Shown: piece after piece, positions 1 to 64,000 of the stretch
Numbering within the stretch: the stretch's first letter is position 1
How the letters are laid out: each line of letters begins with the position of its first letter
Assembly: GCF_000003815.2 (NCBI RefSeq)
Contig: NC_049980.1
Span: forward strand, 12,731,075-12,795,074
Reading direction: 5' to 3'
Origin: Branchiostoma floridae
Taxonomy: Eukaryota; Chordata; Leptocardii; Amphioxiformes; Branchiostomatidae
DNA: 64,000 bases
Made by a program: the position numbers and the translations under genes
Notes under the pieces: generated by a model
Told to the model about the DNA's origin: nothing
What the model saw: the letters and a program-made list of their open reading frames with translations, nothing else
Database searches by the model: none

Positions 1-3000
1 GTCTGTGCCCCGTACCAGCTCGATCACGTTCCAATAGGCTGATAGCCCCAATGTGAAACACAGGTGATACGGGCTGAACAAATTCAGCACCAGGTTCGCG
101 TCACAAATGCGGGAAATATAACTGTTGTGCAAATGTTCATATCATTCTAATTAGTATACAATCATATCTAAGGGTGAAAAGCCACATTGAATTCCAGTCA
201 AAATGTTGATTTAAGTAAATTCATGTTGTGTCCTACAAGGGATAAGCATATACTGTACATTTTGTGCATCAATACAAGAAAATGTGCTTTGATAAAATAT
301 TTTTCTTTTTCTTTTGCTTGTGATCAACATGGACCGTACAATCAATGATTTCCACACTCCAGACACAGTGTGTGAAATCGGGTTATGAAATCATTTAACA
401 GCAATCGTTCTCTAGATGAGAAATATATACATATTTATGGTCTATGGCTACAAAACAAACGATTCATTTTACCGCGCCCGGTGTCATTTGGGTCGGTGTA
501 GAATATCGTATTTCTCGGTACCTGGTTTCCTTTGCCGCAAACATGGCGGAGATTTAACTTCAACCCACGCTACCGGGGAGGAACGCCAGCCTTGCCGTGA
601 AGTTGAGAGGTAAGAAATACCATACATCTACGCATAGACGTCACTGTGTTGAAGAAAACGCGGAAAATCCCAGGTATGCCGTCGCTATATTACACGGAAG
701 GTGTGCAGTGTACGTAGCGTCACGCTACGTGTGATTGGACCAAGCAGCGATCTGCGTACCTTAGAAAATTTCCTTCCTTGTTTCGGGTTTGACATTACAT
801 GTTCCACCTTGGACGTCACACGAGCGGAAAATTTGTTATAGACATATAGTTGTATTGAATACCTTCTTGTGTCTGCACCTCATCAAGTAGAGCTATTTTA
901 TGGGTTATAATTTGTATGCATGTTACCTTGGAAACTGATTTCGAAAGCGCACTAAAAATGGCGGGCTCCAAGCTTCCATAAGCAACTGGTGTGATGTGTG
1001 ACATTCACCTGGCGGTTTTACTCACAGGCAGACTAAGTCAATTTCACGATCTATAAAAAGAAATGGTTGAGGAAATAGATTGTGTATGGTGCCTCCTAGA
1101 AGCCGGGTTTTCTTCGGGGAGGGGATGAGGGTAGATTACAATGCGTAGCTTGTAGAAGGAAGAGAATATGGGTGACTTTATGACGCAGTCTTAGCAACAG
1201 GCTTACCATATGGTTACAGACTGTGCACACGCACTAAGCCTGGTAAGACTACACTATAGGACCATAACTGCCTCAGGGCAGAGATGAACTTTCCTCCCCC
1301 CATGCCGCAACACATGTTAAAACAAAATTAAACTGCTCTTTTCCCCACCTTGGCAGTAACAGATTTTCACTAAGTAAAAGAGGCTGAAAACTGCCATGTT
1401 CATAATCTTTAGGATCTAGAATCAGCCATAGGAACCAGCGTGTTCCTTTCTACCCCCGGTATGTTGATCAACATGTATAAGCGGAAAGTCGCTTCCCGTT
1501 TCTAAAATCGTGATGTTTACAGTCAAGTGTGCTTGAACTCACCTGAGCATGTCCTGAAATGCAAGGTGGGCTTCTCTTTCATGTTTTCAACTGTCCACGC
1601 TATAAACTTTATTCCCTTGACTTGGTAGACAACACACAGCTAGGCATGAATATCAAAAGTAACTTGAATGAGAAAAGACTACATAAACACAAGGACGTTA
1701 TCTCATATAATGTCCTTGATAAACACCGTTGCAGTTGTGTTTCTTGTATTCATGATCACTCATCGTTTCTTGTTTGTTTGCCATGGTATTACTGATGTAA
1801 GAATTTTCATAATGTTGGTTACAGAACTACATCATTTAGTCAAAGTGTAAAAAAAACAAGGGCAATAAAAGAGACAAAGTAAGGTGGTACCAATATTTGA
1901 CGTGCTCTGTTCCAAACGATAGTTGTACAAAACGCGTAAGCAGCCGTAAATTAATTTTAATCAGTTAATACGGAACTATTATCGAAATGAAAGAAAACAC
2001 GGGTTAGAAATTTAAAAAATAAAACGTGTTAACCCGTGTTTGTTCGCCCATAAATGACACACTTCATTATCAATCATTCTACTGTATGAAAGTGAAACCA
2101 GAAGCTGCCATGTACTACGCACGAACTTGATTCCCCATGCGATTTCCCACCGGGAAGAACAAGGCCATATTGTGTCCCCTGTGTATAATCAATTACACAA
2201 TATTCTAACCCGAGCTAAAGATTAGCCCTTCCTGGGCCACCAAATTAATATAACATTCACCGACGCGCCGAAACCAAAATAATATTGCAGTTCCGTAAGC
2301 CACATACTTCTGATCAAACGATTTTGCGAAGTTTCTAGCCAAAACAAGTTGCAATGAAGCGTACTTTCACCAGTAACCAAGTTGGTAACCATGGTAGATA
2401 TGGTTATAAATAATGCAGAGGCATCAGACCTCCCACTACAGCTATTGTTCTCTTGTCACATCCAGTTGGACTTCTGACGTTTACTGACTGCAGTATGATT
2501 TCCCTCGGGGCCAGTGCTATGGTTTCTTACATCTTTGAGAAAACTAATTTTAGATCGTCTTGTCTTATTCAAATGAACAATGTCGTAATATCAACAAACC
2601 TTTCGATTTTTATTACACATGTTTCTCATACATCTATATGATCTGTAATCAAAATGAACATCGTCAAGCAGATACTTGGTGGAAGATAATAGCGTGATTG
2701 ACTACCATGATATCTAGTGACTACCATGCATTTCTAACGCGGCCAGCAAACCTATCGACAATGAGATAAGCCCCCCCCTCTCCTACCAGAAAACGTTACA
2801 ATCGTCCACCTAACACCTGCTTGGAAATTATCAACATTTAGTTCATAAGAGCGGAACAAGAATGGCCGTGGGTTAGCCTCATTGACAGGCATGGATGTGT
2901 GTTTGTATATGTGTGTTTGTATATGTGTGTTTGTATATGTGTGTTTGCATATAGGTCGGGCTTTTGAAGGGATCATAACGTTATGTGCTGTTTTCTGTTT

Positions 3001-4004
3001 TTATGGGACCAACCCATATGTCTGCTAGCAACAGAAAAAAGACAGCGCGAAGTTCTTTGTGGGGGAAGAATTTCTCACAAAATGAAACTAGTGACCAAAA
3101 CTATGTTGCCGCAGATCGATAAAATACACACACACACTAGAGAACAAAATCGCTCCCGTCTTTTCATACATACCTCTGGCTTACATGTCACTACTGAACA
3201 ATCAAAGGTCCCGCAGAAATGCAATACGTGTTTACACAAGCCAAAAGCAGATATTTACATAGCATCGACATTGTTCAGTACAGGCTTGAATAAGCCATAC
3301 TTGTATAGGGTATAGTCACAGATATAGGCCCAGTGCTATTCACGTACAAAACCCCACGGGGCTTAAAGGTATTCTGGTTAGCAGTTACTGTGTTAGGTAC
3401 TCGTACACCGGTGCACGACGGAAAAGGTTTCCTTGTTTATTGTGCCACTAGAATCGCCTTTCCTTATTAGTAACTTTTTGGTCATAAAAGTATCTTCGTT
3501 TTTGCTTGTTTGTTTATTTTGATGCCTTTTCCATTATTTGGTCGTCCCTCTATTTTAGCGCCTGTCACTCATAGCCAACCATAGCCTCCCGACTTTCTCA
3601 GCAGACCATGGTTGGGAACAATGTCACCCGTGGGTAGAGGTTGGTTGGGGAGGTTGCCTACTAGTCTGTGCTAATCGACTATAAAATACTAGTGATTTTG
3701 ACTAAAAGGAAGTCGGAAAAATATTCCGCTGAAATGCGAGCAGAGGAGCAACCGGGAGCTAGTACAGGAATCAGGATGGATTCCAGGCTACTCCCAACCC
3801 AGGGTCTGTTGGGGAGTGGTCGTGAGGGAAGCTGTGGAACGGTCCTGTATGTATGACAGGGGCTCACACATGCATGTATACTTCAAGCCTTGCAACGTTC
3901 CAATCAAAGATTCCGATGTAGATAAGATTTGGGAAGAATAGGAAAGAAAAAGCCACAAGCCCATTCTCCTTAACCCAGTTGTCAGTAAAATCTAGTATTC
4001 TATA
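1..4004. other. No gene recognised; intergenic
   Basis: I see no conserved coding exon on either strand in this stretch; the open frames are short and of random composition. An AAACATGGCGG stretch near 549 followed by a GAG/GTAAG donor-like site near 610 could be a non-coding first exon, because YY1-like ATGGCGG sites sit at many animal transcription starts. The ATG there runs into a stop after four codons, so it is not a coding start. Nothing ties it to a downstream gene. Confidence 0.5.
2897..2952. repeat. 14-bp minisatellite (GTGTGTTTGTATAT)n
   Basis: About four consecutive copies of GTGTGTTTGTATAT are directly visible. The last copy carries small changes. Confidence 0.85.
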
Positions 4005-4387
4005 TGGAGAATTAATGTGATAGCAACCTCTTTATCACATTAATTCTCCAAAGAGAGATCCAGGATTCTTATATGGAGAATTAATGTGATAGCAACCCCT
4101 TTATCACATTAATTCTCCATAGAGATATCCAGGATTCTTCTACTGGAGAATTAATGTGATAGCAACCCCTTTATAACATTAATTCTCCAAAGAGAGATCC
4201 AGGATTCTTATATGGAGAATTAATGTGATAGCAACCCCTTTATCACATTAATTCTCCATAGAGATATCCAGGATTCTTCTACTGGAGAATTAATGTGATA
4301 GCAACCCCTTTATAACATTAATTCTCCAAAGAGAGATCCAGGATTCTTATATGGAGAATTAATGTGATAGCAACCCCTTTATCACAT
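4005..4387. repeat. Palindromic tandem array, left arm (six 69-bp units)
   Basis: Six units start near 4005, 4074, 4144, 4213, 4282 and 4352. Each contains a hairpin: TGGAGAATTAATGTGATA, a 10-base loop (GCAACCCCTT or close), then the reverse complement of the first arm. Units are joined by a spacer of about 23 bases containing ATCCAGGATTCTT. Two spacer versions alternate, so the higher-order period is about 138 bp. The loop and spacer here are the reverse complement of those in the array at 5650-6545, so the two arrays form a large inverted repeat around about 1.25 kb. Confidence 0.92.
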
Positions 4388-4875
4388 ATACCTCATATAT
4401 GATATATGGGTACATATACATATACCACTGTTTGCCCTTGCCCTATAGCCATGACTCTAGGTGTAGAGGAGAAACTAGTTTATAAGGGTGGCACCAATAT
4501 GGAAGCGATGAGTCACGTTGAGTGTAGTTACCAACTTTGTTTTAAAATGATGCCAGTCTATCACATTAAACGAGTGTCACTTTTTATTCACCAGTGCACT
4601 TATTGAATACATGAATGCCTTGTTGGCTATGATACCATGTTTTGTCGTGTCAATTCTTGTTTACAATGTTTATGGTGCCTATTTTGACAATGTGGCCAAC
4701 TTGCTTTTGTACCCATCTTTTTTTCGCCCTATCTCGCTATTTTTGCAGTCTGCTAAGGGTGTCTTACATAAAATTTCCTTTCTGTAAAAATGAGAAGTTA
4801 ACTGCATGTGTTCCGACTCTATCGGTCTTCTTGAGTCTCAGTACTAGTATATAAATTACCAACGTCTCCACGGCC

Positions 4876-5110
4876 TACCCTGGGAGCCAGACAGAAACGG
4901 GTAGCTAGCGAGATTTGTTCGCGAGTTTTGTTCAGCCCGCCGACCTCACATTAGCGCTCCGGGGAGTTTCAGCCCGGAGGAGTTATCGCTACCCTCTTCC
5001 TAATCGGGCTTAAACTCCCCGGGGCGCTAATAGGAGCTCGGCGGGCCTAATTGTCTTGGGCTACCAAATAACTGTCCTAGCCTGCCCGATCTCGGATGGC
5101 CCCCAGGGTA
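4876..5110. mobile_element. hAT-type MITE, 235 bp
   Basis: The element begins TACCCTGGGAGCCA and ends with a sequence whose reverse complement is TACCCTGGGGGCCAT, giving imperfect terminal inverted repeats. It is flanked by the direct 8-bp duplication CCACGGCC (4868-4875 and 5111-5118). The interior folds back on itself (arms around ATTAGCGCTCCGGGGAGTTT and its complement). There is no coding capacity. Eight-base duplications and TA-starting ends are typical of hAT elements. It appears to have landed inside the head of the SINE-like sequence that resumes at 5111. Confidence 0.8.
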
Positions 5111-5118
5111 CCACGGCC

Positions 5119-5350
5119 TAGCAATCTGGATCCAATTCCATGGATCTGCGGGCCTGAGTTCGATCCCAGGGTCGGCTCGGTTCGGCTCGGACATGTTGTA
5201 AGACTTGTAAGAGATTGCTTTAGTCTTTCGGAAGGGACCCCGACCTAAAATGGAACTACCTTGTTCCTACCTGGCCTGACGAACTCTAAGAGTTCTCTAT
5301 GATGATAAAAGCTCCTTGGACAAACCCAGATGACTTTCTATGCCAATTAA
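5119..5350 (+). mobile_element. tRNA-derived SINE-like fragment
   Basis: The sequence CCTGAGTTCGATCCCAGGG matches a polymerase III B box (GTTCGATCCC). It is followed by a tRNA-unrelated body with ACATGTTGTAA and TTTCGGAAGGGACC. A related body (ACATGTTGTA, then a GGGATTCCC and TTCCG region) occurs at 13251-13500, suggesting a dispersed family. The boundaries are approximate and no poly-A tail or target duplication is clear. Confidence 0.5.
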
Positions 5351-5589
5351 ATGTTTTTGTCCCATCCCGCGGTGTTGGGGGAGTACCCTGTGACGTCTTT
5401 TCCGGTCTCATGTTCCCAAAATAGGGGGCGCTTCGTCAGTTTTCTCCAAAACAAGGACGTTATATAACCAACTGAAGTATATGTACGTAACATTCATAAA
5501 GTTTTTCCCCAAATAAAGGACATTATGTAACACCAAAATGTAACGTGTCTGGCGTTTAATTCCGTAAACGATTGCATGCTGCGAACTGG

Positions 5590-6000
5590 TGACGGTAACC
5601 ACATGCTGATGCGAACAGGCCTTTATCACAACTTTGTCAAATTAATTCACCAGTAGGAGAACCGTGGATCTCTATTTGGAGAAATAATGTGATAAGGGGG
5701 TTGCTATCACATTAATTTCTCCAGTAAGAATCGTGGATCTCTTTNNNNNNNNNNNNNNNNNNNNNNNNNNNNNNNNNNNNNNNNNNNNNNNNNNNNNNNN
5801 NNNNNNNNNNNNNNNNNNNNNNNNNNNNNNNNNNNNNNNNNNNNGTAATGACGGTAACCACATGCTGATGCGAACAGGCCTTTATCACAACTTTGTCAAA
5901 TTAATTCACCAGTAGGAGAACCGTGGATCTCTATTTGGAGAAATAATGTGATAAGGGGGTTGCTATCACATTAATTCTCCAGTAAAGATTTCTGGATCTT
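5590..6000. repeat. Direct duplication flanking an assembly gap
   Basis: About 140 bases before the gap (from about 5590) recur almost unchanged directly after it (from 5845). Both copies contain ACCACATGCTGATGCGAACA and the same first hairpin unit of the right array. The likely cause is an unmerged haplotype or tandem-repeat assembly problem rather than a biological duplication. Confidence 0.8.
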
Positions 6001-6545
6001 TCTATGGAGAATTAATGTGATAAGGGGGTTGCTATCACATTAATTCTCCATATAAGAATCGTGGATCTCTCAATGGAGAATTAATGTGATAAAGGGGTTG
6101 CTATCACATTAATTCTCCATATAGAATACTAGATATCTGTATGGAGAATTAATGTGATAAGGGGGTTGCTATCACATTAATTTTCCAGTAGAAGAATCGT
6201 GGATCTCTCTATGGAGAATTAATGTGATAAGGGGGTTGCTATCACATTAATTCTCCATATAAGAATCGTGGATCTCTTTATGGAGAATTAATGTGATAAG
6301 GGGGTTGCTATCACATTAATTTTCCAGTAGAAGAATCGTGGATCTCTCTATGGAGAATTAATGTGATAAGGGGGTTGCTATCACATTAATTCTCCAGTAG
6401 AAGATTTCTTGATCTCTCTATGGAGAATTAATGTGATAAGGGGGTTGCTATCACATTAATTCTCCAGTAGAAGATTCCTGGATGTCTCTATAGAGAATCA
6501 ATGTGATAACGGGGTTGCTATCACATTAATTCTTCAGAAGAAGGT
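5650..6545. repeat. Palindromic tandem array, right arm (about ten 69-bp units)
   Basis: Same palindromic unit as at 4005-4387 but in opposite orientation: arm TGGAGAATTAATGTGATA, loop AGGGGGTTGC, then the reverse complement of the arm. The spacer contains AGAATCGTGGATCTCT. Units recur about every 69 bases from 5935 to about 6535, with one or two more before the N run. The unit next to the interior and the last unit near 6480-6535 are the most diverged. Confidence 0.92.
5745..5844. other. Assembly gap (100 N)
   Basis: A run of exactly 100 N inside the right palindrome array; such a round size is usually a placeholder of unknown true length. Confidence 0.99.
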
Positions 6546-7839
6546 TGAAAATCCTTTGGCGAAAAAATGTGACAAAGTTTTTAGTTATCGCTATCACATA
6601 TTTTGTAATTATCACGCTTTTCATGAGAAATACTTTTTTGAGCTAAAAGAATGAGATAAATAGCTTCAACTTTCCGAAGCCACTAACCTGTTGCCCTAAT
6701 CAATGCAGAACATACATATTTTATACCGCAAGAATAATTCCCAGTGACGTAATCCCTCTGTAATTCCGTAATCCGGCATCATACCGACGTCAATAGCAGC
6801 TTGACGACCACAACCACCCCCGGTCATGGGCCGTGGGTGGAATATGTCGAAAACAGCTGACATTTCAGCTCACCATCACACATCGATATCTCCTCGGACC
6901 TACTCGCGTGTCGGTAACTTCAAAACTAGTCACACAGCTGCTCACTCCATTGTAACAATTATACAGTTCCGACGTTAAAAGCGTACTATTTTACATGGTC
7001 GTGGATACACATTCTTTTACAGTACATGCATCACAATATACACTGCTTTGTTGTTAGAAAATCTCTTCGTACATTCTTCGAATATTTTTACTGTCGTACG
7101 GAAGAATTAAATAGAGTTCATTTTATCCTGTGTAACAGTAAAATCGCCCACACGCTCCTTTTAGCTATAGCAGGGTGGTTCTACTAGCTATAGTAGCAAT
7201 ACGCCCCCACAACAGGTGGTTGCAGTAGAGTCGCTGAATGGCGACATCTAGCGACATTTGTTCTCAGTGCAATAATAATGCGCTACCGCTCTTCAGGTAG
7301 CGATGTTCAAAACTTGTCAGCCGATACCTCTGTGGGTATATCGTCGTCACATGAATCGTATATAACTTGTTATAATCAGATAAAGATATCTTTCCATGTG
7401 CACAATATCTTACCAAAACTGACAACAAGTCACTTATAGCGAACTTGTTTGGCACTTTTAAAACCGATGCCTCGACACTGACATACTGTAGGCAAATTAG
7501 CAACCCATTATCAATACCTCACCATGTACGAAACTACAAAATAGTCAATGTTCATCATATGTACGGTATTCATTGTTGTATTGATTAATCCTCCTCCACT
7601 TGCTTTCCAGAATAACATGAGAAATGTGATGTCAAAGATTCGTACCGACACCACGTGACCACCACCATGTCGTGCTGTGGAGGTGGCGAGGTACACGGAG
7701 ACAACAGGGTCAAACCGTTCAAGGTGAGAGGGGATTCGTTTGTATGGGGCGAAAGGAAGTGAGCTGATACTAGTAGTCAAGAAGAATATGACGTCATAAG
7801 ATCGGTCGTAGGCTCTAGTGGCTAACTCCATTTTCATGT
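6546..7839. other. No gene recognised
   Basis: AT-rich sequence with only short open frames. I see no conserved exon, RNA gene or clear repeat besides the ragged end of the palindrome array. Confidence 0.4.
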
Positions 7840-7948
7840 GCCTCGATAGCTCAGTTGGGAGAGCGTTAGACTGAAGTCCCGGAAGCCGGCATACTGGCTT
7901 GACAAATTGGAGATCTAAAGGTCCCTGGTTCAATCCCGGGTCGAGGCA
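7840..7948 (+). tRNA. tRNA-Phe(GAA)-like gene with a 36-base insert at the intron site
   Basis: A full cloverleaf can be drawn. Acceptor stem GCCTCGA (7840-7846) pairs with TCGAGGC (7941-7947), with discriminator A at 7948. D stem GCTC/GAGC is at 7849-7852 and 7861-7864. Anticodon stem TTAGA/TCTAA is at 7866-7870 and 7914-7918. T arm CCTGG-TTCAATC-CCGGG is at 7924-7940. The anticodon loop reads CTGAAG, then an insert at 7877-7912, then A, so the spliced loop is CTGAAGA with anticodon GAA (Phe) and a spliced length of 73. The insert lies between positions 37 and 38, the canonical nuclear tRNA intron site, and holds an AGCC/GGCT hairpin. Phe tRNA genes of animals normally lack introns. The acceptor stem also differs from the usual animal tRNA-Phe, so this may be an unusual active gene or a decayed or SINE-related copy. 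No clear TTTT terminator immediately follows, though T runs occur within 20 bases. Confidence 0.75.
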
Positions 7949-9527
7949 GGTTATTTTTTTACTTAATATTTCAACATTTTTTAATAACTTTTTGTTTCGT
8001 AATTTGATTTGATACATTTCGTGTATGATTTACTTACAATACATATACTTATAATATATAAGGAACATTAAACTGGACCTTGGTGTTGAAAACTCTTGCC
8101 AAATGCGATAATGGTGTGTTTGTTCTATTGGCGAACGTTAACGCAATTTTCTTAGTTCTATATGGTTCAAAATTAAACAGATTATTTACGTAATAGTCCT
8201 TTAGGTTTTTTTACAAGCACAACCTGTTCAATTGCGAAACAATTGCGAAGTGTTCGAGAACATGTTAGGTTGGTAATGATAACACTGGCGTTGTTAAGGA
8301 TGCGCCGCTAACTGGTATCAGTTACAGTCAATATTTCCTTCCAACCCATACCACCACCTTGGTCCGCAATATAGGCTGCATGTAAAAAAGGCGAAAATTG
8401 TGCTGAAAATTCTGTTGGAGTTGAAGGGACCGAAAGTTTAGTCAGACCAAAGACGCTGTTACTGGCGGTGCGGTGCGGTAGGTCTGTCGGCAGCCATGTG
8501 GTGCTGTAGCGGGCAGGGTCGGCAGCCGTATGCGATAGCCAGCTGTACGAGCCAGACCAGAGTCAAGCCAATACGCGTCAAGGTGGGCATATGATCGGTG
8601 CCAAAGTCTTTCGCTCACTTTAGGTGTTCTAAATCACTAGGTAGACGTTCAATCTTACCAAGGTCAATGTTAGCGCCCAGTTGTTAAGAAGCACAAGCGT
8701 GCTAGTATATAAAAAACTGCCAAAGCCGAAGAGTACACATCGAGGCTAGATAGAAGCTTAAATTATATAGCCAGGGGAGCAGGAATGAAGCTAGCATAAT
8801 AGTAGGCGTTCTATATATGATATTTTGAAACATAGCTCCAACATAGCTAGTATCATTATGTACTATAAAACACCTGTACTGACAAGAAAAAAAAAGTGAG
8901 CAAAGTAGTCTGACATATTTGATCAATATTTACAGCGCTACTAAGCTCACATAAACACGTATATGATTGTAAGATGCCTTGCCCCGGCTTACTTGGTCAA
9001 AATACGGGTGACAGACCAAGCCATTTCTCTCGACAAAATGCTCGAGAAGGCATGTACAATGTACATGTAAAAACTATGCAAATGAAATTTGTCGGACAAA
9101 AATGATAGGGGAAATCAGGACATTCCAATCAAGGACATCATATTGAACAACAAATTTACTGAATCATTTGAAATTGAAGTTTTCAATGTTTTTCACGAGT
9201 TCGACCGGCTTGTCCCCTTAATTATTTGTCATTGTTCTAGAACACACATGTCTCCATAGCAACGTGACAACACTAAAGGCACGACAGCGCAAATGACGCA
9301 TGGATATGATCGTTTGTCGTGTCGTGTTCAGAACAAAGGTAGTATGAACCAGGGACAGTTTGGAGGCTAAAACTATTCTTCCTCGAGTTTGAGAGAGAAA
9401 TCGATATTTTTGAGACAATAAGTCGGGTTGAAAATCGGTGAGCACGCCGTGTGTGACGTTTAGATGCAGTAGCCACCATTTTATATCATCTTGCGCGCCG
9501 ATGGCCACGCGCGTTTAAAGAGAATAA
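7949..9527. other. Intergenic; probable SLC44A1 promoter at its end
   Basis: No coding exon recognised. Close to the end (about 9465-9500) lies GTAGCCACCATTTTATATC, the reverse complement of a YY1-type site (AAAATGGTGGC), next to GC-rich sequence. It sits 30-60 bases upstream of the proposed SLC44A1 start codon and is a plausible core promoter. Confidence 0.35.
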
Positions 9528-12500
9528 ATGGGACAAACGGGCGGCAAGCCGGTCACTCAAGTCAGGGTAAAACCTACAAAGGTAAGACAACATTCATGTA
9601 GCTACAGAGAAGTAGAATCCGGAGAGAGAAAGGTGAACATGGGAGCAAAATAATTCGTTCGTGTCCATTTTGACCTGTCATTAGTGATACATGCAATTAA
9701 CTTTCTAGGTCAATATACGCAAAACAACGACGTTACATGCATACTCTGGTCGCCCAGGTAACAATACCAAATATCTCCAACCCCTGCAATATAAAATACC
9801 GTATTCGTGACTCATGTACATGTAAAGTGGGCATTTTTTTCAGTATATGTGTAATATCAGTGGAAACAAAGGGGAAACGGATCCCTATTAAAAGGAAGCT
9901 GTACATAAAATTTATGATTTATCATTTCCTAAACAAAGTTTACCCTAAGAAAGGACGTCATTTTACAGATAATTTGTCACTTTTGAAACTGCAACGAATT
10001 TTGTTAAAGCACAAATAGTTTAACTCTCGATGCCATCCATGAACCATTGCGGAGTGGTATGGTCTAGATGCGCACCCAAACGTGTGATTATCTGTAATTA
10101 TGCTGATGACGCAAAGACAGGTCGCACCGGTGCTGGGCACCACAGGCCAAAATATCTTTGTGACGGACATCGCTTCTTCATACATTCTCTGTTTTCGTGC
10201 TTTTCGTGTCTTTCATGACTGTATCAAGGGTAGGTAACGTCCTTTTTTATCAGTCTGCTACATCAGATTTTATAGTATTGTTTTGAATATAAATCACAGT
10301 GATATTTTCAACCGTGTCTTCTGGGAAGCCTGCCCGCAGTCGTGTGTGCGTGCCAAACCTCGTTAGACAACTTTCTTTTGTTCTCAAGCAGAGACTGCCC
10401 TTTGTTGTGTTTCTGTTGATAACCTAGCTGACACAAAACATGTAGTTTCTTCCGATCCTATGCCATATATTGTTTATGAACATACATGATATGAACGTTT
10501 CAAGGAAAGGTAAATGGTATCGACAACGTTTTGTTGAGTCGAAAAGCCTCGTGTGTAACGCTCAAGCCTTGCATTTTATGTCATTCCATTTGAAGCTGGT
10601 GCCGTTTTGTAATCCGTGGTGCGTACCTATATACAACTCCATGTACCGTGTTGTTTTAACTTATTTCCTAATTGTTAGAAGGGTGGCATGATGGTGAGAA
10701 GTTTTACGTTATGTATCCTTCGTTGTTTATCTGGACTAAAAATACTACAATGATCAAAGGCGATAACTTTGTCATAAAACAACTATGCAAAGTTTTTGAT
10801 TCATCGTTGACTTTTCCTAAAAATCTCTATCTGTGGTCCATCAACGGCAACTACCACATATGTGTGTATAATTTTTTATGTGACTTTTAACAAACAGAGA
10901 GCCCCGCTTTCCACATGTTAGGTCACATCAGGGGAAACGACTGGAAAGCCTGGTAGCCCCCCCCCCCCCCAACACAACCTGTAGTCATAAGGCATATTTT
11001 AACGGTTTAATTGTGTAGCTAACGTTATCTGTATCAGTAGGCATTCTCTCTTTTGAATATCCACAGACGTCTTTGTAATTATGCAGAAAAAGATGTGACT
11101 AAACATGGTAGTTTGGCGGCTTCGTCCTTGACTCAGCTCTTAATGAATGTCACACGTCCCAAAAGGCGTTCATTTTGTCATCCAACAACTATGTAAAATT
11201 AGTAACGACAAACATATTGATCACCAATCAGCTCCAAAACGGTGTTAAGCAAGTATTTATGAAAAAAAATTAAGTAGTCATGACCAAAGGCAACGTTTAA
11301 CATGAACGAAAACAAGAAGACAGAGTCTTAGCTTCTTATCATTGAAGTAATCTCTTTTATCTTGTGTTAGATCTCAGAATGTTTTACGTGTTATACGGCG
11401 TAGGTAATCAATCTCTTGTGCAATTTGTACCACAAGAACAACACTTATGTCACCGTGATTACACATACTTGTTTGAACGACATACAGCTAATATTGACCA
11501 ATGTGTCTGTGTTATTATGTATAGACGTGTATATATGGTAACAATACTCGTGGATGTAACGTTATGTGTATAAACAGACGGGTACGATTTTGTTCCTACC
11601 CCTCACTACTTTTCATGTTGTTAGGTGAAAATAATTTTTTTTCAAAGTAAAAAGGAATTTTAAGTAGAAGACGGAAACAAAGGTTGCTATGAAATCACAA
11701 TAGTATTGTGAAAAGTCGACGTCATGGTTTAGAAGTACAGTACTCTAGTCATGCTTTTACCAACGATGTTTTCTAGTCACAACGTGTCTTGTTCATAATC
11801 ATAATTCCAATGATATCAATCCACATATTCTTTATCTACAACTGACAACTAAATGATTTTTATGAAAATGGTGCAAAAAAATTAAATCTAACGTTACTGT
11901 ACCCCAAATGTGTTCCTGAGAGAAACAAAACTTTTGCAACCGGAATTAATAATTTGTGGGCGTAAATAATTTTGTTGTTAAATGTAACGTTATAGATGAT
12001 ATAACGTTCTGTAAATCGTTGCCATAATTTTCCGTCTACTAGAGTGGTGAGGAGCAGGAGGTGCCCGATGACTTTGACGGGCCGCTGTCGGAGAGGAGCT
12101 GCCGGGATGTCTTCTTCTTACTGCTGTTCCTGGCTTTCTGGGGCGGAATGGTGAGAAGGAAATACCACAGCCTTTTTTCTACCTTTGTATTCTGAGATTT
12201 TGTTTAAGTGTGCCTGCGTGGTAGAGTGGTTGGTTTCCATACCCTAGTTATAAGCACATCGGGCAAAAGTCCCAGAAATGTCCAAGTAAGAACATAAACA
12301 TTCTGTGTCTTCAATTTCATGCTAAATGCCTGTCTGTTGCCACAAGGGAACTAGTGGGAAAATGCATCTGATGGAATCAGTGAGAAACTCGTAATAATAA
12401 ATAATACAAGAAATTATTTAAGAAAAGAAAATATTTCACGAATGTCTTTGCTCTTTGTTTATATTCAAGTTACTTTAGAACTTATAGACAGCACAGAGAC

Positions 12501-15500
12501 AACGTGCACAGTAAACGTGTAGAAAACAATCACACTTTTGGTGACGTAATTTCCTTCTTCCCAGGGTTACGTGACGTACTTGGCGCTGGTTGGTGGGAAC
12601 ATGTTCCGCCTGTTGTACGGGGTGGACAGTTGGGGGAACATCTGTGGAGTTAAGAATGACGTCATCGGGAACGTGTCCCTCTCCGGTCAGGACATGACGT
12701 CTAAACAGTAAGTTCAAACGATGTTGATATCATCATCTTAATGTGCCAGTGACATTGCCTCCATGTACGGAGGTTTTGTTTTGGGTGAGTTGGTGCATGC
12801 ATCTTTGGACACAGAAGCATTGGTGTGCAGCGTTATATTTTTAGTGCAAAAGAAAGTGTCAGGCACAAAGTATCTTTATTCGTTATTTTGCCATTGATAT
12901 CGAATATGAAATGCCATTAAACGTTTCTTAATCTATCTTCTGTTTCCAGGTTTCTGTTTTTCTACGACCTGACAGACGTGAGCGCCATCTTCGCCACGTC
13001 TACGGATACCGTCAGGCTCTGTGTGAAGAGCTGTCCGTCCGAGAACGTGACGAGCCTGGAGGCCATACAGACCCTGGCGCACAACGGCACCACTGTCCTG
13101 TGCCGTTATAACGTACCCACCACCAGTTACGTCGCTGACGGCGTTACCTGTCCCATCGTTCCCGTACCACGAGCGTGAGGATTAAATGTTTATCGTTTAT
13201 AAGATAGCTTCATTATATCCTTTAACTTAACTTCAATATATCCAGTACATTTGATCAGTGGGCAGGGGCTCAATCGCAGGTCCGGCCCCAACTATGACAT
13301 GTTGTACAAAAGGGATTCCCTTCCGCATTTGTATGGCTTCGTTAATTTGTCGGCCCCTTATGAGAGAGCTTCAGGCGTACGCCTAAGGTGTCAAACCTCA
13401 GCAAGTAAAAGTACTCAACACAGTTATCGAGAAGAGTGGGAGATAGGGGTCCGGCGTGCTTGGCTAAAATAAGAGTCGTAACGAATCTGCATTACACTAC
13501 TAGGTACTTGAAAAAGCACAATACTTAACCTCAATTGAGAATGCGCAAAAAAAAAGAAAGATTAGCAAGGATAGATGACAGTAGAGAGGCCCAATTTGGC
13601 TTCTTCGAAACTCGTTGACAACTGATGTTTACTTATTTCTTATGTTTTCAGCTCCCCGTTCCTGAACCGCTGTGTGCCCGACAGCCTGACTAGTGGGGTG
13701 GACGGGGTGCTGAGCAGTGTGTCAGATGCCTTCAGTGCCAACACGTGGAAGGTACGAATGGAGAGACACATGGCAGGGTATAGAGTGAGATCAGTTTCGT
13801 AGATCACCGACTCTGCCGGTAGAGATCGATCGTGACCAGGGTCTCTGTTGACAGATATCGCATTTCGGATGCTAGGAATGTATTAGAATGGTCTTTCATC
13901 TAATTAATTGAAAGACCACTCTAATTAGCCTGGGTACCATACAGAAAGTAGTTCGCTCCGGCGTTCATTATATACTTTATACAGTAGCTTCTAGCTCTGG
14001 CATTCATTATACACTATATACAGTCGTTTCTCTGTGTTTCTGATAGCAGAAGCGAACATATGAGCGAACTACTATCGGGATGGTACCCAGGCTACACTCT
14101 AACACCATTGTTCTTAAATTCGACTGAGTTGCCATAGATTTTACCTTATACAATTGTTCTGATGATGTTTAATCAATCGACTTGTAAGGAAAGAAATTAA
14201 ACAAGACTTCATTCTTTGTTTTCAGACTATTCTCAAGGATATTGAACTTTCATGGAAAGATGTCCTCATCCTTACAGCTATCGGATTTGGTAAGTAATCT
14301 GTGTAATACACGAATCTTTATAGTTATAGAATCAAGTGCCACAAAAATCCAATTTTGTCGCTCAACTTTAGTTCGCTCAGTGATCTCAAATTGTCGAAAA
14401 GTGGTTAGCAAGGGCAAATATCTACAGTGTCTACACGTGTAACTCACGCGTTTGGTTGCTTTTAGGGTTCTCTCTCGTGATGACGGCACTGATGCGGTTT
14501 TTCGCGGCCTTCATCATCTACCTGACTATCGTGGTGTTCATCCTGGGTAGTCTGGGCGGGACCGGGTACCTCTGGTACCGCTGGCACTCCGAGAACACCG
14601 CCGATCCTGTCGGACAGAACGTCCAGACTTTCCTCATCGCTGCGATCTGCGCCACGGTTGTCACAGTACGTCACTAGGAAGTTTTTTTCCCAAACATTCT
14701 GTGCAATTTTATGATTTTAATAATCAAGTAGTTCAACTGTTTTTGCCACAAATTCTAACCGTATCAAACTGTTATTCAATATTGAGCTATTACTTTGAAC
14801 TCTTGAACTGTTCTCTGATCATATTGCTCTATAAATGTTAGTGCATTATTGTAAGTAGTACAAGCACTAAATTGTACCTTTTATTTAGTAGTAAGACTCA
14901 CTGACTGACAGCATAATAAACTAGAAGATGGAGAACAGTTACTTTTGCCACCTAGAATCTGCAAGAATTTGATACATCTAGTTATTTTGAATGGGGAGGT
15001 AGATTAAATGTACACTTTATCTCAATGGTAACAGGTGCTCGTCCTTCTGCTGCTGCTCATCATGCGCAAGAGAATCGGCCTGGTGAGTTTGATAATTACT
15101 ACCATCATCATGTCGAGCCACAACGATATCATAGACTGCATATTTGGCCAGAGGTTATTTTCTGCTCATTACAGCTTTATATCTACCATATACAATATGA
15201 CTTTTTCTCAAAAAGATCCTGTTTTACGTGTCCCGTACAGGTGGTGCAGCTGTTCCAAGAGGCAGGCAAGGCCGTAGCGCGCATGCCGCTGTTACTCCTG
15301 CAGCCTGTGTGGGTGAGTAATAGCTACATAAATGGCCACTTCTCGATACCTCCGTGTGTGGAGGTTCTGTTTTCAGTGCGTCGCGTTGCTCCACCCGTAC
15401 GACTAAACACTGCCGTTGTCTGATGTGTTACTTTGCAAACATGTAATCGGCCTAGATTATCAACGTAACATTCCAGTTGATCAATGTTCTCCTGGACTTG

Positions 15501-18500
15501 TTTCAGACCACCATTGCTACCATATTGTTCGGCGCATATTGGGTCGTCATCTTCCTCTACATCTACACCGCAGGTTAGTTTCTTACCTTAGTAATTGATT
15601 GATCAATTGATTGACTCTCGGGCAAAAAAATTCTTCGACATTCGAATTCAATCTTTATGTACCGTGAAGGAAACCCGAATTTTGGAACTTTGGAATTTTG
15701 AAAGTCTTATAATGAAGTGGACTTGGGTTGTATATGTACATGTACGCACATGTATGCGATTCGGAACGCTTTGAATATATAGTAATATAAGTTTGTGTAA
15801 TCTGTATTTTGTTGGGCCATTGAAGCTTACTATTAAGTTATTCTTGTTGCCTTCGCGCAGGGACCCCTGTTGTCCAGAGTAATGGATACGTCACATTCCA
15901 AACTGATTCCTTGCTGGAGGTAAGAATATTTCATTCGTGCGTCCGTTAATATAGTACTTACAGTTGAGGTGTTGTTGTCGTTGAGTGCATCGTTTTAAGA
16001 AAGCAGTTGGTATCATCGAGATTTCCTTGTTTGACATATTGCTCCCCCCTCCCCCTAGAAACTGGTGTGGTATCACGTGTTCGGTGGGCTGTGGATGCTC
16101 CAGTTTCTGATTGGCTGTCAGCACGTGACGATCGCCGGCGCCGTGGCCACGTGGTTCTTCACCAGGTGAAACATTTCTCAAATGCATTTTGTAAAGTGAT
16201 ATCTCTTGTGTTCAAACTAATAGAGGAACTACGCTTTAAAAGACTACGATCAGAATGTGTAATTGATACGTTGTTTTACGAACAAGTTTATTCTTGATTC
16301 CAGGAACAAGAAGAAAATGCAGTCCCCAATAAGCAAGTCCATGGGGCGGTTGATCAGGTGAGAACAATGTGACTCACTTATCAAAAGTTGTTATGATTTG
16401 AGAAATACTGTTGTAGTAATTTCGAGAAGTAACGCCATGTTTTCGCTACGTTCTTGTTATAAGAGCCTGCCAACGTTAGATGATACATTCGAATATGGTG
16501 CCTGTATATACATGTATTTGTACTTTAAATTTGTGCATGACCTGTAGCGTCTCACAATATTGGTTTTCTTTTCACAGATATCATCTCGGCTCAGTCGCTT
16601 TCGGAGCCATGATCATTGCACTTGTCCAGCTGGCCAGAATCATACTAGCTTACATACAAAACAGGTAAGGGCCCGGTCACATGAGTTCTGCGATGGTCGT
16701 ACAGCTGAATCTGTTTCCCTCATAAAATGGTCCAAACGTTAACATTGCCCATTGATGTGACAGATGCATTGAGTATGCAGATGTAATTACATGTGTATAG
16801 TTTTATCGTTTCTGGACTATATGACACATGCTACTGGCATTACAGCGAAGTTTAGAAAGATTACCTTCTTCAATGAGGCAAGGGTTTACATGTCACACTT
16901 AGTGTAATGCCTGTTCGATAGCCTATATGTATATGTGCTATTTAACCTTTGTTGCCATCAATGCACACACACTCTGACCAGATATGAACTGTTGTTCCCA
17001 GACTTAAGGGGCGTGCAGGTGAAGTCGCGGACTTCTGCCTGAGGTGCCTGGCCTGTTGCCTCTGGTGTTTCGAGAAGGTCCTGAAGTTCATCAACAGGAA
17101 CGCCTACATCATGATAGGTGGGTCTCTATGTGGTCGCAACTGGGCAACTATTTAACATTGACCGCTAGGAACATATGTTCTTATATGCTACATTTGGGTT
17201 GTTATAGACTGTATCATAAGTAGCAAGTTAGTTTTAAGTTTTGCAGGAAATATACTTTCTAACTTGACAACGTAACGCTTTCCCAGTGTATGCTTATGGG
17301 CATGGGTGGGCGGGAAACACTTTCAGTACCGAGGACAGACCAATGAGCTCACAATGGTACCCTGTATAACCCTACCCTTTCTTGCAGCCATCTACGGGTA
17401 TAACTTCTGTAAGTCCGCCCAGCGTGCCTTCTCCGTCCTGGTCTCTAATGCCCTGCGGGTCGCCGCCCTCAACTCTATCGGGGACTTCTGTCTCTTCCTG
17501 GGGAAGGTTGCCGTGGTCGCCGCGACGGTCGTCGTCGGGATCGAGCTACTTCAGGTGACCTTTCATCATTAGTATCAGTAGCTGAGCGAATTTCGTAGAT
17601 AAAGCACGATCTTATTACGTTTTGCTTTTGCTGTCTTTAATATCACACTTTTCCATCTTGCATCCTATTCCAATTATGAAAATCAATCGGTAATTGTAAT
17701 GCACATGTAACGCAAAGGTCTTTCTTACAGTCTGGCAGATAAAATCTCAAGTAAAGCTGGCATTCTAGAACTAAAGACAACCTGTTGTTATCAGCATCAT
17801 GTGTTCTTTTTTCTGTTTATCATTAAATTTAATCCGACAAAGCCCACAGTACTAATAAGTCCAACATCGAAAACAATACACATGTATGTATGGTTTCGTA
17901 CTGTTCTGTACAACAGTAGTTTAAGATAACCTTTGATAATATTTTGTGTACTCGTGTGTACTCATTATCTGTTTGTATCTCTCCGTTAGAACCGTGCAGA
18001 CCTGACGTACTACCCGGTACCCATCGTACTGGGTGCCATCTGTGCCTTTCTCATTGCCCATTGCTTCTTCACTGTGTATGAGGTAAGAGATAGACTCTGT
18101 GCAATAAACTATTATGTATTATCTACACTAGCACTATTGTAGAATCATGCAAGATTTTAGGAGACAGAGTATTTTAGGACTGTACCTGCTATGTCTTTAA
18201 ATTGAAATGCGATATTTCAGAAAAAAAGCATTTTCGAAAGCTAAAGCTACAAACACAAATTGATCATATGTGAAATGTGTTCGTTGCATACAGGGTAAAA
18301 CTCTTTGTCCCGCTCTCCACAGATGGCGATAGATACGATCTTCCTGTGCTTCTGTGAGGATGAGGAGAGGAACGACGGTGTGACCAAACCGTACTACAGT
18401 AGTGTGGGGCTACGGGACTATCTACAGAAACAGGAGAGGGCCATCCGCGCCAAACAAAGCAAGAAACAACAAAAACAACAACAGCAACAACAGGGATACG

Positions 18501-18520
18501 ACAATGATGGATATGAATAA
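9528..18520 (+). CDS. SLC44A1: Choline transporter-like protein, SLC44A1 type (18 exons, 653 aa)
   Basis: Multi-pass membrane transporter of the CTL/SLC44 family, which moves choline (and in some members ethanolamine) across plasma and mitochondrial membranes for phospholipid synthesis. Exons: 9528-9581, 12043-12150, 12565-12707, 12950-13174, 13652-13751, 14226-14289, 14466-14665, 15035-15082, 15241-15312, 15507-15573, 15861-15919, 16059-16165, 16304-16357, 16578-16664, 17002-17117, 17388-17554, 17990-18082, 18323-18520. All junctions are GT-AG with matching phases. The first helix (DVFFLLLFLAFWGG) is followed by the family signature YGVDSWGNICG, then the Cys-rich outer loop (LCVKSCPSENVTS, CPIVPVPRA), ILGSLGGTGYLW, FINRNAYIMIAIYGYNFC, and NALRVAALNSIGDF. 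The loop and the SLGGTG stretch resemble vertebrate SLC44A1 more than A2-A5. The C-terminus is Gln-rich. The start in exon 1 (MGQTGGKPVTQ) is the least certain part, supported by phase, donor quality and the MG- start seen in SLC44A1. Confidence 0.92.
12759..12790. repeat. Short dispersed repeat with CCTCCATGTACGGAGG
   Basis: CCTCCATGTACGGAGG followed by TTTTGTTTT; a close relative, CCTCCGTGTGTGGAGG followed by TTCTGTTTT, occurs at about 15350-15375 in another SLC44A1 intron. The palindromic core and shared tail suggest fragments of one dispersed repeat. Confidence 0.5.
13251..13500 (+). mobile_element. SINE-like fragment in SLC44A1 intron 4
   Basis: The stretch GGGGCTCAATCGCAGGTCC is a degenerate B-box-like start. 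It is followed by ACATGTTGTA and a long body that shares motifs with the SINE-like piece at 5119. It lies wholly within the intron between the exons ending 13174 and starting 13652. Family and ends are uncertain. Confidence 0.4.
13881..13925. repeat. Short palindrome beside a MITE
   Basis: ATTAGAATGGTCTTTCA is followed about ten bases later by TGAAAGACCACTCTAAT, an imperfect inverted repeat. The MITE at 13925 begins at the end of its right arm, so one element probably inserted into the end of another. Confidence 0.6.
13925..14094. mobile_element. hAT-like MITE in SLC44A1 intron 5, 170 bp
   Basis: Ends are TTAGCCTGGGTACCAT and a sequence whose reverse complement is TAGCCTGGGTACCAT. The inner arms continue the match (AGTAGTTCGCTC on both sides). 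The direct repeat CACTCTAA lies on both sides (13917-13924 and 14095-14102), one base out of register with the inverted repeat on the left. No coding capacity. Confidence 0.75.
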
Positions 18521-21272
18521 AGACACAGGCTGCATAAAATTCCAAGAAAGCAAATCTCCTGATGTGATCATTCTTATAACAACTACTCTATTTCACGTTA
18601 TTATAAACTGTTTAATACTGTTAACAAAACTGCTGTAAATACATGCTGTACATGCAAATAGTTTTCCGATTTTTATGACATTTTAGTGTGTATGAACGTG
18701 TTCTTTGTGCAATCAAATATTGGCTATATGGCTAACAAGTGCGAGAATATCTCTGTGTTTCTCGATAATGTGCCTATGCTTATTATTCTTGTATAAACAC
18801 CGATGAAGCCTTGACACCAGCGCCAGAGCTGAACAGTATTTGTGACTACCGCTTTGTTTGTAAATAGGTCCAGAGATTTAATGAAGATTTGCACTCAAGA
18901 AATAAAATGCTGGCATTTTCACAAATTTCCATGTAGAAAATGTTTTAGAATCACAGAGATTCCATGTATATATTATTAATATGTTTTATGTGACGCGTTT
19001 CAGAAATGTAGCTTCCCATTACTCGTGTTTACAATGAGCTATCCAATCCGAATAAACACACGGCAAACAAGTGTCTTGTGATGTCGTACCTCCGTGAGAT
19101 ATTTAGTTTTTTTGTATGCCATGTTTAATATTTAAAGTTGTTTCATGTATTATGCAAGTATGGCTATAACTAATATCAAACATGTCCATGGATGCCTTTC
19201 TGGTGAATGTGACAGGCATATGGAAAATACTGTGACCAAAAACAATACCTTTCATGAACTATTCGGATCTTTCATTGACCCCATTACCTGGAGTGTCTGT
19301 CAGCTTTACTCAAGGTGGATAAATTACTACTTCTGGCAACTTTGGTTCTTAATTTCTGTTGTTCTGACAACTCTAGCCATCACTTCTTGTCACTCTACTG
19401 TTCATGTGAATAGCACACGGGAAACAATTAATGCAAAAACAAAACCTCAATTCACGGAGGTAATAAAGACAGAGACACAGCATTCCTGTACATAAGATCT
19501 TTTTACTCTTTACAGAACAATTCCACAATGTCATTGTGGTACATGTATCAATATCTTATGCCTGCTTCAACTTGCTGAAAAAAAATGTCACAAAGGTTGT
19601 GATGTGATGACACTTGTCAGGTTGGCTACATGTACATTGAGGATGATTGACAGGAAGCATTAGCAAGAAGAGATTGTCAGGTTTGATAACATTTTGTCCC
19701 TGCCATATGTGAAAACTCCACCTTGGCCAGAAAAGTCTGTTATTCATTTCTAAAACACATGAGATGGTAAAAGTTGTGTACATGCTTCTTAGATATGGCT
19801 AGATTGGGGACAAGAATAGTTTTGTGTCTGATAGCCTCACCATTATGGTACACCTGTTCCTTCCACATCACCATGTAACTGGTAAGACAGACCCCCCCTC
19901 AAAACCACACTAGAATGTTTCCATATTGATAAAGCATGTAGATTCTTCCTCTGTATGTAAGTAGGCTTTAGTAAAAATATCACCATTCGTTAACAATCCA
20001 AAAATCATGACATACTGAAAGGTACTGTCTTTACAATAGATACAATTACAGACAAATTTAACTCAAAAGTATTTTTCCAAATAATTATTGATGAAACAAA
20101 GAGCCTAAAGCATGAGTTGCTTATCAGTTGTGACTGCATAAACTGACCATAGTCACCAATCACACCCAACCTCTAGATAAAATTGCTATAGAAAGCACCA
20201 GAAAAATTACCTAGTAGACATACACTCTTCCAGTACAGGGTAATTCTAGTGAGTCTTTTTTTTTCTTTTAAAACACATCTGAATATAACGAAGTTCTTAC
20301 TCCCCTACCCAAGTAAAAATCATATGTTTTCAACTGTAAAAAAAAAAAGAGTAGTGTTCATTTGCACATCACATGCACTGACCAAAAAAAAAAATTAACA
20401 TAATGTATGGTAAGACTGACAGAAAGACTGATACAATATCATATTAAGATAGCCTATTTCTGTTATCAGTTGTATCAAAGCTGTATCAATTTACAGATAT
20501 CATTTCTTGCACTTGAGCAGCAGAGCATAAATTTAAACACCTCTTAGGTTTCACGCACTAAATGGCTAAATTGCAGAAAAAAACTTTTTTTCCAACAGCA
20601 TTCTTCAATACTATTTTGTCAATGTGGTGGGAGGAAAGTGAATTAAACCCATAGATCTGTTGGTTTCTTACTTATCAACCTACTATAGCTCTTTAAAAGA
20701 TCAAAGACATTTCACATACATAACAATGCTATGAGTCATCTAAGTGGTAATAACAAAACACCTGGCTGAATCCGAGATCAGTAATAGCATAGTAAAAATA
20801 AGTCATTTCATGGTTTAAGCTGCACAAGTGCAGTGAGATACATTATGGCCGATTGAGTGAAGGTCCCCAACTTGTAAACTCTTGTAAATTCTTTTCTTGA
20901 CTATGTATAATACTATACATTTGTTTATATTTTGCATATGTATCAAGGACTTTCACCATAAACATATAACCCACAATGCATCTTGCTGCACATGATCACT
21001 TTAAACAGTGAAGCAGCTTATTTGTTGTCCTACGTCATATCTACAACTAAAGTAAGCTATATACATGTACAAAAACTGAGACATTATCACTTCCTCAGTT
21101 TAGGGTGGGATAGAAAGTAGGTGCAATCTCTTGAAGTTTTCTTGAAATAATTTTTTTTCCCCTCTTTAACACTGGGTACAGAACTACTAGTGCAGCATTG
21201 GATGAGAGGTGCACACTGGGTAATGCACTTGAGGTGACAAGTTCTCCTTGGAGATCTTGGCAGGAAGCAACA
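18521..21272. other. Convergent 3' ends of SLC44A1 and UBE2W
   Basis: AATAAA occurs at 18901-18906 and 19051-19056, either of which could serve as the SLC44A1 poly-A signal. The rest is AT-rich with T and A runs and probably holds the long 3' UTR of UBE2W on the minus strand. A 116-codon open frame at 19145-19495 has a hydrophobic segment but no homology I recognise and no splice or start support, so I do not call it a gene. Confidence 0.45.
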
Positions 21273-24200
21273 TCATACAGAGTCATCTGGAGAATGGAAA
21301 AAAATCATACACAGTAAGCTAGAACTGATGCAAGCATACATTTCATTTTCTTAACAAAATTGCAGGACAGAGACACTGGCAGTCTGCCATCAAGCCAACA
21401 TCTATGTGCAAGCACATCTAAGCCTCAGGAGATGGGGAACAACAGACATAAACCAGAAAGGCAGTCAGTGTGTTTAGTAACAGGGAAACAAAGATTGTTT
21501 ACAATAATGGAAAATTATATAGTCAAAGTAGAAAACACATTTTCTATAATTTTATATGATATCATACCAACTCACCATGATACCACCATTTTGTCTTCTT
21601 AGGATTTTTGCTACATGTTCGCACATAAAAGTTGTTGTCTGGTGGTCGTTTCTGTCAAAGAGATCAATAATGTCAAAGATACTACGATTGATCTTGATTC
21701 CAAACATGTAACATTGAAAAGTAAGTGTAACATGATGTTAACTACATCATGAAGAGACAGATACAAGATACATCATTCTATGCGAGTCACCAATAGAGAT
21801 CAGTGTGCTTTGTAGGTACTAATTACATGTATATGTTTTGCAAGAATGACAACCTGCAATAAAAGCATCATTGTCCCACACAACATACTAATTAAAGAAC
21901 CCTTATCCAATTATTAAAATGCCAGACCCCAGCCCTAATACATCTTCAGAGTACTTAGCAGCTGAGATCTAGAGACTTGTATGATGATTGATAATAAAAC
22001 CTAGCTAGTATGTGCCTATCTCCTCATATTATAAATCTACATCATGATTTCTTCCTTTCATAACAGAGTACAATTACTTAAGAGTCCCATTCTCAGTAAT
22101 GGTGCTGACTTTGCTGGTACCATTTCCTCGCCAAAGGAACTTGCTACAATAACCACCCCTTATCCATCTAGTTATTGACACGTATCGCATTTGTGCAAAG
22201 GTTGACATGACGTGTGATTATCACCTCTTCAAGATGTCAATACAAAGACCAGACTGTAAAATTGGATCCACTCACACCAGGAAGGACCCCCACTAGTAGT
22301 ACTCTTGCCTACTTTATATCTGAAAGGATGTGCCTAACCAAAGCTAGGTACACATTTCTACATATATGAGTCAGGTGAGGAAATAGTGTAAAGTATACAG
22401 CATGTACACTGGGACCTGCAAGGGGTTTAAATTTGAACCCATTACCATGGATCCAATAACCCGATCTACAGGACCACATGCCACCTTTTGTATTTTGTAC
22501 CACTGCAGCTATCGTGATAATAACTACCATGATGATACAACCTTTCTGTCCAAATGGGAATTCCAAGTTCCAACTCACCTTTTCCTTACAACTGCTAAGC
22601 ATGCTAATGATTGACAGGCACACAGACTGGACCGACAGAGCGGGAGACCAGTCCTCCGTCAGGATGGACAGACAGATGTGTCCGTTACTGTACACGTGGG
22701 GGTGGACCGGGATGTTTGGACCTGTAAACACAACCTGTAACACAACAACACAAAACAGTGACTTCAAGTCAAATGTCATTGACAGAGTCACATGTTACAA
22801 TACTACACTGTTTGTCGTGAGATTTTACGTAATTACTTTTGACATACATAATCTTGCATGTAGGTTTTTCCAAATTACATGTAAAATTTTTGCCAACAAC
22901 CACATTTGAACAATAAATAGTATGATCCCTGCTGACGAGTAGTGAAAAATTATGATACATGTACATGTAAATGAACAGGAAGCCCATAAAGATATATTTT
23001 GTCCATGCCATATGCTATCAAAATCAAAACATCCCATCATAATACCACTGCTGTAACTTTTGAAATTGCTCCAAAACAGTGTGGTCAAAAACCCATTGTT
23101 TGGCTGATTTGCTTTCTGAAGGATACACTTATGTGAGTGGATGATGTTACGACCATGAACCAATTGTTTACGTACCTGCGGAGAGTCAAAGGGATATCTT
23201 GGACCAAACTTAAAAAGCAGCTGAAACTTTTCTCCTTCAAACAGTGTGCCTGGTGCTCCGTCCATGTCTACTTGCCACCTAGAAAAATCAGAGCAAGACA
23301 AGTAGCACACATGTTATCACATCATTTTTAACTACAAGTCCGAATTAGACATCAATGTACCAGTACTATATCTGACTAGACACAAGCACTAACAAGGAAC
23401 TTGTTGACTCAATTTGTTACTAAAATCTTATTTTTACCAAACATATGAACAATTTTACACTAGTAAAAGATGAAAACATTGTATAGGCAATGATATCACC
23501 AACACCTTTCATCTGAGATCCTTTTTACAGCACACTGAAGAAGGAGGAATTCCTTGTCAAATTGTTCAGGTACAGGTACAGGCACAGGTATACTAATATA
23601 CTATAGTACAGGTCTTGGTCTGCAACTGAATGCCTGTTCCAGGAGTTGTGCTTGATGTTTTGTTTTGGTATGAAACACTAATAAAAATATACAAGTACAA
23701 TTACATGTGTAATGTATTGTATTGTATCTCCAGGAGTGTGTAGCCGTAGTTGCGGATTTATTTCAGTTTCTTTATTTAAATAACTGTTGCATTGTGGAAC
23801 CCTTCATTAGGGCTGGGGTGGCTGCTGCTGGAGCACAATGTTGTTGTTTACTCCATTGCTGGAGGGGTGATCTATAACCTTTGAAGGGAGGTGTTCTAGA
23901 ACCGACAGTTACCGGTGTCATCTTCAAATAAAAGTTCAGTTTTCATTCTTGTTGTCTTGAAGTTCAGACATCTGTCTCCGTCTGGTCTTACTGTAACACA
24001 TGTATACTTTGTACTTACGTGCTGAGAGATTTGGTAACACTTGCTTCATCCACCCTGACTCCAGGAGGCGGGTCCTTCTGTAGGGCCAGCAACTCCTTCT
24101 GTAGGCGTTTCTACAGAAACAACCATGTGCAAATGAATGGGGAAACAGTAGTCTTCAAGCAAACCCTACGGTGCCTTAGAGATAGTATCAAAGCTGGCCA

Positions 24201-25077
24201 AGGAGTATAGCTGGTCAAAGGGAGTCAAACGGGCACCAGCTATACGCCTTGCCCAGCTTTGATAATATCTTATGCGGCACCGTAGGATCTGCTTGGAGAT
24301 TAGGGAAACAGGACAGCCCTCCTACTTTTGCCATGAAGACTTTGAAGTGTTGCCAGAATCTTCCATGCAGACCCTCAATCCCATTTTTCTGCATGTCTTA
24401 ATCAGAAATGCTCATATGATGTGAAGGAAACACCCTGGTCATAAATGTTTACTAGGCTATCTACAATAGTATTAGCAAGACCTTGAACTTACATGACATC
24501 CCTACATCATACAGTACATGTACATCGATATTGACAGCTCATATTCTAAGTGCATGGGAACGTAGTAACTAGGACACATGCCAGCACTTGGCCCTTAATG
24601 CTTTGATTAAAACCTTGTCGAAGCAGCCGTCCGTTCTAGAATACCAATCGCGGATACGGCCCTGGTTACACAGTGTTATCAATCACATATCGATCAACAA
24701 TTTGACATCCCAATGCCGACCGTGTCAAATTATGCCCAAACTCTTAACTCGGGCACAAATCTACATAACGTTACTAGGAACATTACAAAGACAACGCTGA
24801 AGAGTGTCACCATATGGAGTATACTTATAACACTGACAACCAAGAGGAACAACCCTACCAAAAATGTATTTTTACATCAAGACATGATAGAAACGGTGAT
24901 GTCATTTGAGAATTCTGCACAATAAAGCTGAGTGATAAGCTAAAACTAATTAGGACTGAATGTTAGTGTTGTTAAGCTTCGTTATTGCTGGGTTTGCCAT
25001 CAGAAGATGCTCTACAGATAAAGTTTACGCCCAGTTTCGACAGAAATCGGCAAAGTTCCTACCTGCATGGACGCCAT
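21273..25077 (-). CDS. UBE2W: Ubiquitin-conjugating enzyme E2 W (6 exons, 151 aa)
   Basis: E2 enzyme that attaches ubiquitin to the alpha-amino group of substrate N-termini. Exons in transcript order: 25063-25077, 24019-24110, 23176-23278, 22579-22734, 21576-21651, 21273-21286; all are GT-AG and phase-consistent. The protein starts [15 protein letters not shown] and is 151 residues, the same as the human protein. The catalytic Cys is residue 91 in [13 protein letters not shown], in an atypical active site with HPH (81-83) where most E2s have HPN, as expected for UBE2W. The UBE2W-specific tail is kept ([12 protein letters not shown]), ending SV where human ends TC. The last coding exon supplies only four residues and the stop. 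The start codon context AAAGATGGCGTCC resembles a YY1/TISU initiator. Intron 1 contains a hairpin MITE end at 24152-24299. Confidence 0.96.
24152..24299. mobile_element. Fold-back MITE, CTCCAAGCAGA-end group
   Basis: The left end TCTTCAAGCAAACCCTACGG and right end CCGTAGGATCTGCTTGGAGA are inverted repeats. The arms continue for about 60 bases (CTTAGAGATAGTATCAAAGC against GCTTTGATAATATCTTATG), so nearly the whole element folds into a hairpin with a loop of about 20 bases. It shares the ends, but not the interior, with elements at 25370, 28216 and 29375. Confidence 0.8.
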
Positions 25078-25369
25078 CTTTGTTGTGAAATGACGCAATT
25101 GTTGCGGTGCATGATGGGTGGAAGTAGCCTCGATCGTAAATCATGTGCAAGGCTGTCGGGCTGCAAGGCACAGGTGGAAGACATGTCCTTTCCGCAAGTC
25201 TGGTCGAGACTATCGATATCCACCAGACTTTTGATAAACTATGTAAATCTAATACAAATATGTTGGCTTGCCTTTCCTTAGCTGTGGTGCATCAAATAGC
25301 AGCGGGATGCCTGGCATTTTCAACCCCGGCTATGGCCTAAATGGCCCCGTTACCAAATTTCTTTGCTAT

Positions 25370-25478
25370 TCTCCAAGCAGAGGTTGGGTCGCAGAGATAG
25401 AAAATTCGAAGTAAGATGGGAACTAGCCGGTACAAATTCCGACCACTACCATCTCTGTGACCAAACCTCTGCTTAGAG
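25370..25478. mobile_element. Fold-back MITE, CTCCAAGCAGA-end group
   Basis: Left arm TCTCCAAGCAGAGGTTGGGT continues to CAGAGATAG. The right arm, reverse-complemented, reads CTCTAAGCAGAGGTTTGGTC then ACAGAGATGG. It lies between UBE2W exon 1 and PTER. Confidence 0.75.
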
Positions 25479-25809
25479 CATATTAGCCCCCATTGTTCCA
25501 CAGGGAACTATATAGATTGGCAGATCAGCGAAAAGGTAATTTCACCAGGGTAACACGTTTCTTTACATGAAAAACTTAAGCAGGTAACGTCATGGTATTT
25601 TAAATCAATTGTTTTCTTGAATGATGGCATCTTGGCTATGCTTGTGTCATAGATCCTTCCAGCAATGTTAACGTTTTCTATGAAGAATTTATTTACCCTT
25701 GACACCAGAGTAATTAGATACACGCCCCTTTACACAAAATGTTGTCATTTTCCCACCATGTTGTTTAATCCCAGTATCGCTCAATCAGTAAGATGACGAA
25801 TAACCAGAT

Positions 25810-26040
25810 ACCAAGCAGAAAATACTTTAATTCAATTTAATCTAATTTGACAAAAAAGGTTTGAAAAGGGAGAAGATAAAACAATTAAATGTTTATCTTA
25901 ATTTAATAAAGCGTACCTTGGGACAATTGAATGAAATTTTAGGTTCTGCCGCGACCAGCCCAAAGCTGCCTAGGCAGACCCATATAATGACTTGTCTCAT
26001 CGTCAATAAAGTCAAAGTCAAAGTCAAACCACTATCGCTT
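25810..26040 (+). repeat. Retroposon-like 3' tail with (GTCAAA)n
   Basis: GTCAATAAAGTCAAAGTCAAAGTCAAAC at about 26002-26030 is a short tandem tail following CTCATC, the kind of end left by LINE or SINE retroposition. I cannot name the family. Confidence 0.35.
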
Positions 26041-26059
26041 TGAAGCCACCTATGTCGAT

Positions 26060-26065
26060 TTTATT
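26060..26065 (-). other. Poly-A signal of PTER
   Basis: TTTATT on the plus strand is AATAAA on the PTER strand, about 82 bases after its stop codon. Confidence 0.6.
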
Positions 26066-26146
26066 CCGCAACTGTCCCGCGGCCGTTTGATGTAGGACGC
26101 TTTACTTTAGTATACAGCGCGGTTTCGGTGAAATAACGACATTTTA

Positions 26147-29051
26147 CTAATTGAAAGTAAGCCATTTTCTTGGGTTGTCGATGAGGATCTTGTCGATGTC
26201 ATCCTGGGAGATCCCTTTCCTCAGCATCATGGGTACAACATTGAGGAAGATGTGGGAGTAGCCATGTCCGCCATAGTGCATCTAAACGGAAGGGAACTTA
26301 ATTAAATAAGTTGAAAACAGCACAAGAAAATGCACGTGGAACTGAAAATCAACGTTTTTATGAAAGATTGAAGAGAAGTTTTTTTTTTTTTTTTACCAGA
26401 GATGAGCTACTCACACTATGATGCAGAAGTACACTGTGTACTGAGAGTAACCTACCAGCCTATGTTTGGTGTCCATGTCATGAGAGATGACCACCTGGTC
26501 AGCGTACCCCTCTTGCAACACCTGTTGAATCATGTTGATCCTCGAGGCATCGTTCGGCATGTCTGTCGCCACTGACTGCCATGGACTACCGGACACCTCC
26601 AGCCCAAAGAAGTCCCATTCCAGGTAACATCCCAATGTAGCAAACTCCAGAAACTCTTCAGGACTGAAGAAGGTTCCTGTAAGGTTTGAAACAGTTGGCA
26701 GTACATTAAGTGTGTGTGTAACGGTTATCAGCATAAGTAAAACAACACCCAGCCATGGCTTGAACTTACTGTCAAGGTGGGACATGACCGTCGCCCTCAC
26801 GTCACCGCCTGCCTCCTGCAGTACCCTGATGATCTCGGCAGGAGCGTCAGTGTGCCTTCCGGGATGGATGATTACTAGGACTGGGTATCGGTACAGTGTA
26901 CCGGTACAAAACCGGTTTTTCTTATTGGACCGGTCCAGAAAAACCGGACCTGAAAAAGTTAGGTGGACCGGATGTTGGACCGATTAGAAAATTAACATAT
27001 TATTTGATCAGGCATTCACACGTTTTGGCGCTTGCAGTTGGAAGAAAATGACAAGAGTGAAGTAGAGTAGTGTTTATAGTAATTTCTACCAAGGTTTACA
27101 GTCAATCGTACAGGTGCAGTTAGCGTTGTAGGATTTTAAAACGCCAGTGTAAGTCTAATACTTCACCAAACAGATTTCTTTGTAGTAAAATGCACCATTG
27201 GTATGATTCATACTGAATCAGGTCCAGGTTCAGGTCCGGACCTGGACCTGATCCTCTGGACCTGAACCGGACCTGGACCTGAATTTTCTGTACCGGTACC
27301 CAGCCCTAATGATTACCGGACAGCCTGTGTCACTCTGGGCTGTGGCTGACGCTTTCAGAACTTTCTTTTCGTTGTCTGGAAATGAAGTTTTAAAAGGCGT
27401 TTAGATATAGCTGATACTAGCATACGAAATTATGCATGATATGACATGACCAGAGATAGTGATTATGAAAATATCAGACGTCCGAGCGAACTTGTATCTT
27501 ACAGCACTCTGACTTAATCTCCAAGCAGATTACTCTGACAGATGCCCACCTGTCAGGGGCCAAGAACAGCCAACTTCCCCAATCACACCACACCGTACAT
27601 CAGTCCCATCAGCCCCCTCGGTGATGTCATGGACCATGGTAGCCACCAGGTCTTCCTGGGTAAGGCTGTTCATGTTTGATGGATGGGTGCTGTCTATGTA
27701 ATAACCTTGAGTACAGAAAATAGGTGAAGAAATTACTCCACTATCAGTCCATAACAGATTCACAAGTATATTTTCTAAATAGTTTGCTTTAATTTATTTG
27801 ATACAGTTTGCTGTTAATATGTACTAGCATGGGCTATGTCAAGTGAATAGATGCAGGTTGCCTAAACAGAGTCGGCTACTTTCAACGAGTCGCATCCTTG
27901 ATTATTGTACCTTTTCACATACCTGTGCCACAAATGATGTTCACTCCAGATTCCATTGATATCTTCCGTAGTTTCCCAACATCTCTACTCAGGCCAAGAG
28001 AGGTGCATTCAACGATAGAGCATCCTCCATTCTTTTGATAGAATTTCAGCTCTTCCACCATGTGATCTTCTTCGCCATGTAGGGTGATATTGGCTGAAAT
28101 GCTATACCTGTAGATGGTTGGAAGATAAGCAGTTGATAACTTATGGAAGGGTTGAAAAGCATATGAAGTCCATGATCAAGAGAACAACGTTGATCTTGAA
28201 TATATCATTTAATAATCTTTAAGCAGATGTAAGGATCCGGCTTGTTCTTAGTGTTTTCACTTGTTTGGAGGAGGCGAACCGTTGAAGAATACAAGAGAAT
28301 GAGCCGAATCCTTACATCTGCTTGGAGATATGTTTTTACACGTCAATTAATTGGACAGAAACTTTCATATAAATATGAATGATCACCAAATTGGAGCGTA
28401 TTCTATATTTTATTGTCTGATGACAGATATCGATGTCTAATGTCATGACAAGAATTTTCATGTCCATCGCCAGTACGTATACTGTAGAACGGTACTTACG
28501 GATACTGTCTGATGAAACCCAAGTTCTCCATGATGAGCGACATTGTCCCCATGTGAGGGGCATGTTTGGGTGGCGGGGCTTGGAATATGGAGAAATCCGC
28601 CACGAGGTGCTCGTGAGTTATGGTCTTACCGAGGTTCTCGGGTTCAATCGGGCCTAGTACTGTACAGATGAGAGACCAATTATAGTCATGCCTGTCTGTA
28701 AAATAGCCTACTGATAATAGAATGTTGAAACCCCAGTTGTCTTGACAATAACTACATACGTTAAGTACGTGCATGTAAAACGTTGTAGGTTCAATGGATT
28801 TTGGTCAAAATTTGTTGTATATTTTTACTGAACAATTATCTCAACCTTTACCATTAACTATAGGTATGCTCTGTGGCTTACTACTCACCGTCCCTATTCT
28901 TGAGGTAAGAGGCAATTTAACGTTTAGGTTTTTGTGTGCAATTATCCCTGGTCTCCTCTTTCCCAACAGAAACATCGTGATTACCTACAACCTAGAAATA
29001 AATTTTTTGTTGCAAGTAATATAAGTCACCTGTTTGGACTCTCCCATTCAT
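26147..29051 (-). CDS. PTER: Phosphotriesterase-related protein; exon 5 split by a MITE
   Basis: Zinc-dependent amidohydrolase-fold enzyme; vertebrate PTER hydrolyses N-acetyltaurine. Exons in transcript order: 29030-29051, 28500-28659, 27923-28107, 27550-27705, exon 5 in two parts (27309-27375 and 26770-26867), 26456-26676, 26147-26281. Exon 1 encodes MNGRVQT, matching the GKVQTVLG start of vertebrate PTER. All metal ligands expected for the family are present: HxH at 23 and 25 (THEHL), Glu166 (GEVGCSW), His198 (IIHPGR), His227 (MSHLD), Asp296 (SHDMD). The end is PRKWLTFN. Counting one copy of the 8-base target duplication, the coding length is 347 codons, against 349 in human. A 433-bp hAT-type MITE interrupts the codons for Val195-Ile197, just before ligand His198, so this allele as assembled should not make normal protein unless the insert is removed from RNA. 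Simple use of the GT in the first duplication and the AG at the element end would give an immediate stop (CCG TAA). Confidence 0.93.
26876..27308. mobile_element. hAT-type MITE inside PTER exon 5, 433 bp
   Basis: The ends are TAGGACTGGGTATCGGTAC and, reverse-complemented at the other end, TAGGGCTGGGTACCGGTAC. The 8-base direct duplication ATGATTAC flanks it exactly (26868-26875 and 27309-27316). The subterminal sequence is rich in ACCGG/CCGGT and GGTCCAGGTCC-type repeats on both sides. There is no coding capacity. The exact duplication suggests a fairly recent insertion, perhaps polymorphic. Confidence 0.93.
27518..27533. repeat. Solo MITE end near PTER exon 4
   Basis: TCTCCAAGCAGATTAC matches the terminal motif of the fold-back MITE group in this region but has no partner end nearby. 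It lies 17 bases from the exon 4 donor. Confidence 0.5.
28216..28328. mobile_element. Fold-back MITE in PTER intron 2
   Basis: Left arm TCTTTAAGCAGATGTAAGGA continues TCCGGCT. The right arm, reverse-complemented, reads TCTCCAAGCAGATGTAAGGA then TTCGGCT. Same ends as the elements at 24152, 25370 and 29375 with unrelated interior. Confidence 0.78.
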
Positions 29052-29374
29052 AGTGTGCGTCAGGGCCTTTCCATAGGACGTAAATGAGTGTGGGGAAGAC
29101 AAATGTTGCCACCAAGGACGAGGGAAGACAGCACTGGTACTGTTGAGGTTGAACTACCAGCAGAATACACGTGACGAGTTTAGTTGATGGTGTTGCAGAG
29201 ACCGCGATACGTTCTGTACCACAGTGTTGGTTACTTTGTGCTGCCATAGAATAATAATAAATGTCTAGAGTCCTGATACCGCCTACTCAGGGGTCCAAAG
29301 TCTTGTGTTTTGTACACATCGTCATTTATCATTAACTTGCAGGTATATAGCACCCCTCCCATGACCTGTTATGG

Positions 29375-29588
29375 TACTCTCCAAGCAGAGTTTAGGCTCC
29401 GGTTGTTTTTTAACGTTTTTTTAGTCGTTTTTATCGGGCTTTCTATTTTTTTTTATTATATCTTGCTGTGTCAAAACCTAACAAAAGGCCGGACACAACA
29501 AAAAAAAATTACAAAATAGAAAGCCCGATAAAAACGACTAAAAAAACGTTAAAAAAACAGCCGGAGCCTAACCTCTGCTTGGAGAGTA
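29375..29588. mobile_element. Fold-back MITE upstream of PTER, 9-bp target duplication
   Basis: Near-perfect hairpin of 214 bp with ends TACTCTCCAAGCAGAG and CTCTGCTTGGAGAGTA. The arms run through GCTCCGG and the AACGTTTTTTTAGTCGTTTT stretch into GGGCTTTCTATTTT. CTGTTATGG flanks both sides (29366-29374 and 29589-29597). Nine-base duplications are typical of Mutator-like elements, which would assign the whole CTCCAAGCAGA-end group if it holds for the others. Confidence 0.85.
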
Positions 29589-29599
29589 CTGTTATGGCA

Positions 29600-30978
29600 T
29601 ATCTTGCATAGTACATAATGTAAATGCAGTGGTGTGCAAGGTATACTGGCCCTAAGAAAAAGTCTAATGCTAATCGTCAGGTACGCCTGCCTTGAGGATC
29701 ATATAAAGGTTGATCATATATTTGGACTGGTCCCACTGCGCGTTCCCAAACATTCGTAGCTTCATCAAATCTTCTCAGTTCGTCTAAGTCTGGATGGTAT
29801 TTGGACAGCCATAGAAGACCTAGTCTTTCAATGTTAAATACATTTCCCTCCGCCGTCTTGATATTCTACACATCCCCTTTTTTATTCACTGATATACTCA
29901 CTATATATTTCCCCATTCCACACAGATATAATCACTCAATCCATATCAGTCTACACTGATCATGCTCCCCACATCTATGGCATTTCCTGCCTTGTCAGAG
30001 AATTTCAGCAGAGAACCACACAGCCCATACGCCGATTTGTCTTGGTCCACAAAAGGCAAAAAAGGAGACTGTATATACATAATACAGAACAAATGTCCTC
30101 TTTATTGTAGCGTAGTGAATGTAGGAATGTCAAGTGTAGAAGATGAAGGAGCAAACCTTAAAAGTTCTAACATAGCTTCCTGTGATTCGTGAGAACATGC
30201 TAACCCTTCACCATAGCAATTGCATACTCACATATGAAATTCCTCCTGATCCTCGTGTCTGACAATATGTGTCATTATGTGTAGAGTATAACTGTTATAA
30301 TACAGATTCGAATGTTAGATGAAACAACCTACATGTACACACATGCAGTGTATCTATAGGAATGTACCGCGAGATAGTTACATTATATTGTTCAATTAAA
30401 CTATGAATTATGTAAATGTGTAAAAATATACACATATATAGAGAGAGCATATTTGCTTCATAACATACATAACATATGAGCAGTACAGACTGCACAACGC
30501 CATTTGCCCTGTAATATATAACTCAATGTCCAATACAATAGTGCATTAAAACACAGGAGTGAAAGAATTGAAGACAATATTCACTGATATATAGATACTA
30601 GACCTAGAAACTAAATGAACAAAAGTAGTCTAAATCCGCTCAAAGAGTCATACGCAGATGCCCAGACTGGATGATGTGAGCGCTAGCCTGTGTTTGCACA
30701 CTCTCTCGCTGGCAGGGGTTAATGAAGTGGTAGCAACTGTAAGGCCGACCGCTAGGAGCGCGATTTTAGTCTGGCTAATGTGGGTGAGTGCTCTACGTGT
30801 GCCAGTATATCTGCATCGTGTTATGGCAGAGATCAGTACTTGGAATTAATATCAGGTGCAATTGGTTTACATTAATATTTGCCATCACATTGGGATCAAC
30901 GTCTGACGGCAGTATGTTCTACAGAGTTATACAATTGAACGAAAGCCCGAAAAAAACCTCAGACTGTGAGACGAAGCA
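29600..30978. other. No gene recognised
   Basis: AT-rich intergenic sequence between PTER and the next minus-strand gene. It probably includes the 3' UTR of that gene (TTTATT, i.e. AATAAA on the minus strand, at 30101-30106). No conserved exon seen. Confidence 0.4.
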
Positions 30979-33365
30979 TTAGGCTACCGGAGAGGGGATA
31001 GCCCGGGCTGAGATGTTTGCCTGGGCGGCAGGTGCACTGTACATCATCCGAAGCTGCTGCGTCAGAGATTCCACCCGCCGCACGATATTCTTTGCTCTGG
31101 CAACAGAAAGGAAAAGAATGGAATAGAAAGTTTTGTTCCTGATGCGTACCTCGTAAAGTTGAAAACTTTCCTTAGTGCATAAACTAGTACATACCACCGT
31201 AACAGATGAGAACTCCAGGATGCCAAGAATGCCGTCTTCATGCTTATTTTATAAGGTCGACGTTTCTGACAAATGACACATTTGATCCGCTGTAGATCGT
31301 TAAGTATCAATTGTACGCGAACGAAAGTTTATATAGAGAAGAAGGTTGTTTTCCCTTCCCACGTGCAAATATTACTGTCAGTTATAAACAAGAAAAAACA
31401 ACTACCAAAACAACTCACTGAAAATGTATCGCATTGAAGGAAAACACAGAGCACATTATATGAAGGATACTGGAGCGAAGTACCGTTGACAAATACATAT
31501 GTCCAGAATGCCTGGTACCCACCTTTCTTCATATTCCTTCACCCTCACAAGACGCTCCTCTATCATGTTGAGGTCTTTCTGGCACCACACTGCTGTGCTC
31601 ACATGTCCAACTGTGGCGACAGAGTTCAGCGCCCCTGCCGCTAACACCAGTCCCGTGCCAACTCCGGCGGTGGTGGCGAGGCCGTAGTCCGTAAAAACAC
31701 GGATCACGTTCACAAAGCTAATGAAACGATACATTTCTGTAAGTGATCAATGATAACCAATGGATGAGAGAATTATGTATGGTAACATGAGCCGGTCTTC
31801 AAATATCGCTAATAGTACATATTAGTAAATATCTCACCCGGCAGCAGCGCCAGACATATGTCCGTTCCTCCTCCGTTTGATGTCCTTCTTGTTGTGCTCT
31901 AGGTCCTGCTTGAGCATCTCCAACTCCTGTCTGATTCCCGTAAGATCCATCAGCATGTNNNNNNNNNNNNNNNNNNNNNNNNNNNNNNNNNNNNNNNNNN
32001 NNNNNNNNNNNNNNNNNNNNNNNNNNNNNNNNNNNNNNNNNNNNNNNNNNNNNNNNNNNNNNNNNNNNNNNNNNNNNNNNNNNNNNNNNNNNNNNNNNNN
32101 NNNNNNNNNNNNNNNNNNNNNNNNNNNNNNNNNNNNNNNNNNNNNNNNNNNNNNNNNNNNNNNNNNNNNNNNNNNNNNNNNNNNNNNNNNNNNNNNNNNN
32201 NNNNNNNNNNNNNNNNNNNNNNNNNNNNNNNNNNNNNNNNNNNNNNNNNNNNNNNNNNNNNNNNNNNNNNNNNNNNNNNNNNNNNNNNNNNNNNNNNNNN
32301 NNNNNNNNNNNNNNNNNNNNNNNNNNNNNNNNNNNNNNNNNNNNNNNNNNNNNNNNNNNNNNNNNNNNNNNNNNNNNNNNNNNNNNNNNNNNNNNNNNNN
32401 NNNNNNNNNNNNNNNNNNNNNNNNNNNNNNNNNNNNNNNNNNNNNNNNNNNNNNNNNNNNNNNNNNNNNNNNNNNNNNNNNNNNNNNNNNNNNNNNNNNN
32501 NNNNNNNNNNNNNNNNNNNNNNNNNNNNNNNNNNNNNNNNNNNNNNNNNNNNNNNNNNNNNNNNNNNNNNNNNNNNNNNNNCATTGGGTTGTCCAGGACG
32601 ATGGGTCTGATTCAACCTCGCTAACAGCTGAGTGACGAACTAAATGGAGAAATAATGACTCAGCGGTGATCATGAAACAATAAGCAATCTGTTCTCTAGT
32701 ATTTATAATCAAAGCTACATCATAAAGCTCATACAGTATGTGTAATATTTTGTATGTTTGTATCTCTGTAGAAGACATCAGGCAAAGATGCCCAAAATTG
32801 TATTACTGGCCTTTAATTTTATTTTATTTCTTGGGGATTATTAATCGGGTCCATCAGAACGTGAACTTACCTCCATCTCCTCAGCCTGCCTTCCGGGATT
32901 CATCGCTTCCTGCTGTAGAAATCAAGAGAGATATTTGTGTACTTTCCGGAAAACATATACTTTGTATTCATATGTATAGAAGACAGTTGTCAGCAAAATA
33001 TAGCAATAGTATGCAGTGTTTTCCGGCAACATAAGCCGACTACACGTATAATCATGTAATTGTTCAACCTCCTGCAAGCCTGGATAATGATGCTGAATAC
33101 AGGGTATTGCCGTACAGCACTAAGTTACCTGTTTACTTAAACATGACAATGTAGAGCAATAGGCATAGGAAGACCGTTCCATTTATCTTTTATTGCAGTA
33201 AGTACGTTACGTTCAAAATATCTCACTGGGAATTCCCTTCACAAGGCATAATTTCCCCACCGCAATGTTTCTACTTGACAAGAATAACGATTACATATTG
33301 CAGCTGTAGGACACATTCGACCCCCGATCAAGCCACACAAGGTTACCTACCATGTATTCGGCCAT
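30979..33365 (-). CDS. Unrecognised coiled-coil / hydrophobic-hairpin protein, copy A (partial, gap inside)
   Basis: Exons visible in transcript order: 33351-33365 (MAEYM), 32871-32912 (QEAMNPGRQAEEME), 32627 into the gap (LLARLNQTHRPGQPN), an exon emerging from the gap to 31838 (MLMDLTGIRQELEMLKQDL and on to SGAAAG), 31523-31717, 30979-31096. The 195-base exon has a Gly/Ala-rich hydrophobic stretch (TTAGVGTGLVLAAGALNSVA) followed by a helix ending LNMIEERLVRVKEYEER. The last exon begins AKNIVRRVESLTQQL. Exon sizes, phases and sequence match the plus-strand gene at 34975-42675, so the two are paralogues. The 623 N hide the middle of the gene. Organisation recalls apolipoprotein L and other helical membrane-hairpin proteins, but I recognise no family signature and leave function open. 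Confidence 0.75.
31959..32581. other. Assembly gap (623 N) inside copy A
   Basis: Run of N interrupting the middle exons of the minus-strand coiled-coil gene. Confidence 0.99.
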
Positions 33366-34974
33366 CTTTTAAACGTCCACCAGATACGGTGATCCCTCCA
33401 AGTGAATTGAAAAACTCAGACTGACACACAAAGAAATTTTTATTTCAATGTGTACTGTAGTTGGGGATTTCCGTGCGCTGTTCCTTATCACATCAATGAC
33501 GTCACCGAAACTGTGGGGAAGAGTGAGCGGTTCAAATTATGTGCATGCCACGACAGGCATTGTTATTAAGGCAGAAGAACTTCCCAGAATCTATAGGATA
33601 TTGATCTGCAGATGATACAGGTCGGCATATTCTATCAATAGTAATTCCTTCCATAGAAACACCGCCTTTCTAAGCCAGAGTCGTGGGGCAAGAACTGAGC
33701 CACTGTTAACAAGTGTGCGTAAAATGATTGATGATTACTGTAATTGCGCATGAGCTCTGTATGTAAAATCTCCGAAGTGGGCTCGGGGATTTTTCTAATG
33801 ATTCATTCTTGGTGCTAGTGCTGTTGTTGTTGTTGTTTTTCATGGCCAGGGTTCAACATTCGGGGTTTTCCAATGAAATCAGTGAATTGAAGAGAAAAAT
33901 CAAGGAAATTGAAAGTGTTGGATTAGGCAGTTAAATTGCTGTGTTTGGTATTAAGTCATTTACAATTCTCAATACGTACACACATACAGCGTTCTGTATT
34001 CTTTCATTGTCGTCAAATGTGACTACGGCCTGATTCAGTAGTTAGTCCCGAGGATCTAAAAGTGTATTTTCTGTGTATAAATGTAATCAAAATGAAAAGA
34101 AAACTGTATCTATGATATTTTAGTATTGATTTTTTGTTACCGTAAATTCAAAAAAGTAATTTACAATTTTATCTCTCGTGCAGCCTTTCTAACTTGAAAA
34201 AAGAAAAAAAAGTGACGTACCAAGTAGCCGGCTCCTCAGACAGGTCCGACCCCCTCGACTTCTAAAGCTCGTACTGATAAACCGAGGGAGTTTTGCAGTG
34301 TTGGCATTAGGTGCTTTCCGCGCAGCTATTCCTGTGCTATGAGTTGTCCCAGACTCATCGGAAAACCCTAACCTCAAGAAACTCCCGCACGCCGGGGATT
34401 TTCAGGCCGCGCCGGAGATTACCGAGTTTACAGGGCATTGTGCGGGTTCTGTGTTGTGCGTTACAAACAAGCGTTAACTCTCCCGGGACTGATCACGAAA
34501 GCGTTGGAGAAAGGGGGGAATCTTGAAGGTTTGCAGGTTTCGAGATCTCGCTCCAAATTCTATCAACAACCGACGTTAACGAATTCAGTTTGCTGTTTTA
34601 CATTAGTACCATGTGATTTCCAAAACAGTACTCGTCTGCCCTTCCCCATTTGGAGAGTTAATCAATAAAGCTAACGTTTGTNNNNNNNNNNNNNNNNNNN
34701 NNNNNNNNNNNNNNNNNNNNNNNNNNNNNNNNNNNNNNNNNNNNNNNNNNNNNNNNNNNNNNNNNNNNNNNNNNNNNNNNNNNNNNNNNNNNNNNNNNNN
34801 NNNNNNNNNNNNNNNNNNNNNNNNNNNNNNNNNNNNNNNNNNNNNNNNNNNNNNNNNNNNNNNNNNNNNNNNNNNNNGTGAATTGTCAGGCCGAACGTAT
34901 TTGCCAGACGTGACTAGACTGTTGGTGGGTTGGCTGTACCGGCTGCTCAGCAGCTCACCAGGCCGGGCAGCGAC
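33366..34974. promoter_or_regulatory. Divergent intergenic region between two paralogous genes
   Basis: The start codons of copy A (33365, minus) and copy B (34975, plus) point away from each other across 1.6 kb. The stretch holds a TTG trinucleotide run near 33822, no coding exon I can support, and a 196-base gap. A shared or two-way promoter is possible; I see no TATA box that decides it. Confidence 0.35.
34682..34877. other. Assembly gap (196 N)
   Basis: Run of N about 100 bases upstream of the proposed start of copy B. Confidence 0.99.
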
Positions 34975-37900
34975 ATGGAGGTGGCCATACATGTAAGTTA
35001 CGCATTTGTATGTACCTTTACATTTGAACATGCAGACAAGTAAACACTGGTGAACATGCAAAATGCTAAAAAATATACGACACAAAATACTAGGTGACAA
35101 GTACCTTCTATCTTTTATTCTAAGGCTATCACAACCACATTCATTCGTGTAGTCAAGATATAGAAGTACACTAGGGTAAAGTGACACGAGTGTGATAGAT
35201 TGGTATCACTTACCAGCTGATAGATTGGAAACTACACTCATGGCTTCCATATTACATTCTCCTACAGCAGAGTACCGTCAGTCATTTATTCCTGACTGTA
35301 CTCTGCTTTCCTTCCCTTTTGCCGGCGGTATTACCCGCCCTACTTATTAGATATTAATGAGCTTGCCCTTATATGGGCAGTCAGCCGTTGGGGATCGGGC
35401 GTTGGCATGGTGAGCAAACAAAGTCATGGTAAGACGTAACATGATTGGCTGGTAGCTTCCCAGCGGCCTTTGCGAGACAGCTTCCGACAAAATGAAGCCC
35501 AAGGAAGGCCTGTTCTCTGATTGGTTGACAGCTTGTTTGTGGCGACAATCATAATACCCGTAGGTAGGCCCTGGGACAGCAGGGCCCCATAAGGTAAATG
35601 CCGTTGGGGACCGGGCGTTAGGAGGATGCCATATTAGTGCTACCATTACAACTATCCATTGAACTAGTTTCACTTCTACATGTACTGACATGGCTACCTG
35701 GCTAGTGTCACTTCAACAAGTACAATAATTAAGCAACAACACAACTTATTTGTCCATCATTTTGGTACTACTTCCTTGTCATTTCTGACCATCTTCGAAG
35801 GGGAAAATTTCTTTCGAAATCAGGCGAAAATTAGTAATTAATGTTATCTATAAAATTTACTTGAACGTGCTAGTGGCGCCATGACATACCTAAATTATAG
35901 CGGTGTTGAATGCTACAACACCATTTCCCCTAACTGGAAGTTGTACATGTGTCATTTTATATTTTACAGAGATGGGTGACGAATCCAGGGGCGCATGCTA
36001 GTGAAATAAAGGTATCCTCCAGCTACTATATTCGATGTGAAACAAATAATTAACTTGCGCAACAAACTAAAGCGGAGCAAATGTCAAAGTACAAAATCAG
36101 TGTATTTACATTGAATTTGCTGTCCTGCCACCGAAGCAATGATTTTCATGGGACAGTCATAACACCACTGCATATTACAATGTACATTGCAATCAAGGAC
36201 ATATTCAACAATTCCTTATTTCCAGGCGTTCAGTGACTTTGTCGGTACTTTCAATTTTAGGAATTCTTGAGAACCCTTCCACGCCTTATCAAGGATGACA
36301 TCAAGGCCATTGGGAACTACTGCTGTGCTCTAGAGATAGGTAATTATTACAAGGAAGTTCATAGCTTGTTGAATGTATCTATAGTATAAGACTGAACAAA
36401 AAAAAGTGAACATACATGTTGTTTATTGTACAAGTCCTCAAAATTGGTGTGCTTCTTTGAGCAATGATGATAGTAAAACGACAAATGACCACCAAGATCG
36501 ACAAACGAAATTACTTTTGAGGAACACGTACATGTCATGTAGACTCACATGACCACATGTACAAATAGACATGGGCGTGTCAAGAAATATCACATTGAAT
36601 TTTCCAGCCTCTGGGCTGACCATTGGGGAGTTACTGGCACATCTATGTGACACCGCAATGGCCGTCAGGCGAGTCCGCCACACCCGTGTCTTCTGCGCAG
36701 CCACCACCAACCTGTTGCAGCGCATGTGGGGGATGACACCTGTCTCCAAGGAAACGGTCATGTGCTTCTTTCAAGATGTCGACTTCGCCGCGGTGGTTGG
36801 GGAGGATCGTAGTGCAGCGCTCCTGGCGGAGTGCCTGGATATGGCGCCTGACGCAGGATGGCAGACGATGTGTCAAGAGATTGTTGACATCAGGAGACAG
36901 TTCATGAGCACTGTTATACGGAACCAGGTACTACAACTAATTAGTACTCTAACTCACCTTTACTACGTGGAAAAGTTTCACCAATTATGTCCCTCAAGAC
37001 TTTTGACATGCAATACGATTTTAAAGAAGAGTTTGGAGACCCCATACCTACAGGAAATCTCTAGAGATTTTAACGTTATGTTTCATCTTATCGCATTGAC
37101 TATGCAAATAAGACTGTAAATAGCATGCTATATCTTTATTTAGGATGACCTTCTTAACAAAAACATATTGTACGTGGCAAAAGTCCATATTTACATTTTG
37201 TTATAAATTATGCAAATGAAGTGACATAATCTATGTATCGCGGTGCACACCTTTCACTAACATATGACACAAGTAGTAATCTCCACCAATTACCTCAAAG
37301 GAATAAATGCTTTCACATCAATTATACAAATTAGACTCTTATGTGAACAATTAGTATCTGTTAATGTTTCACCTGCCACTAAATATGTACTTTACGTATG
37401 TAAATTCCGATCATTGAAAACACTGAAATTACAATTTTTTCTCATTAGTTATGCAAATCAGTCCTGATTAGAGTTATACAGATCAGTCCTGATTTGCATA
37501 ATCTGTATGTCATTATCTCTATCTAAACTACCTGCATATTGAATACCATGTAAATCTGTACTTCTTTTGTTTAGTTATGCACGTTAGATATTAGACAAAA
37601 ACGCAAAAAATAAAGGAAATATGTCAAACATGTGACACGGTCCTATAATTTCCTAAGCTTTCTTTCAGGTTGCATCAGAGCAATTCCTTAGTAACACTGA
37701 TTTCTCCGTATGTTTTTGCGCAGTTCATAACAAGTGCAGTTTTCTCCGCCCTGTCACTGTGGCAATGCCGTCAGACCACCGAAGAGCTGAGGGAGGTTAA
37801 AGACAAACTATCGAGCGACTACGACAGGAAACTCACCAACATCAAGTCCAGGCTGGACAAAGCTGACAGGGATTTTCGAAGTATTTTGGACAAATTTGAA

Positions 37901-40900
37901 CAGGTAAAATATCTGCCCATACCGATATGGAGTCTGATAAGTTACTAGTATATACTATGAATGTTACATACTATATAAGATATGTTATTGTCCACAGGAG
38001 GACCAGACAGATCCCATCATGCTCCTGGACGTCAACATGCTGACCTCTGATCTACGGAATATTAGTCATGACCTTGAATTGCTCCGAAATGACGTCAACA
38101 AGGATCGACGTGACGTATGTGGCAGGCGGAATAAGCACCTGATAGCCATGATTCCATGGTACTCTGCTTGTAATACAGTAATATATGTTGAATTTGGTAA
38201 ACACAAAATTCACATTGAATGAGAGATGTAAAAAATCACGTAAACTCATTATTGTTCGCGGAAATTTTAGTTCGCGGTAAGAGTGGGCATGACGATTTCG
38301 CGGTGATGTTTGCCGTGAAAACAATGCAGTCGCATGAAATCACATATATTCGCGTATTCGATGATTTTGCGGAGAGACGGGGGCCAAGACCGGCACCGTC
38401 AAAATAAATTACAAGCGATCTTGATTAGTAGTCTTGCAGTACTATTAAACGTAAATAAAGAAATACTATTTTACTACATCTGAATCTAAAATTTACATGC
38501 TTCTTCTCTTTTCTTATAAAACACGAATATTTCAGGAGATAAAATGCTGGAAAATGCTCGTTTCTCATTGCAGTGCAGTTGGAGTAGCTGGGGCGGCAGC
38601 GAACCTGCCCCTGGCGTTCGCTGCCGGGGTTACAGCCGGTTACAAAGCTCTGGCTGTGGCGGGAGTCGTGTTGAACGGCGGGGCGTTAGCCGGGAATGCC
38701 TACTGCGCCAAGAAGTGTCAAGACACCATCTCTCTCATAGACGACAGGCTGGGCGCCATAGCGGAGTACGAAGACAGGTTGGATATATTTATATTTCAGC
38801 CATACCATAGGTATGGTGAAATATATTGTATTCGTAATGTTTCTTTCTTTCTTTCTCCTGTCAAATCTTCAGAACACGGTATCTCCGTTGTTCCTCAACC
38901 GAATGACTTGAAATTTGGCACAAGGGTAGAGTGGGCCAATACCCTCGGGCGTTTTTTTCATTTTTTCCATATCTGTCTCTTAAATGATTTTATTAAGGTT
39001 TTTTGGTCATCTTAAGACCAAAACTGTATATTTGGGCCCCCTGTACCCTGGTATTATAACCGAATGAGCTGAAATTTGGCACAGATGTGCCTTGATAAGT
39101 CCCCCATATAGATTCAATATCAGTTTTGGTGTACAGTACAACAAAATGCTTATTTTTGCGATTTTTTGACCAATTTTTGACCAAAAAAGGACACTTTTGG
39201 CCCCTGTACCCTGGTATTACAACCAAATGAGCTGAAATTTGACAGAGATGTGCCTTGATAATGCCCCCATATAAATTTAAGAACACTTTTGGTGTACAGT
39301 ACAACAAAATGCTTATTTTTGCGATTTTTTGACCAATTTTTGACCAAAAAAGGACACTTTTGGCTCCTGTACCTTAGTATTGCAACCGAATGAGCTGAAA
39401 TTTGACACAGATGTGCCTTGATAATCCCTTCATATAAATTCAATAACACTTTTGGTGTACAGTGCAACAAAATGCTTATTTTTGCGATTTTTGGCCAATT
39501 TTTGACCAAAAAAGGACACTTTTGGCTCCTGTACCCTGGTATTACAATTAAATGACCTGAAATTTGGTATAGATAGGCATTAGATACTTGGTAACAAGAT
39601 TCAAGTAAATTTTTTGACATAAACAACTTTAAAATGATTAATTTTGGCACTTTTCTGAGGGGAAATTTGTTTTCTTTTGGCCTCCTGACGTGACCTTCCG
39701 TGACCCCGCACAGAGCCACACCTGTGCGCGTCAGCCGGAGAGTTAATTGAATCAAAGACCTAGCCAATCAGCGAAGAGGAGGCCAAAGGCTAATTAATAT
39801 TCATAAGCGGGGCCTCATGATCCCGTATATAGCAGTGTTCCCGCCAGGGGGAGCAAAGCCCGCCTAAGGCTCTCGCATTTTAGACTATTCAGAAGGCTTT
39901 ATATTGTATCAGTTCTTAGGGGCATATCTATGATAATCGCAGCAGTCACTTAACTTCTCTTCAGGAGTTTAGCGTAACACTGTTTCAGGTCAAACCGTCA
40001 AAGGCAACTAAAAACAAACTTTAACGTTACTGAGTTCAACAGTACTTATAACTTGTTATCCGAAGTTGAAACGCTAGCGATGGTATTTTCGCTGCGCTGT
40101 TAGCTCCGTGCGACTGTTGTTGACGGTCTTATAACGGTATATTTTGCACCCCTGTACCCTGGTATGAGTAACATTTGGTATAGATAGGCATAATATAGTT
40201 GGTAAAATGATCCAAGTAAAATTTTTGGCATAAAGTACTGTAAAAGGCTTAATTACAGCACTTTTTTTTAGGGGAAATTGGTTTTCTTTCGTTCTCCATG
40301 CCGTGACCTTTCGGACGTTCACCCCACAGAGCCGACATCTGCACCTGCGTCTAGCCGGCAGGAAGAGTTAATTCAATTAATGGTTCAGCCAATCAGCGAA
40401 GGCTAATTAATATTCATAAGCGGGACCACACAATACGTTAACTTGAAGACTCAGGCCGTACAGACTTCTCGTCAGGATTTTTTCAAAGCGTCGGACAGGG
40501 GTCCGGGGGCCGCCGAATGTCCCTGGCGGGGTCCAGGGGCAGGGCCACTGTGGGGGGGACCCAGGTGGGCGAAGCCCCCCCGGAAGCTCTTGCATTTTAG
40601 GCTATTGAGAAGGCTTCTTTTATCAGTTTTTTTAGGGCCATATCTACGATAATCGTAGCAGTCACTTACTTCTCTTCAGCAGTTTGACTTTAAAATATTT
40701 CGGGTCAAAGCTTCAAAGACAACTAAAACCTCATAAACAACAAACTTTACTTAGCTCAACAGTATACAAAAATATTGTACGGGTTGCCATCCTTAGTTGA
40801 AGCGCTTATTTATAGCGCTAGTATCTTCGCTGCGCCGTTAGCCGCCGTGCGACTTTTGTTGACGGTCTGATATCCCTACGTCGCCGCCTCGCTGATATTC

Positions 40901-42675
40901 CCACGGACATGTTTCAAAAAAAATACCCAGCAAAAAACGCTGTTCTGCGTCAAATTCTATTCTATAAAACTCAGTGTTACAGTCTAAATATTTTGTAGAA
41001 GCACCGCTGTAGGAAAGAAGGTCCAAGCAATGTAAAACATCACGTAGCATGAAGTTCGCTGTCAACTGGCACACAGCACATGACTGTTTGAAACTCTAAG
41101 TCTAATCAACAGCCGTGTTTGATTGATAGCCGGCGGTCCTATGATGAAGTCGTCGAAAGGTGCGTTAGTTAGAAAATCTGCGTTTAGTTTTGATACGTAA
41201 TTATAAGTTAGACAGTGGCGAGAATGATTATTTTCTCATCAATATTTCTCTTCAGAATTATTTGAACTTAATTGTACATCTAAACAATTGGCTTACCTGT
41301 GCAATGTTTATATGATTAATGATCAGTGTACTGAAATCATGTGTAACGTACGGCTCCTAGTCAATAGATCAGCATTTTCTCTATAGTGACCACCTGTCTA
41401 TAGTGGCCACATTTCCTAGTGCTGTTGTTGTTTGGCATAAACTTTGAACATTTAAATTGTAAGTAACTTTAAACTGCCAGAGTTTCAGCCCAATAAAACA
41501 CTCTCAGCGCCAGGGTATAAACAGACTGACCAGATAGACGAAAATAAATCCTCGAACAAGGTTCAATCGTATCTTCCGGGTCTGGCAGGAAGTTGTTAAA
41601 CTAAAATAAGAATAGGCTCGATGGTTGATTGCATACAAAGTAAAACAGTTTAACAGTTTTACAGCTTGAAGAAAACAAACGCTCCTACAGTACCTGCACC
41701 TGCTTGATAATTATTAAATCGTATGCCCTACTTGAATAAAAAAAGTTCATTGCAATAATAAATGTACCCACATCACAAGGAGCTTATACTTTTTTAAACT
41801 TACACCTAGTTATCGTACTGAAAATTGTTAATGACATTACATGAAGTCATTCAACAATTTTCAGTCATGATGAAAATTTTCTGAATAGAAGGTGTGATTA
41901 TTGTCATTTTCTGAAAAATAGAAGCAAGCTCTGTTTTTACCTGGAGTCAATTCACAATACCAGTCCACTTTGGGGGATAATGTACTGTTAAGAGGATGTT
42001 CCATTTTTGCGCAGGGGTGATTTGGAACAGTCCAATGTTGCGTGGGAAGGGGTATGGCTGAAATATGCTGTATTTGCTCTTAAGCAAATGTCGGCCTTTC
42101 TAGTCTATTTCCAAGTGCTATCGCGGGTTTCGCATGAACATACTCCAAACTGGATACTGAACAGGGGTACGGTGTTTTGATGATTAAGATATTTTTGATG
42201 GTCCAATCGACCACATGATACCAACACGTTTCGCTGTAAGATGACGAATAGCTCCAACTCTAACCACAACTCGAACCCTAGTTCCAACCCAACCCTAACT
42301 CTACTTCTAACGACTTCACCCTTGCCCTTGCCATAAACACAACTTTCACAATAAAAGTTTAGTTATACGTAGTGATTTGTGGAAACTTAAATTTACAAAC
42401 CAATTGAATTTCATAAGTGATAGCAAACGCCTTGGCAACAAAATCTACTGATATCCACTGCAAGTTTTGTTTTAGCTCCAATATAAGGTGTTGGTATTGT
42501 CTTTTTTTCACTAAAACAGTATTATGAATTCCCGTGATTTGTCTGCATCTTTAGGGTGACAAAGGCCTTGGAACGTGTCCATGAGCTGCAGCAGGACATG
42601 GAACAGCACGCGCGGCAGCAGGAGAGAGCCCACCGCAGAACAACCAGGCGGAACGCCCCTTGGATCATTGCATAA
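34975..42675 (+). CDS. Unrecognised coiled-coil / hydrophobic-hairpin protein, copy B (8 exons, 374 aa)
   Basis: Exons: 34975-34992, 35970-36011, 36261-36339, 36608-36927, 37724-37903, 37998-38158, 38574-38777, 42555-42675; GT-AG junctions, consistent phases. Order of parts: helical N-terminal region (EFLRTLPRLIKDDIKAI; ASGLTIGELLAHLCDTAM), a Cys-containing helical block to about residue 153, a charged coiled coil (EELREVKDKLSSDYDRK onward), a second helix (DLRNISHDLELLRNDV), a Gly/Ala-rich hydrophobic hairpin (VGVAGAAANLPLAFAAGVTA), the helix DTISLIDDRLGAIAEYEDR, a final coiled coil (KALERVHELQQDMEQ), and a basic tail (RRTTRRNAPWIIA). No signal peptide. Exon 2 (VTNPGAHASEIK) aligns with copy A exon 2 (MNPGRQAEEME), both exactly 42 bases and phase 0, which supports the short first exons. 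The last intron is 3.8 kb and packed with repeats. Membrane association is inferred from the hairpin only. Confidence 0.78.
35384..35640. repeat. Two copies of GCCGTTGGGGAYCGGGCGTT in intron 1 of copy B
   Basis: GCCGTTGGGGATCGGGCGTT at 35384 and GCCGTTGGGGACCGGGCGTT at 35600 lie 216 bases apart in the same orientation. Two GATTGG (inverted CCAAT) motifs lie between them. The nature of the element is unknown. Confidence 0.55.
38880..39620. repeat. 163-bp tandem repeat in last intron of copy B
   Basis: CTGTACC, mostly followed by CTGGTATTA, starts at 39041, 39204, 39367 and 39529, a period of 162-163. Each unit also has GAGCTGAAATTTGNCA, ATGTGCCTTGATAA, TTTTGGTGTACAGT and a TTTTTGACCAAAAAAGGACA stretch. 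A more diverged unit starts near 38880. Long apparent open frames here on the minus strand come from the repeat, not from a gene. Confidence 0.88.
39529..40870. repeat. Direct duplication of a 0.6-0.7 kb block
   Basis: The block 39529-40131 recurs at 40152-40870 in the same order. Shared landmarks are CTGTACCCTGGTAT, GGTATAGATAGGCAT, AGCCAATCAGCGAAG, GGCTAATTAATATTCATAAG, the CATATCTAYGATAATCG stretch, and the end TTGTTGACGGTCT. The second copy carries an extra GC-rich part near 40490-40580. The CCAAT motif and a following TATA-like stretch (GTATATAGC at 39833) look promoter-like. I see no ends or coding part that would name an element family. Confidence 0.8.
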
Positions 42676-42794
42676 AATATGCCACCATATTCCCTTGTTT
42701 CTTGGCAAATATAAATTCGCCAGTCTCTGAGGCGTGTTTGATATGTATTTGAAAGATCAACAACAGAAGTACTGGTAGAGCACTAGAAAATGTC

Positions 42795-42800
42795 TTTATT
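42795..42800 (-). other. Poly-A signal of dehydrogenase copy 1
   Basis: TTTATT on the plus strand (AATAAA in transcript sense), about 325 bases past the stop codon at 43124 and only 120 bases from the end of convergent copy B. Confidence 0.45.
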
Positions 42801-43123
42801 CAAAGTTAGCCGATATGTAGTTTTTTCCAAGTTTACTGTTACTTTTAATTATTTCATCATCGACTTCTGTTGTCTACAGGTATTCCAAGCATATAATTAT
42901 AAAGAAAATGAAATGAGTAAAGCATTTGTCTGCAGACATCATTCTACATAACAAACCTGGTTTATTTGGCAAAGGTATGTGTTCGTGGAACTCTAGTTGT
43001 ATTTGTGGAAAGCAGCAAAGGGCAAATCATCACATTCCATGTAGTTTCATGTAATTTACATGAAGCCATTTTTGTGACGAAATTCTTTAGGGACATCCAA
43101 GCGAATGTCTGTGTAGACAGATG

Positions 43124-46100
43124 CTAAAACTCAAACATGGCCTTGGAGATTTCTCCCTTCTTGAGCTGCGCGATGGCCTCCTGGTACTCCTGCAGACGGA
43201 ACATCTTAATGCCCAGTCGGGAGAAGTCCTTCAGGTAGCTTCCCGCCATGCCTCGCGCCAGCCCCTCCACTGTGTTGACCATGGTGAAGGGGTTGATGAG
43301 ACAACCCACGATCTTCAACTCTTTCGAAAAGATCTCAAACGGGGAGATGGAGATTTTCTCCTTGGGAGGGCAGCAGCCGAACTGGACGAAGGTGGCTCCG
43401 CTACGGAGCCAGGAGAAGGCCTGGAGTGAAACAAAGTCACGATAATCGTAGTTCTGTATTTATGTTTAAACGTTTCTATTCATTAAATGGATGTTAGGCA
43501 AGGCCGTAAGTTCATGACCACAGGTGCATTTATGACACTAAACGACCCCTCATCTCTGCATATTCGACAATGTAAACTTCCCAAACTTTAGGAGTCAAAC
43601 TGAGCGACAATCTTCTGATTAAATTTTGCTACAAAAATATACCTGCTCTATTGCAGGTGGAAATCCACTGCAGTCCACGATGACGTCATATCCTGTTTCT
43701 CGGATGTTTTCGTCACTGATGTTGGCCTTTAGTTCATCAGGATGAACCGCCTGGTAGCTTAAAAAGAAATAATACGATCAGCAAAAAACATATTAATTGA
43801 CAGTTGTTTCTTCTTTAACTGAGTTGAAGCATGATGATTTTCAAGTAGCTAGTGGTAGTGCAAAGTGTGTTGGGTTCTCTTATGTGCAGTGGTTTGACGC
43901 TTGAAGGCCAACGCTCGAAGCTTCCTCATACAAGAGACCGCCGGCTTTTCGTCACCATCCGAAATGACGAATGCAATCCCCTTATACTAAGTATATATAA
44001 GTTATAGCAGTAGTTTATACGCAAGCATTTCCCAGCAGGTATGATGCAGAAGCTATGAAAAGAACATCAGTATAGAGACATTATAAAAATACTAAAATAT
44101 ACTTAAGTATTTCAAAATGAAAAATTACCCAAGTTCCAGAGCAGATATCCTGTTGCGGCGTCCCTCTGCTGGCTCACTCACAGTCACGTTCCGGTAACCC
44201 TGCAGACAGTCACCCAAACAAGTACATCTCACAAACATGTGGCAATTCCATGCATCATTAATGCAGTCATATCTTAAACGTGATAGACATTCCTAGACAT
44301 CACAAGTCATATGGGGATATTCAAAAGAACATTATGTAGTCCAGTAAAAGGCGTTACAGAGTAAGGTAGTAAGGCGTCATAAACTTGTACATTCATACAA
44401 GAGTAATGCAGAATAAAATACCTTGTGGTGAAAGATTGTAGACCACAATACCCCGATAATTCCCGCCCCTAGAATGAGTATCCGGGAGTCCAAGGATGGG
44501 TTGTTCAGGTTTTCCCAGCCGCGCAGAATGCACGAGAGTGGCTCACACAGAGCACCCTGGGGAAGAGTCACTTCCACCGGAAGTTGATGCACCATCTCTG
44601 ACGGAACCACGCAGAAGTTGGCCATTCCCCCATTCCGGAAAATCCCTATGGTCGTTCTACATAATCAATCAATAACATTATCAACCAAAACATAGAAAGA
44701 TTGATAAACATAGAAAAATCTTTGAATCTCAAATTGTTAATAGATAAATTTAACAGATACAGTCCTGTATATTAGTAGATAGCCGTGAGGGTAATGAGGC
44801 TGTTAAACGTGGTCGAGGCTCCTCCTCGAGCACAGGTGACCCCCGTTTTACGTCCCTCCCGGAAGACGATTTCATGGAAAGCTTCGTGAGGCTACAGCAA
44901 AATACACCCGATATTATTGTTATTATTATTATTACAAAAAACAATCATGAGGACCATAATAGAATGGGTTTTATGGATCTAGATTAGATAACTTTAAGCT
45001 GATATCATATGTAGACTTTATTCTTTCGACATACGAAATACGCGGTCCCATTTAGTACCTCTTGTTCGCTCAAAGGCATTGTTAACGCATGTCCTTGGTT
45101 ACAATACTTGTAATAACATAATATCAGCCCCTTGTCATCTGTTGTCGTCTTGTGTAACACAGACGGTTTTAAAGCAGGCAATAAATCAGTTATATATGAA
45201 TAAAACGTTGTTCTGTACGTTGAAAAGCAAACGAAACAAACAAAACTACTACCTAAGACCACCGTTCTGACAATGGTTGGTTTGCGCCTTGAAGCATTCC
45301 CTACAGTTCCCACATCCACGGTTAGGGTCCACGCACACACGGTCACCTGTCGTGAAGCCCTTCACACCTGGACCGATCTCTGTAGTAACAAATATATTGT
45401 CGTGATGTAAAGGTGGGGTCACACATGCGTATATATTCAAGTCCGTTTGAGGTGCGTATGAAGCTCTTAGTCTCTACCAGGCTCCACAGGTCGCAGAGAA
45501 AATAGTACAAATTGGACAAATATAGATATATAACATGCTAGATGAGTTAGCTGACCGAGAAGTATGGCTGCATTGTCCTCCACCACGACTTGTCTAGCAC
45601 ATGGAAATTATTATGAGTGCAGGAACACACACACATAAACAAACAAACAACAAGACACCATAAACAATACCGTTTAAGAGAAATAATGAAACATAAACAA
45701 GGAACGCATAAGAATTCAATTTGAAATGTATCACCATTAGAAAATTCAACAAAAGTCGATTTTGAACAATCAATTTTGATCGCTATTAAATGTTACACTA
45801 AAAATTTATTTCCAACCGTCTGACCTTCGATAACACCAGAGAACTCGTGACCCAGAATGACCTTCTCGGCCGCAGGGAACTCCTTCTGGATAATATGTAG
45901 GTCGGTTCCGCACACACCGGCATAGGCCACCTGTAGGATCATAACCCGGGGATTATGGTATATATGGTTTGCCAAATATCTACGACAAAATGTATACACA
46001 ATCCACAAAATCCACCACTGGTCCCTATCACGTCACGGAGTGGTGTTCTACGATGTAGCAGCCGTGCTGATTGTCACAGTTCAATATATACGGGTAGAAT

Positions 46101-46313
46101 CATACGACATAGCGGCAGGTAGATTGTTGTTGGTGTGTTTGGTACTGTCTACGAAATGGATAGAAGTTTTATGTCTGATAAATTTTGCAGAGTGGCAGTC
46201 ATGCAGAGACATTACCCTACCTTTATGACAACCTGTCCATGTCCGGCTGTCGGCACAGGCACGTTCACCAGTGACAACACGTCGGCTTTGGCGTCCCACT
46301 GAATAGCCTGCAT
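43124..46313 (-). CDS. Zinc-dependent medium-chain alcohol/polyol dehydrogenase, copy 1 (7 exons, 347 aa)
   Basis: NAD(P)-dependent oxidoreductase of the zinc MDR superfamily, nearest in style to sorbitol, arabinitol or threonine dehydrogenases; substrate unknown. Exons in transcript order: 46221-46313, 45825-45930, 45253-45379, 44422-44656, 44129-44199, 43643-43757, 43124-43420. Catalytic zinc ligands are Cys38 (GVCGTDLH), His59 and Glu60 (LGHEFSG). The structural zinc lobe is Cys89, 92, 95 and 103 (RGCGNCRECF and NHC). The nucleotide-binding loop is ILGAGIIGVLW. The C-terminus reads FRLQEYQEAIAQLKKGEISK and ends MFEF. Exons 2-6 have the same lengths (106, 127, 235, 71, 115) as in copies 2 and 3, so the three genes arose by tandem duplication. 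The start MQAIQW is the only ATG in frame with a good donor. Confidence 0.93.
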
Positions 46314-48662
46314 TACTAAAACTTCGTCTAGCAATCAAGACTTCCAATCCGCAACACACCGTCCCGAACCAGTTACAACTTTGCCGTGTACAAAGCACAA
46401 ACTTAAGGTTCCTACGTTAGTCTTATACGAACCCTGGACAGCTTCCCTACTCTGATCTGAGTGTCCAAAGTTCATGGTCAGAGCGCAGCGCGGCGGCACT
46501 AAGAACTTTGTAACGTCGCTGAGTGTACAACTTCCGGGTTACTGATGAGACTGAACCATTACAGTTTAGGGAGTTTTTCGTGGTCTCTCTTTACTCATGG
46601 TATCAAACGGGGACAATCCCTTTACTGGATTCTACCGCAAAACCTGTTTTGATTTGGCAGCCTCTTTGGGTGCGGCCATGTTGGATTTGACGTCAAGCGG
46701 GAGTCATCTTGTCACCAGTTGGAATGTGACGTCATGTTGCCAGTGGGAAGATGTAGATTGCTTCAAGGTTAGCCTAACGTTAAGTTGCTTGACGGGTGTC
46801 GCCAGAGTTGGGCCTTTTGCTTGCATCTAGACCCAACGGTGAGAGATCCAAGTCAACGATATAGTTAGATTTTGGAACCCCTAGTGGCTTTGACATTTCT
46901 GGACATGCCATGGATCGGGATTTTTGAGTGTTACAACAAAGCCCCAATTAAAAAAAAAACACTAATTACCATTTGACATCAACTTAAAGAAACATGGAAT
47001 GCTTTTTGTCCGTTCTTACTCATTTTTTATGTTGTGGGGAATTTGTTTTCCCAAATACACAAAATATAAATCTATACCATCGAAAATCACATTACACTAT
47101 CAGGCTTACTCATAAATAAGTTGTGATGTTTATCTGTCAACACTGAGCCACTCCCATGTCAGAGGTGAGACCTTGAGATTCCAAGAGTTTGACTCACAAT
47201 TATTATATATAAGTGAACAAACGGGTTAGACATCATTTCATTCAGAAGTGAGTCCGCGGTGGATCAGCACTAAAAGACATCTAACATTACCGTCCGATCT
47301 GTACCTCACAGGTGAGAAATGTTCACTGTAAAAATGCCAGAAGTACTCTGGGGAAGGTTTTGCTAGTCTACGTAATAATATAATGATATGATAAATTTTA
47401 GAATAAATACTACAGATAGTTTTTTTTTCTATACTAGCTAGAAAGCTTGCGCTGTGATGACTGTGAAAACTCTGTTTGAAAAGACTAGAACCATTTTCTA
47501 CGCTTCGTGACAGAGGCTTTCCCTCGCTTGAACTGGTGTATTTCTTCTTCTTCTTTTCATAACTACAACGCGTTACATACACAAAAAAGTAACTTATATT
47601 TTGTCCAGAACGTAGTTTATTTAGATCAAGGTCAACCTCACCAGATTATCAATCACAGCCAGTGCATTTGTTTTCAACAGTTGATATTTTGTGAAGTAGA
47701 CGAATCATGCCGAATGTACCTCTACCGTACGCGAACGCCATGGAGGCACAAACTTTAAGTAGTGAAAAGATCTCAATCATAGATAGTACTTGTCGTAAGA
47801 ACAGGTAAACATGTTGTCCTTGGAGCTATGACGTAGTACGGTTAAGACGGTATGTAATAGGGTGCACGACGAGGGTAACTTATCTTTAGTTACGTAAATA
47901 TCTTAACGCAAGTATGTATGCAATCTCATATATCCTAACATGGAGAAGTGGCTTTATTCACATTTTCCTAAAAATTACGGTGAGCAAGCCAGTTCATTCA
48001 ACTTTAACTAATAAGGGTTCATCTCAGGACACGGGCTATATTTTGGACATGGTTAACCCCGGATAGTCAGCGGATGTGTTGAATTTCAAGGTCTAATTCT
48101 AGATCCTCATGAAAGATATAAAGAGGATGTTATCAAGAGATACTACACGAGGATGTGAGTCATAATCACGTGGAGAAAAAGAATTGACTTGTTTTCGATC
48201 TTAGGACAAGTTGATTTGATCATATGACCTCTGATCATATGACCTTTGATTCTTTGATCAAGAAAATGCTAAATGAAAAAAAGTTGCCTTCATTATGAAA
48301 TCTAAGTGTCCAGGAAGGTTGAATAAATCGCCAAGCACACAGAGTATGGAACACCAAACAATAGATTCTTCATTGTTGTTCTTTCATACCTTCGACCTCG
48401 GAATTGACGTTGGGTTACTAAAACATTCGTATATGTTTTTCTCTACACTTTATGATAATCTACGGTATATTTTGACGCATTTTGCAGCTGCTATGTATGA
48501 TTTACAGTTTGGTTGCAAACATTTTTTGGAAACGGCCAAAAATTGAGGCGTGTTATCCATCAGATCAACATGGTTAGGAAGCGACAAGAATAAAAGGGCC
48601 AAGAAAACCTTTGTAGAGCAGTCTAGTCTGGGATCGCCGGTAGAGAATACAGATCTCACATA
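46314..48662. other. Intergenic; no gene recognised
   Basis: Sequence upstream of dehydrogenase copy 1, with only short unsupported open frames. The repeated TATGACCTYTGATCATATGACC stretch near 48220-48250 is a small local duplication. Confidence 0.4.
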
Positions 48663-49240
48663 CGAGGGGCGTGCAATAAGTAATGGTCCTGACCCACTTC
48701 CAGTTGTCTGATCTAAATGAAATTTTGTATGTGTAATAATTCATATCTCTATGGGTTATGTTGCAAAAGACAGCTCTGAACTAATTGTGGTTTCTGATTT
48801 ACTGGTGTTTGAACTTAGTCAGGTGCGAAATGGACCAGGTGTGAAATGGAACCAGTTGAGTGTCGCGCAGTGATCCGGTTTTTGTATTTGAAAGGACGCA
48901 CACCAAAGAAGACTTTTGATGAAATAAATGAAACTTATGGTGATGATGCCCCATCATATGACCTTGTAAAACGCTGGCATCCTGAATTCAAACGTGGCTG
49001 GAAGTCTGTGGAAACAGCTCCCAGACCTGGTCGTCCCTCTTGTGCCATTGATGAGGCATCAGTTGGAGGACCAACCTGGGGTGTCCTACAAAATCGGTTT
49101 CCAGAGCTGCATCAAACAATGGGAGAAATGCATAACTCTGGGTGATTCCTATGAAGAGAAAGACTAATAACTGTGCCAAGTTTCATTAATCTCCTGCTAT
49201 GGGAAATGGGTCAGGACCATTACTAATTGCACGCCCCTCG
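48663..49240 (+). mobile_element. Mariner element, internally deleted (578 bp)
   Basis: Terminal inverted repeats of 34 bases beginning CGAGGGGCGTGCAAT match at 33 of 34 positions between the two ends. TA flanks both sides (48661-48662 and 49241-49242), the usual Tc1/mariner target duplication. The element carries the two ends of a mariner transposase gene but lacks the catalytic middle. Full mariners are about 1.3 kb, so about 700 bases are missing. The high identity of the ends suggests it moved fairly recently using an intact relative's transposase. Confidence 0.95.
48846..49167 (+). pseudogene. Mariner transposase remnant
   Basis: Residues 1-75 or so (MEPVECRAVIRFLYLKGRTP onward, then PSYDLVKRWHPEFKRGWKSV and APRPGRPS) are the N-terminal helix-turn-helix DNA-binding region of mariner transposases. 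After about 49060 the sequence jumps to the extreme C-terminus in another frame (IKQWEKCITLGDSYEEKD then TAA at 49165). The whole D,D,D catalytic domain is absent through an internal deletion, so no active enzyme can be made. Confidence 0.92.
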
Positions 49241-49654
49241 TATACTAGCCTAAGTACCATCCTCCGTAGTAACCGTTGGCTCAATACTTTCGCTTGCTAA
49301 CCACGTTTCCATTTCGTTCCTTTTTATACAATCTCATACTTTCGGGGCACCCTTGAACTCTACAACTTTCATATCATCATACTTTGCTGAAGAATTCGAA
49401 AGTTTAGGTGAATATTATCTGTACTGCTTTTCTATGGTCTATGTACAGTATGGGCAGTAAATAAGGTGCGAACTACGTACATTTTGCTGCAGTAGTTTTC
49501 TCCAAGAATTACATGTCTATCAATAAATCCAAGTCGCTAATTTAGAAAGTTAAAAGTGGTTGACATGGAATGACATACTGACTTGAATGTACTTCTTGAT
49601 TACCCAGGAACGTTAACGTAAAATAAACGGTCGTCTGATTTCCCGCTGAACACG
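49241..49654. other. Upstream region of the peptide gene
   Basis: No separate gene seen. A possible acceptor (TTACCCAG at about 49607) just upstream of the start at 49655 would allow a non-coding 5' exon further upstream. Confidence 0.3.
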
Positions 49655-50353
49655 ATGAAAGCGACCCTGGTTCTGTTTCTTGTTGCCCTTATCATCTCGT
49701 CCCAGTTGATGACGTCTGAGGGCTGCGGTGGCGGCAGTAGTGATGGCAGTAGTGATGGTAAAAATGCAGCACGTTGTGTTTCCTGTTCCTGTCACTTTCT
49801 CTCATTGATAATGCTCAATATAACACTCATGAAGAAGGTTATGTTTTGGGTGGCGTTTGTGTTTTTTTTGTGTGTGTGTATGTAGAAGATCAACAAAACT
49901 TGAGAACGCCTAGCTGGATGTGTATTGATATTTGGTAAGTCGGTAGGTATTGATGAGACGCACCATGATTTTGGTATGTAGAGGGGTCCAAAACCTACCA
50001 CTAAAAGTTATCTGCCACCAAAAATCTAGATCATTGGTTCATGAGTAGAATAAACCACAGAAAGCCGTCCAATATCAAATCAGTTAACAGCAATGTCCAG
50101 TTTGGGCAACATTACACTATTACTCACCTCACCTCACCTCACACTAACTCACAAAACGTAATACGAAGAACAGACAAACAGACAGCCGCTACCCAAAATG
50201 TAATCTTATTGAAGAGCTTCTCTCCATCAAACACATGTAGGCCGAAAGCGTAGGAGCATGAAAGAGCTGTTTGCAAACCTCCAGACCGAGGATGGGGGTC
50301 ACAAAGAGGCCATGCGGGATGTGGACAACAACCCACTACCAGAATGGAAATGA
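49655..50353 (+). CDS. Candidate secreted peptide precursor with RKRR site (2 exons, 71 aa)
   Basis: Exon 1 (49655-49757) encodes a clear signal peptide (MKATLVLFLVALIISSQLM, then TSEG) and a short linker CGGGSSDGSSD with repeated GGCAGTAGTGAT codons. Exon 2 (50241-50353; acceptor CACATGTAG) continues in phase 1 with G-RKRR, a furin or dibasic convertase site, followed by a 32-residue charged region (SMKELFANLQTEDGG, then NNPLPEWK and stop). Layout (signal, spacer, RKRR, C-terminal peptide) is that of a hormone or neuropeptide precursor. I do not recognise the family. The single Cys and absence of an amidation Gly at the end are notable. The join is inferred from phase and splice sites. A third, non-coding exon may follow after the gap (an acceptor-like TTTGCAG at about 50868-50874). 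Confidence 0.6.
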
Positions 50354-50520
50354 AGGAAGGTAAAAAAAAGTTTAAAAAAAGTACACCACTTCTTATGGCG
50401 TGGTAAATAAGTTGTGTCAGCGCGCGCCATTGTTTTCTGAGTGAGGTTGGGGGGGGGGGGGGGGGGGAGGGTGCTTTCTGAAAAAAAAAAAACTTACCAA
50501 AGAACCCAGAAAACCAAGAC

Positions 50521-50798
50521 NNNNNNNNNNNNNNNNNNNNNNNNNNNNNNNNNNNNNNNNNNNNNNNNNNNNNNNNNNNNNNNNNNNNNNNNNNNNNNNN
50601 NNNNNNNNNNNNNNNNNNNNNNNNNNNNNNNNNNNNNNNNNNNNNNNNNNNNNNNNNNNNNNNNNNNNNNNNNNNNNNNNNNNNNNNNNNNNNNNNNNNN
50701 NNNNNNNNNNNNNNNNNNNNNNNNNNNNNNNNNNNNNNNNNNNNNNNNNNNNNNNNNNNNNNNNNNNNNNNNNNNNNNNNNNNNNNNNNNNNNNNNNN
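50521..50798. other. Assembly gap (278 N)
   Basis: Run of N downstream of the peptide gene, beginning shortly after a G run (50449-50466) that is a likely cause of poor assembly. Confidence 0.99.
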
Positions 50799-51418
50799 GG
50801 TACCAAACATCTGAAAGTTTGGGCGATGTAATACACTGCTCATTTACTTATTTTGTTGTATTCGTGTCTTTGCAGCACAGTCGGGGTGACCATCGCCTCC
50901 CTTCACGCGATCACTGAAGGCCATCGAGAATTTCTCTAGCATAGTCCCTTGCTAATGTCAGCTTTGCTACCTGTAGCATTTGAAGTATAATTCATAATGA
51001 GTTTGTAAACTTGTGTGGGATAGAGGTAAAAGGTTTTGCGATGATTATCAGAAGAAAGGGTGACAAGTTGTCAACTCTGTAGATCTACAGAGTTGGATTT
51101 ATTCTGTTCACACAATCTTTATGAATTTAATAACTTACCGCTATAAACGTAACGTTTAGATATGAATTTAGCTATGCTCCATCATTTTACCAGCATTTTA
51201 GTATCGGTACGATCTCCATAATCCTTAAACAATAGAAAGATATGACTGGACACGTGCACCTTGCGCTGAAACTGATGGCAAATAAATATTTGAAAACAAC
51301 TGCACGGCCTGCGTGTTTGCCTATAACGGCAGTGTTGCTCAGTGTGGCCGAAACATCTAACCATGTCAGTCAATGGCTAAACGACTGTGTGTGCTTACGT
51401 ACGTGCTGTGTGTCTGTA

Positions 51419-51421
51419 CAT

Positions 51422-51487
<66 letters not shown>

Positions 51488-51573
51488 TTGGTGTGTGCCT
51501 GCGTGTGTGGGCTCGCCGCGCGCACGTGCGTACGTGTGTGTGTGTGTGTGTGTATGTGTGTGTGTGCGTGCGC
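51419..51573. repeat. (CG)n(TG)n microsatellite
   Basis: A GCGCGCGCGCGCG run passes into long TG/TGCG alternation. Alternating purine-pyrimidine DNA of this length readily forms Z-DNA. Confidence 0.95.
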
Positions 51574-52008
51574 TCCCCGTCCGGCAGGGCAAGATAACAT
51601 GGATTGCATGCCAAATATATTCAGTTTGACATGAAATATTCCTTATCTATGAGTACTTTTACTGTACGCTGAACAAAAAGTCTGCGTCAAAAGACACACT
51701 AGTATAATACCCCAAACGACTTCATTATACGTACCAATGGACTAGCCAGTCTACAAGGCTTCGTTTTCATTTTAAACATCATGAGCGTTTCTCATTTTCT
51801 ACCTTTCTGCTCTCTTAAAATGATCCCCATTGTAAATCTGCTTTCATTTCGTAGACGAAAGAAATGTTGAATATCTCGGCGTAAATTCAGGAACCATACT
51901 TTATACATAAACCCACTTCTAAGTAACTAATGTCATCATCATGTGAGGTTTAGATCAAACGAAAAAAAACAACAGGAATCCTTTGTCAGACAACGAATAT
52001 TTATTACG

Positions 52009-52014
52009 CCACTC
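52009..52014 (-). other. Poly-A signal of dehydrogenase copy 2
   Basis: TTTATT on the plus strand, AATAAA in transcript sense, about 90 bases after the stop codon. Confidence 0.6.
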
Positions 52015-52104
52015 TAGATGGGTGAGAAGACTTAGGAGTTGAGTTTTACCACTGTAGGGAGGTGGGACTCCGGACTAGGAGTGTTTACTGTACCAAGGCT
52101 ATAT

Positions 52105-54960
52105 CTAGTCCTGCAAGTCGAACAAAGCCTTGGAGATTTCTCCCTTCTTGAGCTGCGCGATGGCCTCCTGGTACTCCTGCAGACGGAACATCTTAATGCC
52201 CAGTCGGGAGAAGTCGCTCAGGTAGCTTCCCGACATGCCCCGCACCAGGCCGTTGATGGTAGTCGGCATGGTGTAGGGGTTGGTGAGGCAGCCCACGATC
52301 CTCAACTCTTTGGCGTAGATCTGGAACGGGTTGATGGTGATCTTGGACTCGATGGGGCAGCAGCCGAACTGGAGGAACGTGGCTCCACAACGGAGCCAGT
52401 TGAAGGCCTGACAAATGATGATGTATTGGTATGATTGTCATGGGACAACAACAGTTTCACCATGACCGTATGTGTAAATGTGATGTCTTTATTGAACTTA
52501 ATGTTATCCTGCTACTGTTGGACAAGTCTTGATTTGACGTACATGCCGTATATATTCATATTGTTATTTTGATGACGTAAGATTTACCTCTTCCACAGCA
52601 GGCGGGTAACCACTGCAATCAATGATGACGTCATATCCTACGTCCTCAACGTGTCCGTCAGCAAAGCGAGCCTTGATCTTATCTGGGTGAACAGCCTGGA
52701 ATCTGAAACGTCACACACTGATGAGTTCACCACATTTTAGAACATTTACCATTGGTCGTATATCGTGATCCTGTGCAGTGAACAAGCGATATCATTGACC
52801 GTTTGTTGAAGTACATTTACAACAGGGAACACTGAGAACAGTCAGAGAATGGTTTTGCCGTGTTAGGAGTAGTAGCCGATAATTCCTAAACGTCACACAG
52901 TGTATTGAAACATTAAGGGTCTCACAAATAAAAAAGCATGTATTATACCCGAGCCCCATGCCCATTGCGAGCTCACGTCTTCCCTCTGCCGGCTCGCTGA
53001 TCGTGACGTCACGGTAGCCCTGCAAGAAGAACATGAAAAGTTACAAACGTACAGAACAACTCGATCCCTCACAGCCATTATTTAGTAATTATACAGTTTG
53101 TGCTCACTGAAGCTTGCCCGTTTTTCACTGATTAGTAAGTATCGTTATGAATAAGCAAACATATTCATGTGAGATGTCATCAGATTATTAACCTTCAAAT
53201 GGAGGAGACAGGACCACATTACGCCGATGTACCCTGCACCAAGCACCAACACGCGGGAGTCGCTAGGAGGCGTCCCTAAGTTTTCCCAGCCCCGCTGGAT
53301 GCAGGAGATCGGTTCCACGAGAGCGCCGTGAAGGAGCGTGACGTCATCGTGTAGCTTGTGCACGTGGCCGGTTGGAAGTGCACAAAAGTTGGCAAATCCG
53401 CCATTCCTCCGCGCACCTACGGAATTTCTGAGGTGCCTGCAGCAAAAGATCAACGGACCCCTCATGTTGGAGGCTGTTGACATTATCAGCCAACTGACCG
53501 CGAACTAGTCGCCTAAATGGGAGCCAATAGGCGCGAAGTAGACACCAACAGGTGTCATTGACTCTGTAAAGAGTAATATGTCGCATTCAATCTATAAACA
53601 CACATCATTACACGTACATGGTGCAATGCACATGATAAAATCTGGTATATGGTTAGTGTCCGTTCATTCTGGTTTTGGATACTTTTCTTATGTTAGCTAT
53701 GTTATGCCAAGTATGATAAGTAAACACCACTTTATCAAAGCAGCAGACAATCGCGGCACAGTGAGACTTTCTCAACATGTTCAAGATTAGGTTTTACTGT
53801 TTAGAATCATACGGTAGAATTTCAGAGAAGGGATACACAAAGAAACTGAAGCATCACATACACAAAATAGGGCAAAAAGATATTCGTCCGTTTGTTCCTA
53901 CATATGAATGGCATCCATGAGGGTTATTATAGTCATCAGTACCCCATCTATGAGATTCGGTTGTCAGTTTTTTGTGACAGTATGGTATGTCCAAATGTCT
54001 TACTGTAGGTGTCCCCTGTGGCAGAAGTTGATCCGGCCTCTGGAGCAGTGGCGACAGCTTCCACAGATGAAGCAGGGGTCCACACACACCCTATCTCCGA
54101 CTTTAAACTGTGTCACTCCATCTCCCACCTCTGCAACAATACAACTTGGTTATGGCATATAAAATGCGCGCACGTACACTAACAAGATGCATTGTAGGTA
54201 ATAAGTAAAAGGTGAATGACGTTCCCGGAGACATAAAAGAAACACGACTGGGTATGTATACTACAACATGTAGCAACAGAACAGCATTACCTGTCACAAG
54301 CAGGGAAATATTCAACGTACTTCCATCATGCCCTGACTCCATATCTCTCTACCTAGGCCAATATAGGCTTGCTCACCTATGTGCCACCAGGCACCACAAT
54401 ATTGACAGGCCACCCACTACTTTTACTGGCTCAGAAAGACTTCTTACTGACTCAAAATGAAAACAGTAACCCGCATTGTATTTATGGCGACCCCCAACCA
54501 AAATTTGGGGTCGCAAATGAGCTGTTACCTGTGATAACTCCTGAGAACTCGTGGCCCAGGATGAGTCTGTCGCCAGCTGGGTACTCCTTGTTCATGATGT
54601 GTAGGTCAGTCCCGCATATACCTGCGTATGCCACCTGTAGATGCACAGTAAACGGCTTGTAGAGGTTATCACATGAGATTAAATTGGACATTTCTTTTCG
54701 GAGACAAATGACAAAATACTTGGTATGTTTTCATATCTAATTTTTATGACGTAGTAACTAGAATCTTTTTACATTGAAGTCATTTTCTGATCACTTACAT
54801 ATCTACAAGAAAATAATAGTTTTAGTATTCAGAAGTTACCAAGAATCCGCACCTTTATGACCACTTCCCCCGCAGAGGCTGTCGGTACCGCAAACTCATC
54901 CAATGAGAGCTTGTCTGCTGCTGCATCCCACAACAGACCTTGCATCGTCATCGTGGACAT
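52105..54960 (-). CDS. Zinc-dependent medium-chain alcohol/polyol dehydrogenase, copy 2 (7 exons)
   Basis: Same family and structure as copy 1. Exons in transcript order: 54853-54960, 54529-54634, 54004-54130, 53193-53427, 52949-53019, 52588-52702, 52105-52407. The start is taken at the first of three in-frame ATGs (MSTMTMQGLLWDAAADKL), giving 354 aa; starting at the third gives 349. Catalytic motif AGICGTDLH and LGHEFSG are kept. The structural lobe differs (CFICGSCRHC and NFC) but keeps its cysteines. The nucleotide loop is VLGAGYIGVMW. The C-terminus ends KALFDLQD. For exon 4 a nearby upstream AG is possible, but the chosen acceptor gives the 235-base exon shared by all three copies. Confidence 0.93.
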
Positions 54961-56773
54961 CAGACTGGTCTGAGCCCTGCACGGCGAAAAAAGATCTTAT
55001 AACCCAGTTTTTACCTTCCCCAGAAAGGCAAAAGGTTAATGTTATTGAATTTCTTTTTTTTCCATTCCTTATTTGGAATTTCACGCTAATCCTATCCAAA
55101 TTGTTCTGTCTATTCGTTTTCTTCCAGCCTGTGAGACCAACTTTGAATGAGGGCCAAACAAACCTCTCCATCCTGCCAGTTTCTGGTGGCACTATCGTCT
55201 GAAGCACGTTTTTAAATATACAATATTCAATCCACCAAGGAAATTCACCAAGACAATAAAACATCTAGATCGAAAAAAACTATGTAACCGTTGAACGATA
55301 TGCTGTGTGTCATGATCAAACACCTAGGTCATTCTTATTATATAAACAGTTTGGTATGAGAGTCATTTCCGACGATTCGGATACCGCATATTGCATGCGA
55401 ATACGGGAATCTGCTCTTGACCGCCAAAAAAACACTGTAAGGTTTTAAGCTAGATTCAATGTGTATACACGTTTGTACAAAATATACGAAAAAAAAACTT
55501 TCCGTTTCCCACGTTGGAACACTTAAGAACGCGTAAACCCCCTTATGACCCCCAAAATGGAACAGACCTTTCAAATACCCGTCATGTTGTTATGCTAGTG
55601 CCAGCCAGATGAAAACATCCAAAGTTCACAACCTGTACGCGTGATAAGGCTTGGATCGATGTCAACATTCATTGTCGCCGCGAATGTCTTTCCAAATTTG
55701 TCACTTGTCCGTCCTCCAGTTATTTAAAGTTCAAGTTGTGTCACATATTTGTAAACTCATCAATTAATGACGTCTCAGAGTTTCGTAACGGATTTGGAAA
55801 AAGAACTTTTCACTTAAAAGTTAAAAAAAATGACACCGATTTACGTAAATTAAACGTCAATGTAATAAACTGGTTCAACACAAGGAAGTGCATTGCTAAC
55901 TATGGCCTTACCCAGAATATCACACAACTTCGCTCCCGCCACCAGTCGGCTGTGTCGACTGTTGATTTCACTAAGTTGGTAACAAAACGGGTATACTTGC
56001 ACTTTGACACATTACCCTTCAGTCAGGTGGTCACCTCATTGGACGAGCCCACTGGTTGGTAGGGGTTACATTGGGGTGATTAAAGACAGGTTAACATTCT
56101 GAGAACATTCTGAATTGTGAACAATCGTCAAGTAGGGCTAGAGACCAAAATGTTTTCGGTGACCTTAAATTCGACGTAGTTTCCAAAGATATTAAGGTAT
56201 TACATGTATACGTAGCCGCAAGGCATCGGAAATATTAGGAACATCAAATGAAATGTTAAGATTTGAAACTGTATTTTGCAGATTTATTTCAACGCAAGGT
56301 AACATTACATATTATACGCGCCAGCAAGGCTTCGGTAGTGATGTTGCCGCCAAATACAGTATATCATAGTATATCAAAATGGAAGTGACTTTTTTCAGTT
56401 GATTAAAATTGCTAGTGGTTATGAGAGCCTACTGTATGCTCTCAAAACCACTGACATTATATAAGTATTAAGGATATAATCTAGTAACATGTTCATATTG
56501 AGAATAGACACGTAACGGTTTGATATGTCGAACCGCAAGTGTCCACAAAAGTATAAGAATGACAAACACACTTTAATACCAGCTAAACCAGTAAGCTTTA
56601 ATTTTCTGCCACAGTATAACTAAGAATTCTACTCCACGTTTCCTTATGTAATGAGACATGGAAATGTTGAAAGCGCAAAACGCCTTATCTAGTCTTCGAA
56701 CCACGTCTCCTTCGATATATTTGTCAGCCCCAGATACATGCATATTTTGAGACGTTTTACGGGATTAAATGTC
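54961..56773. other. Intergenic; no gene recognised
   Basis: A 108-codon open frame at 55736-56062 has no features I recognise and no splice or start support. The stretch otherwise holds the promoter side of copy 2 and the 3' side of copy 3. Confidence 0.4.
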
Positions 56774-59700
56774 TCAATTTTCAAACTCAAACATGGCCTT
56801 GGAGATTTCCCCCTTCTTGAGCTGCGCGATGGCCTCCTGGTACTCCTGCAGACGGAACATCTTAATGCCCAGTCGGGAGAAGTCCTTCAGGTAGCTTCCC
56901 GCCATGCCACGCGCCAGACCCCCCACAGCTTTCGGCATGGTGAAGGGGTTGATGAGACAACCAATGATCTTCAACTCCTTCTGGTAGATCATGAAGGGGT
57001 TGATGGTGATCTTGGAGTTGGAGGGGCAGCAGCCGAACTGGAGGAATGTCGCTCCGGAACGGAGCCAGTTGAAGGCCTGGAAATAGAAACGAATTAGTTC
57101 ACATGGAAAACCTTAGACTGGAGACGGTGGGATAGACATTCTGTTGTTGTTGAAAGTTGTAGTTGATGTATTATCATCTGGACATTAAAAATTCAGATGA
57201 ATATGTGTGGTTTTCTTAAAAGGTAAACTGATACTTAACTGTATCGCAAAATAAAATTATTACAACTGATCCTGCTTATAAAAACGTGAAATATGACGCA
57301 AGGTCTTACTCGTTAAGTACATGTGTACACTAACATAAATATATGCCCAATACGATATCATAAAAAATTTGAGTTTCCAATTTGTTCATACCACTCAATT
57401 TACTCATGATCCCTCAAAACTATTCATACCCACATAACTTTTAATTGATTTTATTAGGTAAAAATATCATTTGTGAGATTTAATGATACAGAATTTATAA
57501 CGGGTATGAAAAATTCCGGGGTATTAATCTTGTTATGAACTGTACCTCTATCAGGTTTATTTTTTATCGCATATTCTGTTTAAATGAGTTCCTTACTTGC
57601 TCGATGGCTGGTGGGAAGCCACTGCAGTCCACGATGACGTCATACCCCACGTCTTCCACATCAGCCCCATCAAAACGTGACTTCAGCTCGTCAGGGTGAA
57701 CAGCCTTGTATCTTTTAGGATCAACACAACAGGATTTGGAGTCATGTGGTTGATATAGAAGATATCATAAACAGACAAGGTATTTTCTAACAAATCAAAT
57801 ACCATGCAGTGTGTGGGCATACTAGTATATGGTAATTTGCACCATGTTGCAGTATGCGTCTCTTTGAGTTGACTCGCGCCATAAACCTTTTGTGCGCGAA
57901 ACAAGAAAGAGATATTTTACACCTAATGCAATCACCTTGTGCTATAACGTCATTTCAACTAAGAAACCATACTTAGATACCACATACAGAATACACATGA
58001 AGTTAGACATAGTGTTTTTTTTTTTTGCCAAAGTGATGTTTTATAAACTGCAATGTATAGTCGTTATGCAGCTGGGCTTTCCAAACCACTCAGTGGCTTT
58101 GTGTGTAGTAAACAGAACGTACCAGAGTCGACTCCAGCTGAGTCACGTATGTAAATCGGACCTGTATTCTAATATCTCCAAACAGGTGACAGCTGTGGCC
58201 GGGCAATCTAAACGAATTACGAATCGACCAATGGAAAGCCTACCCCAATTCAAGTTCACCAATCAGCTTGCGCCTGCCGTCAGCCGGCTCACTGACTGTC
58301 ACGTCTCGGTAACCCTGGGAAAGGTAAAAGCAAAGGTAAACATTGGAACCTTATTTCTCAATTGCAACTCCAAACTCCAATTCCAGTGAAGAACGTGCAC
58401 GATAAGAATGAGAGATTCCAGAACTACGCACACCTTGTAGTGGAAGATGGATGACCACAAAACGCCAATGATTCCAGCCCCGAGGACCAGGATGCGGGAG
58501 TCGGCGGGCGGACTGCCCAGGTTGTCCCACCCGCGCATCAGACAGGACAGCGGCTCACACAGGGCGCCGTGCTGCAGTGTCAGCTCCTCCGGTAGGCGGT
58601 ACACCTGCTCGGTCGGCACCACGCAGTAGTTGGCGAAGCCGCCGTTCTTACGGAGACCAACAGTGTAGCTAAGTGAACAGAACCGCAACAAATGAGTCAA
58701 TTTACCTATGTTATACATCAAAACATATCTTCAGATTCCTAAACCATTATCCGATTTGGAAATTCTGTACTATCTAATTGTTTTGTTCTTACTAATATTT
58801 CTCATATTGTATATTTAACTTCTTCAATAATTCAATTGTCAGCAGCATAAGTCACATACATTAGTAGTTTAAAGCACCAAAAGAATATACTAATCTACCG
58901 TCCACAAATATTAACGTTAATGTGCACGTGTTTCTGATAGTATGGGGTCATATTTGGCAAGACCTGAGAATCAAGGAAAATGTAAACACTTATCACTCCG
59001 ATTGCTGACGGGACAAATACGTTAACCAAACACTTATAGATGGCTCTGATATTACTATAGCTAATACGGGAAAATAGAAAAACATTCAGGATGGACAGCT
59101 AGCTAGGGGCAACTTGACTAACTAAAGGGAGTAGAGCCTCACGTCGTCAGCCCTGTGCTGCAGTAGTTGGGCGTCCCCGATGCACAGTACCGGCACCCGG
59201 CGCAGCCCTTGTTCGGGTCCACACACACCCTGTCTCCCAACTGGAAGTCCTTCACCCCCTCGCCGACCTCTGTTGAAACAACACTTTATATAGTTTAATA
59301 CGATAATGAAGCTGTATATGATATAGACATCATGAATGAATAGTAAACTGATACAGCTATACGCTAGCTAACATTTTCCATTTATGAGCGAATGTGAAAA
59401 TAAGTACGAAAGGATTTGTCTGGGAAATTTTGTAAATGTCTTGGAGTTCTCCACCACCTATCAATCATATCTCAATAGCATGATATCTACATGAGTATGT
59501 ATCTTGTCTCAAACCTGTAATGACTCCCGCGAACTCGTGTCCTAAGATGACCTTCTCAGCCGCCGCAAACTCCTTCGCGATGATATGGAGATCTGTACCG
59601 CACACCCCGGCATAGGCCACCTATAGGGGAGGAGGGGCATGTGGAATGGGGCTCAGATACTGTTATGTAATGCTAGTATGCTTTACAATTGTGGAATTTG

Positions 59701-60099
59701 TTATATCCTCAAAATACGTCATTTAGCTATCTCATAGCAATTGCATATACGTAATTATAGAGTGAAGTTGAGGAAGGCTTGATTTCACAGTAAATGAATT
59801 ATGCCGATAAAGAATTTATTAGGCTGTGAAAGAATATGACCATATGTTGTAAACTGTGATCTTGATAAACTTCGTACCCAACCAAATTCCCATCTTCGGT
59901 TGATTATTTTATTATTGGCTATAGACTGAAGGAAAAAAATGAAAACTTGACACAGAATAAATTGGAAAGGGAAAAGCTGGCACGAAGCTCACACCTTTAT
60001 GACCACTTCCCCAGACCCGGCTTTAGGCTTGTCCAGTTCAATCAAAGACAGCTTATCTGCTGTAGCATTCCACTGGAGACCCTGCATTGTAGCCGCCAT
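56774..60099 (-). CDS. Zinc-dependent medium-chain alcohol/polyol dehydrogenase, copy 3 (7 exons, 353 aa)
   Basis: Same family as copies 1 and 2. Exons in transcript order: 59995-60099, 59515-59620, 59143-59269, 58434-58668, 58244-58314, 57597-57711, 56774-57076. It starts MAATMQGLQWNATADKL. Catalytic Cys (AGVCGTDLH) and GHEFAG are kept. The structural lobe is GCAGCRYC with a later Cys in NYC. The nucleotide loop is VLGAGIIGVLW. It ends MFEFEN. All introns sit at the same places and phases as in the other two copies. The start codon lies in a perfect TISU initiator. Closest relative among the three appears to be copy 1 in the last exon (KELKIIGCLINPFTM against KELKIVGCLINPFTM). Confidence 0.94.
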
Positions 60100-60105
60100 C
60101 TTGTC
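60094..60105 (-). promoter_or_regulatory. TISU initiator at start of dehydrogenase copy 3
   Basis: On the minus strand the start reads CAAGATGGCGGC, an exact match to the TISU consensus SAASATGGCGGC. TISU combines a YY1 transcription site with a start codon used efficiently on mRNAs with very short 5' UTRs, so transcription probably begins within a few tens of bases. Confidence 0.65.
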
Positions 60106-62561
60106 ACCTTCTTTGTATATGTATGAACGTATCAGCACCAAATCTGTAAATTTGGAAAGAACATGTTTGCATGCAAAGCTAAACTAAGACATTTTCAAGA
60201 TGCAAAGATGTCATGTGGAGTGGGTGGGTCCATCATACCCACTCCCCCCCCCCCTCGTCAGCTCACCTTTTAGTAACAGTGCCCCAACCCTGACCCCTTG
60301 CTCTTCATATTTACTCAGTGTGGGTAAAAAGGCCGACTAACCCTTGTAGTGTACATACAGCGCAGGTAAGACTTTGGCGACACAATTGCTAAGTCTACAC
60401 TATGTAATCGTTTATACGTACATGTTCCATCAAAACACCTGTTAGCTTTCACGGCGTCAAACCAGGGTTCGTTTGTGTGCATACCTTCAGTGAGTTCTTC
60501 TTTTGTTACGGAAAAAACATTTAGAAATGCATTTTAAAAAGTGAAATTTTTCATGTAAATGGTCAACATTTACAAAGCGTTCTCAGTACTGTTTTGATAT
60601 ATATCACGATACATGCATAACACAGTAGGCATTTATGTTGAAACCAAGGTTCGAATATAAAAAAAATTATCTCGTTGGATCCCAGTCAAGAATGCAACAA
60701 ATGGCCCAAGCATTCTACAATTACTTAATAAGTTAAGAGAGTCCTGTATCTAGCTTGTTTGTAGAAGAAAGTAGCATATGTCAGTGTCTAAAGACGGTCT
60801 TGTCACGCTTCCTGAAACATTCTAAGAAGACAGTCTCCTCAAGTCACCAAGTACATACAACTTTGTATAGTAGGTCCCCATAATGATGAAGAAAGATGTT
60901 AGCCCCAGACATTAACTTCTGCTCGACAACATACCTGGAAGAAGTCTTGGATCAGAAAGAACGCGTATTGGTTGGGATTGCCAATCATACATTGACGTGC
61001 CGTGTGCAAAACAAAGAGTTTGTTTTCCTATGTAGGTCACAGAGCTAACTTGTTCTTTTGTATAACTCACATGATAGTGAAATGATGTTTAACAGCAGCA
61101 AGCTAAGGGCACAAACCGCCGTAAGTGCAATTTGTCCGTACGTTTTTTGGAGGTCACGTCCGCCAAGTATTTCTGAAAACGAAGGCTGTACAGGGCATAC
61201 TGGCAAGTTGGGGGGGGGGGGGGGGCGAATCCGCAGCCCTATGGCACACAAAGTTTTGCCTGCACGTAAAGTACTATCGCGTATCTGCGTGCTCCAAAAT
61301 CCGTCGGATTCCCTACGAGTTCGCACGGAGGCGGTACTTACCACTTACGGATCCCATAGATTGCCCACATTTTGACACGTAGACCACACGTACGGCGGGC
61401 TGTGCCCTTGCCTTAAGTTACAATGTCACCATTCCTTGCCAGGAGATTTGTCTATCATGACTTAAATCAAGCTGGTATCTACATGTAACACTTCCCTCTA
61501 AATGTATGGCCAACTTGCTACGTCATAAACCTGATAGGAAACAAAATGGGGTTCGGAGTCTTCCTCAATTGCTTCCTTGGACTCATCATGAACTGTACCT
61601 GTTAATGAATGAATGAATGAAGAGCTTTATTGCACATTTTTCCCCACTTGGCTATTAAAGTACAGGTCACATGGTAAGAATAATATATATGTAACAATGG
61701 AAACAATGCCGTCCCCGCCATATTGTAGCGACCTGTACCAATTAGGGTTGTATAATGTATAAAGCTGGCACATTGAACTGAGCTTGCTGTAACTTCGTAA
61801 ACGTAAACGTAACTGGCTTTTCGCTTTAGCTACAATATATTGTATGTCATCTTTCTGGACTCATGCGGTATTTTCTATGAAGAAATTACGAATATCAATA
61901 CAGTTGTACTCTCAATTTATCATGATTCATAAATCCCCTTTAAAACTTTAAAACGCCTGGGCTATGTACATCTGCGAGGCTATGTTTTTCTAATAGCCAT
62001 CTAGTGTATTGATTCCCGCCCCTTTTCCCTCTTAAAACTCTACAACCCAGACGGGAGCACTGCCTAAAAAGCCACTTCATACGGTACTTAATTGTCATGG
62101 TAACCAGCTACTTAATTTGAACTCTTAAAAGATCACTGCCATATGCACGAGTTGAAAACAAATAGGTCTAACTGTCTCTAACAAATAGGTAAAAATGAGT
62201 GATCCTATTCCTATCTCATCGGCGGCCTTTCCACTGATCCAAAATCGCTGAGCGACCGTACAGAAACAAAAAATGGATTTGCTCGGCCCTCGATTGTGGG
62301 ACCAGAAATGACTAACTCCGGGTATTGAGTACTAGTAGTTAGAGATCTTGGAGACAGATCGATACCACCTGACACGTCCGCACAAAACGTTGCATGCACC
62401 ACAGCCGTTACCATTGAATATATGATCATACTTACTGGTGGTACGTGTAACTAGATCGGCTACTCGAATCTAACGTTCATTATAAGATATCAAACATATA
62501 CATCTGTACCTTTTTATTGAATAGCTGTTCTAAACTGCAAAACGTTTCACAAAAAGACCAC
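60106..62561. other. Divergent intergenic region, copy 3 and sulfotransferase
   Basis: No coding exon recognised. Contains C and G runs (about 60244-60254 and 61207-61222), a retroposon-like tail at 61601-61690, and only short open frames of no clear origin. Confidence 0.4.
61601..61690 (-). mobile_element. Retroposon (LINE-like) 3' end
   Basis: On the minus strand the sequence reads ...GTGCAATAAAGCTCTTCATTCATTCATTCATT, an AATAAAG motif followed by an ATTC tetranucleotide tail. This is typical of CR1/L2-type non-LTR ends. The 5' extent is not visible and the family is unproven. Confidence 0.4.
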
Positions 62562-63989
62562 ATGGCGCGTTGGAGGCGCCGCTCGGGTGGACTGTGTTCT
62601 GCTCTAGCCGTGCTGCTGTTTGTAGCGGTGTACGCCTTTCTATTGTACAGGCTATCTCCAGATGAGACTACAGACGACGACATTTCTAGTCTCAGCCAGA
62701 GGTAAGGCATTTTGTATGGATATATAATTGTACGCTTTACGTAAAGAATAAAATATGGATTGATAGATGTATGCGAAAGGGAGTGCTGATCATGAGGTTC
62801 TGTATTATAAAAGAGCAATGGTGTTGACTTTACCCGACATAATATAAAATGAATGTTACGTTTAATTATGCACCGATGGTTTGCTGTTCTATATAGGAAT
62901 GAGGATGGTGAGGAGGAGAAGTGTGCCGAATCCTGTCCTTGCCCCTCTCCCGAGCCAAGACGCTGCGTGGAGAAGACTAACTTTGTCTTTGTCAAAATGC
63001 ACAAGTGTGCTACGGAGATGCTGACGTCAGTCTTCCATCGCTATGGCGACGAGCGAGATCTCGAGTTTGTCATTTCTAGAGGTCCGCTAGGGGACTGGTA
63101 TCTGGGTTGGCCTTATCCAATCACGAAGCAGGTCTATCGACCTTCCAAATCCGGCACGTTCAACATCATGTGTGAACACGTCGTGTTCGACAAGGCGGCT
63201 ATGTCAAAGGTCATGCCTGAGGATACCGTTTACGTCACCATCCTGAGGGAACCCTTCAGTCATTTCAAATCGAGCTTCAACTTCCACGGCGTCGCAAGGA
63301 TTGCTGGGATACGTGGTGATGACCCTATGGACGAGTTTTTCCGTGCGCCGCATCTGTACGACGACATTTATGTCTCCACCGTGAAAGCTGGAATTCCGAA
63401 CGGCGTCTCAGTTACTCGTAACTTCCTAGCACACGACTTAGGGTATCCCAGATGGAAATGGGAAAACTTGACGTACGCCAAAGAGTTTGTGAAATACATA
63501 CACCAAGAGTTCTACCTTGTTATGATACTGGAACACCTTATGGAGTCCCTGTTGTTACTCAAGCGCCTGATGTGTTGGGAGATTCAAGATTTACTACATT
63601 ATCCTATCAACGTCATGACATACGGGTACAAGCACGACCGACCAGGACATCTCATCAAGAAGCACAAGAACTGGAGCAAAGTTGACTACATTCTGTACGA
63701 CTTTTTCAACAAGACACTGTGGGAAAAGATCAGCAGACAAGATAAGAGCTTCTTTGAGGAGCTGGAATATTTCAAGAAGGTTCAGAACGCAACCATGGCG
63801 TACTGTTATTCCTCTGACACGACCCCACTGGTGTTAGATGGGTCTAGGTTCAGTAACGCCATCACAATCACACGACATTACTGTATGAGGATGATGAGGA
63901 ACACACCGCAGTACTTGGGTGACATCTTTAAGAGGAGATATGACGGGACTGAGTACACTATACATAAGCTATGGCCTTGGGTGAAGTGA
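62562..63989 (+). CDS. Gal3ST-type galactose-3-O-sulfotransferase (2 exons, 410 aa)
   Basis: Golgi type II membrane enzyme that transfers sulfate from PAPS to the 3-OH of galactose on glycolipids or glycans. Exons: 62562-62701 and 62897-63989, joined in phase 2 (AG/G, Arg47). Exon 1 encodes a short basic cytoplasmic tail (MARWRRRSGG) and one membrane anchor (LCSALAVLLFVAVYAFLLY). Exon 2 begins with an acidic Cys-rich stem. The 5'-phosphosulfate loop is NFVFVKMHKCATEMLTSVFH, where family members usually have a KTHKT/GSS-like loop, and the 3'-phosphate motif is TVYVTILREPFSHFKSSFNF. Length is close to human GAL3ST1 (423 aa). The protein is complete, with its stop 11 bases before the window ends. 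Which Gal3ST member it equates to cannot be settled by eye; the galactosylceramide type is the likeliest reading. Confidence 0.9.
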
Positions 63990-64000
63990 TGATCGAATCT

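What the first reader, a model, noticed from the sequence alone, without database searches (positions are those of the whole stretch)
26868..27316. A hAT-type MITE splits a conserved coding exon of PTER next to a metal ligand
The 433-bp element with perfect 8-bp duplications (ATGATTAC) sits inside exon 5. Coding sequence on both sides is conserved and the frame is continuous once one duplication copy is counted (347 codons, human 349). The insertion interrupts the codons just before zinc ligand His198. All other ligands are intact, so the gene was under selection until recently. It is either a null allele in the sequenced animal, or the insert is removed from RNA in a non-obvious way. The simple intron reading (GT of the first duplication, AG at the element end) would give a stop, which argues against an introner-like origin.
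Basis: partly seen in the sequence, partly recalled or inferred. Interest (0 to 1): 0.72.

Follow-up and report, generated by a model that had tools for sequence, protein, structure and literature searches.

The report
Young jumping-DNA insertion breaks lancelet enzyme gene
In this genome, apparently a lancelet's, a short mobile DNA element has fairly recently landed inside a protein-coding exon of an otherwise healthy enzyme gene (a relative of PTER) and should knock out that copy; this is an ordinary kind of event, made interesting by how clean it is and by a testable chance that the RNA is repaired.

Summary
Observation confirmed. A 433-bp element (26876-27308) with 21-bp terminal inverted repeats (19/21) and perfect 8-bp duplications splits coding exon 5 of a 7-exon, 347-codon PTER-like gene (- strand), three codons before metal ligand His198. 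All 40 scored copies in the same 513-Mb genome match at 96-100% (100% is the window copy itself); 37 of 40 have identical 8-bp duplications, of hAT type. Read through, the frame stops inside the element. The gene has no other defect, dN/dS about 0.1 against its nearest paralogue, and no acceleration against three paralogues, so it was under selection until recently. The copy has 3-4 private changes: point estimates 1.2-1.6 (0.2-4.0) million generations, below mean lancelet allele divergence (3.4), though the interval reaches it. Most likely a segregating null allele. Six other PTER genes have this exon unbroken; no second allele was found in the assembly. New: a 3' splice-site sequence inside the element (its AG in 40 of 40 copies) gives, with exon 4, an open 352-codon frame keeping all ligands but replacing a conserved segment; and the RNA is predicted to fold into a hairpin pairing the element's ends, as RNA-level removal (SOS splicing) might need. 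RNA data are lacking.

The parts
26876..27308 (.). 433-bp non-autonomous hAT-type element (MITE)
   Evidence: TIRs 19/21, 8-bp TSD; 39 other scored copies at 96-98% in G000
26868..26875 (.). target-site duplication ATGATTAC, first copy on + strand
27309..27316 (.). target-site duplication ATGATTAC, second copy
29030..29051 (-). PTER-like exon 1 (start codon, 22 nt)
   Evidence: followed by a GT donor
28500..28659 (-). PTER-like exon 2 (ligands H23, H25)
27923..28107 (-). PTER-like exon 3
27550..27705 (-). PTER-like exon 4 (ligand E166)
26770..27375 (-). PTER-like exon 5, 165 nt of host coding sequence split by the element (ligands H198, H227)
   Evidence: (lengths only)
26456..26676 (-). PTER-like exon 6 (ligand D296)
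26147..26281 (-). PTER-like exon 7, stop codon
26949..26969 (-). 3' splice-site-like sequence inside the element (CAG at 26952-26950, first exonic base 26949); exon 4 joined here stays open for 352 codons
   Evidence: score 5.45 against 1.8-5.0 for the 6 real acceptors; 61 of 7135 AGs of the window score as high; AG with its T-rich tract in 40 of 40 copies read

Best explanation
A non-autonomous hAT-type element of a large lancelet family of very similar copies inserted, probably within the last few million generations, into exon 5 of one of about seven PTER genes. In this haplotype the transcript runs into an in-frame stop (codon 223) inside the element, 460 nt before the next exon junction, so it is expected to be degraded or to give a truncated protein lacking three of the six metal ligands: a loss-of-function allele. 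Because the gene was under strong purifying selection and the point estimate of the insert's age is below the mean allele divergence of B. floridae, the allele is most likely still segregating. Shown: insertion, frame, stop, otherwise intact gene, constraint, element family, paralogues. Inferred: RNA decay, loss of function, polymorphism, and the species.
For: Element and duplication exact; 40 of 40 scored copies 96-100%, the 100% being the window copy itself, 3319 first-look candidates of which only 40 were scored; duplications 8/8 in 37 of 40, T at position 2 in 27 of 37 and A at position 7 in 28 of 37 (without the window copy P about 2e-7 and 3e-8 if base frequency is 0.3). Stop at codon 223, 460 nt upstream of the exon 5/6 junction. 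dN 0.14, dS 1.41 (NG86) against the nearest paralogue, no excess of changes in 9 of 9 relative-rate comparisons with the three C8 paralogues, no stop in the empty-site frame. 3 private substitutions of 433 (40-copy set) or 4 (30-copy set): 1.2 (0.2-3.4) and 1.6 (0.4-4.0) million generations at the published 5.89e-9 rate, against 3.4 million for mean allele coalescence (PMC12862219 abstract and passages). A second gene, a 944-codon LRR gene, is cut by a copy of the same family.
Against: No RNA, no reads of other individuals, no second haplotype. The insert could be fixed in the species: the upper ends of both age intervals (3.4 and 4.0 million generations) reach the mean coalescence time, and the intact-frame bound is 2% divergence only if an indel is assumed for every ten substitutions, 4.6-5.1% with none. 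At sites invariant in the other six genes the window gene departs at 9 of 160, second highest of seven. An element splice site could restore an open frame and hairpin-directed RNA removal is not excluded. dS above 1.4 is near saturation.
Confidence: 0.72

Rival explanations
1. The mRNA is repaired: the terminal inverted repeats pair in the transcript and the element is cut out of the RNA and the ends ligated (SOS splicing, RTCB-dependent), so the allele is not null.
For: The element RNA is predicted to fold with its two ends paired, -155.5 kcal/mol, z -8.3, 0 of 100 shuffles as stable; the end pairing is kept in the whole exon, z -4.4, 20 shuffles. SOS splicing of DNA transposons from animal mRNAs is reported (review PMC13247085, passages; the original Nature 2026 paper was not held). 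A CAAP1-family match (29.2 bits, cut-off 25) exists in this genome; that CAAP1 and AKAP17A take part, and that pairing of the repeats is the trigger, is recalled.
Against: No RNA evidence. Any element with much internal complementarity would fold; six paralogues make tolerance of a null unsurprising. The CAAP1 match covers 29 of 63 positions and has a stop inside the matched stretch. The RTCB search did not complete. Frame-true joining would be needed.
Confidence: 0.1
2. The spliceosome uses the element's own 3' splice site: exon 4 joins to base 26949 and makes a 352-residue protein in which 20 residues (175-194) are replaced by 25 from the element, all ligands kept.
For: Acceptor scores 5.45, above all 6 real acceptors of the gene; frame open to the stop codon. 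0.62% of 5000 shuffled elements give an equally good open site; 10.8% an equally good site in any frame; 5.6% an open site at least as good as the weakest real one. The AG is in 40 of 40 copies. hAT Ds1 elements of maize supply splice sites (PMC5432752, passages).
Against: Found after testing many splice combinations. The replaced segment is conserved: 12 of 20 identical to PDB 9efa against 166 of 336 overall, so the product is probably inactive. The native acceptor remains intact upstream. 61 of 7135 AGs in the window score as high.
Confidence: 0.08
3. Exon 5 (165 nt of host sequence, 606 with insert, both multiples of three) is skipped, giving an in-frame protein short of 55 residues.
For: Exon 4 joined to exon 6 stays open to the stop.
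Against: Removes two metal ligands, H198 and H227; such a product would be expected to be inactive. No RNA.
Confidence: 0.05
4. Assembly artefact: the element was misplaced into PTER.
For: High-copy repeats are prone to misassembly (general knowledge).
Against: An exact 8-bp duplication of the local PTER sequence and clean element ends are not expected of a random join; the window copy differs from the other 39 copies read. No reads were available.
Confidence: 0.03

Closest known systems
hAT-superfamily MITEs (Mar and BuT2-related MITEs of Drosophila, PMC3517528 and PMC3942097, passages seen)
   Same: Short, non-coding, terminal repeats of the usual length, 8-bp duplications, many similar copies
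   Different: Duplications fit the pattern nTnnnnAn given for Hermes (PMC10368747 passage), not the Buster pattern nnnTAnnn of Mar; the autonomous partner was not looked for
Maize Ds1 (about 400-bp hAT element, PMC3260210 abstract in the listing; supplies splice donors and acceptors, PMC5432752 passages)
   Same: Similar size and superfamily; brings splice-site sequences that could alter the host mRNA
   Different: Ds1 sites lie within 35 bp of the termini; here the best acceptor lies 74 bp from the element end and no GT-AG pair restores the exact protein; use in RNA not shown
SOS splicing substrates (DNA transposons removed from animal mRNA; review PMC13247085 passages)
   Same: DNA transposon in an exon whose ends are predicted to pair in RNA
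   Different: No excision shown here; the reported work was in other animals (recalled: worm and human cells)
PTER / phosphotriesterase-related protein (N-acetyltaurine hydrolase; PMC11374699 passages and section 6)
   Same: PF02126 311.4 bits, all six metal ligands, equivalents of R204 and R233
   Different: D at mouse H300 and S at mouse Y263; the D is shared with the three C8 paralogues, so the substrate may differ

Membership tests
hAT superfamily | 8-bp target-site duplication | tested here: met
   window copy 8/8; 37 of 40 copies 8/8, exceptions L012, L037, L038
hAT superfamily | target preference nTnnnnAn (Hermes type) | tested here: met
   T2 27 of 37, A7 28 of 37; ATGATTAC itself fits
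hAT superfamily | short terminal inverted repeats (5-27 bp, PMC3517528 passage) | tested here: met
   21 bp, 19/21 in window copy; 20/21 in the 30-copy consensus
hAT superfamily | mobilised by a hAT transposase with the same ends | not tested
   no autonomous relative was searched for
MITE | short, no coding capacity | tested here: met
   433 bp; its 61-aa frame of 27120-27305 has no Pfam match; no other frame of the element was scanned
MITE | many near-identical copies | tested here: met
   40 of 40 scored at 96-100% (window copy included), 3319 first-look candidates
Introner (intron-making transposon) | element plus one duplication removed as a GT-AG intron restoring the frame | tested here: not met
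   GT of duplication to AG at element end gives a stop; none of 506 GT-AG pairs restores the exact protein
SOS-splicing substrate | terminal repeats pair in the mRNA (requirement recalled) | tested here: met
   predicted fold z -8.3, kept in exon context; prediction only
SOS-splicing substrate | element is excised from RNA | not testable with these tools
   no RNA data
PTER / PTE family (PF02126) | family profile and six metal ligands | tested here: met
   311.4 bits; H23 H25 E166 H198 H227 D296
PTER / PTE family (PF02126) | substrate residues of mouse N-acetyltaurine hydrolase | tested here: inconclusive
   R201 and R230 kept; H300 is D, Y263 is S; mapping to mouse numbers uses the 9efa alignment and the human sequence as recalled

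The most novel reading that the evidence does not exclude
The insert-bearing allele is not null: the terminal-repeat hairpin directs removal of the element from the PTER mRNA (SOS splicing) in a lancelet, so that this MITE family can sit in coding exons at little cost; the LRR gene at C11 would be a second natural substrate.
Probability: 0.08. Interest if true: 0.75.

Novelty: new member of a known kind. Interest (0 to 1): 0.4.

Why it matters
It is a clean, roughly dated, natural insertion predicted to abolish a conserved metabolic gene, with a second one in an LRR gene, made by one MITE family of very similar copies in a basal chordate. These are ready natural test cases for whether RNA-level transposon removal works outside the model animals, and a reminder that a reference genome can carry probable null alleles of conserved genes that annotation might model as odd introns.

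Tried and rejected
Introner reading: rejected, the frame breaks. Coding capacity of the element: its 61-aa frame has no Pfam match. Tandem PTER duplicate inside the window: tblastn finds only this gene. Empty haplotig of this gene in the assembly: none among 46 exon-level matches. Relaxed constraint before insertion: not supported by relative rates; D298, which first looked like decay, is shared with the C8 paralogues, though the window gene's 9 departures at otherwise invariant sites are second highest of seven. Rfam gave one tRNA match in the window; ARAGORN, with its bacterial setting, none. Paper searches: amphioxus + MITE + hAT (all 5 listed) and four of branchiostoma/amphioxus/transposable elements/hAT/Repbase (20 of 80 listed) show no title or abstract start on this element; phosphotriesterase-related/Branchiostoma/amphioxus (8 of 1,212 listed) shows no title on PTER. 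I therefore do not claim that this insertion or family is unreported.

Errors of mine: one search used the wrong frame offset for its read-through, exon-skip and splice results, which are void and were redone; its lengths stand. One search did not turn the loci of the minus strand, so its consensus, divergences and motif count are void; one search is the corrected 30-copy run and the 40-copy run. In one search the first acceptor pattern matched 25 of 30 copies (scores 5.45-6.39); a looser pattern matched 40 of 40, so five of the first 30 were not scored.

Full report
Place. The window is G000:C2:12731075-12795074 of a 513,431,437-base, 431-contig genome. I take it for Branchiostoma floridae: the contigs seen include chromosome-sized ones numbered up to C19, and 19 chromosomal pseudomolecules are given for B. 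lanceolatum in the listing of PMC11907188; the B. floridae assembly size is recalled. The species was not tested by sequence, so the use of B. floridae mutation rate and diversity below is conditional on it.

Gene. On the minus strand lies a complete 7-exon gene of 347 codons with start, stop and GT-AG at all six introns once one duplication copy is counted. It matches PF02126 with 311.4 bits and PDB entry 9efa, 'Phosphotriesterase-related protein', with 352.1 bits (both with the 339 residues from exon 2 on), 166 of 336 aligned residues identical. The six metal ligands named for mouse PTER (H26, H28, E169, H201, H230, D298; PMC13311154 passage) correspond to H23, H25, E166, H198, H227, D296, all present.

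Insertion. 26876-27308 is a 433-bp element flanked by ATGATTAC on both sides. The duplication begins at the codon after Pro194, three residues before His198. Read through, the frame ends at codon 223 inside the element, 460 nt before the exon 5/6 junction, so nonsense-mediated decay is expected (inference).

Family. The genome search gives 40 scored matches at 96-100%, the 100% being the window copy, out of 3319 first-look candidates. Of the 40 copies read, 37 have identical 8-bp duplications; among these T at position 2 in 27 and A at position 7 in 28, the pattern nTnnnnAn given for Hermes (PMC10368747 passage). The three exceptions are L012, L037 and L038; L012 shows a 7-bp repeat by eye. 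The consensus ends are TAGGGCTGGGTACCGGTACAG and TAGGGCTGGGTATCGGTACAG, 20 of 21 alike. The superfamily rests on ends and duplications; no transposase partner was sought. The 40 are the best matches to the window copy, not a random sample of the family.

Age. The window copy has 8 differences from the 30-copy consensus, 4 of them private; in the 40-copy set 3 are private, against a mean of 2.5 per copy. That is 1.2 (0.2-3.4) to 1.6 (0.4-4.0) million generations at 5.89e-9 (rate and pi from PMC12862219 abstract and passages); changes inherited from an unsampled source copy would make it younger. Mean coalescence of two alleles at pi 0.0397 is 3.4 million generations, so the point estimates are younger but the intervals reach it. 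Independently, the absence of any other lesion bounds neutral decay at about 2% divergence (95%) if one indel arises per ten substitutions, but only at 4.6-5.1% with no indels (the indel ratio is an assumption). Both fit a polymorphic insertion; neither shows that it is one.

Selection before insertion. In all six the exon-5 segment is one unbroken match (in both C2 genes it starts one residue into the exon). One extra partial exon-5 hit in the C12 gene was set aside. The window gene is 73-75% identical to the C8 genes and 62-65% to the others; dN/dS is 0.14/1.41 against C8_1 (NG86), with dS near saturation; YN00 gave 0.142/1.505 and failed for two of seven pairs. In 9 relative-rate comparisons over 322 common sites the window gene never had more unique changes than the C8 gene; chi-square exceeded 3.84 in two of nine, both with the C8 gene faster. 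At 160 sites invariant in the other six it departs at 9; the other genes' counts run 1, 2, 4, 5, 6 and 14 of 152-165. So the gene looks like a normal, constrained paralogue.

Can the RNA be saved? Among 506 GT-AG pairs within the exon (spacing 45 or more), 47 leave an open frame; none restores the exact protein, and the two best combine the strong acceptor of the element with weak donors. It scores above the gene's own acceptors, and its AG is in 40 of 40 copies; 0.62% of 5000 shuffled elements do as well in an open frame, 10.8% in any frame, and 61 of 7135 AGs in the window score as high. It replaces a conserved segment, 12 of 20 identical to 9efa, so I expect an inactive product. Exon skipping is also in frame but removes two ligands.

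Hairpin. The sense RNA of the element is predicted to fold with its ends paired, -155.5 kcal/mol, z -8.3, 0 of 100 shuffles as stable; in the whole exon the end pairing stays, z -4.4 with 20 shuffles. This is what removal by SOS splicing would need, as I recall that system. I saw only review passages on it (PMC13247085); the original was not held. A CAAP1-family match in the genome is over its curated cut-off (29.2 against 25 bits) but covers 29 of 63 positions and has a stop inside the matched stretch; none of the 14 control genomes rings. The RTCB search did not complete.

Not alone. Joining the flanks of the 40 loci to see the empty sites, one other copy (L005) lies in a clear host gene: a single 944-codon frame with leucine-rich repeats (Pfam LRR_8 5.9e-72 on its first 607 residues), broken at residue 111 and stopped 58 codons further. 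Thus 2 of 40 copies sit in recognised host coding sequence. A third (L011) lies at residue 9 of a 126-residue frame whose residues 42-104 match Lectin_C (6.2e-10), so the site may be exon or intron; L017 sits in a mobile-element-like frame (by eye). Only 4 spanning frames were scanned against Pfam, so the count is a lower bound. If coding sequence is about a tenth of the genome (recalled), 2 of 40 is no strong depletion, as expected of young insertions.

Context. Presence-absence variation affects over a thousand genes in lancelets (PMC12373286 abstract and passages), so a segregating null of one of seven PTER genes would be unremarkable. Verdict: observation right, ordinary mechanism, clean and testable example.

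Noticed in passing
L005 / L031 (G000:C11:16359453-16359885): A copy of the same MITE interrupts a single-exon 944-codon leucine-rich-repeat gene at residue 111; read-through stops 58 codons on.
   Followed up: partly
L017: A copy of the same MITE lies in a 466-residue open frame that looks like a helicase/endonuclease of a mobile element (by eye, not scanned).
   Followed up: no
L011: A copy of the same MITE lies just upstream of a C-type lectin domain (Lectin_C, 6.2e-10) in an open frame; exon or intron not settled.
   Followed up: no
window 26471-26473 (residue D298): Mouse substrate residue H300 is Asp here and in the three C8 paralogues, and Tyr, His or Ala in the C2 and C12 ones: the substrate range of these PTER genes may have diverged.
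   Followed up: partly
L054-L055 (C8 cluster): One C8 PTER copy has a stop at the position of residue 343, near the C-terminus; another has Thr at the Arg201 substrate position.
   Followed up: no
L057 2187-2240: Partial second exon-5-like match (44%) just before the real exon 5 of the C12 PTER gene, perhaps an old exon duplication.
   Followed up: no
window 29374-29589: Palindromic element (83% self-complementary over about 216 bp) some 320 bp upstream of PTER exon 1.
   Followed up: no
window 3984-4387 and 5590-6577: Tandem satellite with units of about 70 bp, present in opposite orientations in the two blocks.
   Followed up: no
window 7840-7948 +: Rfam tRNA match, 55.9 bits over 109 nt (perhaps intron-containing); ARAGORN with its bacterial setting finds none.
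   Followed up: no
window 4876-5110: Second window hit outside the satellites with an 8-bp duplication (CCACGGCC) and 15/21 terminal repeats, possibly an older element.
   Followed up: no
window 22309-23310 (-) and 17276-17569 (+): Neighbouring exons match ubiquitin-conjugating enzyme (UQ_con) and choline transporter (Choline_transpo) families in Pfam.
   Followed up: no
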